Of a DNA stretch of 64,000 nt, positions 1 to 64,000 are shown one piece after another. The stretch is from NCBI GenBank assembly GCA_002102555.1, contig MCFL01000064.1, positions 1 to 64,000 on the forward strand. The letters are read 5' to 3'. The translations under genes were made by a program, and so were the position numbers. Position 1 is the first letter of the stretch; each line of letters begins with the position of its first letter. The DNA is from Catenaria anguillulae PL171. Taxonomy: Eukaryota; Blastocladiomycota; Blastocladiomycetes; Blastocladiales; Catenariaceae. The notes beneath the pieces are model-generated. The model was not told the DNA's origin. It saw only the letters and a program-made list of their open reading frames with translations, and searched no databases.

Positions 1-1413
1 GTTCTTAACGTCTGTGGCATCGGATCATGCCGCATTGAAATACAGACCTGGATTGAGGTGGATGGTCAAGCCAACGCCTCACCGCTTGGGCTGGCCTGTG
101 AGCCGTGGGGCATCCACCAAGGAACTGCGCGACCTCTTCAAGGCCCACACCGCTGTGCATGGCATTTGCGGCTTCACCGAGGTGTATCGTTGGAGGTTTG
201 CCAAGGTCACCTTTCTCACAGAGGCCGACATGCAAGCGATGCTGTCCACCTCCCCGCTCGTTTTCAAGCGCCAACACACCTTGTTCCACGAGTCCCTTGA
301 AGACTTCAAGAGCCAGTACATGGATAAGGACCTGGGCATCAAAAGATGGTTTGTGGCAAGGACGATCTGGCGGTCCTCACTACCATGGGCCCGATTGGCA
401 AAGTAGTGGCTGTCGACAACGCCTGCGCGCGTGATTTCTCTTTTGTCGTGTGGCGTGCAGCGAACGCCGAGGAGTTCCGGAAGATGACACAAGCCGGGAA
501 CAAGGTCAATGTGAATGGAGTGCCCGTGCTCCTTTACCCGCGGACTGCGCGACTCTGCTTTGCGTGTGGCTCGCAGGAGCACACCCGAGTGCAATGCAAG
601 GCTCTCAAAGACTGGCGTGCGAATGAGCACGCCAAGAAGGAACAGGCAGCGCAACGTGGCGCTCATCAAGGAAACAACGCCCGGGTGCAGCCGGGCCAGT
701 CATACGCTGCAGCGTTGGGTGGACGGGATTGTGCAACGCCCGCTGGACCGGTCTTCGGACAAGTCGGAGGTTGTGAGGGTGGAGTCGACCGAGTCGCCGC
801 ACTTGAAGCGGAAAAGGCTGAGCTTAAGGCAGCCTTGCGCGCAACGAGGGAAGAGTTGGCGACGCAGACGAGTGTTCTGGCCGCGCAGATGGCGGCCATG
901 CAGAAGGAGCAAAGAGAGATGATGGCGATGCTCGCAATGATGGTGTCAGCAATGGCAGACGGGAGCATGGAGGAGGCCAAGGCAAAAGCGGTGGCGTTCC
1001 TCGCCTCGGCGCAGGCAGCGCAGGAAGAGGAGCAGAGCAGGACTTCCAGCAAAGAGGAGGAGGCGATGGATGTTGACATGGAGCCGCCTGGTGAGTCGAG
1101 GGAAATGCGGGCGAAGCAGGGTGCAAGGCTGATGACTGCACGTCGATCTGAGTCAGTTGACTCGGATTTGTCTGAAGAGGACTCGCGTGGACGCAAGCGC
1201 CAGAAAACGGGGACGGCGACAGATGATGGGGGTGATAGTTCGCGACATGACCAGGAATTGACGCCAGTCCCACCAGCACACCGTGTAGATAGACGCGGCG
1301 TTATTGTACGGAGCCGAGACCGACTGAGACCACGTCAGCATGAAGCAAACGACGCAGGTGGCGAGACAAGGGAGTCTGACAACCAAACGGCTGACATTCC
1401 CCAAGCTCAATAA
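1..1413 (+). pseudogene. LINE ORF1, gag-like RNA-binding protein (5' end outside window)
   Basis: The reading frame is open from the left edge in one frame to about base 340. It continues in another frame from about 346 to the TAA at 1411-1413, so one small indel near the AAAA run at 340-344 breaks it. The second part has a single CCHC zinc knuckle (CFACGSQEHTRVQC, bases ~556-597). A long Ala/Glu/Gln-rich coiled coil follows at ~790-960, then an acidic and basic disordered tail. ORF1 proteins of this type coat the element RNA and assist reverse transcription (family knowledge). The zinc knuckle lies before the coiled coil. The stop codon overlaps the ORF2 start. Confidence 0.75.
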
Positions 1414-1415
1414 TG
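1411..1415 (+). promoter_or_regulatory. TAATG stop-start overlap joining LINE ORF1 and ORF2
   Basis: The ORF1 stop TAA (1411-1413) shares its last base with the ATG (1413-1415) that opens ORF2. Such overlaps are used for termination-reinitiation in some LINEs, for example the silkworm SART1 element (known). Use of this mechanism here is inference. Confidence 0.6.
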
Positions 1416-2950
1416 GCTCCACCTGACCGACCTAACAGCTTCTCGGATTTACCAGATCGAACAATGGCTCTTGGTACTGCTTCACCTTCATCGCAGAATA
1501 TCTTTACTAATAGACGGAAACCGTGTTGGCGGCAACCACAGACTGCAAAACTCCGACCAAGTTACAACAACACCGATGCTGATTCCTGCTCAACACACGC
1601 CGATTACCCTGTCAACATCCTAGTCGCCAACATCCGTGGCTCCCAAGTGCACGACCGACTTGTCGAGACCCTCAACTACGCACAGCAACAACGTGTGGGC
1701 ATTGTGATAACTACAGAGACCAAGTTGTCCAACAAGGGAGCCCGCGGGCTGAACTGTGCGGCGCTCGACCAAGAATGGATGGTCAAGGTCACACACAACG
1801 ACTCTCGTGCACAGGGATCTGGTGTATTGGTTGCGATAGACCCAAGACTTGAGAGCTACGTTGGCAGATGGTCTGTTTACGATGGGTACATGGTGGCGTT
1901 CACGCTCCAGGGCCGTGGCGACTTCCGGCTGCGCATTATTGGCATTTATGCGCCACCTCAAGACCCAACCATTCGTGCGTCGCTGGTCCAACGCCTACGA
2001 GTTGAGAGAGAGATGGCGGATGCAAGGGGCGAGCTGCTACTGATTGCGGGTGACACAAACGAGCGGGAGGACGTTGCAAGCCGCCCGTTGGAGGCGGTCG
2101 CGCTTGGAAACGGGCTCTTGGACCTCGCAGTGCATCTGGATATGGCTGTGAGCACGCACGAGGCTGGTGGACGCCTGGACCGTGTCTTTGTCTCGCCAAC
2201 CATCACACATGACGTCCTTGCCATGTCAATCGTCAACGCCCGGGGCTTTGACCATGCGCGACTTGTTCTTCAAACGGCACTTGCGCTCCGACTGGACCGT
2301 GACCTTGCTCACCTACAGCAACAAGCCCGACAGGAGGCTGTCAGGTACGTACTCGATGAGAACCGTCTAACTGGCAGGTCATGGGCCGTGTTCGTCTCCA
2401 GAGTGTGCACAGATCTGGGAATTCGAATCGACAACGCCGACACCTTCCCAGCGTGGGTTGATGCCAAGTCACTCGGGAGCAGCAACAACGATCAACTTCC
2501 GCCCGTTCTCAACCCAACACTGCCAATTGGGCACAGATGGTACCTGTTTGAGAATGTAATGCTGGCTGCCAGCCGTGCACAATTGCCTCACAAGAAGCGT
2601 TGTGCCTCCGAGTCGTACGGATCTGTTTTGAAGCCACCACAGAGCAAGACGGATTCGGCATTGGCGCTCGGCGTGCTGCAACGCTTGCTTGACGACCCTT
2701 CCACTAACTTAACTGTTAAAGAACGTGATGCGCTCAGCCGAGTGGCACCAGCGTTTGGTACGGAATCCTCGCATGAAGACCTGGTGCGTGAAAAAGAACG
2801 ACTGCTTGAGATTGTGGCAACAGAGTCGGCAAAGGCAAAAAGGGAGCAGATCGACGCTGCAGTGGCCTCGCGAACGGAAAGGTTTGGCGTCAAGACTGGG
2901 GTTGTCATGCGATCAGTCATGGAGCGAAAACGACCAAACAACTGCCTGGA
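1413..2950 (+). pseudogene. LINE ORF2, N-terminal part: apurinic-type endonuclease domain
   Basis: This open frame runs about 510 codons before the transposon junction. The endonuclease/exonuclease/phosphatase fold is visible: a VNILVANIRG start strand near residue 67, catalytic TETK near residues 101-104, a GIYAPP strand, the GDTNERED motif, and a final FDHARL segment holding the Asp-His pair. The domain nicks target DNA to prime reverse transcription (family knowledge). The frame is cut at 2951 by the Mutator-like insertion and resumes in frame after the duplicated target at 6085-6094, so this half looks intact apart from the insertion. Confidence 0.8.
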
Positions 2951-3181
2951 GGTTAATAGTTTTCGGCGGGTACGATATGTTTTTTGGCGGGTAACAAATG
3001 GCATTGGGCGGGTACGATTTTGGACTTGGCGGGCAACTTTTTGGACATAGGACACGGCAGGTAAGCAATAGGACTTGGCGGGTAAGCAATAGGACTCGGA
3101 GGGTAAGCAATAGGACTCGGAGGGTAAGTAATAGGACTCGGCGGGTAAGTTGGATCGGGCAATTTTTTTGACAAAATGTTG
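2951..3181 (+). repeat. Left terminal inverted repeat of the MULE
   Basis: It begins GGTTAATAGTTTTCGGCGGG, contains four tandem copies of a 21-bp unit with core GGTAAGCAATAGGACTC (~3058-3150), and ends near the T-run at 3164. It matches the reverse complement of 5834-6084 apart from one repeat unit and scattered substitutions. Confidence 0.88.
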
Positions 3182-3373
3182 AGCTTCTGCTGATCTGACT
3201 GAGGCAGACAGTCAGAACATCGCTTGACTATTAAGGGAACAATACATAAGTATTTAAAATACTGTACAAGAATGAGGATGCTATGGAGATGTTTGCATGA
3301 AGGGAGCAATGAGGAAGAGGCATGGTAACGTCAACACCAAAAAAAAGCAAATAATGGAGCACTCTCAAAACAA

Positions 3374-5699
3374 TCAATCCATTGAAAGTGCAGGGCCAGA
3401 GTTGCGAGGGCGACCACCACGACTTGCACCAGGCTTCCCCCGACTTTGCATTAACGCCAAGGTTGGAAGGGCAGGATGAAGCTTTAAAGAATACCGAGCA
3501 GAAGAAGCAAGAATGTGGTGGCACCATCCTTTTCGAAACGCATAAAGGCACTCGCAAGTAGGAAGCTCTGCGTCCATGGTGGTTTGGCAAGGAAGGCGCA
3601 CAACAACTTGAACTGTCTCTGGAATCTCCTCACTGGTCACCCCACGGACACCATAGGCAGAGCCACCATATGCAAATGACGGAATTGCTGCAGAGTACGT
3701 GATCGTCCAATGGTGTTGGCTGGCTCGGCGGGAAACATCATGAGTGTTGTCGACTGCCCAGCGATGTGCCTCGTCAATGTCGGAAGCCTGTCATGAAAAG
3801 GAATTCAGTCAGTGTGGAAGCCATGGATGAAAGGATGAAACAGATTGAAACAACTTGGAAGCAACATACGGGAACCTGCGGGAGAAGGCGAACAGGTGCT
3901 TCAAACAAAGGTTGGCGATTGACACATTGCATACTGCAATTGACCGCATCAACCAGTGATTGTGCGACCGCCATCTTGAACTGCTTTTTGAATACAGAGT
4001 GCTTGGCTTCAAGTGTGTTGTTTGTCCTGTACAACACCAGCCGGGTAGTCAAACACACGCCAACGGAACCATCGTGAAACAGACTTGTTGGCAGCAACAA
4101 TTTGATCTTGATCGGGCCCACCACGTCTGCGCCCGCGGCGCATGGGGGCAGGGGGGTTGGTTGGGTGGACAAAGTCAACGGGATATCCGCGAGTCCACTC
4201 ACCCACAAAGTAGATCCAAAACGCACGGGCATCCTCTTCCTTGGCTGGAGAATCAAACACGGTCTGTTGGTAAGGTGGTGATACAAGTCAACAAGACGCG
4301 ACTCAAACTGCTCAATGGACTCGGTTCAATGCAGCGAGTAAACCATGCGCAATACAAGCTTCATGTGCTTGGGAACAGTGCGCTTTTCGATGCACTGACG
4401 CAAGTGGAACCAGCACATGCCAATGTCCGCATCGGGAAACACCTGCTCAATGGCCAAACCAACTGCATCCTCGGCATCGGACATAGTGACTGCCCACTGC
4501 GACACATCAAACTCGCACTCGACCTCGTCTTGCAGCACACCAACCAACGAGTCAAACACAGCAACATAATCAGAGGCCCTGCGATGCGACATGACCACAT
4601 GTGCAATGGTGTGCCCTTGATGCCCAAGATCCATGGCGGTGATGACAAAGAGCTGGTACTTGAGCGTGTTTGTCTTGAACGTTCCGTCAAAGGCGATCAC
4701 AGTGTGTTCCATGCCACCGGCATGCTCGGCCACTTTCGCAAGGTTGCGGAGGGTGTTGCAGGTGAAAATTAAGAGCGAGAAAGGGCTTTCTTCGGTGCCG
4801 TAACCAACACCATCCAAGTCATTGGGAATGACCATGAATACTTGATTTGGGTCATTGTCATCAATCGACGCATCGTACTTGTGAGCTTCGTAAAGCACTT
4901 CAAGGCGTGGATGCTGGTTGAGCCGCTCGCGGCGATTTTCCTTCTTGATATAGTTGTCAATCTTGTTGAAGTTTTGGCGGTCAGCGAGACGGTGTTGCTC
5001 ATTGATTTGGCTGGCGTCAAGGAGCGTGAGGGAGATAGCAAGGGAGCCGTCACCTGCCAGTGTGAAAGAATGCAGCAATAGATATGATGAGAAGGGCGAC
5101 CAGAAGCAGTGTGTCAGATTGAAACCAAAGAGAAAGATGCAAATGTACCTCTTTGATTTGCGGAATCAATCAAACTTTTTTCTTGAATACTCAGCCCGTG
5201 ACGGCCTTCAAGACGTGGGCGCTTTGCGCGGCCGAAGCCTCAACTTGGCCACTCAGGGGAGTTGCAACTGCGTGAGCCTGTGGTCATATATACAAGCGGA
5301 TGTGTGTTAGCAAACATGTTCTTCTCCAGCATCTGTCCCGGCTGAAAGCAACATACTTCGTTGGACAGTGATAGAGTGCATAAAACCGTGAGCATATCTT
5401 AAGCAAGTAGACCTTTTCGCATGTTGCGGAGCAGCGGCACTCGAGGTACACAGAGCGGCTGCCGTGGTTGTCGGAGAGGCGTTTCAATCAGGCCGGTACC
5501 TGTCAGGGTCGTGGGTTTTGCACAGCTTGCAGTAGGCAGCCTTGGAGCGATTTGTGCCCAAGCGGTGTGAAATGACTACGGAGTCCGTGTCTGGCATGAT
5601 TGCTGACAGTGTGTGGGCATTGGTCACAAAGCCGCCGCCCGCCTGCTCAGGGGAGCTGAGCGGTGGGGAAAGGGCGGTAGTGTACTTGGATGCGGTCAT
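3374..5699 (-). pseudogene. MULE transposase, decayed, with SWIM zinc finger
   Basis: Read on the minus strand from 5699, a Cys-rich N-terminal region comes first (YCKLCKTHDP at ~5500-5530, then ECRCSATC at ~5410-5440), as in WRKY/FLYWCH-type DNA-binding fingers. The longest open block (5078-4326) has the DDE core: an Asp in AFDGTFKTN (~4690), a second Asp in VTMSDAEDAV, then CWFHLRQC. A later frame (~4000-4030) has YRTNNTLEAKH, which supplies the catalytic Glu. The 3' part (3640-3540) has a SWIM motif, CECLYAFRKGWCHH. At least three frame changes separate the blocks, so it is inactive unless some are introns. Family assignment is firm; exon structure is not. Confidence 0.82.
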
Positions 5700-5833
5700 T
5701 GCGGTCGATTCATGGCTCTTGAATGTGGTCCCGGCAGGAGGTCCAGCACAGAGGGAGAGTCAATGTGGGTTGTGGTCTCAGCGTGAGACATGTGTTTGTT
5801 GATCACCAAGCTCAAGAACAGGCGTGATCAGAG

Positions 5834-6084
5834 AACATCTTAACAAAAAAATTGCCTGATCCAACTTACCTGCCGAGTCCTATTGCTTACCCTCTGAGTC
5901 CTATTGAGTACCCGCCGAGTCCTATTGCTTACCCTCCGAGTCCTATTGATTACCCGCCAAGTCCTATTGCTTACCCGCTGTGTCCTATGTCCAAAAAGTT
6001 GCCCGCCAAGTCCAAAATTGTACCCGCCCAATGCCATTTGTTACCCGCCAAAAAACATATCGTACCCGCTGAAAAACTCCAGCC
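5834..6084 (-). repeat. Right terminal inverted repeat of the MULE
   Basis: Reverse complement of the left repeat, with five rather than four copies of the 21-bp unit (GAGTCCTATTGCTTACCC core, ~5875-5985). This explains the 20-bp length difference between the arms. Confidence 0.88.
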
Positions 6085-7802
6085 ACTGCCTGGACCGGGT
6101 GGTGACTGCAGACAGCATCAAGCTGCTTCTGAGCGAGGTCATGGATGCGACAGCCGCTCACTGGCAAGGCTGCTTCGGACAAGAGGAACATGGGAACGTA
6201 GACCAGGCTCCAGCGTCGATCCGCCGAGCATTGCAACCACTGCATTGGATCCACAAATCGTGGTGGGATGGGGTGGAGAACGAAATTGCACCCGATGACA
6301 GTGCTCACATCTTGTGTTGTATAGATATCGACAAAACCCCGGGTGCAACAGGACTTTGACACCGCCACTACGCCGCGCTTGGAACCATTGGGGACAAAAT
6401 CCTGGCGCGCTTGTTCACTGACATGTATTTGGCGGACTGGGTGCCGAGCGAGTGGCGATATGGGGTCATTTACCTGACGCCAAAAAAGGCAGAGGGCTAC
6501 ACAGGCGACGTTGACGCCATGCGACCCATCACCATACTCGAATGCGCATCCAAGCTGTTCAATGCGGTCATGTGGCGGCGTATTCAAGATGTGGCCGTTG
6601 AAAAGCAAGTGTTGCGTGGTGCTCTATTCTCAGCGCTCAAGGGTACCGACACGCGTCTCCCGATCGACATTCTCCATGGTCTTATTGCCCAAGCGCAAGC
6701 AGCCGACGCTGAGGAGGAGTTGTGGGCGTATTCAGAGGACAAGTCGAAGGCATTTGACACCGTGCCACATCACTTTGTGCGCCTGGCGCTCTTGCGATTG
6801 CGTTTGCCAGTGCAATTTGTAGATTTCTACTGTCGCAACTTCCTAGAGGGACGCACTGCGTCAGTGATCGCAGCGTTTGGGTTAACAGGACGGATCCAGC
6901 TTCACCAAGGCATACCCCAGGGTGGCGTCGAATCGCCGTTCCTATGGAACGCATTCTATGACATTCTGCTGTGTGCGGTGGAGGAGAGTTGCGATGGTGT
7001 CGAGCTACTAATCAAGGTGCCGGACACAGGTGGTGGGAAGCCTTTCGGAAGTGTGAAGGTGATTGGCCATCGGCGGTACGTAGCGATTGGGTTTATAGAT
7101 GATGCAATTTTCTTTGCCAGGTCGCGTGAGCTGCTCCAACAGGTGGTGGACTTGGTCGATGCGTTCAACCTACTCACTCGGATCCGGGCAAATGCAAGCA
7201 AAGGCTTTGTGCTTGCGTTCAACACAAGAGATGGTGGAGTGGGGAGTGTGACGTCTAGAGGAGTTGAAGTACCGCGCTCAGGCCCAGGCGAGATGAAGAG
7301 ATACCTGGGTGTATTTGTGGATGGATTGGGGCCAAGGAAGGCGACGGAAAAAGTGATGAGGGATGCCGTGACAAGTGCGATCAACGTCCTGAGGACGAAA
7401 CGGGTCCCAGCCAGGATTGTGGTATACGTGATCAACTCAGCAATCATCCCCGCGGTTGCGTACCGTGCATTCGGTTACATCCCATCACTGACTTTCCTTG
7501 ACCAGCTCGACGCGAAGCTCCGTGCAGTGGTTCGAGCTGCGGCCAGATTGCCATCCAACACACCAGTCTCGATTTTCTACGATGCAGCGACATACGGGCT
7601 CGTCTCCGTCAAGCACACCATCCTTGCAGCTCGAGTCTCGCACCTTCGCTACTGTTTAAGCCAACCCGTGCAAAGCGAGCGCTTTCAAGTCCGTGCGCCA
7701 TGTCCAGCCTTGCCCAACGCGCAATCCGTTGGTGGGTTAACCCACTCTCGCACCCGCCGTGCCGACTTGCATCGCAAGGACTCCCTGCCTCTCCGCTTCT
7801 GA
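6085..7802 (+). pseudogene. LINE ORF2, reverse transcriptase domain
   Basis: This continues the 1413-2950 frame after the MULE. A TGA at 6357-6359 interrupts the fingers region; the frame then stays open to 7802. Reverse transcriptase landmarks follow in order: YLTPKK, MRPITILECASKLF, the KAFDTVPHH palm Asp (~6750), QGIPQGGVESPF (~6910), and GFIDDAIFF (~7090). The last has Ile in place of the common Ala of FADD. A one-base shift near 7,700 moves the C-terminal part into another frame. The TGA could derive from CGA by a C-to-T change (inference). Confidence 0.8.
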
Positions 7803-10000
7803 ACCTTCTTCCCCTTCTTTCTAGTTCTCTCACCTCAATTCACCTCGCTGGGCATGTTGACCCTCTGCGCATTTGCCTGGTGGATGACATCCCATTGGAA
7901 GCCGTTATTCCATCTCCTGTTCTTCATACTTTGCGTTCCTGTCTCCATGATGCTGGTGTTTGCTCGCTTTCTCCCCTCGTTTCCCTTTGTTGTTTTCATG
8001 ACCAGGACAGTACTCCAGCATGGTATGCAAACGCGGCCTCTGTCCGACATCTGCTTGCCAAGAGATGCCCTTGCCGTGGTCGCCTGCACAATGCCTTGGT
8101 TGCTTTGACCAACGCCGTTTCCGACTGGTGCACATCTCTCGGCCCAGTTGCTGCGATGCCGATTCAGCCCCGCCTGGCCCTTGCACCGCGACACCATGTT
8201 GGCCAACTCATGGTCTTCTTGGGGGAAAACGGGCTGCCAACCTTTGGTGTGTGTGTTGCCGTTGATTCCTGTAACACGGTGAACGGACCAATCATCATGC
8301 TGCGCCACCTCACAGAATGTACTTGCCTAATGCTTGACGAGGGTGTTGTGCCCCCCGACCACACTCTCCTCCATTTATGCCTTGACTGTGGTGATACGGG
8401 TAACTGCCAATTGTCGTCAGCAACGTGTGACGTGCCCGATTGCCTTGTCACCATCCCACTTGTGTACACGTACCCCATCTCAGCCAAGTCTCTCACGAAG
8501 CGTCGGGACGGTGTGGACGCGTATGTTGTTCTCGCGCCCAACCACGAATTGCCCAAGCACTGCCTGTACATGTCCAGTTTCTTCCCTGGGTATGTGCAAG
8601 ACGACATGGATGTAGACAGCGACGATAGCGACAGTGATGACGACAGCCACCACTCAAGCTCAGCCTACTCAGCTCCACCTCTTGCCAATGTCACGCAACT
8701 GCTCACAATGCACCATGGCACAATCCTTGACTGTTGGACCGACAGCTCGCTGCAACCCGCTACAGATACGATTGATGCCGTTATGCAACTTGGTGCTCAC
8801 TGCCCCCAGCTCAACCTGGAAATCTTCGGCCAACTGCCGCCCGCTCCGACTAGTTCATCACGCCCTGAGATCGCTGCTGTTATTGCGATCGTTGACAAGC
8901 TCCCTGTTGGATTGCATGCGCGTGTCTGTTCAGACTTGGCTGTCACCGTGCAGGTTGTTCCCATGTTTCTGGGCCTGCCTGATGCCAAGGCGATTGGGCC
9001 ACGTCACCTGTCGCCGCTGCACGACTTGTTACTTGTCCTTTGTGCACTGGTTAAGGAAAAGAGGCTCGTGCTGGATCTCGTGAAGGTCAAGGGCCATGAT
9101 GGGAATGCAGGGAACGAGAGGGCTGACGAGCTTGCCCGTTGTGGTGCAAATTGCCATGAGGTGTACACCTTTTCGCCATGGTTTCTGGACGCAACTGACT
9201 TTGGCGCACTGGTGCAGGTAGGTCATGAGCTGGTATATGCGCAGGTGGGCCGCGCAATTCGGCGACAAGCACAGATGCAATCCCGCGTCAATTTGTACTT
9301 GTATATGCTCAAGTTGGTTGGGCAGCCTGACCTGATGGTGTTTGACGGGGCCATTCGTAATGGTCGCAAGGCATCGGCCATGTTCGCATCGTTTGCCGAC
9401 GACGCATCAGTCACGTTCCGCATCAAGGTTTTGACGAGCCGCCTGCCAACTCGTGCTCAACTCCACAAGTATTGGCCAGAGCGGGTACTGTCCCCGAATT
9501 GTGTGCTCTGCGGTGCTCTCGACGATCAACAGCATTGGCTCGAGTGTCGCGCACTTGTCAACATACTCTGGACATGCCGATTAGATGTGCACGAGCAAGT
9601 CGTGGAGCTGTACGGCGTTGCAGGATGACGGCGCACCAAGCGGCAGCAAAGACACTCGTCGAGCGGCTAATGGATCCAGCCAAATTACTGGCAACTGCAG
9701 CATGTGTAGTTGAGGTTCGCCTGCGGCAACAATTTCCCAGCCTCGTTTGCGCGAATTGTCTCAATTGCTTCCACGACCATCCAAACTGTGCTGTGGAAGG
9801 AGCGTTGCAGGCTTGTTGGACCGATCGAGCAACGCATGCCAGAAAACCGCTTGCGGCCCGACAGCCCTGTCAATGTCCCCACTGTCGGGAAGCACGCGCC
9901 CCAGTGGCCCGGCAGCCGCCCATGAACCTTACACTGTTGCCTCACATTACATCTACGAGTGCCACGCTGGCTGCCCACCCCTCGTTGGCTCCTCCTCAGC
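7700..10000 (+). pseudogene. LINE ORF2, C-terminal part: acidic linker, RNase H and zinc motif
   Basis: Open to 9628. It holds a Cys/His-rich linker and an acidic stretch (DDMDVDSDDSDSDDD, ~8600-8650). The RNase H signatures are WTDSS (~8735) and KGHDGNAGNERADELA (~9090-9140). A C-terminal CVLCGALDDQQHWLEC zinc-binding motif lies at ~9500-9545. The related copy at 23,453-24,696 reads through GAGCTGCTACGG where this copy has GAGCTGTACGG (~9605-9612), so one lost base causes the early stop at 9628. Homology to the other copies then continues in shifted frames to about 10,000. Confidence 0.78.
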
Positions 10001-10338
10001 CTCGCATGCACCGGCTTCCTTTGGCAAATGGCGGTTCCACGCCCAGGGCTCTCAACCCACAGGTTTGGGTTTGGACACTCACAGCAATGCTTTGCTACCC
10101 GTGTTGGGGTGCAGTCAGGTACGCATTCTGTTTTCGTCCCCTTGCTTTCCCCAACTGCTGCCTCTGCGCTTATGGTGTAACCTTCCCTTGTCCTTGTATG
10201 CTCACCGTTGTTTTGACTCTGTTTCCCTTTATTTGACTTCGAACTTTCTTGGTTCTCTGTTGCATGGGGTACATTTGCGCATCTGTGGTGTGGCTGAATG
10301 TCGACCTCAGACCCTGTTTCTTTCCATCTGCTTAATTC

Positions 10339-10402
<64 letters not shown>
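10001..10402 (+). repeat. LINE 3' UTR ending in a CT microsatellite
   Basis: Non-coding tail shared with LINE copy B, where it appears on the minus strand. The CT repeat (~10,338-10,402) corresponds to the AG repeat at ~23,110-23,285. Copy B continues beyond the repeat into a further ~300 bp and poly(A). That tail is absent here, where retroelement family A begins instead. Confidence 0.7.
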
Positions 10403-10405
<3 letters not shown>

Positions 10406-10664
10406 GGTTAACCACGTTGCATGTATTTATAAAACGATATCAGATCCGAACACCCAAAGAGGAAGGGAAAGGGGGGACAATTCAAACAGGTACTCAGAAT
10501 ACACCTGCCAGAGGCAGCAACAGGCACACAACACAATGGAAGGAGCAGTTGGCAACAGTGCGGGGGGGGGGGGGGGGGAGGGGGACAGAATAGTATGTAA
10601 GCCAATGGTGGTAAGGGCAAGAAATCAAGGTGAGGGCAAAGGCAGCATCAAGAGTGCAGGTGGG
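10406..10664 (-). repeat. Short retroelement tail, family A, copy 1
   Basis: It matches 11,160-11,424 closely over its whole length, starting at GGTTAACCACGTTGCATG and ending near GCATCAAGAGTGCAGGTGG. On the minus strand this reads as the 3' end of a poly(A) retroelement. It contains a long G run (10,561-10,578). No target duplication was seen for this copy. Confidence 0.6.
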
Positions 10665-11060
10665 GGGGGGGTCGAGGCATGGGCGTATGGCAATCAATGC
10701 AGGGATGTGGGGGAAACAAGCAGCGCATGTGAGACAACCAAGCAGTTTTTTTTTCCTGGTGGTTTTCATTTTCCAACAGAAGTTCAGAAGAGGGAGTGAG
10801 GCAGACGGGGTGACTGTCACGGGGCTAGGTTTGTGGCAGGGAGAGGACAGGAACAAAAGTCGTGTGGGGCCCAGACACACTACGCACCACAACATGGTTT
10901 ACATAATGCTTTGCCGACGGCTGGAGTCTGAAAAGTGGGTGTGCCAGGCCTGGCATGGCGCCAAGGTGATGCCAGAATGCCCAAGGAAGCAGCCTGATGT
11001 CGCCTTGGGCAGTACCAAGGAGGGGTGGGGCACCAACAGCCAGCTCATGCGTGAAGTGGC
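10665..11060. other. Unassigned spacer before gypsy-2
   Basis: No convincing gene. A T run at ~10,745 could be the tail of another minus-strand retroelement. The last bases before the gypsy-2 LTR (GTGGC, 11,056-11,060) nearly match the bases after its other LTR (GAGGC, 27,523-27,527). This is therefore probably the original flank of that insertion. Confidence 0.4.
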
Positions 11061-11554
11061 TGTTGGCGTGCTTGCATAGGTAAGACTAGAAGGTCATCAA
11101 GCACAGGTAGTATATACTAAACGACCCAGAATTATCTGAAGAGCTAATCATGGGTTCGTTTTTTTTTTTGTTAACCACGTTGCATGTATTTATACAATCA
11201 TATCAGATCTGAATGCCCAACAATGAAGGGAAAGGGGGGATAATTCAAACAGATACTCAGAATACACCTGCCAGAGGCAGCAACAGGCATACAACACAAT
11301 GGAAGGAGCGGTTGGCAACAGTGGGAGGAGGGGGGGGGGAGGGGGAAAGGAAGAGTATGTAAGCCAATGGTGGTAAGGGCAAGAAATCAGGGTGAGGGCA
11401 AAGGCAGCATCAAGAGCGCAGGTGGAGCTAATCATGGGTTCGTGCCCAACTGCTGGGTCACGGATCACAAACACAAACACACAACAACTCAATAACTCAT
11501 CACATGCACACACGTGAACGGCATACACATACACTCTCCTACACAACCCCAACA
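11061..11554 (-). repeat. gypsy-2 3' LTR with a retroelement insert
   Basis: TG...CA termini at 11,061 and 11,554. Without the inserted 265 bp and the duplicated 19 bp, the LTR is about 210 bp. The adjacent internal sequence, read on the minus strand, ends GGGAGGGGGTGA, a likely polypurine tract for plus-strand priming. Confidence 0.8.
11160..11424 (-). mobile_element. Short retroelement tail, family A, copy 2, inserted in an LTR
   Basis: Flanked by a perfect 19-bp duplication, GAGCTAATCATGGGTTCGT (11,141-11,159 and 11,425-11,443). The plus-strand T run at 11,160-11,169 is its poly(A) tail. It is 265 bp long and carries no ORF. The structure fits a 5'-truncated LINE end or a SINE mobilised by a LINE. 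Confidence 0.8.
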
Positions 11555-11604
11555 TCACCCCCTCCCAGCGGTAGCAATACTCTGGAGGTGAAGAACTCTT
11601 CCAA

Positions 11605-13389
11605 TCACAAATCAAACTGGCGACCAAGCATGACGCGACGCGTCTTCTTCTTTGGTTCCGACTCGGGCTCGCCCGCTTTGGTCTTGCCTGGTGTTGGCAA
11701 TGGACGGTCCTTGGCAGCTTGAGTCGCCCAGTACTTGACAATGATTTCCTCAGTATCAAACTGCAATATGTGTTCCCATGTAGCGTCCTCAATTGGGTAA
11801 CCCCACTTGATCAAGTACGAGTATGACTTGTCCTTGCACACACGGTGGTCCAACAACGTTTCGACCACAAACGACTCAGCGGAAATGTTGCCTTCCAAAG
11901 AAACCAAACGCAGCTGGTCGGCAGGAGCGCGCTGTGCTACAATGTCACCGGTGCAATCCCTGAGCAGGTATGCGCCGCCAGCATTCCGCCGAACCACAGT
12001 GTACGGGCCCTCAAACTTGGGCTCCATGTTGCTTCCTTTGACAACGACCTTGCGCATGACGAGCACGCCTGGTGGGAATTCCTCATGCACAATCCGATGC
12101 GACTTGATGAACTGCTCGTATGCCTTCTTGGAGTAATGCTGCAAGCGCTCAGCAACAGGAGGCCAAACAACGCAGGCCATGTGCTTGGCCAAGCGGCCCA
12201 ACTTGTCAAACGTGACGGGTTTCTTTGCGTCCGGCCAGGATGATGCGGACGGCGGGACTGGTGCACGCGCAAACATGAGCGAGAATGGCGTTGATCCATG
12301 GCGACGGTGCACAGTCTGGTTGTACCAAAACTGGACAGCCTTGAGGCGGTCAGGCCACTCAGGGACATTGCCCTTGACCTCGGCAAAGAGCTTGGTCTTG
12401 ATGGTCCGGACGAGACGCTCGGCAGCGCCATTGGCCTTTGCATTGTACACCGTAATCTTGCGGTGTTCAAACCCAGTTTGGAGGACAAGTGGGCAATTAC
12501 CGCATTGTCAAACTCGCCGCCATTGTCTGATTGGATGATGGCGGGAATCCCAAAGTCACAGCAGGGCTTGTACAAATGGTCACCGACCTCCTTGGCGCGC
12601 TTGGACTTGAGTGGGTACAGCCACGCGAAACGGGTGACAATGTCAATGATGAGCAAAGCATAGTTGAAACTGTCTGGGTCCTGTTGCACGTGAACAGGTT
12701 GATTGCAAGATGATCCATGGGCAGTGCGGCGTGAATCATTTGTGGTGGGTGGTAGCCGCAGGTCCGGACTGTGTGCCGCTGACAATCAATGCATTGCTGG
12801 GCATAGTTGCGGCAGTCGCGGAGCATGTTCGGCCAGTACTTGCCATCATGAATGAGCCGTGACTTGAGCGCGAGTCCCGACGCATGACCGTGAGCATGGG
12901 CAGATGTAAGGGAGGCTTGGCACTCCTCAACCAGGGTGATCGGTCCGTCATGTTGCCCGTCAAGCACGTCATTGAGCTGTGGCTTTTGGTTTGCGTCGAC
13001 GGCAGCCAGGACGAGATCGGCGTACTTGTTGCAAAGTGCTGGGCGAATGGGGCCAAGCTTGATTGGCAATGCTTTGTGTGCGAATGCTTCCCTGGCAAGG
13101 ATTTGCTGCAACATCCCAGACGCTCCCTCGCACCAGTCGAGTGGCTTGACAAACTCGGTGGCAAGCGAGTAATCCGCCTTGCTTCCACGCGCTTCTTGCA
13201 CATCCAACAAGGTGTCCATGGCTTTCGCCTCCCGACGAGTCTCCTCGGGTGACTTGTTGTCCCAAATGATCGACTCTGCCAGCAGGGCGGCCACTTGGTC
13301 GACTTGCATGTTGACAGGCTCCAAACCCTCTTGCTCCTCGTCGTCAATCTCCATGAGATCCTCGTTGACCTCCTTGGCAATGGCCAAAA
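11605..13389 (-). pseudogene. gypsy-2 integrase and chromodomain, frameshifted
   Basis: The minus strand shows the integrase zinc region (CIDCQRH), the core with IIQSDNGGEF and KANGAAERLVRT, and a chromodomain segment (LIKWGYPIEDATWEH) that has lost one residue relative to gypsy-1 (LIKWSGYPEEDATWEH). At least two frameshifts, near 12,440 and 12,680, separate the blocks. The coding sequence is cut at 13,394 by gypsy-1 and resumes at 20,245. Confidence 0.82.
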
Positions 13390-13394
13390 CAAAC

Positions 13395-13575
13395 TGTTGT
13401 GCTGCTTACATGGATGTGGACTGCAAGGTCATTCAGCACGGGTAGTATATACCAGCGACCCAGTATCTTCTAAAGAGCCCCACCCTCATGGCTCCTGGGT
13501 CGCCCATTGAATCATCACAGACAACAACGAAGGAACTGAACACATGATCACACGTGCTTACCATGCACTCCAACA
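13395..13575 (-). repeat. gypsy-1 3' LTR
   Basis: TGTTG...CAACA termini. It differs from the partner LTR by one G/A change near position 45. Confidence 0.92.
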
Positions 13576-13620
13576 TTACCCCTCCCAGCTCCAGCGATAC
13601 TGAATGGTAAGCATGCTTGG

Positions 13621-16600
13621 TCACAAGTCAAACTCCCTGGCCAGCTTTGCGCGCTTTGCACGCGTGCCCAAACCTCCTTCCTCTTCACCACCTGTGCGCT
13701 TGGATTGCGCCAAACCTCCTTTGCTCTTCCAATACTGCACAATGATCTCTTGAGTATCAAACTGCGACTGATGCTCCCACGTGGCATCCTCCTCCGGGTA
13801 GCCGGACCACTTGATGAGGTAATGGAAAGTGCCATCGGGATCTTGTTGGTGATCGAGCAGCTTTTCCACAACAAAAGACTCCGCGGACAGGTTGCCCTCG
13901 AGCGATACAAGACGTAGCTGATCCGCCGGGGCCCTTTGGGCAACAATATCGCCCGTGTGGTCCCGCAACAGATAGGCGCCACCCGTGTTGCGCCGCACAA
14001 CAGTGTATGGGCCCTCAAACTTGGGCTCCATGTTGCTGCCCTTGACCACGACTTTGCGCATGACCAACGACCCTGGCGGAAACTCTTCGTGAACAATCCG
14101 ATGCGACTTGATGAACTGCTCGTACGCCTTGTGCGAGTAATGCGCTGAACGCTCGGCCGTCGCAGGCCAGATGATGCGCGCCATGTGGTCAACCAGCTTG
14201 CCCAGTTCATCCAGCGACAAGGGAGCCTTGGGCTTAGGCCACGGCAAGGCTGACGGCGGGACCGGCGCGCGGGCAAACATGAGCGAGAATGGGGTGGAGC
14301 CATGTCGGCGGTGGACGGTTTGGTTGTACCAGAATTGGACAGCCCGAAGCCGTTCAGGCCACTCGGGGACGTTGCCCTTGACCGCCGCAAAAAGCTTGCT
14401 CTTGATGGTGCGGACCAGGCGCTCGGCTGCGCCGTTGGCCTTTGGGTTGTAGGCCGTGATCTTGCGGTGCTCGAAGCCGAGTTTGTTCGAGAGATGGGCG
14501 ACAACCGAGTTGGCGAATTCTTTGCCATTGTCTGACTGGATGATGGCGGGGATGCCGAAGTCACAACAGAGCTTGAAGAGCGGATCGCCAATCTCTTCGG
14601 CGCGCTTGGATTTGAGTGGGTAGAGCCAAGCGAAGCGGGTTGCAATGTCGACGACGAGTAGCACGTAGTTGTAGCCATCAGGCGTCATGTTGCACGTGAA
14701 GAGGTCGATGGCTAGATGGTCCATGGGCAGGGCCGCGTGGATCATTTGTGGCGGGTGGTAACCCTGGGTGCGGACAGTGTGCCGTTGGCAGTCGATGCAC
14801 CGTTGTGCGAATGCTCGGCAGTCGCGAAGCATGTTGGGCCAGTACTTGCCGTCTTGAATGAGGCGGGCTTTGAGTGCGATGCCGGACGAGTGACCTAGTG
14901 CGTGAGCGGTCGCTAGGGCACCTTGTCGCTCGTCCTCGGGCAGAATCGGGCCATCATGCTGCCCATCCAATACGTCAGTGATTGATGGCGGGATGGGTTG
15001 GTCGGCGTCGGTGGCGGCGAGAACATAGTCGAGGAATTCATTGCATGGAGTGGGTCGTGCGAGCCCGGTCGTCGTGAGGGAAGTTTGGTCGGCTTGCTCG
15101 GCGGCAAGAATGAGCTTGAGCTCGGCGGCTGCACCAAGAGACCAGTTCAATGGCTCGACGCGCTCGGCAGCGAGCGAGTACGTTGCAACACCTCCCAACC
15201 GTTCTTGCATCTCGAGCAAGGTGTCCATCACCTGGGCATCCTTCCACGTCTCCTTGGTCGACTTGTTGTCCATGATGATGTCCTCGGACATGGCCGCCGC
15301 CACATGATCCAATGACGAAGTCCACGGGTCGAACTCGTGCTCGGCCTGATCCGCTGCCGAATCTGACTCCTTCGACCTATCCTCGACGTCTTCTGCCAGG
15401 GCCGCCACAAACTCTTGGACCTGGGCGTCAAGCGATACAAAAGACTCACCCCCTCCCGAGCTTGCGCCCTCCTTGACCAACAACGGGTCTGGGTGGAAAC
15501 GGGATTTGAAGTCGGCATACGCGCCGACGCCCTCGACAGGACACGGGTAAAGCCGCGACAAGCAGTCGGGCAAAACGTTGAGCACGCCCGGGATGTGCAC
15601 CACGTCGAACAACAACTCGAGAAGTTGATCAAGCCAGTTTTCGAGCATGGGCGACAGCTTGGACTGCGTAAATATGTGCTGGAGCGCGGCGTGATCTGTG
15701 AAGAGTGTGAAGCGTCGGCCCGAAACAAAGTAGCGAAATTTGTGCAACGCGAATATGATACCGCGCAGTTCCTTTCTGGTGGCCGAATAATTCTTTTCCG
15801 ACTTGGAAAGTGCCCTCGAGGCCATGGTAATGTACCTCGGCGCGTCGCGGGAGCCCTGGAAGAGAACGGCGCCGACACCCACGTTGGAGGCGTCCGTGGC
15901 AACGAAAAATGGCTCATCCCACCTTGGCGCATGCAGCGGCGGCGCCGTGGCAATCATGTGCTTGAGCGTGTTGAACGCATCTTCGCACTGGGGCGTCCAG
16001 TCGTCGTCCGTGATGACGGCCAAGGAGCGCAATGCGTCAAGGGGTGCGGCGACGGTGGCCATGCCCACCATAAAGTGCCGCAGGTAGTTGATGGTACCAA
16101 GAAGCGACTGTACCTGCTTGCCTGTCGTCGGCCGCTCCAAGCCCTGAATGTCAATGATCTTGGCCGGAGCCGGGCGGATCATGCCGTTGCCAATGACGTG
16201 GCCAAGGTAGTGAATCTCGGAGCGATACCAATGGCACTTTGACGGTTTGATGCGCAGGTTGAACTGGTTGAGCCGGCGCAATGCCTCGGCCAAATGAGAC
16301 GTGTGCTCGTCAATCGAGTCGCTGAAGATGACAAGGTCGTCAATGTAAACGCGCACAAATGGCAGGTCGGCAAAGATGGATTGCATGACCCGCTGGAATT
16401 GCGACGAGAGAGCCTTGAGCCCAAATGGCGCTCGCTTGAACTGGTACTGAACGCCTTGCCACTTGAAGCAGAGGTATTTGCGCGAGCGACGAGAGACGCG
16501 GAATTGGTGAAATGATGCATAAAGGTCAATCGACGAAAACACCTTGGCGGCGCACGCCTCATCGAGGTGGTCGAAAATGAGTGGCAGAGCATGGGAATCG

Positions 16601-17697
16601 TCCGGTGTGATGTTGTTGATGATGCGTGGATCGAGACAGACACGGTAACCAGTGTGGTTGCCATGCGCGTCCTTCTTGTCGGCCACCACCAGATTCAAAT
16701 TCCATGGCGACTCGTACTCGTTCCGCTCAATCACATCCTCGTCCAACCATGTTTCCACCTGCGCCTTGACCACGACTTTCTTGGCCTGCGTGAGCGGCCG
16801 CTCCCTTTCGTGCACCGGGTTGTCTTTGCCGGGCAGTACGTCAACGTCCACCGTCGACAACGGGTGAGAGCAGGCATTGCCCTTGGGAATGGATGCATTT
16901 TCGTCGATAAGGGCTTGAATTTGCTCGGGCAATCTGTCAACGAGCGATGGCTGATCCTCAGGGAAGAGCGGCGTGCGGTCGTCAACATCCGGATCCAGGC
17001 GGGGCTGCTTGCCATGGGCCGGATCGAGGTTGCTGATGCCAATGCCGAGGGTGTGAAGTGTGGCATTGCCAATGAGGGGTGGCAGCACATCGCCAATGTC
17101 ATACACGCCAAACTCGCAAATGACCGACCGACCATGCACCTGCAGGAGCAAATCAACGGTGCCCAAGCAAGCTTGAAGACCGCCGACCCCGCGAATTTGC
17201 GAATGGTGAGCCGGCTTTCGCACATGAGATTGAAAGTGATGAGCGAGCCGCTTGGGAAGTACGTTGCGGTCGCTACCCGTGTCGAGGCGGCATGTGAGCG
17301 GTGTCGGTGCAAGTGCCTTGAGTTGCAAACGGCCTGTGGATTGATCCAAATCAACTGAAGGATGGAACTCGGAGCCAACAGGGCAATTGAAGCGAGCAGC
17401 ACAGGAGCGTAAGGCAACAACAGGAGACAAAATGGCCTCAACATCGATCCGCTTGGATGGCGCAGAACGAGTATCAGCAACCACAATGGATGTATTATCA
17501 TTGAGCAAAACAGAAACAGGCGGATCAGCAGCTGATGGTGCGTCGGGGTCATTGGAGACCAAACATTGGGCAGTGGCAGAGACCTCCTGTGTTTCGCGAT
17601 AATCAACATCCAAAGAGTGAGTAACTGTCGCGGAGTGGACAGCAGCTGTCGCGGGGTGGCCAGCTGGTTGGAAAGGTGCAAACGGGTGCACGTACAA
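13621..17697 (-). CDS. gypsy-1 Pol polyprotein: protease, RT, RNase H, integrase, chromodomain
   Basis: Uninterrupted over 1358 codons. The domains in order are an aspartic protease (LDTGSDRN, residues ~138-145), reverse transcriptase (YIDD at 451-454), and RNase H (TDAS ~601, LFTDHAAL ~665). The integrase follows, with an HHCC-type zinc region (HALGHSSG ... CIDCQRH), the core motifs IIQSDNGKEF and KANGAAERL, then a C-terminal chromodomain (YLIKWSGYPEEDATWEH). The chromodomain usually steers integration towards particular chromatin (family knowledge). The frame is -1 relative to gag. Two TGA codons just upstream in the pol frame (~17,705-17,712) mean expression probably needs frameshifting rather than its own start. 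I saw no classic slippery heptamer. Confidence 0.92.
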   Translation of the reverse strand: MYVHPFAPFQPAGHPATAAVHSATVTHSLDVDYRETQEVSATAQCLVSNDPDAPSAADPPVSVLLNDNTSIVVADTRSAPSKRIDVEAILSPVVALRSCAARFNCPVGSEFHPSVDLDQSTGRLQLKALAPTPLTCRLDTGSDRNVLPKRLAHHFQSHVRKPAHHSQIRGVGGLQACLGTVDLLLQVHGRSVICEFGVYDIGDVLPPLIGNATLHTLGIGISNLDPAHGKQPRLDPDVDDRTPLFPEDQPSLVDRLPEQIQALIDENASIPKGNACSHPLSTVDVDVLPGKDNPVHERERPLTQAKKVVVKAQVETWLDEDVIERNEYESPWNLNLVVADKKDAHGNHTGYRVCLDPRIINNITPDDSHALPLIFDHLDEACAAKVFSSIDLYASFHQFRVSRRSRKYLCFKWQGVQYQFKRAPFGLKALSSQFQRVMQSIFADLPFVRVYIDDLVIFSDSIDEHTSHLAEALRRLNQFNLRIKPSKCHWYRSEIHYLGHVIGNGMIRPAPAKIIDIQGLERPTTGKQVQSLLGTINYLRHFMVGMATVAAPLDALRSLAVITDDDWTPQCEDAFNTLKHMIATAPPLHAPRWDEPFFVATDASNVGVGAVLFQGSRDAPRYITMASRALSKSEKNYSATRKELRGIIFALHKFRYFVSGRRFTLFTDHAALQHIFTQSKLSPMLENWLDQLLELLFDVVHIPGVLNVLPDCLSRLYPCPVEGVGAYADFKSRFHPDPLLVKEGASSGGGESFVSLDAQVQEFVAALAEDVEDRSKESDSAADQAEHEFDPWTSSLDHVAAAMSEDIIMDNKSTKETWKDAQVMDTLLEMQERLGGVATYSLAAERVEPLNWSLGAAAELKLILAAEQADQTSLTTTGLARPTPCNEFLDYVLAATDADQPIPPSITDVLDGQHDGPILPEDERQGALATAHALGHSSGIALKARLIQDGKYWPNMLRDCRAFAQRCIDCQRHTVRTQGYHPPQMIHAALPMDHLAIDLFTCNMTPDGYNYVLLVVDIATRFAWLYPLKSKRAEEIGDPLFKLCCDFGIPAIIQSDNGKEFANSVVAHLSNKLGFEHRKITAYNPKANGAAERLVRTIKSKLFAAVKGNVPEWPERLRAVQFWYNQTVHRRHGSTPFSLMFARAPVPPSALPWPKPKAPLSLDELGKLVDHMARIIWPATAERSAHYSHKAYEQFIKSHRIVHEEFPPGSLVMRKVVVKGSNMEPKFEGPYTVVRRNTGGAYLLRDHTGDIVAQRAPADQLRLVSLEGNLSAESFVVEKLLDHQQDPDGTFHYLIKWSGYPEEDATWEHQSQFDTQEIIVQYWKSKGGLAQSKRTGGEEEGGLGTRAKRAKLAREFDL

Positions 17698-19895
17698 ACA
17701 TCGTCATCAATATCCGCATTATGCATGGTGACGTCAGAAGCAGGATCGGCCGAACCGTCAGCTGCAGCATGGCTCTGAGGCAAACCAGCATTACCCTCCC
17801 CCCCATGCGAGGACAAGGGAGAAGTAGCCGGCGCCGAGTGTCCAGCTACAGCCTCGGGTGCACCAATCCCTGCCGTGTCCAACGCCGCACGCAGTGGGAT
17901 TTGCTCAACCTCATTCGAAAAGGACACAATCAACTGGCCCGGCGTGATGGCATTCCTCTGCAACCGCTCCAACACCGACGGCTCGTTGCCATCCACAAAG
18001 CACGCGCGGAAAGACGGGGAATGATGCGCAAGGTTGGAAATCCACGCACCAGCAACAGTGTGCGTCGGGGTGCCCTTCATGAGCGGGTGCGAGGTGACAG
18101 CCGCGAGGTAGACCTTGAAGCGCTCGAGGTAGTTGAGTGCCTTGCGCACACGGTACGGCGTAGTGTCGCCACGGCGCGAAATGTGGCCGCCAATGGCCTG
18201 GCCTATCGTGTCCACCAGCTGCTCACCTTGACGCGAGTCAAAGCACTTGGTGAGCGAGCCGAAATCGCGCTCGGAGTCGCCCAAGTCGGCGATCGCCGTG
18301 CCCACAAACTTGCCAATCACATTGTAGGCCGTCAACTTTGTGCACGCATGGGTCTTGTGGTCCCTGACCTGCGACAGATCGAGATCCGGGGCCATGTGGC
18401 ATGCCGCGCAATCGACCGGAAGGAAGCGAATGCTGGGCAAGTGCGATCCGGTTGGCGCCTTCGGGGCCTTTGCGCCAGAACCAAGTTTCCTCTTCTTTGG
18501 TTCGCTCGGGCCGTCTCCACGCGTGGTGGCGGCACTCGCCTGCCCTTGCGCCGGAGGCAGTTGACGGGGTTCCAGGGCGCTGTCGTCGGCGACAACGAGC
18601 ACATTGGCGACTTGATCGTCACCACCCGAGTGCGAGTTCGTATGACCGGATTGCTGCGTGTACCGGTTCGTGAAGCCGCCCCGGTGGCTGCCGCGGCCGC
18701 CGCGGTGGAAGGATCCCCCGCGGTTGGAGGCGGTGGATGTCTGCGAGCCGCTCTGCTGTGTAGGTGCGGTGGAGTCCGCGGACACGGGCTTCGCATCGGC
18801 TGACTTGCCAGATGACGACTTCGCGGTGGCAGAGTTGGCGTTGGTGTTTGCATAGCGAGGGTTGAAGCCAATGGGGTCACCAATGAGGTGACGGTACGAC
18901 GATGTCGGCAAAAGACGGAACACCGACGTGCGGAAGCCGTCCAAGAGAAGCGGGCGGATGTCGGTCTTGAAGTCATCGGCGGCCGCAAGCATTTCCGTCG
19001 TGATCTTGCCCGCCCAGTTGGTTTCAATGATGCCGAGCATCAGATTCTTGATAATCGGACACAGCCATAGGGGGTTTGAGTCGAGCGACTCGCCACGAGG
19101 CCTGAGAATCGACATTTTCTCCGCAAAATTGGAGAGGAATTGGTCGATTGTCCAGCCGTCTTGTGGCACCACGTCAAGGGCTCCGAGTCGATGGGCGTAG
19201 CGTTTCGGGCGCTCCAGCAAGTCAACCAGCGCGCGGTGGACCTCGCCCTCATCAAGGGAGTTTGAGAGGCGGGTGATGGCTTGGACGACGTGGGCGTCCT
19301 CAAAGTACGATTTGTACCGCTTGAGCTGTACGGCGATCGGCTCTTGATGGTGAGACGCCCTAGAGCGGAGACCTTGAACGTAAGCCGCAATGGTTTTGGC
19401 TCGGGTAATGGATGCCGCAGGTGGGTTCAAGCCCGGGGAAGCCTTGCCCTCTGGCCAGTAAACAATCGGGTTGTTGGTGGCCTGCTTTTCGGCGGCAGCG
19501 TTGTGAGGCAGGGCGTCGACAGTGCCCTCCCTGGCCTTGTCGATCGCCTTTTTGAGGACTGGCTCCAAACCTTCAAGATACCGCTCATAGCGGGCTTTGC
19601 GCCGATTGAGTTGTTTGATCTCCTCCTTCTGCTGCTTGGTGGGGCGGTCGTTGGAGGCACGTTCGATTTCGTCCGCTTGCCGTCCAGCCGTGCGTTTGCC
19701 AGCCGTATAGTACGACTTTGCTTTGGTGAGCACCTCGACGTTGGGTGCGATGGCGTCTGGATCCGCGATGACGGAGGAATGGCGTTCAAAGAAGACTTTG
19801 CAGTCGGCCGACGGTGCGGTCAAGAGCCAGTCGCGGATGCCAGCGGGGGACAGATCGGCGATGGCGTCAATGCGGGCAATGTCAGCGTCGTCCAT
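17698..19895 (-). CDS. gypsy-1 Gag
   Basis: It starts at an ATG (19,895). The N-terminal half is helical and charged. A capsid-like middle contains NPLWLCPIIKNLMLG and YRHLIGDPIGFNP. An RGG-type basic stretch (RGGSFHRGGRG) replaces the usual CCHC knuckle, followed by a Cys/His cluster (CAACHMAPD). The gypsy-2 gag has the same layout. The gag frame does not stop at the pol boundary; it stays open to 16,731, some 966 nt inside pol. The C-terminal boundary given here is therefore the pol start, not a seen stop codon. Confidence 0.82.
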
Positions 19896-20058
19896 GGTAC
19901 GAGTTTGTGCGACAGCGGTGGGAATGGAGCTAAGGTGCGGCGCGGATGGAGCTAATATGCGGCGCGGATGGAGCTAAGGTGCGGCGAGAATGGAGCTAAG
20001 CCGCGGTGGTTGTTGTCTGACGACGGAGAGAACTGTTGGCGAAGCTGAATGAAAAAAA

Positions 20059-20239
20059 TGTTGTGCTGCTTACATGGATGTGGACTGCAAGGTCATTCAG
20101 CACAGGTAGTATATACCAGCGACCCAGTATCTTCTAAAGAGCCCCACCCTCATGGCTCCTGGGTCGCCCATTGAATCATCACAGACAACAACGAAGGAAC
20201 TGAACACATGATCACACGTGCTTACCATGCACTCCAACA
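20059..20239 (-). repeat. gypsy-1 5' LTR
   Basis: 181 bp, nearly identical to 13,395-13,575. The internal sequence begins with TTTTTTCATTCAGC on the minus strand. I could not assign this to a known tRNA primer site. Confidence 0.92.
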
Positions 20240-21020
20240 CAAACTCTTGAACCTGCTCGTCAAGCGATTGTCCCTGAGCCCCACCCCTCCCGAGCTTGCG
20301 TCCACCTGAATCAGAGACAAGTGAATGTCGAAACGGGTCTTGAAGTCACTGTACATGGCGGCGCCGTCTGTGGGTACCGGATAAAGGCGTGACAAGCAAT
20401 TGGGCAGGACATTGAGGATGCTGGGGATGTGCACAACATCAAACGGCAACTCGAGCAACTTTCATCCAGTTTTCAAGCATGGGCGTGAGCTTGGGCTGCG
20501 AAAAAATGTGTTGGAGCGCCTCGTGGTCTGTGAAACGGGTGAACCGGCGACCCGAAACAAAGTAACAGAACTTATCAAGCGCGAAAATGATGGCACGGAG
20601 CTCCTTGCGGGTGGCAGAGTAGTTGCGCTCTGACTTGGAGAGGGCCCTCGAGGCCATGGTGATGTATCTGGGTTCGTCACACGATCCCTGGAACAGTACG
20701 GTGCTAACACCCACATTGGAGGCGTCCATGGCAACAAAGAATGGCTCGTCCCACTTGGGTGCATGCAGCACTGGCGCTGATGCAATCATGTGCTTGAGCG
20801 TGTTGAACGCATCCTCGTACTTGACCGTCCAGTCGTTCGCTGTTATGACGGTCGCGAATCGTAACGCGTCAAGTGGAGTGGCAACTGTGGCCATGTTGAT
20901 CATAAAGTGCTGCAGGTAATTGACGGTTCCAAGGAGCGACTGCACCTGCTTGCCAGTCGTGGGGCGTTCCAAACCCTGGATGTCAATGATCTTGGCCAGC
21001 GCAGGGCGAATCGCGCTGTT

Positions 21021-21460
21021 GGTCGTTGTTGAGACCTCCCCTCTATACCCCCAAACCAGCCACGCGAACTGAACACGCGATTGCACAATGTGGGTTGCAC
21101 ACTATATGGTGGATTATATATTTGCAATGAATTATTGCCGTAACCAGCGCCGCAGGCCATCAGCGCCGCAGGCAGCGGGGGGCAGGGGGGGGCGGCAGCC
21201 CCCCCTATGCTTTGTATGAATTGCCGATTTTGTTTTGTTCGATCCCGGCCATGTCAGAAAGCTCTCGTGTCTTAGTTGTGAAGCCTCGAGATTCTGTGGA
21301 TGAATGCCCGGGTTTGAAACCCGGTGCGCTCATCTGCAAATGTTGATGTTTTTTCAACCTGGAGAATCGCGAGAAAATTCGAAGTCCAGTGCGTGAGCAA
21401 AAGCGAACACGCGAAAGGGTGAAAAGTTGGGGGTACAGAGGGGAAGACGTGGAGACGACC
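21021..21460. mobile_element. 440-bp MITE with short inverted repeats
   Basis: The ends are inverted repeats: GGTCGT ... TCCCCTCTATACCCCC on the left, and the complement of GGTCGT ... TTCCCCTCTGTACCCCC on the right. It is flanked by a 9-bp target duplication, CGCGCTGTT/CGCGCCGTT (21,012-21,020 and 21,461-21,469), with one mismatch. It has no coding capacity. A 9-bp duplication suggests mobilisation by a MULE-type transposase (inference). Confidence 0.8.
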
Positions 21461-21990
21461 CGCGCCGTTGCCGATGACATGGCCAAGGTAATGGATCTCT
21501 GGACGGTACCAGTGGCACTTGGACGGTTTGATGCAGAGGTTGAACTGGTTGAGGCGGTGCATGACTTCAATCAAATGAATTGTTTGCTCCTCGACCGACA
21601 TGCTGAAAATGACAAGATCGTCAATGTACACGCGAACGTAGGGCAAGTCGGCAAAGATGGACTGCATGACCCACTGGAATTGCGACGACAATGCCTTGAG
21701 GCCGAATGGTGCCTGCTTGAAGCGGTACTGCACACCTTGCCATTTGAAACAAAGGTACTTGCGAGAGCGGCGAGAAACGCGGAATTGGTGGAACGACGCA
21801 TAAAGATCAATGGACGAAAACACCTTGGCGGCGCATGCCTCGTCGAGATGGTCAAAGATGAGCGGAAGAGCGTGCGAGTTGTCGGGAGTAATGTTGTTGA
21901 TGATATGCGGGTCCAGGCAAACACAATAGCCAGTGTGGTTACCCCGCGCATCCTTCTTCTCCACCACCACCAAATTCAAATTCCACGGCG

Positions 21991-22340
21991 CCAGTGGTTT
22001 TGGCATAGTGGCAGCACTCCCGCCTTGCAAGGCGAAGGTTGTGGGTTCGAACCCCACCCAAGTCATCTGGTGCACATGTGGTTGCTTGGTCTCTGCTCCA
22101 CATTGCCTCCTTCTGTCCCCTGGCCTCCTGGCCCCTGCACCTGCATTGCTTGTATTCTTGCTTTGCGCACCCTTTGTTGGTGGCTGTACAAGAACGAATC
22201 AAACCAAAGGTCCAAGGCCCCAAGCAAGTACCCAAGTGCCAAGTCCAAGGAGTTGTGTGTTTGTGTGTATGAGCTTGTGTCTTTGTGTATCAATGGTTAG
22301 ATCTCCCTCAGTACATAGGTTGCTTGTATTTTTTAAAAAA
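21991..22340 (+). mobile_element. tRNA-derived SINE
   Basis: 350 bp flanked by a perfect 19-bp duplication, AAATTCAAATTCCACGGCG (21,972-21,990 and 22,341-22,359). The head has RNA polymerase III boxes with tRNA spacing: box A TGGCATAGTGG (22,001-22,011) and box B GGTTCGAACCC (22,044-22,054). An anticodon-like CTTGCAA sequence lies between. A tRNA-unrelated body and a TTTTTTAAAAAA tail follow. The acceptor stem does not pair, so this is not a functional tRNA. Confidence 0.88.
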
Positions 22341-22917
22341 AAATTCAAATTCCACGGCGACTCAAACTTGTTACACTCAATCACATCCTCATCCTCATCC
22401 TTTTTTTTTTTTTTTTTTTTTTTTACATCACTACCACATGTATTGAAGCCGAAAAACCAACACAATAGCCCTGAAATAAGGTACAAGAGCCAGAAGGTCA
22501 CAGATCCAAAACACTCAATAAACAACAAAAGCAAGCAGGGAAAATGGCAAGCAGTTGGTGGTAGGGGCACTTGGCCATGGGGTGAAAAAAGAGGGTGAGG
22601 AGGAGAGGGAAAAAGAGGAGGTAAACAGAAAGGGAGTAACAAAATCAAAAAGTTAACAATCAACCATATCATGGGTGCACAGTTTCAACGACACACAAAA
22701 GAAAATCAGGTTCAAAAACAAATGATGGAGAACAGGGTAAGTTCAACAAGAGACATGGAGGGATGGAAGAGAAATTACGCCACAAGCACAGAGATAGCCA
22801 TAGGGGACGGCGAGGGGACAAAAATAGAGTGTGTACCTGGCTGTACTCCAACACGAGTAGCAAAGCGTTGCTCTGCATGGCCAAATCTGAATCGGGGGGT
22901 CGAGAGCCCTGGGAATG

Positions 22918-23167
22918 TTTTTTTTTTTTTTTTTTGGATCACTACCACCTGTATTGAAGCTGAAAACCAACATAGAAGTCTTGAAAGAAGGTACAAGAGC
23001 AGGAAGGTCACAGATCCAAGACACTCAACGGATGACAAGAGCAAGCAGAGAAAATGGCAAGCAATTGGTGGTAGGGGCACGTGGCCATGGGACAACAGAG
23101 AGGGCAAGGTAGAGAAGAGAGAGAGAAAGAGAGAAGAAAGAGAGAGAGAAAGAGAGAAGAGGAGAGA

Positions 23168-23243
<76 letters not shown>

Positions 23244-24696
23244 GAGAGAGGAGAGAGAGGAAGAGGAGAGAGAGAGGAGAAGAAGAAGAAGAAGAAGTAA
23301 GCAGACGGAAAGTAACAGGGTCTGAGGTCGACATTCAACCACACCACGGATGCACACAATGAACAACATGCAACAAAGAACCAAGACAGTTCGAAGTCAA
23401 ATAAAGGGAAGCAGAGCCAACACAACGGTGAGCATACAAGGACAAGGGAAGGTTACGCCATACGCGCAGAGGTAGAAGTTGGAGAGAGCAAGGGGACAAA
23501 AACAGAATGTGTACCCGACTGTACCCCGACACGGGTAGCAAAGCGTTGCTGTGAGTGTCCAAACCCAAACCTGGGGGTTGAGAGCCCTGGGAAGGTGCCG
23601 TGGAATCGCCATTCGCTAAAGGAAACCAGTGCATGCGAGACTGATGAGGAGCCAACGAGGGGTGGGCAGCCAGCGTGGCACTCGTAGATGTAATGTGCGG
23701 CAACGAGCGCAAGGTTCATGGGCGACTGATGGGCCACTGGGGCGCCTGCCTCCTGACAGTGGGGACATTGACAGGGCTGCCGGGCCGCAAGCGGGTTTTC
23801 TGGCATGCGTTGCTCGATCGGTCCAACAAGCCTGCAACGCTCCTTCCACAGCACAGTTTGGATGGTCGTAGAAGCGATTGAGACAATTCGCGCGAGGATA
23901 GATACGAGGTTGGGAAATTGTTGTCTCAGGCGCACCTCGACTACGCATGCTGCAGTTGCCCGTAACTTGGCTGGATCCATTAGCCGCTCGACAAGTGTCT
24001 TCGCTGCCGCTTGGTGTGCCGTCATCCTGCGGCGCCGTAGCAGCTCCACAACTTGTTCGTGCACATCCAATCGGCATGTCCAGAGTATGTTGGCAAGTGT
24101 GCGACACCTGAGCCAATGCCGCTGATCGTCGAGAGCACCGCAGAGCACACAATTTGGGGACGGCACCCGCTCTGGCCAATATTTGTGGAGTTGAGCGCGA
24201 GTTGGCAGGCGGCTCGTCAAAACCTTGACGCGGAACGTGACTGATGCGTCGTCGGCAAACGACGCGGACATGGCTGATGCCTTGCGACCATTGCGAATGG
24301 CCCGTCAAACACCATCAGATCAGGCTGCCCAACCAACTTGAGCATATGCGAGTACAAATCGATGCGGGATTGTATCTGTGCTTGACACCGAATTGCGCGG
24401 CCCACCTGCGCATACACCAGCTCATGGCCTACCTGCACCAGCGCGCCGAAGTCAATTGCGCCCAGAAACCGTGGCGAAAAGGCGTACATCTCACGGCAAT
24501 TTGCACCACAACGGGCAAGCTCGTCAGCCTTCTCGTTCCCTGCATTCCCATCATGGCCCTTGACTTTCACGAGATCCAGCACGAGCTTCTTTTCCTTGAC
24601 CAGTGCACGAAGGACAAGTAACAAGTCGTGCAGCGGCGACGGGTGACGTGGCCCAATCGCCTTGGCATCGGGCAGGCCCAGAAACATGGGAACAAG
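22918..24696 (-). mobile_element. 5'-truncated LINE copy B, nested inside copy A
   Basis: Flanked by the 15-16 bp duplication GAGAGCCCTGGGAATG (22,902-22,917 and 24,696-24,711). The poly(A) tail is the T run at 22,918-22,936. The copy starts within RNase H (LVPMFLGLPDAK) and includes the 3' UTR with an AG/CT microsatellite at ~23,110-23,285. Confidence 0.9.
23453..24696 (-). pseudogene. LINE copy B ORF2 fragment: RNase H end and zinc motif
   Basis: It carries KGHDGNAGNEKADELA, a frame change near 24,260, then CVLCGALDDQRHW and the C-terminal extension (VVELLRRRRMTAHQAAAKTL) that LINE copy 1 loses through its deletion at 9609. It therefore shows what the intact ORF2 C-terminus of this family looks like, including a second Cys pair (QPCQCPHCQ). 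Confidence 0.78.
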
Positions 24697-24711
24697 AGAG
24701 CCCTGGGAATG

Positions 24712-25345
24712 TGCCGTGGAATCGCCACTCATCAAAGGAAACTGGCACTTGCGAGGTGGTCAGGGAGCCAGCAAGTGGTGGGCAGCCAACATGGCACTCG
24801 TGGATGTAGTGCGCGGCAATGAGTGCGGAATCCATGAGCGACCGCCGGGTCCCTGAGGTGCGTCCCTCTTGGCAATGGGCACACTGGCAGGGCTGATGAG
24901 TTGACCGTTCCTCTGGTGCGCACCGCTCAATTGGTCCAACAAGCCTGCAATGTTCCTTCCACAATACAGTCCGGATGGTCGTGGAGGCAATGGCAACAAT
25001 CTGCGCGAGACCGGGTGCAAGTTGGGGGAACTGCTGTCGCAAGTGAACGTCAACCACGCACGCTGCTGTCGCTCGGATCTTGGGCAAGCTCATGAGTTGC
25101 TCGACCAGTGTTCTTGCAGACACACAGTGCGCTGTCATCTTACGGCACCGTAGCAGCCCCAACACTTGATCATGCACGTCTAGCTGGCACGTCCAGAGAA
25201 AGTCTGCGAGCACTGGGCATCTGAACCAGTGCCGTTGATCGTCAAGCGCACCACAAAGCACACAATTCGGGGATGGTACCTGGCCCGGCCAATACTTGTG
25301 GAGCTGGGCGCGAGTTGGCAGGCGGCCCGTCAAAACCTTGACGCG
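24712..25345 (-). pseudogene. LINE copy A ORF2 fragment
   Basis: The open frame on the minus strand begins RVKVLTGRLPTRAQLHKYWP directly after the gypsy-2 codons for WVDEDVI. It then has CVLCGALDDQRHW and the C-terminal extension with QPCQCAHCQ. It is more diverged from copies 1 and B than they are from each other. Confidence 0.75.
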
Positions 25346-25361
25346 AATCACATCCTCATCC

Positions 25362-27312
25362 ACCCACGTGCCCACCTGCCCTTCCACGACAACCTTCTTT
25401 TCGTGCGTGAATTGGCGCTCCCGCTCATGCACGGGGCGTTCCTTGCCTGGCAGAATGTTGACATCGACCGTGGACAGCGGGTGGGTGCACGCATTGCTTT
25501 TTGGAATGGACGCGTTCTCGTCAATCAGGCGCTGGACGTCGTCCGGGAGCGCCGCGATGAGCGATGGTTGATCCTCAGGGAAGAGTGCAGGTCGCTCGTC
25601 AATCTCAGGATCGAGACGCGGCTGCCTGCCCTGCTTGGGATCCAAGTTTTCAACGCTGATACCGAGCATGTGGAGCGTGGTGTTGCCAATGAGAGGCGGA
25701 ATGTTGATATCCAAATCGTAAATGCCAAAGCGACAAACGACGGATCGACCGTTGAAGCGAAGGAGCGTATCGACAATGCCGAGGCATGGCGACAGGCCGC
25801 CGATCCCACGGATGGCCATGGGCTCGGGCGGCGGTCGAACGTGGTCGCGGAGAATTGCTCGTCAGCGGCATCCTCGCTCGCGCGCTTGTTGCCAGCATTA
25901 GCCGACGCATTGTCGGCGGCAGATCCGGCATTGCCAGCCTCAAGCACCAACACGTCGGCGGGGCGAGCTGAGTTTGCTGCTGCGCCTTGCGGCTGATGGC
26001 CATGATCGGCCGTGCTACTTGTATGCCCGTTCTGCGCAGTGTACTTGTTCGTGTAGCCGCCACGGTAACCACCGCGATGCCCACCACGGTATCCGCCACC
26101 ACGGGATGATGAGCCTGAATGGTTTTGCGAACCATCCTTGGCACTCTGCGTCTGCGCACCATCCTTGTTGTCGGTCGGCGACTTGCTCAAGCTCGTGGTG
26201 CTCGACTTGGCGTTGTTTTGCACTTTGGGATAGAACCCGATTGGTGTGCCAATGAGGTGGCGGAACATGGAAGGTTCGATGCGCGGGAATACGCGGTTGT
26301 TGAGTTCGCGGAGGACAGTGCGGATGTCCGTCGAGGTGTTGTCCGCCGCCTCGAACCAAGTGGTCTTGACCTCGGTCGGCCAGATCGAGGCAATGACGCC
26401 AATGACGATATTCTTGACAATGGGCGAGCGCCAAAGGGGGTTGTCCTCGGGATGCGTGCCTCGGGGCAAGTACACGAGCAATGCCAGTGAAACAGCGATT
26501 ATGTAGTCAGCGACCGTTTTGCCCTCCACCGGCAACACATCCTGGAACGCCATCCGTTGCGCATGGCGCTTGGGCCAGTCGAGAGTGTCCAACAGGCGGC
26601 GGAACAACTCGCCCTCGTCCAAATTGTTCGGGAAACGTGAAATGTCGGCGCGGGCGCGCTCGGAGAAGTACCGAATGCTGCGCTTGAGGTTGGCCACCAT
26701 CGTGTCTTGGTGGTTACCCGCCCGCAAACGCAATTGTGCCACCAACTCGGCAACCGTCTCGGCTCGCTCAAAGGTCATGCGGGCGAGCGCCGAGGGAATC
26801 GATTGACCAGCTGGAATGTACACCAGCGGGTTGTTGGTTGCTTCTTTGTCGGCATCCTTGTTAGGCGGCGCAGCGAATGGGTCGCGGGCTTTGCCTTTGG
26901 CGGCGAGCTGCTCAAGGATCGGAGCGAGCTTGTCGAGGTACTTCTGGTAGCGCGAGACGCCTCGCTCCAAGGGTTTGATGCGGGCGTCCACATCGATCGT
27001 GGGGTCCGCCTCGTAGTCGCGCTCAAGTTGGTCTTGCTGCTCCTCTAGTTGCTGTTGCTGCCTGGCAAAGTACTGCTTGGCCCGCAGCAGGACCGTTGAG
27101 TTGGGCGTCACCAGTTCTGTGTTGGTGAGTTTGATGGCTTGGCGCTCGAAGAAGCGCTCGCTGGCAGCGTCGCCCGCCGATTGCAGCCATTCAAGGATGG
27201 CGTGGGGCTCGAGGGCACCGATATTGTCGATTTGCTGATCCGTGAAGTCGGCCATTGTTGTTTGAAAGTGCGACGTTGAGCGAGACGAAAGTGTGGTTGG
27301 ATTTGTGGCCAA
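25362..27312 (-). pseudogene. gypsy-2 gag and protease remnant
   Basis: The gag start is near 27,312, or at the internal ATG giving MADFTDQQIDN. It aligns with gypsy-1 gag through NPLWRSPIVKN and FRHLIGTPIGF to an RGG stretch (RGGHRGGYRGGY). The frame then passes, at about 25,830, directly into the post-active-site part of protease (IRGIGGLSPCLG). The gag C-terminus and the DTGS-bearing segment are missing compared with gypsy-1. The block stops at WVDEDVI, where LINE A entered. Confidence 0.8.
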
Positions 27313-27422
27313 TGGAATGAGTCGGCAAAGAGTGGAGCTAAGCGACGATGGATGGGGTTAAGCGACGACGGCCAGGTTGTTGTGTGCTGGGAAATTCTGT
27401 TGGCAGAACTTGAAGAAAAAAA

Positions 27423-27522
27423 TGTTGGCGTGCTTGCATAGGTAAGACTAGAAGGTCATCAAGCACAGGTAGTATACACACGTGAACGGCATACACATAC
27501 ACTCTCCTACACAACCCCAACA
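27423..27522 (-). repeat. gypsy-2 5' LTR with internal deletion
   Basis: 100 bp matching the outer parts of 11,061-11,554: TGTTGGCGTGCTTGC at one end and CACACAACCCCAACA-type sequence at the other. About 110 bp between GTAGTATA and CACGTGAACGG are missing. Confidence 0.75.
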
Positions 27523-28095
27523 GAGGCTGCTTGTTCTCATCAGCCAGCAAGTCGTCACCGTTGCGCTTGTCGCCACAAGCGAGGGTGGCCACGGGGAGAG
27601 TGGCCACGCCTACAACTTGAGGCGGACTGGCGGGGCGGGACGAAGAGCGTCGCAACGACAACGAGACACTTGTGCGACTTGTGCGACTGGACTGACGACT
27701 TGACCGAATGTGCCCCCTGGATCCGACTGCGTCCTTGCGCATGGCGGCCTTGCGCTCGCGCTCCTGCCGGGCATTTTTTCCTTGACGGCCTGGGCGAAGT
27801 AGGTAAGGAACAAATCCAAAATGGCAAACAAGTCCTCCGGGTTCCGTGCGACCACCTTTGCAGACTCGTCGGTGCACTCTGGATTGTCACCAAGGTACCG
27901 GGCAATGGCAAGCCACTCAGTCCACATCTTGGATCGCGCTCTTGTGGCAGCGTCGAGAGTGTGGGTGGCGACAAGGGTCGCATCGCCACCCAACGCAACT
28001 GGCTGCCGAGCTTGGCGCAGATTCTTGTGCTGGTTGAGATACTGCTGCTTGCGCGTTGATCGTGCTGGAAAGCACAGTTGGAAACAGGTGACCAA
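27523..28095 (-). pseudogene. Formin-like FH2 C-terminus and basic tail, broken
   Basis: On the minus strand one frame reads MWTEWLAIARYLGDNPE ... NPEDLFAILDLFLTYFAQAVK, resembling the end of a formin FH2 domain. A one-base shift at an A run (~27,775) then leads to ARQERERKAAMRKDA, a basic tail of the kind that follows FH2. It ends in KRNGDDLLADENKQP just before the gypsy-2 LTR, which interrupts the last codons. Formins nucleate and elongate actin filaments (family knowledge). No FH1 or FH2 core is present, so this is a fragment. The assignment rests on pattern resemblance only. Confidence 0.42.
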
Positions 28096-28099
28096 TCAT

Positions 28100-28596
28100 T
28101 ACGATATCCGTAGCTGACCTTTGGGTGTTGTCCACAATCACCTTCATGAGCTGGACGGTATCACTCCTACCAAGCCCCTCACGCACCAATGGCACCAATC
28201 GCGACTTGATTGCTTCATTCTCTGGCCCAGCCAACAAGTACTGAATCAGGATACTGGCTGATTCTTTGAGCCCACAGCGCACAAGAAACTCTTGTCGCCT
28301 GCAGGCAAATCCTTGGAGCAGCTTGTGTTCCGGGAAAGGCGGGAATGCGGCCAGGTCGTTCGACGTGTACAGGGTACTTGTCGTGATATGTGAGCAGGGT
28401 ATCGATGAGCAAGGACGCAACGGCCTGTGCCTCCTTGTACATGACGAGCGCATTGGCCAGAAGAGGCATCACGTGGCCCAGGAGATATGGCGAACTCACG
28501 TACGAGTCCATCGAAGCAAAAGGGCGCTTGAGAATGTGGAGAATGTCGGATTTGAGCGGCGATTTAGGGAGCAGTTGCAAAAGGGACGAGACCATG
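28100..28596 (-). pseudogene. Helical-repeat protein fragment, unassigned
   Basis: The minus-strand frame SPYLLGHVMPLLANALVMYKEAQAV switches near 28,370 by one base into FPEHKLLQGF ... ESASILIQYLLAGPENEAIKSRLVPLVREGLG. Its Leu-rich amphipathic helices look ARM/HEAT-like. A GTCAGC...TTCCAG segment (~28,112-28,055) could be an intron linking it to the formin-like piece, but the phases do not fit. I do not recognise the family. Confidence 0.3.
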
Positions 28597-28694
28597 AACC
28601 TGAATACAAAAGGCTACATGAATGCAATCGCAATGAGTGCTGTTGGAAATGAACAGAAAAGCTGCAACCAGCCTTGCATGTACCATTGACAACA

Positions 28695-28960
28695 TCACCC
28701 CACACAAGGCCACTTGTTGTCATCAGCCAGCAAGTCCTCGCCGTTCCGCTTGCGACCACGAGCGAGGGTGACCACGGGCAGTGCGGTCACGCCTTCAATT
28801 TGAGGCACTGGACTGGGGGGCTGGGTGCCCAAGTAGATGCAGACGATGAGGCAGCCGACGATGCATGGCCAAACGAGGTAGATGATGATCCATACATCTA
28901 CAAATGCGACGTATGAATAGTCAGTCCTTTCCATTGTTAATCAGGTCACATTTGGGTCCA

Positions 28961-29014
<54 letters not shown>

Positions 29015-29405
29015 TGTAGGTATACGTACATTGTCTGTATCCCAGCCGGTCGGATCATACAGCATTTGATTGATGAACCAGGGGAATGGTGCCGAGCGCG
29101 CTTGGACCCAAATGCGGCGGAAACTCCCAAAGAGCGGTTCACCCAATCCGCCTGGTGCATCGAGGAACACATGAAGGCGTTAGATACAGTTGTACAGCAC
29201 TGCATACATGAACAGAACGTACGTTTATGTCAGTGTCACTGTCTTGAGACTCAATCGGATCCAGCGAGTTGGCACAATCGCGCTTGGGGCGAGACTGGAT
29301 GGCACCACCAGGAGGGGGAATGAGGCGATTGTCCATGGTGGCCGCGGCGGGAAAAGAATCACGGATGCGACGGCGTTGAAAGTAAGCTCGAAAAGAAAGC
29401 TCCAT
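28695..29405 (-). CDS. Hypothetical small single-pass membrane protein
   Basis: Likely three exons on the minus strand. The first starts MELSFRAYFQRRR (29,405) or at the downstream MDNRLIPPPGG. The second holds FINQMLYDPTGWDT (~29,030-29,160). The last has a transmembrane stretch (WIIIYLVWPCIVGCLIVCIYLG) and a polar tail ending EDLLADDNKWPCVG. Splice phases between exons 1, 2 and 3 could not be reconciled fully, so exon boundaries are tentative. A CA repeat (28,962-29,002) lies in the second intron. The tail resembles the end of the formin-like fragment at 27,523-27,620. Function unknown. Confidence 0.4.
28962..29002. repeat. CA dinucleotide microsatellite
   Basis: About 20 units of CA, inside a probable intron of the small membrane-protein gene. 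Confidence 0.95.
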
Positions 29406-30127
29406 CGAAAGCTCGCGTGTTCACATAGCTCTTGCTTGCTCCATTACAATTATAATATCATTCCTTCAAAGACTGGGACACACCATCAGTCGACTTGGAA
29501 AGGGTTAGAAGGGTTTCAACTTGAAGGGCATGCGTCGAATGTCGGTGACAGAGGCGGGACATGTGACAGAGGCCGAAGAGGTACCAGTGCCCGTGGGCCG
29601 GCGGACGAAGGCGAAGTGGAAGGAGACGGTGGCATGCGAGCGAGACGGGGCGGTCGAGAATGAGTTGGGCAGCAGAGATGCACGTGGTTGAGGAGGCATG
29701 TGACAGCGCTCGTCACCGCGTATGTTCGGCCTCGGCCGAGATGTGAGTGAAGGCAGGCTCATAAGTAAAGAGAGGACTTGAGCATATGTGGCGACCATGA
29801 GAGTGCGGACCGAGCCGGCACCTTGTTTGGCTGTGACTCGTGAGACGGTGAGACGGAGGCGTGCGCCGCGTCGAGAGGTCTGCCTCGATCATTTGGTGTT
29901 GGGGGATCATGTCAAGTCCATGTCGAGGATGTATTTACATACATACTAGCAGCTACATATTCACACGCATGCCACTCCGGACATTTGCCAATCGAGCGCT
30001 CATGCAGCCTGAGCAATGGAGCAATTGAGCATTTGAGCAGCAGATTCAGATTCAGATTCAGATTCAGATTCCCTCAACAGGCTCGCCACGCCGAAACGAA
30101 ATCGAGCGGTCCGGTGTCCATTCAATC
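29406..30127. other. Intergenic region between divergent genes
   Basis: No supported gene. It contains an AGATTC hexamer repeat (five units, 30,042-30,071) about 60 bp before the VPS16 start. Open frames here are short and unlike proteins. It probably serves as a shared promoter region (inference). Confidence 0.5.
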
Positions 30128-33100
30128 ATGTCGTCGGCCGCCATCACACGCGCCGGCTGGATCCCACTGGGTGACTCGGCCATTGTCCACCGTCCCATCT
30201 ACGCACTCGGCGGCGGCCGTGACTCTTCCCCATCCCACGCCACCTGGCAGCACGCTCGTCTCGAGCACCTTCACGTTGCCATCTCTCCGTCTGGCTCTTT
30301 CATTGGTTGCGCTTCACACTTTTCTTTGCTTTCCGAGTTTGGCATCAAATTGCTGATTCTCCTTGCTCGCACATTCGTAACAGCGTCCTGCCGAAACGAC
30401 CACAAGCCTTTCTTTGCGACCAATGCGTCGTCCATGGCCATTCCTCTCGCAATCCACCGGGCAAACGGACAGCTCGTTCGTTCCATACCCGTACGTTGGA
30501 TGCAAACATACTGTTGTTCCGTGTCACCAGTTTCCAAGAGCTAATTAATTGGTGCATGCTCGACAGTGGGAGCGTGAACTTGCGTCCATTTTGACACTTG
30601 GCTGGACCGACACGGAGGCGTTGGTCGCAGTTCTTGACGACGGCACTGTCCGCATTTATCCTCTCTACGGCGAGCCTACCTTTGCTTCCCTTGGAGACGT
30701 CTGCACAATGCTACTCTCGCATGGCAACCCGTTCTGCCCATCACTGATCCCGCCGAGTGACATCTTTGCATCGCACAGGAGGCCCGAAATGGTATTGCCT
30801 CGTGTGCAATCTGGCCAACAGGCATGGCGGCATTGACTACCACTGGTTTTTTCGTCGTGATTCGATCTTGGAAGGCGCCCATTCCTCGCATGTACTCTCA
30901 TTATCGTACGACCTTCCATATGACTTTCCAACTGCGTGTCAATGGCTGATGTTACTCCTTTCTTTTGTTCTCTTCGTTTAGAGGTGCCGAATACGCCTCC
31001 TGCATGGACATTTGTCCCCGAACATTTGACCGATTCCGGCTCCATCGAGCTGCTGGTGCCACTTGCAAAATCTCTCATTCGCGTCAGCGAGATGGATGCT
31101 GACGAGCGCGTATGCATTTTCGTCCTGCTTTGTTCTTGTCTGACTTGACTCCTGACCTCAATATCCGATAGCCGTTTGGAAGCGTCCTCCATCTCAAAAG
31201 CTCTCCAAGCTCCAATTTCATGGCCAGTTTATCAAGTCATCTCGCGTTGGAAATCTGTCTTGCTGCTTCGCTGAAGGTCACAAGCTCAATTGACTTGACC
31301 GGCATCGTTGGTGGTGATGGATCCACGGCTCAGCTGGCTTGGTGCGCACCTCGTTTCTTCGCATTATCTTGCTAGCCCGCTGACTGACCGGAGGCTGATT
31401 GGTTAAGGTGTGGTGACGATGCAGTTTTGGCTGCGTTTGACGATTTTGTGGTTTTGCTGCACATTTCGGGTGAGCATCATGTGTACGTCATGGCACTTGC
31501 TTGCTTTCTCAAACATGCAACTCAACATACGCAACAATAGGGTAGACTTGCTTGATCCAGTCAAGCTGAGCGAGTCGTTCGATAGCACCTTTTGCCTTTC
31601 CCCGCATGATTTTTCGTTGTTTAGCGTTGTTCCATGTTCGTTGTTTCTTGTTTGCCATCACTTGCTCCAGCTGTGGCAAATGCCAACTGATGCCCCCTTC
31701 TCCAGACCCGGTTCTTACCGCTTTCAAGTACGGCTCCACCCATCCCGTCGCTTTGCTTTTGGACGCATTCGACCATTACGGGAAACGCTCCCCACAGGCA
31801 GTTGATTTGCTTGAGTCGCTTCTGCGTTCCAATCAGCTCGATGTGGCTCTCAACGCCTGCCTCGAAGCAGCAGCCCATGCCTGGGACGTCAAAGAACAGC
31901 GCTCGCTGTTGTCAGCCGTTCAATTTGGCCGCGCGTGGTTGCATGTGGCCACATCATCTGCAGAAACACACCGCACGGAGCCCGTCGCTCCGCTGTTTTC
32001 ATTGGCGCAAGGCCAAGTGTCCCCGGATACTGGGGTTCGTGATACGCTTGTTTTGTCGTCCAATCGCCTTCGCGTCCTCAACACCGCCCGTCAACTTGGT
32101 TACCCCGTTTCTCAAGCCACTATTGCCGGTATGGGTGGTGACCCAGCCCTCATTCGCCTTTTCACCCACGCGCGCGACCACCAGCTTGCTGTGCGAGCTG
32201 CCGAGTTGCTGGGTCTCGACCATGTCAAAACCCAAGCAGTCCTCGATTGGGCAAGGCTTCGTCTCACCACATCTCCTGTTGATGGCAATGTCCCTGGTGC
32301 TGTTGATGTTGTGATCCAACGTGTCTTCTCACAAGTCCCACCAGGCTCCCCCGCGCTCGACTTTAGCGACCTCGCGATCTCTGCAAGTCGAGTTGGTCGC
32401 CCGGACGTTGCTGCTCACGTGCTCAAGTACGAAAGCAACATCAGCCGCCAAGTCCCATTGCTTTTGGAACTCCAGCAACCTGTCCTTGCCCTGTCTCGTG
32501 CTGTTGAGAGCCATGACCGCGATTTGGGTGCGCTCGTCATATTCCTTCCGATTGCTCTTTACGCAACAGTATCGCTCATACCCTTGGTCCACCTTCTTTG
32601 CTTCAGTTTACCTTGTCCTCATTTACTTGCGCAAAACATTGATGCTCCCGGCATTTGTCCGCGCTGTGCGCGACGTTCCCGGCGCCTACGCTTTCTTGGA
32701 GCAGTACGCCCGCAGCAATGACCGAAAGCTTCTGCATGACTGCTACAGCCTCGAAGACCAAAATCTCGAACTGGGCAACTTGTTGTTGGAGGATGCCGCA
32801 ATGGCCAACGTACGTCAATGCGGGTTTCATTTTCATGCGAATGTAATTTATTGAGCTGTGATACTGACGGACGACGGATTGTGAGCGCGTAAACAGTCAG
32901 TTGAGAACAAGATGGCGCTGTTGCGCGACGCAGCCCATGCGTTTTCCCGTTCGAAAACGGCAGCAAATGAGCAGCGCGTGACGGAGCAGCACATCCAGCT
33001 TCTCCACTATCAAGCGCAACTGGCGCAAAAGTACCCGCCCACGAACAATCGCGGTCCGGCTTGGGAATCATTGTCGATTGGTGAGACATTGGTGCAGCTC

Positions 33101-33578
33101 GCACGGACCGGGCGAGTTTCCGATGCGAAGGATGCAAAGAACAAGTTGGGTGTATCGGACAAGCAGTTTGCTTGGTGCATGGTTTCTGGACTTGCCAAGG
33201 CACGGGATTGGGCCGAGTTGGAGAGGTTTGCGTTCACCAGGCGGCCAGCCATTGGATACTTGCCCGTCGTCAGGGCGTGTCTCGAGATGGGCGCAAACGA
33301 CGAGGCAAAGAAATACATGTACGCTCACTCGCACGCACACATGTGGTTGTTATCTCGAGTCGGAAACCGTTCTTACACTGTGCGTCCTCCTCAGTGCCAA
33401 ATGCGACGTGCGTGCCCGTGTCGACCTGTTCATCAAGGCTGGAGCGATCAAGGAGGCTTCAGACGTTGCGTTTCAACTCAATGACATGCCGGTGCTGGTT
33501 CATCTTCGGCAAGTGTGCCACGACGACGACGTGCGTCGTGACATTGATGGCAAAATTGCGCAGCTGCGCCGTGCGTGA
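30128..33578 (+). CDS. VPS16: VPS16, core subunit of HOPS/CORVET tethering complexes
   Basis: A gene with about ten exons that follows VPS16 end to end. The N-terminal beta-propeller part starts WIPLGDSAIVHRPIY, with GWTDTEALVAVLDDGTVRIY and EARNGIAS. The C-terminal helical part is clear: FKYGSTHPVALLLDAFDH, RVLNTARQLGYP, VAAHVLKYE, and RDWAELERFAFTRRPAIGYLPV. Introns whose phases fit include one before WEREL (ending ~30,566), 32,540-32,610 (giving DLVYLVLIYLRK), 32,811-32,896 and 33,318-33,404 (giving KKYIAKCD). Part of the mid-protein linker (31,470-31,700) is uncertain. VPS16 acts at endosomes and the vacuole in membrane fusion (family knowledge). No frameshift was needed. Confidence 0.9.
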
Positions 33579-33947
33579 TTGTTGTGGCATAATGTATTTC
33601 CTCCGATTCGTTTGTACAGGCTCTTCTCTGTCCTTGTTCCGCCTCGTTCCCTTGATTTGCGCCTCATACGTTCACAGTGCGTCTTTGTCACATGAAGGGC
33701 AGTTCTTCGGCTCCTCGGGTCTCTTGATGAAGTTGTTTCTTTTGCCCTGGAAGCTGTGTGGTTGACGCCGTGACTGAGAGCCCGAAGTCCATTGCGGCGT
33801 CAAGTGGCACTGGTTCGCCAGCCTTCTTCAACGAGTTTTGACTCAACAACAAAAAACGCTCCGGGCGCAAACGAGGATGTTAATCGCTTGGGAGCAATAA
33901 ATATCTATTTACGACAAAGGTTGAAGGCACTGTGTAATCAAGGTGAT
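33579..33947. other. Convergent intergenic region, VPS16 and methyltransferase 3' ends
   Basis: 369 bp between two stop codons. I see no gene or clear terminator motif. Confidence 0.5.
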
Positions 33948-35350
33948 TCATTCGGACCTAGAGACTGTGCCAACGACATGTGGCTTTCGCAGTTTGCATT
34001 GAAGCCAGTTGCGATTCATGCGCAGTTGTTTCCCACGGTTGACCAACAAGCGTTGATCTAAGCCGAGTTGCGTGATCCTGCAAATCAGAGTCAAGGTGTT
34101 CATGTTAGCAAGAAGAGTAAGAGGAGGGAGAAGGCAGCAGTCAACGCACTCGAATCCTTGCTGTTCAGCAAGCTCGCGAATCTCGTCGGTTGTGAAAAAA
34201 TACACCATCGTCTTGTCACCGCGCATGTACAAGTTTTCTTCCAAGAGGCGGCCCTTCTTCATGCGCACTTGAGCAAGGTCGAGGCGGGCGTAATCGCGCA
34301 AAAGAACCAGACCTCCCGGCTTGAGGATCTGTGTGGGATTTACGAGTGTTTCGTATTGGAATATCGTAGTGAGAAGAATGTTGAGCAATGACAGCTATGG
34401 AACCACGAAGCCATATACCTTGTACACATTCTCCATGGCTTGCTTCCATTTTGGTGGGGGTAGCGCGCTGAAGATGAAAATAAGGACAACAATATCGACC
34501 GATTCCGCGGCGACGGATTCTGGGATGTCTGGTGAGGCAAGGTCGTAGACAAAAGCATTGATGTGCTTGGGGTCAAACTCGTCGAGCGTCTGAGACGAGA
34601 AGAGCATGCCGAAAAGACGTGAGGAAGTATGGAAGATAAGGCGGACCGTTTGGGAGGAAAACGTACTTTGAGATGCTGAACGGCGACCGACGAAAAGTCG
34701 CAAGCATGAATAAGCAGGTTTGGATCCGCAGCAGGCTCGCCTGGCGGTGTTTCGGCGTCGGCAAGCTTACGCCACTCTTTGAGCAGCGGGAACACTGTTG
34801 CGCCTCCGGCGCCGCAACCGACCTCCATGATAGTGAATGGTAAATCCGTCAAGTCGTCCGCGATGTTTGCGGCCGTGCGACCTTGTGGAGGGGCAAACAA
34901 TTCCGGGAACTCGATTGGAAGCCATTGGCGTTCCTTGAAAAACTTTTCCTGGTTTGTCGTGTAGAATTGGTCCCAGTATTGCGGGGCGTTGGCAACAACA
35001 TCGTCACGCACGGCCGGGTCGACGGCATTCTGCGCATGTTCCGCAATCTTGGCAAGCGCTCGTTGACGATCCTCCTCGGTCATTTCTACATGGTCCCAAG
35101 CGTTTTGAGAAAAGACGTTGGCTTCATCGGTCAGGAGACGACCGCCAAACGAAGGGCGGTCGCGGTCCCGTTCGAAAACAGCAGAAGACTCGGAGCGAGG
35201 TTCGGCTTCGGAAGTAGTTGACGAGACCAAGTCCTGCTGTCGTGTGGAATCTTGAACGACGTTAACGACGCTGGAAGTCGATTTTTTTTCAGTCGAGCCA
35301 CCGGGGCCTGTCGGCGGAGACGAGGCGACAGGTTGATGGGAAGGATCCAT
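33948..35350 (-). CDS. METTL2/6/8-type methyltransferase, probable tRNA 3-methylcytidine enzyme
   Basis: Four exons, all with consistent phases: 34,667-35,350, 34,419-34,589, 34,150-34,328 and 33,948-34,077, giving 387 residues. After a disordered N-terminus comes the family block PQYWDQFYTTNQEKFFKERQW, then SAM motif I (IMEVGCGAGGATVFP) and the acidic HACDFSSVAV loop. IFIFSALPPPKW, KPGGLVLLRDYA, NLYMRGDKTMVYFFT and the closing RLLVNRGKQLRMNRNWLQCK follow. Yeast Trm140 and the metazoan METTL2/6/8 enzymes methylate C32 of tRNAs (family knowledge). Which paralogue this is cannot be decided here. It has no actin-binding fusion as in budding yeast Abp140. Confidence 0.88.
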
Positions 35351-36019
35351 TGCTAATGGCCGGCTTGGCAGGTTGGATAAGTTTGCATGAGCCTCAAGAG
35401 AGACAGACAGCCGGTGCGAGACCTGCGGCATTGAAACGTTGGAGTTGGAATTGCTCCAGCCCAGCCCGTCGATCGTTAGCTCCACTTGGCTGGCGATCAC
35501 TTCAGTTGTTCGTAAGCTTGTTGAATTCTCGCGAGTCGCTCAATTCCACGACCGACCAACCGTGACTGCAACCGCCGGATGGACATGTCCGCACATCGAC
35601 ACATCGACACATCGACGGTATCAGGGGTAGCATTGATTTATCGTGACGAGCATTCGACGCTCTCTCCCAAAGAAATGGACCATGTAAATGTAAATAATCC
35701 AAACGTATGCAATTTGTTCTACCCATCGACGCCGGCCCATGGACGGCCGCAATCAAGCTGCGACCGACCCTTCCCTTTCCGTCTCATATCGAAATTTTGA
35801 CTCGGGCAGCGCGACCTTTTACCCGCCGTCCTTTGTCAAGTTTACGCGCGACTCGAGAGCCACCTTGCGCCGGCCCAACCCGTTTGAAATCTCCTCGATC
35901 ATCCGAATTGTACACTGATGCCGAGAGCTCCTTGTCCTTGGCCTCGTATTCAGCCTGCCTCTCTCTCTTTCGCTACACAGCACAGCACCGACAAATTCAT
36001 CCAAGTCATCAACATCAAC
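35351..36019. other. Intergenic region between divergent genes
   Basis: Between the methyltransferase start and the HIG1-domain start. It includes a repeated CATCGACA/ACATCGAC tract at ~35,597-35,616. No gene supported. Confidence 0.5.
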
Positions 36020-36412
36020 ATGCCGTACCATGCCCCCGAAACATTTTGGCAAAAAGTCAAGCGCAAGTCGATTGAAGAACCATTGGTTCCCATCGGTTTG
36101 CCCAATTTGTCTGGCTTTTCCAGCGTCACAGTTCGCGCAACTGACGTCCAGCCGTTTTTTTATCTTTGCTTTCCACTTTCAGGCATGACAGCGACGGTCT
36201 TTGCCTTGCTCAAAGGTGTCTCGGCATTCCGTGCGGGCGACCAAAAGACGAGTCAGCAAATGATGCGGTGGCGAATTGCCGGGCAAGGATTCACGCTTGC
36301 CGCCGCGCTCGCCGGCTTGTGGATGTATCGTGACAAGTACCAGCAGTCGAGGATTGACCGCCTGAATGAGCGGACTGCGCCGCGGAAGAGTGGTGATGCC
36401 GATGACGATTGA
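36020..36412 (+). CDS. HIG1-domain protein (Rcf1-like respiratory supercomplex factor)
   Basis: Two exons (36,020-36,095 and 36,183-36,412) joined at PLVPIGMTATVFALL give 101 residues. The HIG1 core is typical: PLVPIG, a first membrane helix, FRAGDQKTSQQMMRWRIAGQGFT, and a second helix (AAALAGLWMY). An acidic tail ends the protein. The ATG lies in a clean CATCAACATG context. Rcf1-type proteins sit in the mitochondrial inner membrane and promote association of complexes III and IV (family knowledge). Confidence 0.88.
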   Translation: MPYHAPETFWQKVKRKSIEEPLVPIGLPNLSGFSSVTVRATDVQPFFYLCFPLSGMTATVFALLKGVSAFRAGDQKTSQQMMRWRIAGQGFTLAAALAGLWMYRDKYQQSRIDRLNERTAPRKSGDADDD

Positions 36413-36837
36413 GCGCTCAAGGTAAAGTGGGCAGCGGATTGGATTGTGGTCAGGATCATTGTGTCGCATCGTATCTCTCAGATGTCAATTTCACTTGTAA
36501 TATTATGTTTCCCTTTTCCCTTTACGACAGCGTTAACCTTTCCATGTCGGATCTTTCGCGGACTTCACCGCGTTCATGAGGTTGCCCGCCGCTTGCAAGT
36601 GTTCTTGACACCTCATCAATCACGTGTGCGGTTCGAATGGTTGCCACAGCGTCGAGCGACCTGAACGGATCTCCGCTCTTTGCAACAGTACATACATGAA
36701 TACCCGCTTCATGCCTTCATTGACTTGAACGTCGTCCCGCAACCAACACTGGCCGACCACGTAGACTCAACTTGACCAAAGTCCACTTTCCCAATACGCG
36801 GCCGTCCCCAACTTGAACATCTGCTGAATCCACCACC
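36413..36837. other. Intergenic spacer between tandem genes
   Basis: 425 bp between the HIG1-domain stop and the SEC66 start, with no supported feature. Confidence 0.5.
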
Positions 36838-37689
36838 ATGACTCTTGCCCTTGCCGCCGGCTACATCTTCTCCGTGGGCGCCGTCTACTATGCCTTTGTG
36901 CGTTGGTACCGGTCCTCCAAGTCTCGCGGTATGTGTGCCGATCCGTCCATCGCCCGCCAATCGCCATTCTCGATTGTGGCAACACGCAGCAGCATCATAA
37001 GCTCATAACCGCCCCTTGCTTGCTCGCCGCCTCGTTAGCGTTTGCCGCCGAATCTGTACCATCTGAATGGTTCGAAGACGGCCACCCGGCACGTGAAGAG
37101 TACTTTAAGCTGTACGACAGCATGCCCGACGAAATGGGTCCTGCCGACATCAAGAAACTGAAAACAGCACTGCTCAAGCGGTGCCAAGCCAACGTCAAGC
37201 GTGTGTTGTCGCTGCGCGAAGATCGCGCCACCTGACTGTCCTTTTGCGCAACGGTGCCATCGGCGACGACCTGTGGAACGAGTTCAACGATGCGGAAACC
37301 GCCGTCAACCTCGAAATCAACGAGTGCATTCGCGAAGCCGAGGATTTGCAGCGTGGGTGGGGCAAGACGGTTTTTAACGAGGCCGCACAAGCCGTGCAGG
37401 CCGAGGTGCAGCGCGAAGCCGAGGAGGTACATATGCTCGGGTTCCGCCGTCCTCTTTAGAGGACCTTCTATGCCAAGTTGACTTACACAATGAGCACTTT
37501 TTTTTTCTGGTTTAGCAACAACGCCAAGCAATGGAACAGCAGCGGCGGGCCATGGAGCAGCAGCGCGCCATGCAGCAAATGCAGCAGGCGGCCTCCGACT
37601 CAGACGTGGAGGAGATTGAGGCTGAGCAAAAGCCCAAACAAGTCGTCCAGCGCCGTGGAAGCAAGTCCAAGGGGGCCAGGCGTGCTTGA
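36838..37689 (+). CDS. SEC66: Sec66/Sec71 subunit of the post-translational ER translocon
   Basis: The N-terminal membrane segment (MTLALAAGYIFSVGAVYYAF) precedes a first intron (36,929-37,039). A cytosolic domain follows: EWFEDGHPAREEYFKLYDSM, IKKLKTALLKRCQANVKRVLSLREDRA, LTVLLRNGAIGDDLWNEFNDAE, and GWGKTVFNEAAQ. The last exon is Gln-rich and basic. This is the fungal Sec66 layout; the protein works with Sec62/Sec63/Sec72 (family knowledge). The frame breaks between LREDRA and LTVLLRNG. One extra base in the CC at 37,231-37,232 would restore it, and there is no room for an intron. Confidence 0.85.
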
Positions 37690-38071
37690 GTTTTTGCAGG
37701 TGACGGATTACTTTCTCGTGTTTTGATGCAGCATGGAAGCATGTACGCATACTACTTTTCTTGTCCCATTTTTTGATGTCTTTCGACCGCGATGGTCGTC
37801 CCTGCACATCTGCCGGCCCAGCGAGGGCAGTGTGGCTCGAGCGGAAGACGATGTATGACGACATACAGGGGAGGATGGATTGCATAACCAATTGGGCATT
37901 CGTGGAGCCTGAGTATCGCCGTGGAATTGGACGTCGGACTCATATGCATATCAAGGTTAACTGGAAGGTGTGAGGGAGTGACTCACTCGCTACTCCCTCG
38001 CACGTGGAGCAAGCAATTCAAGTCCAAGAAATGTCAAGAAACGATGAATGCATCAACATTGGAGACAGCAA
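37690..38071. other. Intergenic spacer
   Basis: No supported gene between SEC66 and the SFR1-like gene. Confidence 0.45.
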
Positions 38072-39260
38072 ATGGCAACCAATAGCAACATCACACGTCG
38101 GCATCCTGCTGCTGACCGTGATCCACCCATCATGTCTCACGGTATCACGCCGAGTCGTCCAGTGGCACCCGCGACCTCTGCCCCATCGGCACCGACAAGG
38201 TCAAAAGCCAAGTCCAAGGCCAAGACACCCTTCAAAACACCCTTCAAGACGCCGCTAAGGTCTGCAACCAAGCGCCCAATTCCACCACCGCAAGAAGCTC
38301 TCCCGACCCCGAGCGGCGTCGACTTGGCTGCGCCGATGGTCATGACTGCGACGCCAATGGTTCATCCTCCGGTTTGGGACCACTGACGGCCGATTTGGTC
38401 GCAGAAACGCCCTCAAAGCGCAGGCGCACATCAAAGTCCAAACCGAAACCGGTTGGTATCCATTCCCCTTTCCGCTCGCCGCTTGTGACCAGAACCACCA
38501 GCACATCACTTGCACCGCCGTCTTCCTTCAAATCAAAGTCCAAATCCACATCCGACCGCTCGTCGGAGAACGAGCTCATTTCCTCCAACCACGACGCGAC
38601 CACCAATCATTCGCTCCATCTGCAAGCACTGCACTCGCTGGCCACTCCTTCACGGACGCCACGACGTTCCCCATCCGGCGCGCCTGCTTCCGCTTCGCGC
38701 CATTATCATACCCCACTCTGCACCCAGTCCGACACCCTCCTGCGCCTTCTACGCGCAAAATCTGCCGTCGTTAGAGCACAAACAGCCGATCTTGTCGGGC
38801 GAAACCAAGAATTGCAGACTTTCATTTCGCATCGGGACTCGGTACGGACCCAGTCTGTCGTTTGCCGCCGTCCCTCGCTTACAATCTTTCCTTTTTCCTA
38901 TCGGTTAGCAAGAGCTCGCCATTGTCCAAAATCTCGCCACCAAGTGGAAATCCAACACGACCCTGGTCGCGCAAACTCTCATCGCTCGCCTCCGAGAACG
39001 AAATGCCATGGATCTGTTGCGCGACAAACTCGGCGTCAGAATCGCCCTCATTTTATCGAGAACGTTCTGCCGTCGAATCATTGGCAAACAGGGCGCCATG
39101 ATAGCGTTTCCGTCGGTTGGATGCAGAGTCGCAAGGTGGGACGCAAGGGCGATGTACATTCCATGGGTGATTTGAGGTGTGTTTCAAAGTATTTGGATGG
39201 CCCCTCGATATGCTCAACTATGATAAGGAAGAGGACGAGGTCCAGGAGATGGATGCTTGA
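38072..39260 (+). CDS. Sfr1/Mei5-like recombination mediator subunit
   Basis: The N-terminal half is disordered with TPFKTP-type repeats (TPFKTPFKTPLRS). The conserved C-terminal half has a coiled coil (QSDTLLRLLRAKSAVVRAQTAD, then LVGRNQELQ). An intron (38,842-38,910) follows, then QELAIVQNLATKW and VAQTLIARLRERNAMDLL. The end reads HSMGDLSKYLDGP and LDMLNYDKEEDEVQ, as expected of Sfr1/Mei5, which act with Swi5 to stimulate Rad51/Dmc1 (family knowledge). The last two pieces are in different frames; one base lost from CCCC at 39,201-39,204 would explain it. A further small intron near 38,340-38,415 is inferred. Moderate confidence because the family is poorly conserved. Confidence 0.5.
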
Positions 39261-39552
39261 CAGGTCAGAGACGTCGCGCTGCCGAAGCTCAGGTTGCAAT
39301 TAGACTTTCTTCCCCTCACTTTGTGTATATCATACTTCCTCATCGGCTTTTCATTTTCAAGTATCATTTTCTTGTCTCAGCAGTAGCAAATACATCAATA
39401 CGACGTCACGGTGAAAGCTCTTGAATCAGGTCATGATTTATACCTTGTCCCTTTCATTTTGCGATTCAGACGCTCAACACAACAAAGAAAGCGAACTATT
39501 TGAAAGGAAGAAGGAGACGAAGTTCTTACCATAACATCCCATATCGCTCTGC

Positions 39553-41050
39553 TCACTCTGAGCTCACCAATCTAGTGTCCACGGCGACCATGACCTCGGG
39601 AACCCGACCTTGCCCTCCTGCGCCACCTGGCCATTGGCGGTGGTGTACTTGTTGGCGTAACCGCTGCAGCCGCCACGGCCACCACGGTGCGCCCCCACCT
39701 CGTTGCGTGAACCCACCACGGTTCGATGAACCGGCGGCTACTCCTGCCGCGGCAGTTATGCCCGCGTCCTTTTCGTTGCCTGTGGAAGTTGACGAGGCGT
39801 CTGTGCCCATCGCGATGCCGTCAAGTTGGTGGTAGATGTTGCCGACGTAGGTAAAGAGGTTGTTGCCACAGATAAAGTCGATGACCTCGTCAAAGGCGTT
39901 GTGGCTGACCATACGCGCGACGGCCCGCTTGACGACCACAATTTGCATGTCGGTGTACAAAGAGTTGACGTCCATTGTGACAAGAGTGAAAGATTGGGGG
40001 AGTAGTTTGCCCTCGCACGAGCTCAGTCGAGTTCTTGAGGATGTGCCTCTGGTTGTACCGTTCCAGACGGGTTGCAAGCCAAATGGACGGCGTTGTTGTG
40101 ACCCAGTTGGGTGAGCCGACGCTGGTCTCGGCAACGCCCAACATTTGGTTTTTGACGAGGGGACAGGTCCGCAGCGGGTTATTGCTGGCCGTTGTACCAA
40201 CTGGCGAATGAATCAACAGCGCCTTGGACACGTTGTACGTTGTGCTCGCACTCGGCAAATGTACGGCCAGCTTGGGGGACGATGTCGAGAAATGCCATGA
40301 CGTCCATGAGTTGGCGAATCACCTCGGCGTCGTCATCGAGGTCGTTGGGAATGTTTTATGTACACTGGAGTTTTGGCCAGTTCCGGCAGGTGAATGGCGT
40401 TGCGCATTAGCTGCACGGCGAGTGGCTCATGGTGCTGCGACGAACGCTTGGGCAAAGCGGCAACGTAGGCTGACACATCCTTAGCCCACGTATGTATACG
40501 CCACCTTCTTAAAATCCTCCGGCACCGGCTCGCCCTCCGGCAGGACCATAATCGGGCTCTACAAGCTTCCTTGTCCGCGGCCGAATTGCCTGGCAGCACA
40601 GACGGCGACTGCGCTTGCTCCTTGGCCCGCAACTGCTCGATGAGAGGATCCATATCCTTCAAATACTTGCTGTACCGTTTGGCAGGGCCCTTGAATTTGT
40701 TGGGGTTGACGAGCGCACCCCGTGGGGTTGACGGCAATTGGATCGATGCGGTCTGCGTCGCAATTGTTGGCACGGCGTTGGGAGGTGTAGTACGCTTGTC
40801 CCAATTGGACAATCTCGAGGTTCGGCGTGACAGCCGATGGGTCGGCGAGAACGATGCCGTGACGCCCGTAAATGCTTTCGCGGTCGGCGGCGCTGGCCGA
40901 TGGGAGCCACGCGAGGATTTCGCGGCCGTTCGGGGTACTATCGGCGATGGCATCGATGTCGGCGTTCGGCGGCGGTTCGGCCATGGTGCATGCTAACGGA
41001 TTGAAGGTGAGGTTGTGCTTGTGGGATAAACTGTTGGCTGAGCTTAATGA
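39553..41050 (-). pseudogene. Gypsy gag relic, third chromovirus copy
   Basis: The minus-strand start MAEPPPNADIDAIADSTPN (40,984) parallels gypsy-1 MDDADIARIDAIADLSPAG. Later fragments match the helical gag region. The end near 39,600 (KYTTANGQ, RGGFTQRGG) matches the RGG tail. Several frameshifts are present and pol is absent. The leader TGTTGGCTGAGCTTAATGAAAAA (41,027-41,049) parallels the gypsy-1 leader up to the point where its LTR begins. Confidence 0.72.
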
Positions 41051-41676
41051 AAAATGAAAGTGACTCGCTTCGTGGTTTTGCGAACACCTGTTGGAAGATC
41101 ATGGACCGTGCCTGTCAGCGACATGGCCTGGTCTGGCCGAAATGAAGCAACCGAGTGAAGAACAAGCGTACTTCATGCGAGAATGGTCTCACCTATCACG
41201 TAGCGATCTCGACATTGTCGCCCGCTGCATCCTCCAAGGTTGCGAAAAGGGGAGTCCAATAAGTGAAGTAGGCTCGAGGCGGTGCAGGCGAAGAAAGCCG
41301 TATGTCCAGGTGCACGAGCGGGCACGAGCGGGTATTTTGACAAGGCCAATGGCATTAGCCAAAGCTGGTCCGGGCCGGGCCGGGCCGCGGCGAATGGAGG
41401 GGAAGCCTTCTTGACGGCGATAGCTGGATGAATTGCGCAAAGCCTGTTTCTTAAGTCGACCTGAAATAGAGCATGGTCAATGCGATACATCGAAAGTCTG
41501 ATTGGATCCAGAGTCAACGGCCACGTCCACGGCAGTCTCCTGGTTCAACGCTGTGCCAGCAGCACATCCATCGAGGAAGCTTTCGTCTGAATGTGGTGAT
41601 GATGTACATATTGCTGATGTGAAATGGGCACATATTGTGGGAAATGGGGGAATGGATACACAACCACGAGCCAAAC
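41051..41676. other. Intergenic region, possible degenerate LTR
   Basis: Begins where an LTR of the gag relic would be expected, but I could not match it to either LTR family. It contains a short GC-rich CGGGCCGGGCCGGG tract near 41,372. No gene supported. Confidence 0.35.
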
Positions 41677-44600
41677 TCAAAAATTCTCCTTTGCAAAGCA
41701 AAACGTGCCCTTGCCCCGCGCATTCTCTTTCCGGACCAACCCATACAACTCCTTGCCCAACGCCTTTGGCCCACAATAAAACACGCCGACCTGATCTCCC
41801 TCGGGCGTGGCTGTGCCGAGCTGCTCAAACACTTGCTCCCAACTGGGCCGGCCCCAATACTGTGCCGAATGCTGCAATCCCGTGAGCGCACACCGCCCGC
41901 CGAGCGGACCCTCCTTTGCAAGCTGCAGACCCCACCAAAGCAGATACGACGTGAGTTCGCCCGTGCCCTGGGCGGCACTTGTCAGGAACGTGTGCACGCG
42001 AAGAAGGCGCAATACACGAGGGTCTGTGTCGCGGAGCGCTTGTGACATCCATTTGAAGCCTTGCTGGTCGCGGTTGACCCTATCACATAGATGTGCGTTG
42101 GATACACGGTGAGCAGGTGAATCAATTTGGGTCGACAACAAGCTCAGGCCAGAGGAAATGACGAACCAGAAAAAGTCGACGCGGGTGATGGAAAACCTCG
42201 ACTTTGTCTTTGTACAGCTTCCTCATCCCAGTCATCCTCGTCACTTCTCCTAGCATCCTCATCCTGCAACTGGCCCTTGACCAAAAACTCAATGTGCCTC
42301 AACACGGCCAAAAAAGGCGTGGCACCGACCCCCGTCGCAATAAACACAACCCGATCAAAGTTGACAAAATCCTGAGCGCTGGCGCCAAACGGACCATCCA
42401 CACACACTCTGGGCAGCGCCGCGGAAATGTGCTCAGGAAACACGGACGACCTCGGCGACGTTGGACCCAAACTCGACCTGGCGCTGCCGTCGCAAACGGC
42501 GCCAGCGCATCAAACACGCTGCCGGTCCAGTCGCCCGCGCGCTTGATGCGCACAGACAAGTACGGGTCGCTTGGCGCCGACGTGAGCGTAAACGGGTGCC
42601 ACTGCCACCGGCTGACGGCGGCATGTTGAGAAACACATACTGACCCGCAGAGTAAGTCCGCACGCACCACGGGCGAGCCATCACGAGCGACAATGTGTCG
42701 CCCTCGATGCGCGCGTGCAGGATGGTTGCGGGCGAGAGTGTACGTGAGTAGCGGATGACGCGGTCAAGCGTGTACAGAGACGCCGGAAGCAGCAAGTATC
42801 TCCAGGCCCAGGCGGGGCCAAGATACCTTGAAGGCCGTGGGCGAGGAGAAGAGCCAGCGCAATGTAGTACAGATGGTGCGTGTACCAAAAGCCTTCGAAA
42901 TTGGACCTGCGCATGCGGACGGTGGAGGTGACAACCATGATGATAAAGACAAAGACGAGGGCCCAGCCCGTGGATCCGGGAATCGAGAGGAACATGAGGT
43001 TGGCGTATTCACCGACATTACTAGCACCGGTATCGAGTGGCGGTAATCCAGCGACGGCACGGACAGAGTTGTTGCCTGCGAGTTTCGGGAACACGCCAAA
43101 CGTGTGGCAGAGCGTATGAACGGTGCCCGCGGCCGTCGCAATCCACCCGACATACTTGTGCCACGTCACATGCTTATCGACGGGCACCCATTCGAGCAGC
43201 TTAATGTCGCGAATCAGCGTCAGGAGGCGGCGGCACATGAGGAGAAACGAAAATGCGACGCATAGGAGGACAATGTGTGCGGTACCGCTGGCTACGGCGA
43301 GTGCTGCGCCGACAGCAATGCCGAGTGGAGAGACCGACAGAAGGTGGATAAGGCGCCAGGTGAAGACGGCAAAGGCGCACGAGATGAATATGAAAACGCA
43401 GATGAGTTTTGGGCCTTCGAGGGTCAGGTAACTGGAAACTGGCGTCGACGGTGTGCGTGCGTCGGTCGGATGGGTGGATTTGAGCGGGGCGTTAAGATTT
43501 GGGGTCGACGGGGTTTGAGGACCGGACGGGGATGATGCTGACCTGCCGTTGGTAGGGCTAGTTGACGAGTCCACAATTGGTCGCAAGTCTTCTGGCTCCC
43601 ACAGCTGCGAAGGTGTCCGATCCATCATCCACCGCGACGCTGATCGAACCCTCGACCGACGCTTCATCGACCGAGGCGTCTGCGAGTTGTTGCGGGCCGC
43701 CCCCGAATCAAGCGCCAGATAGTCTAGCCCAAAGATGTCGATATTGTTTGCCTTGGACGACGGGGCCGCTGGTAAGCCAATGCCCGCCAAGTTCCACGAC
43801 CGTGTTGCGAGCTTGAAATCCATGGCCGACACACACCCGTCGCCGTCGACATCGAGTTTGGCCACAAGCACATCGGTGAGAATCTCGAGATCGCCCGGGG
43901 ACAAGTACAGCGCATTATTCGTGAGCGCCTCGGTGAGTACATTTCGAATCGTGTTTGCATCAATTGTCCCATCAGGCGAGCGGCTTGCCAGCAATTGGTA
44001 CAACAAGTCGAGTTTGGCCGAATGCTCAAAAGGGGTCAAGTCCTGGACCGGCCCCGATGCGGCCGCAGGCGACAGCATGTTCATGGCAGGCACAAACTGC
44101 GCCAGGTCAACCTCGTACGCCGATGACACGGTCGAAATGGGCCGTACCCCGAGCCGCTCCCTCGCAGCGTCGGGCTGCCGCACAACCGTTGGTGCGATTT
44201 GCTTGAGTTGGGCTTTGGACAGAGCGACTTTTTCGGGCAACGGCGATTTGGCGATGGGCGATACGGGCAAAGAGGAAGGCGGTGATGTTGTGGAGCGTTC
44301 CGTCAAGGCCCGCCCAAGTGATTGCAGGGCATCGCGGTCCAGGGTCGGCAGCGGGTGAGAATGCTGAAGGCGCTCGAGCGTGGCATCTTGTGGTTGCTGT
44401 TCGTTGTTGCGCAAAGAGTTTTGGCGGCCGAGCGTCGATCGGAGAAGAGATTGCGGGATGGAAAGCAAGAGGGCGCCCGCGGACGGCTTGCGAGTCGGTG
44501 TGCCCGGTGTTGGCCGTGTGGAGGATGATGGTTCGGGGATTTGGGTGCTGGTGGTATTGTTGTCGATATCCTGGGGTTGCAAATGAGGTAATGCATGGTG

Positions 44601-45032
44601 TGGAATGCCGCCTTGGTTGTCTTCTTGCAGGAGTGGAGACAGTGGAGTAATGGCTGAGGACGCTGTGTTTTCAGAATCTTGGTGATGCTGTCTCGACTGG
44701 TGTTGCTGCTGCTGCTGCTGCGGACGCGACGACAACACAGACAAAGGGTCGACGTGGACAAGGTTGTGCTTTCGGCTACGAGCGGTGTTGTGCCGGCGAG
44801 CAAGTGACGGGGAATCGATGCTCGTGACGGTCGCCTCTGATAACAGCGCTGCGGATGGCGTTGGTGGCAAGGTGTGAGACAAGGAGGTTTGAGGTTGAGG
44901 CCGTTCTGAGCGGTCAGGACCAGATGATCTTGAATTCAAATCTGCCTCTTTGACCATGGCCAGGGGCGGAGGGTGGCCGTGAGGACCAGTCGCTGGAATA
45001 GTATCGTGCGATGAGACAGGGGTGGTGTACAT
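41677..45032 (-). CDS. EF-hand NADPH oxidase (NOX5/NoxC-type)
   Basis: A long disordered N-terminus, rich in Ser, Pro and Gln, leads to an EF-hand-type Ca2+ loop (KLDVDGDGCVSAMDF, ~43,850). The ferric-reductase membrane domain has the haem histidines in WHKYVGW, VHTLCHTF and FWYTHHLYY...AHGLQG. The FAD motif is WHPFTLTSAP, and the NADPH motifs are VDGPFGA, TGVGATPFLAVL and FYCGPKALGKEL. The terminal FAKENF is typical of NOX. The enzyme makes superoxide across a membrane, with Ca2+ control expected from the EF-hand (family knowledge). Three one-base losses (~42,814-42,819, ~42,616-42,622, ~42,476) would have to be restored. A further small intron near 42,050-42,170 is likely. Confidence 0.88.
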
Positions 45033-46732
45033 GGCTGACGTCTATTTGTAGGTACTAGGCGCTTGAATGACGATGCAAAAGTGGGAAATCGGGCCCAAGC
45101 TAAAGGTGTGTGCAACACCAAAGGTGACAAGTTAGCATCCACCGTGCGCATGATCCAGAAGATCCAAGGACTGAAGCTATAGCTCCAAGTACCAAGTATT
45201 GAGTTGCATAGGAGTGGGCAAGTGGAGAAGTGGGCGGGGTTGACTTGTGGGAATACGTGTGACTTAGGGAATATGGAGAGAATGGAAGGTGGGTTGAAGC
45301 TGGAGTTGGGTCCGTCCGTCGCCCACTTCCTGACTGAGGCCCGGCGCAATGGCAGAAACGAATCAGAAATGAGAAATCAAGAAATGACGTGAGGGAAGTC
45401 AATGCTTCAGTGGTCGGTAGTTGGCCAGTGGGGCGTGTCGAGTGGTGAGTTCACGGACGGCGCAGGTGATCGCTCGTCTGTGCTGAAGCGTACATACGCT
45501 GCTGAAAGGACGGCGCGAAGGCGGTGGCGGAGGGTCAAAGTCTTGTGCGCTCGCGGAGATTGAGGACGAACTTTGAGCTGGCGAAAGAAAGTGAAATGAA
45601 TCGTGAAAAAGCAGACAAGTAGGTATGGCGATGAATGCATGGGGCCGAGTCGAGTGTTGGGAACTGTTGAAAGAGCTCGGACAAGAGGTTTATTGTTTGT
45701 AGGATGCAAGGTTTTGATGAATGAAACGGAAACGGATCACCTCTCAGACTCCCGGTTCTCTTTGTCTTGGCTGCGCTGCGCCAAAATAAGAAAGGTGTGG
45801 CAGCCGTCGCTTGAGCGGTATCCCCTTGTCTCGCACGTGCACGCACTCTTCCGGTGGCATTGCATTACCCTCGGGCATGATACGTGCGAAAACTGAAGCG
45901 TGTTTGATAAAGGGCAAATAGCGTCAAGGCGGGTGGGGAATACTTTTGGAAATGATAGTGACACGCGATACTGGGCTCGGTGCATCAGCCACTTTACAAC
46001 GGAGAGATGTGCGGAGTGGGGAGAAGGAAGTTAAAACACAGCACACAGGGCAGCACAGGATTTCAGACAATGTATCGTGTCCCAGGTAAACCACTGGCAT
46101 ATGCATGTAGGAAAGGTCACCGGAATGTGTCTGCCCCATGCTGAAGCAACTATAGCTTGGTTCAAGTGAGACAAATGCCAGGTTGGTTGGTGGCGTTCTG
46201 ATCGTCGTGAGACACATGGCCTGATCGAAGGGAAGTGCTGCAGTGCGAGCGAGTGGCCTCTGACAGACTCCGTGGTCACGAGCTATAGGTACTACTACCT
46301 AGGCCCGACTAGTCAAAGAAAGGGTTGGCGAAGGGCAACTGACTCGGCTGCACCACAGAGAACAACTGTCGACTGTGATCAACTGCCGACATGCATGGGC
46401 CGCTGGGCCTGGAATTATGAAGGAAAACATCATGGCTCTCGACTCTCGAGCCCAGGGTCTGCGACTCTTCATGCGCCTTCAGTTCCCCGCTGCACATCAT
46501 GTGCATGCAGCCTGAGCATGGATCGGGGCTTCAGCCGCGGCACGGCAGCGGTCCAAGTGAAGACCTAGGGATGACCACCGTTGCCGACAAATACGAGTAC
46601 CAGGCAGATAGTTCGTATAAGAAGGGCATGTGTCCCCTCACCCAATTGGACCTCGGTACCCTCTGCTCTCTGCATGAAGCACGGACCACCCGACTCGTGC
46701 CGTCCCCTCTTCGCCTCACGCCAGCTGTGATC
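45033..46732. other. Intergenic region between divergent NOX and kleisin genes
   Basis: 1.7 kb without a supported gene. Short open frames here lack protein-like composition. It presumably holds both promoters and 5' UTRs. Confidence 0.45.
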
Positions 46733-49053
46733 ATGCTTCACGCCACCACGACCCACGGCCAAGGTCACGGCCACGGCCATCGCCTCTTGACAAGGGGCGC
46801 CAACGGCAGCCTGTCGCTCGTGTGGATTGCCGCCACGCTGGGGCCCAAGGCGCACCTCAAGCGCATCTCCAAACGCGAAATTGTCTCGCTCAATGTCCCC
46901 GCCGCCTGCCGCTTGATTGCCGAGCCGACTCTGGACAGAGAAACGATGCCACTGCGCATCTCGTCAACGCTGCTCTCGGGTGTGTCGAGGGTCTATGGCC
47001 AGCAGTACAATCTTCACTTTAGTACGCCGTCTCCCACTACTCACCTCCGGATTGCAACAAAAAGTCTGATCGCGTCTCGTGATGGACAGACAATGTCATC
47101 AATGTCATTGACCAAATCCGCCTACACATGTCCTCCAAGCGGCCCACCGACATCACTCTCGACCAGCCCAAAGTCTCGGACGAGAACCGCGTCGAAACCA
47201 TCACGCTCCCGCTCTACCCAGACATTGACCTTTTCGGCCCCGCCATCACCCTGGACATGCCCACTTTTCTCCCACCGTTGACTCCTATCGCACCCGCCGC
47301 GTTTCCCGAAGAGTTCTTGCCCGCTCCCGGTGGAGCCCCATTGGGCTTCCGTGCTGGCACGCCGTCCATGGAACTCGGCCGCGGCTACGAGCCCACGGGC
47401 ATTGGCATGGCAAGTGACCTGACAACCAGCGACTTTGGCGGCTACGCGGGCGGCTACGTGTTTCCCGAGTCGGCTCGTGCAGGCGCGGACCAAGAATCTC
47501 CCTCATTCGTCTCCTCTACTACACGCACGTCGATCTCGACGCGCCGCGTCAGCGGTTTGCGTGCGGCAGCCGGTGCAGGCGCAGGTCCAATTCCAACCAT
47601 TTCCGAGCTGGCCATGGCCGAGGAGCGCGAGCATGGCATCATGGATTTGGACTTAGGTCTCGACTTGCCGCCGATCCCCGCACAAGTAGCCGGTCAAGAA
47701 GATATCGGTGGGCCACTCGGGTTCGAGCGCATGTCTCCACTACTCCAGGCATTGCCGTCACTTTCACCGAACCAGCCGCACGTCCGCCACGTGCCTTGTT
47801 TGGCGAGCCCATGATTCCTCCGCTCATGATTGAAGAAGAACATCCCGCCGCGTTCCACGAAGAAGAACAAGAGGAGCCACTGCAAGACCTCGAGCCTCTC
47901 CCGAAACGCCGCCGCGTTGTGGGCCCACGTCACCCGCGGCTCGACCAAATGACCGAGCTGCCTGCAGCGTACTGGCGCGACCCACCCATTTTGCAGCGTG
48001 CCATGCTTTTGCGGCCGGCACGCCTACCAGGGATGAGGTGTTGGATCGCGTGTTTGACCCGCTGATTGCTGACATCAATGAAGACTTTGCCGGATTGGGT
48101 CGTGTTCATCTGTTTGCGCGGCAACATGCACGTCTTGAACATGAAGAGTTCGCGCCTGTGGCCGCTCGGATTCCACCACCGCCAGCGGCCGCAGCCGAGG
48201 AATTTGGCTATCCCACATACGCCGAGCGCATGTACACACCAGAGCCCGAAACTCGTCGTGCGCGTTCCGTGTCTGCGGACCTGGGCCACCTTGGCGACGT
48301 GTCGATTGAGCCGTTTCGCCCGCCGTACGCGTTTGGAATCGAGGACTTGACTGCCGAGCAGCAGGAGCCGCCGAGATTGCCGAGCGATTTGGAGTCGCCG
48401 GGCAGGGTGGCTGGGTTTGTGCCGCCGATTAGTCCCATAATGTACGTCCTTTCTTCTGCTTGGATGTGACAAGAGTTGGGAATGCTCACGTGGCCTATTT
48501 TTTGCAGGGGTCCCGGCTTGATGTCCGACATTTCGTCCATGGCGAGCAGGCCTGAACCACAGCTCTTGTTTCCGCCGTCGCCAATGCTTGAGCCGATGCG
48601 CGAAATGACTGGTTCGTCTAACCTATCATGACTAACCCTGAGTTTTTCACTCGCTCATTCCCACTCGTTCGTTCGTGCTGCCAACTGCAGAGGAGCCCGC
48701 CGACATCTCGACTGCCCAATACGCCTCGGCCATGCAGCAACAATCGTTCAACTTTTATCAGCGGACCAAGGTGCTCCTTGAAGCTTCGGCCACGGGTGAA
48801 CTTGTCTTTGACGACATGTTGCCTGCCAGAACGCGGGTAGTTGCTGCTCAGGCCTTTTATCATTTGCTGAGTACGCCGATTTGGCTTGTCGAGTACGTCC
48901 GTCGGATGCTGGCTGACAAACACCTTGAATGTTGCCTTGACAGCTTTGGCGACTCAGAGGAAGCTCAAGGTGCACCAAGAGGCGCCGTATGAGGCGATTA
49001 CCGTCATGGGTGTGGAGGAAGAGGAGGAGCGAGAGACGATGGAGGAGTTGTAA
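46733..49053 (+). CDS. Kleisin subunit of cohesin (Rec8/Rad21 family)
   Basis: The N-terminal Smc3-binding fold is recognisable: LLTRGANGSLSLVWIAATLG, SLNVPAACRLI, PLRISSTLLSGVSRVYGQQ. The first intron follows (~47,021-47,092), then NVINVIDQIRLHM. A long Pro/Glu-rich linker occupies the middle. The C-terminal winged helix is split by an intron (48,872-48,943) and reads RVVAAQAFYHLLTLATQRKLKVHQEAPYEAI. Kleisins close the cohesin ring and are cut by separase (family knowledge). The N-terminus looks somewhat more like Rec8 than Rad21, but this is not decisive. Two one-base losses (47,737-47,738 and 48,030-48,032) interrupt the linker. The ATG is at 46,733. Confidence 0.8.
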
Positions 49054-49465
49054 ATAGTTTTACGTCTTTCGAGTGCGTTCGTTGATGTTCGTGGCTGCCA
49101 AGCGCTTTTCCGCTGTCCCAATTCATTGTCGTTCATTCTCCCCTTTCCTCACCCCGACATTCAGTTCTTTTGCTCATCTTGCGTCATGACCTTGCTTCAC
49201 GATCATTTGCAGTTATCCTCGATTCCATTCTCACACAATCATCCTGTGACCCTCCGATTCCTTGCTCTTGGTTTGTTTCAACGGCTGTGCTGTGCTGTCT
49301 GTATATATATTTAACATACTTTATGAAAAACAAGGCCAAACAGGACCAGGAACATGGTATCTATGAGGTTTAAGAATGAGAGAGCCGTAGGGTATTCATA
49401 AATAGAAAAGCCGAAAAAGAAATGGCGACAGGGAAAGGGAAGCCAACCAGCCGCTCAACGGGGGC
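49054..49465. other. Convergent intergenic region
   Basis: 412 bp between the kleisin and WD40-like stop codons. No gene supported. Confidence 0.45.
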
Positions 49466-51404
49466 TCACACATCCAACTCAAGCTCTGCAATCTCTTCCA
49501 CCCTCTCGGCCGCCTGCTCCTCCATCCACGCTGCATGTTCGCCATCCCCCTCCATGCGATCCTCGGCTTGCTCTTCTTGAGCTCCAGAGCCAAAGCCTAC
49601 GCCGGCCAACCACTCCTCCTCCACGACAACATCCACTTCCGCGGATGACACACCTCCGTGCACACTCACCTCGTCACACCCAAGGGCAAGCGCACACGCC
49701 TCCATACCCACGACCAACACTCGCTCATCGTCAGAGGCAGCCACCCTGGAAATCAGTCCCTTGCGCACAGGTACCGCGTGCCACGGCACAACGCCATTGT
49801 GCTCGTCCGTCAACCCACGAGCCGTTGCATTACGCTCCAAAGCCGCACGACGTGCGGCCGCCAGAACCTGGTCTGGTGGATTGTTTGGCACAGACGAGGG
49901 GGACCGGAGGGTGGCCCAATTGGCATGTGTCCATGCACGCATGACGGACGCGGACACGGATCCGAGCTGAGCCTCGGCGATGGTGGGTGCGGCCGTGGCG
50001 AGCTGGGCAATGTCCCAGAACCGGACAACGCCGTCGCCTGCGACAGTCACAAGAAGGTTGGAGTGCCGGAGCCAGCGGGTGTCGTACACGTTCGGCTCTG
50101 CAAGCGTCACTAATGAGTCAAATAGAAAGCACGTCAGCGCAATGGATGGAAAAAGAATACAGCGTCTTGGAAAGAGAAAAGCTGTGAAATACCCTCGTGC
50201 TCGAGCAGTGCAAGGGCTCGCGAGGGATCGTGCAAATCAAATACACGGGCCATTCGCTCGTTGCCGCCAAGAACGAGGTACCGGTTGCACCGGCTGAGCG
50301 TCATCACGTCCACATCGGTCAAGTCGGTAAACACCGACCTGTCGATTGTAAACTCTGAACATGGCCGCCCCGTCCCGTCGTGCAACTTGATGCGATGCAC
50401 GCACCGATCCGAGCCCTCAATCTCGCTCGTGGAAAACCACACAAACTCTCCATCCACCTGATCCACAGCAACGCCTGCAACGGACCAAGGCCACTCGACC
50501 GCCTGGCGATCGACAAGTACGCCGCCACCTTCCAAACTGGCCCTTAGCCACGGCCCATGCACCTTGCCGAATGCGCGCACATCCAACACCAGGACGGCTG
50601 CGGGACCAACCGCGTCTCCAAAATTCGTCCGATCCGTTCCCACGACAAGCAAATGCGCGCCGGCACCTGCGCCAAACCCGAGCGCCGTGATACCCGGCGG
50701 CGCCGCCGCCGTTCCCACTGTTGCCTCAACCTTGGCAAACAAGCCCCTGTTCCTGCGCCGCGCGAGCCGCTCAATGTTGACCAGAATCACCGTGCCATCA
50801 TCACACCCAAGCGCAACGAGCTGCGGCCACACGGGCGATTGCGCGCCCGTGGCAACACGTGACGGGAGCGTCTCGAGCCGGCAGGCAACTCGACTTGCAC
50901 TCCGGTGCGTACGTTGGTCAGGCGAATCTGGCCAAACGGCTGGATTTCCGGGCCGCTGAGTGTTTCGTGGGCATACGCCGATCCGCCCGCCGACAGCACG
51001 TAGCCGTTGAATGCCAAGGTCACGCACACGGTGCAATAGACTGCAAACCTCGGCTCGGCCGCTGGGGCATCCATGGGGGTAGGCGGCAACTGCGCAAACC
51101 GAGGATCCGCCACCTCAAGCCGATGCGCCGCATCGCTTGACCAAACCCGGCGCACGCCCACATTGGCAACCATCAAATTGCCGTCCCGATTCTCCGTGAC
51201 AGTTGGCTTGGCCGCAGATGCGATGGCAAATGCCGTGCCTGCGACCAACGTCACGGCCTCGACATCGCCCGAAGTGGGCGCAATCAGCACGCGCGGGTGC
51301 ATTGCCGTGCGCAAGTGTGACCGGTGCATATGCGTCTGTGCAGCGTGCCCACACAGTTGGCGGTCACGCAGGTAGCGTGCGTGCGAGCCGTGTGCTGCGG
51401 GCAA
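49466..51404 (-). CDS. WD40-like beta-propeller protein, function unknown
   Basis: The minus-strand reading has repeat-like blades: PQLVALGCDDGTVILVNIERL, MTLSRCNRYLVLGGNERMARVFDLHD, and NVYDTRWLRHSNLLVTVAGDGVVRFWDIA. The last block follows an intron (~50,110-50,192). It ends with an acidic tail. The C-terminal DERVLVVGMEA segment resembles the uncharacterised fungal WD40 proteins carrying DUF2415 (tentative). A one-base loss near 50,878-50,882 separates ELPAG from LETLPSRVATGA. The start is unclear: MHPRVLIAP (51,302) is possible, but a His/Pro-rich open region upstream to ~51,910 may be a 5' exon. Confidence 0.6.
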
Positions 51405-52100
51405 GGGGTCGCACCGGCCGGCGGCTGCAGTGCCGGAAGCAATGGCACGTGGGGCGGGGCCGGAGGTGGGAGAGGCAGCGTTGGTAATGGCGGATGAGGA
51501 GGGTGGTAGCGGCCAGAGTGTGTTGCGTGGCGCGAGTGCGGGGCGACTTGGCGGACAGACAGGAAGGGGGGTCGAAGGCTAGGGTGGGGGTAAGGGCGGC
51601 GTGTGGTGTGGATGGGTTGAATGGCGGTGGATCGTGCGTTCGGTAGATCGGTGCAGGCGGTGGAAGAGTGCCGGCCGGCGAGGCTTGGTGCTGGCCGCAG
51701 TAACAAGGCTGAGAGATCATTGCCTGACGGCAGAGCAAGCGATGGGCCGTACGCGGGACGGCAAGCCTGGCAATGTCGTTGGCCACGATGGCAGCATGGT
51801 GGTTGATGATCAAGGGCTGGTCTTGGTCTTGGTTTGGATGACCTGGCTGCGAGCGGCCGCGTGATCGTACAGGCGACAGATCGGCCATGCTTGGAGGCGA
51901 AGGGTAGCAGTGTTCCATTGAGGGATGCATCGTGTTGCTCCGAGTGCATAGAGATATTGCCGAGGTTGGTTCATGTCGTCACCCCGAAATGGAATGCCAT
52001 CACGACAATGTATATATCAACAGGATGTATGATAACTATGATATGTACAAATCGCTCTCACATTACATCAGCGCAGACACGGACAGTCGGATACTGTATG
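51405..52100. other. Possible 5' exon or promoter of the WD40-like gene
   Basis: A minus-strand frame (51,930-51,364) is open and rich in His, Pro and Arg, starting MHPSMEHCYPS. Its composition could be a disordered N-terminus or chance. Nothing else is supported. Confidence 0.3.
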
Positions 52101-52479
52101 CTAGTTGGCACCCTTGGCCGGCGACACCACACCCTGGCCCTGGCCATCGTGTCCTGTACCAGGAGCAGTCGAGGGGATCGGAATCCCATCCAGCGGACTC
52201 AATCCCAACGACAGGCGCACCCGCTGAATCTCCTGGTCCATGTACTGCTTGGACTCGCGGTGCTCGGGAAACAGGCTTGGAGACGAGTAGAATACGGCGC
52301 CTCCGAGCGCTGCCAGACTCCCCCTGTTGACGGTTTACCAAGTCATCAAGGTGCGGCCGAGGAGGTGGGTTAGTATCCAGGGCCATGCCCAAGGCTGGAC
52401 AAGTAGAGTCGGCGGGGTGGTACTCGACGGACCAAAAGAAGGCTGGATGCTTGAATAGAGACGACAATTGTTGAGCCAT
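52101..52479 (-). CDS. Hypothetical small protein with one hydrophobic segment
   Basis: Starts MAQQLSSLFKHPAFFWSVEYHPADS (52,479) and, after restoring one base in the C run at 52,320-52,324, reads on as GGSLAALGGAVFYSSPSLFP, EHRESKQYMDQEIQRVRLSLG and PAKGAN-stop (52,101). This gives about 126 residues. The Gly/Ala-rich segment could be a short membrane helix. The two halves join smoothly only with the added base, matching lesions in neighbouring genes. I do not recognise the family. Confidence 0.5.
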
Positions 52480-53345
52480 GCTGGTCGGTGCGTGATTGCT
52501 GACAGTCGAGTCACAGTGTCAATAGTGCAAAGCTGAGGTTTCAGGCTGGCACATCCCAATCATGTTTCGTTGTGCTATCTCGGACGGTCCCAGGTCTCAC
52601 GCGGTCGGATCGGAGGCCCATCTCATTGATCACCCTCAATCTCAACGGCCTCCTGAAGTTGGGCCAAGCCCAAAACAATTGGGAATTGTAACTGGCAAGA
52701 CTGCACGGTTGCGAGTAAGTATATCTTGAGTGACTGGCCAACCTGGTTATTGCTCACAATTCGTCAACAAAGAATTGAAGGGAGCCTTGAAGCACTGCGG
52801 CCAGCCAAGTCTCGGCGCGGATTTGCATGATTCGGAATCGGGCAATCGGAAGCATTTGCTGGCAAGTCCAAATCTGGCCAATAGCCGGGATGAAATGGTG
52901 GCTGTGAGAGGCGTCGCTGCACATGGCAAAGACGTACAGTAGATGGAAGCAAGTTCTGGAAGATGATGGTGAGGCTTGGACACGGCTTGACGAGATGAAA
53001 ATGCCAACAACCGGGCAACTCTGGACGTGGTTGAGTTTGCGGTGCCTGCCGATTGTACTCAGTTTTTGTTATGTTTCAACGTCGGCCGTGGGCGCAGCAC
53101 CGATGCAGAAGCTGCCAGAAGGCGCGGCAAGGTGATGGGCGAGATCGTCCATGGCCACACAGCCGAGTAAAGTGCCACCGATGGAGCTTCCCAGAGACAC
53201 ACACTCAACAGACAGACAGAAGCCCAGGGTATAAAGAGGAGGCGTCTTCCCGCGACTCTCCTTCCTCTCTCGCACAAACCCCACATTGTCTCGCGCACTC
53301 GCAAACGTCACGAATCACTCATCCCTCTTCATCACCAACATCAAC
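52480..53345. other. Intergenic region upstream of PNP
   Basis: Divergent from the small gene. The sequence just before PNP is rich in CATCAACATCAACATG-type leader. No gene supported. Confidence 0.45.
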
Positions 53346-54281
53346 ATGGCACCCGTCGTCCCCACCCTCAAGGAGTACCAAGCCGCCGCCGACTACCTCC
53401 GCTCGCGCATCCCCGCCGACGCCAAGCCCACGGTCGGCATTGTGTGCGGATCCGGCCTCGGCCAACTCTTCACGCTGCTTCAAGAGCCCGTCTCTGTCGA
53501 CTACGAAGAGATCCCGTCCTTTGTCAAGTCGACCGTTGCCGGCCACGCGGGCAAGCTCGTCTTTGGCCGCCTCGGCAAGCAATACGTGATCTGCATGGTG
53601 GGCCGCTTCCACCCGTACGAGGGCTACACGCCACAGCAAGTCACCTTCCCGCACCGTGTCATGGCCCTGCTCGGCATCAAGCTTCTCATTGTGACCAACG
53701 CCGCGGGCGGCCTCAACGAGTCGTACAATGTGGGCGACATCATGTGCATTGCTGACCACGTTGCCATCCCCATGATTGCCGGCAACAACCCGCTCGTTGG
53801 CCCCAACATGGAAGAGTTTGGCCCGCGGTTCCCGCCCACATCGGATGCCTACCCCAAGACTGTCCGCAAACACGCCTTCAAGGTTGCCCACCAGCTCGGT
53901 CTTCTCAACAAGGTCCACGAGGGTGTCTACTGCTTTGTTTCTGGCCCGCAATACGAGACGCGCGCAGAGTGCCGCCTGCTGCGGTCGATTGGCGGTGATG
54001 CCGTGGGCATGTCGACTGTGCCCGAGGTTGTGATTGCCCGCCACGCCGGCATTGCCGTTCTCGGCTTCTCGCTCATCACCAACCGGGTCGTGTCTCAGCG
54101 CGAACCTTCCATCAAGGAGGAGCTCTTGCGCGAGCTCGAGGGCAAGACCGACAAGGTCGAGGAGAAGGTTGTCCATGCCTCGCACGCTGAGGTGTTGGCC
54201 GCGTCCAAGGATTTTGCCACCGATGTGCTCAACTTGGTTCGCAAGGTTGTTGAGGAGTTGCACACTGTTGAAGGTTTCTGA
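53346..54281 (+). CDS. PNP1: Purine nucleoside phosphorylase
   Basis: Intronless, 311 residues, starting at the ATG after CATCAACATCAAC. It has the trimeric PNP signatures: GIVCGSGLGQL phosphate loop, GHAGKLVFGRLG, GRFHPYEGYTPQQVTFPHRVM, TNAAGGLNESY, DHVAIP, GPQYETRAECRLLR and AVGMSTVPEVVIARHAGI. The purine-site Asn is in GFSLITNRV. The enzyme cleaves inosine and guanosine with phosphate for purine salvage in the cytosol (family knowledge). Length and motifs are normal. This frame needs no correction. Confidence 0.96.
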   Translation: MAPVVPTLKEYQAAADYLRSRIPADAKPTVGIVCGSGLGQLFTLLQEPVSVDYEEIPSFVKSTVAGHAGKLVFGRLGKQYVICMVGRFHPYEGYTPQQVTFPHRVMALLGIKLLIVTNAAGGLNESYNVGDIMCIADHVAIPMIAGNNPLVGPNMEEFGPRFPPTSDAYPKTVRKHAFKVAHQLGLLNKVHEGVYCFVSGPQYETRAECRLLRSIGGDAVGMSTVPEVVIARHAGIAVLGFSLITNRVVSQREPSIKEELLRELEGKTDKVEEKVVHASHAEVLAASKDFATDVLNLVRKVVEELHTVEGF

Positions 54282-54939
54282 AGCGACCAAGTCTGCGGCG
54301 TGTCAAAATGTCGATTGTACTTGTTGTCATCGTCGTGTCGCCGTCATCGCTCATTGCACACTTGTTTCATAACTCTTTTCTTTCCCCCTCTCCCCTTTTG
54401 GAGTGATGCTCTCACCTTGGCCCATTTTTTTATTCCAAATTTATCATCTCGGATTGGGCCACTGTCTCCTCCCGTTGTCTTTGGCGTTTGTGAATGCAAA
54501 CAATCACCATACACGAAGCAATTTTTTTTTCTGCTGTGAATCCATGCCAATGTTGGCATCCGCTTGCCTTAAGGATTTGGCAAGAGCCAGCAATTGCTTG
54601 GCGCCGGCTCACTGCTGGCATTTGCCTCGCTCCATTGGTGCTTGCTTCATGACCTGTGTGCCGCTCAAGGAGAAACTTTGCTGCCGACTGACATGCGCTT
54701 GAGTCACTCACGGCACGGCGCGCCACCCATCCAGACCAGACCACAGCAGTCCAGACCCGACTTGCCAAGTCTGAGAAGGACCGTTGGGCAGTGGTGGTCG
54801 TTTCAATTGCCAAGGTGAGGACGAGTACAAATGCCGAGCTCGGCCCGCCGCCCTCCAGCATATGTAGCCTGTAGCCTTACTCTCATCGACTCGGATAGTA
54901 TTGACCACATGCCAGCACCCGCCCACATACTCCAGCACC
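54282..54939. other. Intergenic spacer
   Basis: No gene supported between PNP and the U-box gene. Confidence 0.45.
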
Positions 54940-57095
54940 ATGACCACGTTCCCGTCCGCCTTCATTTGCCCAATCACCAAGGCCGTCATGCGCGACCCGG
55001 TCATTGACCGCGACGGCAACTCATTTGAGCGTGCCGCCATCCAAGAATGGCTCGCCCAGCACGGCACCTCGCCAATCACCCGTAACCCAATGTCGGTCTC
55101 GGATCTCGTTCCCAACCGTGACCTTCGCCATCTCATCGAGAGCTCACTTGGCGCTACACCTTCCGCGCCGCCGAGCGTGCAACCCACTGCTGCTGCCGTT
55201 GCCATCGCTCTTCCGACCGATGAGGTTGTGCGCGTCACGGCCGAACAAGACGGCGACCGCCTCTGGGTGCGCATCCACCCAGAAAACTCGCAAACACGCT
55301 CACCCGTCGACCTCGTGTGTGTGATTGACATTTCCGGATCCATGGGCACCGAGGCCGTCATCAAGACTGCCGCCGGCGTCGAAAACAACGGCCTTTCGAT
55401 TCTCGACGTGGTAAAGCACGCTCTCAAGACCATCATTGCCTCACTCGGCCCCAACGACACACTGAGTCTGGTGACATTTGAATCCAAGGCTCAAGTCCTT
55501 CGCGCTCGTGTGGCGACCACGGACGCAAACAAGCCTAGCCTGATCCAATCGGTCGACTCGATGCGGCCAATGGACATGACCAACCTGTGGGACGGCATGA
55601 AGAAGGGGCTTGGCATCTTTGCCGGCCACCAAGACGAGGGCAATAGCGAACAACGCGTTCCAGCCATGTTTATCCTCACGGATGGCCAGCCAAACATTGC
55701 CCCGCCGCGCGGCCACTGCGAGGCGATCAAGCGGTACACGGCCGAGCATGGTGTCCGATGCACGCTCAACACGTTTGGGTTTGGGTACTCGCTCGACTCG
55801 GAGCTATTGCACGATTTGGCAAAGTTGGGCGACGGGTTGTATTCCTTCATTCCTGACGCGGGCATGGTGGGCACCGTGTTTGTGCACGCGCTGGCAAACA
55901 CGTGCGCAACCATGTGCACCGATGTCGCATTCAAGATTGGCAACCAGGAGCATCGGATTGGCACCATTCAGTACGGGCAGACGCGCGACGTGGTTGTGGA
56001 TCGATCCAATGCCGCGGCGGCCGGCGAGCATATCCAACAAGTGGACGTGTCATATGTGCCCTGGTGGACCAACTCCAAGCACACGCTGCAAGTCGCTGTG
56101 GGTCCAGTCTCAGACAAGAACAAGCACGAGCTCGAGGCGCAGCACTTGCGACAAAAGGCTGCCGAGGCCATGGTTGCCAAGGATCAAGCCCCATTCAAGC
56201 CATTCTCGCCGCCCACCCAACCACCGACGGCCGTGTTACGGACAAGCGCATCCAGGACCTGCTGACGGACCTGACTGGCCAAGGCGTGCTCGCATTCGAA
56301 CCCGAACACTTTGCCCGCTGGGGCAAACACTACCTGCCGTCGCTCGGCCGCTCGCACTTGCTGCAGCAATGCAACAACTTCAAAGATCCCGGCGTCCAGC
56401 ACTACGGCGGCCCGCTCTTCAACACGTTGCGCGACAAGATGGACCGCATCTTTGACGACCTGCCCCCCGCCGTCCCTTCGATCCGCCAGTACGTTGACCG
56501 CCGCACAAACACGGTCAGGGCGTCCGCACCCGTCAGCATGGCGTCGTACAATTCGCGCGCCGACCCGTGCTTTGGCGGCGACTGCCTGATTGCCATGGCA
56601 GATGGATCAACGAAAAAAGTCGGCCATGTGCGCAAGGGTGACTTGGTCAAGACCGAACAGGGCGCCGCATTGGTCGAGTGTGTATTGAAGACGGTCAAGC
56701 CCGACCCGTCGTTGCTCGTGCGCCTCGGCAACCTTGCCATCACGCCCTGGCATCCCGTCAAGCACCACGGCAAGTGGGCGTTCCCATACGATGTCGCTTC
56801 GGCCGCCGCACATGCACGCGAGTGGCCTGGGATGGAGCAAAGTGTGGTGCCCGTGTACTCGCTTTTGCTGCAGCAGCATCACACGGTGATTATTGACGGT
56901 TGGGTGTGCGTGACGCTTGGGCATGGGTTGGTGCATGACCCCGTGTGCGGGCACCCGTTCTTTGCCGGCAATGAGGTTCGCGAGTGTTTGGAGAAGATGA
57001 AGGGGTTTGAGGACGGTCTGGTGTTGACAAGCGGGGTGGAGCGGGATTCAAAGACGGGGTTGGTGTGTGGGTTTGCCCCGTTGGATGAAGAGTGA
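54940..57095 (+). CDS. U-box / von Willebrand A / Hint-domain protein
   Basis: The N-terminal U-box starts FICPITKAVMRDPVIDRDGNSFERAAIQEWL; such domains bind E2 enzymes and act as ubiquitin ligases. A vWA domain follows with a MIDAS motif (DISGSMG, then DTLSLVTFESKAQ and FILTDGQPN). A Vint-like beta region and linker come next. The C-terminal Hint domain (CFGGDCLIAMADGSTKKVGHVRKGD ... TPWHPVKHHGKW ... VCVTLGHGLVHD) has the hedgehog/intein autoprocessing fold. The frame shifts at the C run 56,189-56,192 between the vWA/Vint part and HPTTDGRVTDKRIQDLL; one base restores it. Only about 70 residues follow the final Hint motif. Whether it self-cleaves is unknown. Start chosen at the ATG preceding the U-box. 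Confidence 0.85.
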
Positions 57096-57655
57096 GAGTC
57101 GTTGTGTGTACATAGTTGTGGGAAAGGTTTGTTGATTTGCTCTTCTCGTCTTCTGTTGTCAGTGTGTTTCCCATTCTTTTGTGCGCTTGGCTGTGGGCGT
57201 TGTAAATACATTGCCTTACATGTTCCCGTTCATTCAGTCGAGGTTTCTGGCTCATCAACAACTGATACAGGAATACGCGAACTGTGAGACGAAGCTGGAC
57301 AAGAAAAATCTATTACTGTATCGCTCTTCAAAACTTGATTTGAAGCATGGATCGAGTTCCAAGACACCCACCGCAAACACTCAGTGCCGCCATTTCCTCA
57401 AGCACCCACACCATTCCACACATGGGCCGTCGCCACCGGCATCGCCCTGCTGTCTTGCCTCTCACGACGGATCAGCCACAATCCTCACTGCCATGACGCC
57501 CGTTCCTATTCTTTTGCATTTTACCAAGCCGGCCAAGATGCACACATTCACTCGCATCTTCCGAATGCCGGCTGGAATTGACTGCCGTCCGTCCGATCTG
57601 GGGAGGTAAACATTTGGGTTTACCACGAGGTACGTCCAACCCTGCATTCTACAGA
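57096..57655. other. Intergenic region or unresolved 5' exon
   Basis: A frame around 57,384-57,581 (AVATGIALLSCLSRR ... FYQAGQDAHIHSHLPNAGWN) has protein-like composition but stops at a TGA before VNIWVYHE. A GTACGT...CTACAG segment (~57,631-57,655) could be an intron into the next gene. No function recognised. Confidence 0.3.
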
Positions 57656-58535
57656 CTGAGCGAAGTCCCGTGTTCGGGCGGTGATCCATCCATCGACACT
57701 CCAACGCCAAGTGGCCGCAAACGCGGCCGCCCGAAGAAAACCCAGGAAAATCGCTCCGAGCTAGAATCGGCTGACGTCTGGAAGCTTGTGCACAACCTGT
57801 ACAGGTACTATTCGACTGTGATTACGGATTCCGATTTCGCCCTCAAGGAGGCCAAGATGGACTCGAAGGTTAGAACGGACCGCCCAGCTTGGATGTTGAA
57901 CGAGGATCTTGAGCTGTTGAAGGCGATCAAGCAGTCAGGGGACGATTCAGAGGATGGGACGATTGATTGGGAGAAAGTCAAGGAATCCATGGAAACGACC
58001 GTGCGTTGCTACGATGGCGAGCCTCGTCGCTCGTACACGATTGGTCGCAGTGGCAACTTGCCGCGGCGATTCCGAAACCTTTGTGACAATTTTCTCACCG
58101 CCAAGCTCCTGGACGGCGCATCGGGTTTGGGCGACGTGGAGTTCACTGAGTGTCATGATTTGCTGTTGTCGCTGACGGAGTTGGGCGTGGGCGAAGATGG
58201 TCTGTTGCATGTGTACTGACTCAGTCCATGTTGCATTCCTTGCTGACCATCTGTGTTGTGAATGTAGATGAGCAAGACGAGGTGGCTTTTGCACTTCAAG
58301 ACAAGAACGAGGAGGAGGCCAAAAGGACGGCTGAGCTCAGCAACGGATCGCTGTCCACAGGTCGCATGACCAAGCAGGAGCAGTTGAAGAGCACGCTTGA
58401 TGAGTCGCACGAGAACGAGGTCGACAAGATCCCAAGCAAAAAGCCGCGGTTGACACAAGGCGAGACGGGCCACGCTAAGTATGCTCGAGCAGATGGCCGA
58501 CACAATGTCAGTTTTGCGATCCCTTGTCGGCTTTA
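57656..58535 (+). CDS. AT-hook and Myb/SANT-like nuclear protein, hypothetical
   Basis: The main exon (to ~58,218) has an AT-hook-like GRKRGRPKKTQ, ADVWKLVHNLYRYYS, a SANT/Myb-like PAWMLNEDLELLKAIKQSG with IDWEKVKESM, and PRRFRNLCDNFL. A GTACTG...TGTAG intron (~58,212-58,267) may lead to a charged exon (DEQDEVAFALQDKNEEEAK ... KKPRL), though the phase does not fit without a one-base change. Such proteins usually bind DNA or chromatin (family knowledge). The 5' end is uncertain. Confidence 0.45.
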
Positions 58536-59266
58536 GGAAAAGCCGCGGCTCGTCAAAGCTACCCGTCGTCAACCATCCCTTCAATGGAAATGTCATCCTC
58601 GCCGCATTCCTATCGTAATCACATCCGAGCAGCACTTTCATTACCATCACATGTCGCACTCCCATCAAAAGAATCGCCTTGCTCTTCAATGGCATCCCAA
58701 GTTCCCAACAACAACTCATTGCCTCATTTGAGAGCCGTAGTCATGAATGTATTTTCCTTTCTTGGCTGGCTTTGTCCTTAATATTCAAATACGCACGGCC
58801 TGCAGTTCCTTTTTCTGTCAATTGGCTCGACACGTCAACGAAGCATGACTCTTGATACCATTGTCTCTTTGCTCCTCATCGCCAACAGCTGCCGTTCAAC
58901 GTGCACTTCATTTGTCACGCTTGTGACCTACGAATCTCGCTCAAAACCAACCAAAACAGGACCAACAGACGCAGAAAACGAAAACCAGACCACAGCCTAC
59001 CGGAGGCGACCTCCCCAAAGCCGCGAGCAGCAGCGCTGCGACGGCTTCTGAATTTCGATGGGCAGGCCAATTTCGTTCCGCCGTCACATCGCAGAGGCGA
59101 GCGTGTCTCACGGGCACCTTTGCGCCTCTTCATCATGTGATCGGCGGCCTCTGTGTCCGCCCTCATTCATGATCAAAAGACACTGTTCCGCCCACACGAC
59201 GGCACAATGACGGCGATGGATCAACCAAGCTATGCAAAGCACTTGATGCACTTGCTCACACCCACC
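58536..59266. other. Intergenic region upstream of OST48
   Basis: No gene supported. ATGs at 59,206 and 59,218 are in frame with the OST48 start and could extend it by up to 21 residues. Confidence 0.45.
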
Positions 59267-61008
59267 ATGTCAGCTCCCTGCTCCGCTGCACCGCGGCCCA
59301 GCCGCCGCCGGCCACTTTTGGCCACCTTCTCGGCTGCCCGAGCCGTGATCCTCGTGGCCCTTGTCCTCACCCTGGTGGCGGTGCCAGGAGCACAAGCCAA
59401 GTCGCTCACGGGCGACCGTGTGCTTGCCGTGCTCGAATCTGTATCCGACAAGGCAAAGTATTCTCAGCTCTTCAAGTCGCTCGCTGGTCCGTCTCCTAGT
59501 CGCGTGACTATCTCTGTAGGTGCTTTGCTTACTCTCGCCCACTCTCCGGCCCTTGCCATCCCCAGATCGTGGCTTCCAAATCACATTCAAGGACCCATCC
59601 ACGTCTCCCGCACTCTTTGAATTCGGCATCCGCACCCACGACCACGCCCTGCTCCTGGCCCCCACCAAGCCGCTCAAGGGCGACCTCTCGCCGCAATCGC
59701 TCGTCTCATTCATGCGCGCCGGCGGCAACCTCCTCGTCGCCCTTTCTGCCGGCACCACAGACTCGCACAAGGATTTCGTGTACGAACTGGGTATTGATGT
59801 GGCCGACTCAACCAGCAACGTGCGTGACCTGTTTCAAGCCGACCCGTCTGATCCCACCCTATTGGCGGCCAACGGGTTTACGGGCGAAGAGGCGCTTGTA
59901 CCTGCATCCATGAGTCAAGCGGGCGCCGCGCCAGTCGTGTACAAGGGCATTGCGCATGCGATTGTGCCAGAGGCCAAGCACAACATTGTGTTTCCAATCT
60001 TGAGCGCCTCGCCGACCGTGACGGGTGCCAAGACAAGTGAGGGCGCCGCAAACAAGCTGCAGTTGGTTTCCGGTGTCCAGGGGACCAACGGTGCGAGGGC
60101 TGTGGTTGTTGGGTCGGTGGATATGTTGACTGACGAGTATGATATTGCCCTCCTTCTTTCATGTGACCCTATGGGTTTCTCTGACGAGCTCTCTCCATAA
60201 TTCATCCATACCCAGATTCTTTGCCAAGCAAGTCAAAATCAACAAGCCTTTGCCTCCACACCTGTCCACCTCGACCTCATACCCGACCTCAGCCAACAAG
60301 GCCTTTGCCACCGAGCTGCTAAAGTGGGCCCTGCACGAGAAATCCGTTGTACGCATCCCGCGCTTCTCCCACCACAAGCTTGGCGAAACCCAGCAACTGG
60401 ACATGTACCGCATCAAGGACACGCTTGTCGTCAATGTGACCCTGCAAGAGTACCACGACGATCACTGGCAACCATACCTAGTGCCCGCGTCGTCCTCGTC
60501 GCCCATCTACTTTTCCGCCAAAATGCTCGACCCGTACATCCGCCAACCAATGTCGCTCGTCTTCACCACGGCCACCACGGCAACCTACTCGCTGTCCACC
60601 ACTCTGCCCGACACATATGGCGTTTTTACGCTTGCCATTGACCACGTGCGCGTTGGCTTGAGTCCCGTGCACCACGACGAGCTCGTTTCGATTCGTCCTT
60701 TCAGGCACAATGAGTACCCGCGGTGGTTGCCCGTGGCCATGCCCTATTATGTTGCGAGCGTCAGCCAGATGTTTGCCAGTGTTGTGCTTGTGGGCTTGTG
60801 GATCACCAGGAAGCATGTGCCGGCCGCGGCGAGTGGCGCAGACAAGAAGGCTGACGATAAGGTGGTGGACGAGCCAAAGCCCGTCGTGGCCGACGGCAAG
60901 GTGGCCGCTGCAAGCGCTTCGGCGCCCGTGGCTGACCGCGGGGATGGAGATGCGAGTCCCGTCGTAGGTGCCGGTGGCAAGGCGCAGAGGCGCAAGAGGA
61001 AGAATTGA
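59267..61008 (+). CDS. WBP1: OST48/Wbp1 subunit of oligosaccharyltransferase
   Basis: Three exons (59,267-59,486, 59,566-60,136, 60,216-61,008) with exact phases give 527 residues. A basic N-terminus and signal peptide (VILVALVLTLVAVPGAQA) are followed by family blocks: SLADRGFQITFK, FEFGIRTHDHALLLAPT, GGNLLVALSAG, SVDMLTDEFFAKQV, ELLKWALHEKSVVRI and HVRVGLSPVHHDELVSIRPFRHNEYPR. One transmembrane helix (YYVASVSQMFASVVLVGLWI) and a basic tail ending RRKRKN follow, longer than the usual KKxx-type tail. The subunit helps N-glycosylate proteins in the ER lumen (family knowledge). No frameshift needed. Confidence 0.93.
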
Positions 61009-61166
61009 ATTGTCCCGTGATGCCAGATGATTTATGTTTTGTGATTTCGATGAAGAGGATGCGATCATGTAATAGGTAGGTAAATATTGCACCGCAGGTG
61101 TATGGCCGTTCAATCAGTGTAGAGAGAGAAACTACAAAACAATTTATAGGTAAGCACAACGGCATC
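61009..61166. other. Convergent intergenic region
   Basis: 158 bp between the OST48 and coiled-coil gene stops. No feature seen. Confidence 0.5.
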
Positions 61167-63979
61167 TCAACTCACTGCCTGTCGCGCATCTCGTGCATCA
61201 GCTTTGGCTTTGATCCGCTGAAGCTGCAGCTCCAAATCTATGGCTAGCGAGTCCCGGCTCGCCAAGTCAACAGTTGGATTCGACCTGTCCACATTCATCA
61301 AGTTACATACGTATTCGCAGGGAAGGGCGCGAGTCGAAGATGGAAAACTGGACGTACTGCTTGCCCTCCTTCCTTTTTCCCACAAGCACGTCCTCCTCAA
61401 CATGCATTGTCTTTTCTGATGTTGTCGTCCTCTCCATTCCTGGTGCTGCGCCTTTGATCATCACCGCACGGACCGCTTCCTCTGTGCGTCTCGTCACCAT
61501 CCGTTTCTCTCTCGCCAATCCCGCAGCCGCTCGCACCGCCTCGGCCAGCTTGGCTGACAAGTCTTCAATCCTGCGTTTCGCCTCCTGCAACTTTGTCGCC
61601 ACATCTCGCCGCGCATCCCGTTCCTTCTCCACCTCCCGCTCAGCACGTGCCTTGGCCGCCTTGACCTGTCTCAACGCCTCATCCCTCGCGGCCTCGGCCT
61701 TACCCAACTTGTTGCGCAGCACTTGCACGACCGTGTCGTAATCCTGCGTCAAGGACGCGCTCGACGCCTTGAACTGTTCACGCTTTGCCGTGGCCTGCGC
61801 ATGGACTTGACTGAGCTCTTTGCACGTGGATGTGTAAGCTTGCCTCACATCGGCGAGCTGTGCCTCGAGATCCTGGATGGTCGATGCGTGCTTGCGTGTC
61901 CATTGCTGGGTTGTCGACTCGAGTTGGCGCCGGGCGTGGTCAAGTTGCGAGCGCAAGTCCGATTCTAGGGCTGAAGCATCGTGCAGTTGAGAGAGCAGTT
62001 TGAGGTTGGCTTCCTGTATCCATCATCAATCAGACTACGCCTTCAGGTTACATTGATACGGCTGGATGGGTGCCAGACGTACTTTTGTTTCTTCCACTTC
62101 ACGCTCCATCCTCGATGCACGTTTTTGGAGGTGCGAAAGCTCGCTCGCGAGCGTCTGCTGTTCTTGCTCATGCCGGGAATCTATGCGCTCGAGCTTGCGT
62201 TGAAGCCTTCAAAGTGCATATCGTGTTAGTTTGCGTCCTCAAGCAGATTCCATCGGAACCGAAAAACTCACATATGACGTACAGTTGCAGCTGATGGACA
62301 GCCTCGCCCCTCTCCCTTTCAACGGCCCTCAATTTCGCGGTCAAGTCGTCCACAACGCCCGACACCCGATTGCACTCTTCTGGTACCAACTTGTGAGCTC
62401 TTCGCAACTCTTCATCGGCCATCCTGCGGTCCCTGACTGCCCGTTCCAAATCCGAAGACAGCTTTGCATTCGCAGCAGTCAAGTCCTTCAACTCACTTGT
62501 CATTCGCGCAACCACCTCGCCATGGTCCTTGACCACCTTGTCCATATCCGCCCTCGACACGCTGTTGGGCACCACGTCCTCAATGAGCTTCTTCATATCC
62601 GCAACCTCTCTCTTTGCCTGCTCCTCGCTCGCCCGCGCATTATCCCTAGCGCGGCGCGCCTCGACCAACTCGCGATCCACTTGCGCCTGTTGAGCGACCA
62701 ACCGCGCCTCGCGCTCCGCATACTGTGCAACCTGCGCCTCGAGCGATGCTGCCCTTTGCTCCACACTGGCTTGCCCACTGGCCACCAAATCCAAGTCACG
62801 GCGCATACTCGCAACGGCCGCGCGTTCCGTGGCCAGCTCTGCCTCAAGCCCTTGCACAACCCCCACCAACTCATTGACACGTGCAGCGCCAACCTCTGCG
62901 TCAGCCAAACTCGCCTGAAACCTCGCCGAGACTTGAGCCACTTTGGCCTCCAAGTCGGTTGCACGCGCGTGCAGCCGCGCGCATTCGTGCTCGGCCAAGA
63001 CGGCGCGCCGGTCGGCAGCGGCCAGTTCGGATTCAAGTTGGGCAACGTCTGCGGCTGCCGCGGCGACTTGGGATTCCAGGTCGTGTTTGGATTGGCGCAA
63101 CGTGCGTGATTGTGCGTGTGCGGTGCGTAGTTGGGATTGGACGGCGGCGAGGTCTTTGTCGCGGTGCGTGAGGTGCGAGTGGAGCGAGGCGTTGGCGGCT
63201 TTGAGGGATTGGTTTTGTGCAATTAGGGTGGTGATTTGGTCCCTGTGAGCGGAACAGTGTTAGGTTTCAGGGAATATGAGAGACTTGGATTATGGCAATG
63301 CATACGATGAGAATGCAGACGATGCCGGAGGTGCAGATGACGGGAGAGAATGCTTTTCCTTGTCGCGAAGCACATGCATTGTATCCAATTGCGTGGCGAG
63401 GCGCTCATTTTCGGCCGCGAGCGACTCGCACCGTTGCACGAGTTGTGGGACTTGACGCTAATACACACAAATGTGTGTTTTCATTTGTTTTTGAGAATGT
63501 ATGCAATATGAATGAGATTAGGCATCAAAATGCGTACCTCATACTCTGCCAACTTGTCTGTGACCTCCTTGACATGCTGGTCGAGGCATGTGAGAAGTGG
63601 TGCGAGCCGCTTGGCGTCTGACAGCCATGGTGCTTTGCCCGAGAGAAACACTTGCGCGAGCGATCCCGGCGGTTGCGCTGCCGTGTAGTCGGCGTTGTCG
63701 TCGAGATGCTTTGCTTGCGCGAGCTCGGCATTGAGGCGATCGACCAACGTGCGAAGGAAGTGGGAATCGGCCAGTGCGGCCTTGTGTACTTGAGGGTCAA
63801 TACCTTGAATAACGGGTGGAGGTGGCGGCGGGGGAGGTGCAGTTGCAGGTTCAGGAACCGCAGGCACAGGCGCAGGAGTGTGTTGTTTCTTTGCGGGAGT
63901 GTGATGGGAACGCGGTTAGGCGGGGAGGTGAGGTCGAGGAGGGCCAGAGGGGCGCGGCAGAGACGGCGGCGGTGGCCAT
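61167..63979 (-). CDS. Long coiled-coil protein, possibly centriole/cilium related
   Basis: The start is probably at 63,979 (MATAAVSAAPLWPSS). A Pro-rich stretch, a short globular part (FLSGKAPWLSDAKRLAPLLTCL) and several hundred residues of Ala/Glu/Arg-rich heptads follow, such as QSKHDLESQVAAAAADVAQLE and EEQAKREVADMKKLIEDV. The C-terminal exons are AEREVEKERDARRDVATKLQ and LELQLQRIKAKADARDARQAVS-stop. Introns near 63,240-63,340, 63,460-63,535, 62,215-62,270 and 61,290-61,320 are suggested. The N-terminal pieces need one frame change near 63,900. Composition suits a centrosomal or ciliary scaffold, but no family motif proves it. Confidence 0.6.
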
Positions 63980-64000
63980 GGTTGGCAGGGAATTCTATTG

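What the first reader, a model, noticed from the sequence alone, without database searches (positions are those of the whole stretch)
54940..57095. U-box, vWA and Hint domains in one protein: a possible self-processing ubiquitin ligase
The sequence shows a U-box with the CPI and DPV motifs, a vWA domain with an intact metal site (DxSxS), and a C-terminal Hint domain with a Cys-rich start (CFGGDC) and a HPV motif. U-boxes are E3 modules and Hint domains are autoproteolytic (known). Joining them suggests a ligase released, activated or conjugated through self-cleavage. vWA-Vint-Hint combinations are known in some protists and fungi, so the novelty lies mainly in function. The Hint domain sits at the end without a clear C-terminal extein, so cleavage rather than splicing is the likelier outcome.
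Basis: partly seen in the sequence, partly recalled or inferred. Interest (0 to 1): 0.75.

Follow-up and report, generated by a model that had tools for sequence, protein, structure and literature searches.

The report
Fungal U-box, vWA and Vint protein
A fungal gene joins a ubiquitin-ligase module to a domain that probably cuts itself off; this combination was already known in single-celled eukaryotes and fungi, but relatives that simply stop at the predicted cut site hint at what the cutting is for.

Summary
The gene is split over two reading frames; the frame changes between 56173 and 56231. The family keeps both halves in one protein, and the deposited 74-nt intron fits its linker length poorly. 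The genome is Catenaria anguillulae or very close. The deposited model lacks the first 50 residues, hence most of the U-box.

The architecture is not new: Bürglin 2008 described VWA-Vwaint-Vint and noted four proteins with a U-box. Of 120 listed hits, 95 carry all four domains. A Vint structure is solved (8r2c).

New here: of 16 Vint-less relatives that reach the Vwaint NFKD motif, 10 end exactly one residue before the catalytic Cys. The tree needs 7 changes, at least 5 forced by well-supported branches. Contigs leave no room for a downstream Vint in 8 of 9. They look like encoded pre-cleaved forms, favouring cis-cleavage that makes an exact C-terminus. Nothing here shows activity.

The parts
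54940..56172 (+). N-terminal part of the gene (residues 1-411): U-box and VWA, frame 1; in-frame stop upstream at 54865, first ATG at 54940
54952..55143 (+). U-box domain (CPIT...DPV...WL...SPITR...PN)
   Evidence: PF04564 56.4 bits; PDB U-box matches; the deposited model P0003 lacks residues 1-50
55309..55842 (+). VWA domain; MIDAS D130-x-S132-x-S134 at 55327-55341, T214 at 55579, D248 at 55681
   Evidence: PF00092 43.9 bits; conservation
56173..56231 (+). stretch in which the reading frame changes (frame 1 to frame 3); the deposited model removes 56173-56246
   Evidence: family profile aligns the N piece up to residue 411 and the C piece from 56232; linker lengths; candidate introns
56241..56444 (+). 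Vwaint domain
   Evidence: PF14624 91 bits
56538..56567 (+). conserved ten-residue tail before the predicted cleavage site (M at -10, Y at -7, Pro at -1)
56568..56570 (+). C1, predicted nucleophile of the Vint domain (block A), aligned with Hedgehog residue 258 and intein residue 1
56565..57071 (+). Vint (Hint-type) domain; block B TxxH at 56742-56753; further near-invariant His at 56922-56924 and 56952-56954
57093..57095 (+). stop codon; no C-extein

Best explanation
This is the only Vint match found in a Catenaria genome. Its product is a protein whose C-terminal Vint domain attacks the peptide bond before Cys (codon 56568) by an N-S acyl shift and leaves the body. The U-box-VWA-Vwaint part is thereby released with an exact C-terminus ending in the conserved tail M-x2-Y-x6. 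The U-box is a normal E2-binding E3 module and VWA-Vwaint is a metal-dependent partner-binding body. Vint is a disposable cis-acting maturation device, not an intein and not specifically a ligase switch. Domains and conserved residues are shown here and the fold is predicted; cleavage, its product and E3 activity are inferred.
Against: The window has Pro at -1, as do 82 of 184 relatives; Pro at -1 is known to hinder the N-S shift in inteins (recalled). Only 1 of the 10 pre-cleaved forms (P0019) has a U-box. Six of the 16 end elsewhere. The search that found nine of the ten was started from one of them, P0019, so the ten are not a random sample. The label is mildly clustered on the tree (11 of 500 shuffles as low as 7 changes). 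19 of 77 Vint-bearing contigs under 5 kb have 500 nt or more outside the CDS, so room alone is an imperfect test. The frame break could mean that this copy makes no full-length protein. No transcript, no DNA of the pre-cleaved forms and no assay was available.
Confidence: 0.6

Rival explanations
1. Adduct transfer: the Vint thioester is passed to a nucleophile, as with cholesterol in Hedgehog (recalled) or a substrate lysine with the BIL2 domain of the Tetrahymena ubiquitin-like locus, so the U-box-VWA body becomes covalently attached to something.
Against: Pre-cleaved relatives presumably work with a plain C-terminus made by a stop codon. No adduct of a Vint protein appeared in any call.
Confidence: 0.25
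2. The Catenaria copy is a pseudogene, or a sequencing or assembly error interrupts an intact gene.
For: The frame changes at 56173-56231. The deposited model's solution gives the shortest linker of all: 15 residues, next 30 and 36, most 40-60. Of 13 GT-AG candidates of 40-199 nt none has a GTRNGT-like donor.
Against: Against decay: 62 of 62 near-invariant positions in the N piece and 29 of 31 in the C piece keep the family residue. An error in the assembly, or a very recent change, fits better than long decay. A real intron with a poor donor is not excluded.
Confidence: 0.3
3. The relatives that end at -1 are artefacts: C1 is encoded by UGA (selenocysteine or recoded) and gene callers stop there, or they are isoforms from retained introns or early polyadenylation.
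For: All ten end in Gly, which a phase-2 exon end followed by GTAA would give (inference). P0215 has 731 nt of room; P0019 has no contig listed.
Against: 8 of 9 contigs have no room for Vint; their 28-227 nt resemble the flanks of Vint-bearing contigs (median 223 nt for 77 contigs under 5 kb). Among the five nearest rows of each, the most similar Vint-bearing protein is 65% identical, so no Vint isoform of the same gene was seen. Gly at -1 is also found in 12 of 12 Vint-bearing neighbours.
Confidence: 0.2
4. Vint is an inactive structural domain.
For: Pro at -1 is common; no activity is shown in any call.
Against: Near-absolute conservation of C1, T/S and H.
Confidence: 0.1

Closest known systems
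VWA-Vwaint-Vint proteins (Bürglin 2008, PMC2362128), including the four with a U-box
   Same: Same domains in the same order; [quoted passage not shown]
   Different: Nothing in architecture. This copy has a frame change and a truncated deposited model
Vint domain of Tetrahymena thermophila, PDB 8r2c
   Different: Different host protein; the crystallised sequence has Ala at C1
BIL2 of the Tetrahymena polyubiquitin-like locus (6y75, 6tmm)
   Same: Hint fold tied to ubiquitin biology; thioester chemistry at the N-terminal junction
   Different: BIL2 sits between ubiquitin-like domains and splices or conjugates; no ubiquitin-like domain or C-extein here
Hedgehog C-terminal autoprocessing domain (1at0)
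   Different: No Hedge domain; the family is said to lack a signal peptide; no known sterol step
Plant RING-VWA-Vwaint proteins (wheat: 20 with VWA and Vwaint, PMC8169666; At5g60710 in PMC2362128)
   Same: E3-type zinc module together with VWA-Vwaint (passages)
   Different: RING instead of U-box; no Vint reported in the passages read

Membership tests
Vint protein family (VWA-Vwaint-Vint) | VWA domain with MIDAS | tested here: met
   residues
Vint protein family (VWA-Vwaint-Vint) | Vwaint domain between VWA and Hint | tested here: met
   PF14624 91 bits
Vint protein family (VWA-Vwaint-Vint) | C-terminal Vint with motif A Cys and motif B TxxH | tested here: met
   PF14623 150.8 bits; C1 and TPWH read
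Vint protein family (VWA-Vwaint-Vint) | Hint fold | tested here: met
   predicted model only:
Vint protein family (VWA-Vwaint-Vint) | no secretion signal | not tested
   reported for the family by Bürglin 2008; not examined here
Vint protein family (VWA-Vwaint-Vint) | autoprocessing activity | not testable with these tools
   needs a bench test
U-box E3 ligases | U-box domain over the curated cut-off | tested here: met
U-box E3 ligases | E2-dependent ubiquitin transfer | not testable with these tools
   needs a bench test
Inteins | C-terminal Asn (block G) and a C-extein | tested here: not met
   Vint match reaches within 1-39 residues of the C-terminus in 109 of 109; most alignments with intein structures end near model residues 241-244, which read T-L-G-H
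Hedgehog proteins | N-terminal Hedge signalling domain | tested here: not met
   no such Pfam match at E 1 or better in either piece
BIL/ubiquitin-like (BUBL) proteins | flanking ubiquitin-like domain | tested here: not met
   no such Pfam match at E 1 or better in either piece

The most novel reading that the evidence does not exclude
The Vint domain exists mainly to manufacture one exact C-terminus on a VWA-Vwaint body (with or without a U-box). Several lineages have independently replaced the self-cleaving domain by a stop codon placed exactly at the scissile bond, encoding the mature form directly, much as some ubiquitin-like modifiers are encoded without their tails (recalled). The exposed ten-residue tail, ending in Gly in 10 of 10 such forms and bearing a Cys in its last five residues in 7 of 10 (26 of 184 in Vint-bearing ones), would be the functional group: a docking, lipidation or conjugation tail.
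Probability: 0.4. Interest if true: 0.7.

Novelty: new member of a known kind. Interest (0 to 1): 0.45.

Why it matters
Vint proteins turn up in protists, fungi and at least one giant-virus assembly (names), yet none of the passages I read gives them a function. If stop codons have repeatedly been fixed at the predicted cut site, evolution has run the cleavage experiment: the product, its exact end and its independence of Vint become directly testable, and the question moves from 'does it splice or conjugate?' to 'what does the exposed tail do, and what does it do on a ubiquitin ligase?'.

Tried and rejected
Splicing: rejected, no C-extein or block G Asn. Two separate genes: rejected on family architecture. 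Intron at the frame change: disfavoured by linker length and donor. Selenocysteine at C1 as the cause of proteins ending at -1: disfavoured for 8 of 9 by contig room; P0215 undecided, P0019 has no contig listed.

Led nowhere: viral-contig scans with A1 and with P0107 confirmed no relatives. The phage collection gave one weak match, covering 31% of the query, in a record without annotation. Catalytic geometry could not be measured because no coordinates were in the box. A short peptide of 8r2c was in none of the listed proteins. The first contig-room control used 33 rows that I picked, mostly short contigs; one search repeats it with all 109 rows that give a contig length (96 Vint-bearing), transcribed by hand. 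The quick tree (196 of 231 proteins, Vint-less rows with other ends not counted) gave 8 changes; the careful one (52 rows chosen around the Vint-less forms; P0138 skipped) gave 7.

Literature searches. 'Vint domain' gave 2 papers and 'Vwaint' 12, of which 10 were listed. No listed title or abstract opening mentions Vint-less forms that end at the cut site; I opened passages of four papers (PMC2362128, with its abstract passages and section 12; PMC8616854; PMC8169666; PMC10260399) and did not open the others. The paper on the 8r2c structure is recalled (ligand-regulated cleavage by an added recognition region), not read: the identifier I tried was not held.

Full report
What is there. On the + strand from ATG 54940 (in-frame stop upstream at 54865) an ORF in frame 1 encodes a U-box (residues 5-68, 56.4 bits) and a VWA domain (124-301, 43.9 bits). 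A second ORF in frame 3, ending at 57095, encodes Vwaint (91 bits) and Vint (150.8 bits). The MIDAS is complete (D130, S132, S134, T214, D248).

Whose gene. The best hit, P0003, is 99% identical over 83% of the query and is named hint-domain-domain-containing protein of Catenaria anguillulae PL171. The window's genome (41.07 Mb, 457 contigs, unnamed) gave one Vint match. P0003 starts at residue 51 of the N piece, so it lacks most of the U-box, and follows the window to residue 411. After that it leaves out 74 nt, 56173-56246.

The frame change. A family profile built from 171 relatives, without P0003 or the window, aligns the N piece up to residue 411 and the C piece from 56232. There are 30 model positions and 59 nt of window between. 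The deposited model leaves 15 residues between two conserved positions; that is the minimum of all proteins measured, the next values being 30 and 36 and the mode 50. Counting codons of both frames up to and after the change gives about 40, inside the range (my arithmetic coordinates). No candidate intron among 13 (40-199 nt) has a GTRNGT-like donor. So an assembly error or a very recent change fits best; a poor intron is not excluded. Near-invariant residues are kept at 62 of 62 (N) and 29 of 31 (C) positions.

The family. One search listed 120 of 767 hits, and only 7997 candidates had been scored. By my reading of the precomputed Pfam column 117 of the 120 have a U-box, 98 Vint, 95 both; my own profiles give 118, 98 and 96. 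add relatives without a U-box, among them Serendipita and Orbilia in fungi and a clade with Symbiodinium. Over all 231 distinct proteins my profiles find Vint in 197, U-box in 167 and both in 145. These are best-scoring, length-limited lists that include partial proteins, not a census. Bürglin 2008 (abstract passages, section 12 and other passages read) defined the family, noted four members with a U-box, thought them not secreted, and could not class Vint as intein, Hog or BIL.

Relatives that stop at the cut site. 34 of the 231 proteins have no Vint by profile; 16 of them contain the Vwaint NFKD motif. Ten of these 16 (P0019, P0160, P0162, P0165, P0190, P0193, P0209, P0215, P0229, P0231) end exactly one residue before where C1 would be, with Met at -10, Tyr or Phe at -7 and Gly at -1, a pattern shared with Vint-bearing relatives. 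The other six (P0005, P0013, P0061, P0210, P0216, P0220) end elsewhere; P0005 is annotated partial. Nine of the ten came up only, which was started from P0019, so the sample is enriched for them. On a careful tree of 52 chosen rows built from VWA-Vwaint columns, the label needs 7 changes (some may be regains), at least 5 forced by well-supported branches; none of 200 bootstrap trees gives a single origin; 11 of 500 shuffles are as low, so the label is mildly clustered. P0160 (no Vint) and P0188 (Vint) are sisters with 100/98 support, 65% identical. Contigs of 8 of 9 such proteins leave 28-227 nt outside the coding sequence; P0215 leaves 731. Of 77 Vint-bearing contigs under 5 kb the median is 223 nt, 39 have at most 227 and 19 have 500 or more; over all 96 the median is 270.5. 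A hidden Vint after a recoded UGA is therefore unlikely for eight. I did not see their DNA, so retained introns or alternative ends remain open. Only P0019 has a U-box.

Mechanism. Most likely Vint cleaves in cis before C1 and frees the U-box-VWA-Vwaint part with an exact end; the pre-cleaved relatives suggest that a plain C-terminus suffices. Adduct transfer, as in Hedgehog (recalled) or BIL2 (PMC8616854 passages), is the main rival. Unexplained: Pro is at -1 in 82 of 184 and in the window, although Pro there hinders inteins (recalled).

Verdict. The protein is an ordinary member of a known family, mis-modelled in the deposited annotation. The pre-cleaved relatives are the part worth following.

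Noticed in passing
L002:606-2729: A 707-aa ORF that reads by eye as U-box, VWA, Vwaint and Vint with C1 present, on a contig binned as a gammaproteobacterial MAG. A RING-like ORF (L002:4757-5314, by eye) and a lysine/arginine-rich ORF beside it suggest a mis-binned giant-virus or eukaryote contig (not scanned with Pfam).
   Followed up: partly
P0107: A protein named as from a Terrestrivirus MAG carries U-box, VWA, Vwaint and Vint above cut-off, so at least one giant-virus assembly holds the whole gene.
   Followed up: partly
P0019, P0160, P0190, P0193, P0209, P0215, P0229: 7 of 10 pre-cleaved forms have a Cys within the last five residues, against 26 of 184 Vint-bearing ones (Fisher p 0.0002, not corrected for kinship); possibly a lipidation site.
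   Followed up: partly
window 56565-56567: Pro at -1 of the Vint Cys, as in 82 of 184 relatives; unexpected for an N-S acyl shift (recalled).
   Followed up: no
window 53343-54278: Upstream gene belongs to the phosphorylase superfamily (PF01048, 173.8 bits), probably a purine nucleoside phosphorylase.
   Followed up: partly
window 57578-58216: ORF with a GRKRGRPKK stretch and no Pfam match at 0.001.
   Followed up: no
PMC10260399: The wheat leaf-rust resistance protein Lr9 is a tandem kinase fused to vWA and Vwaint (passages read): another use of the same body without Vint.
   Followed up: no
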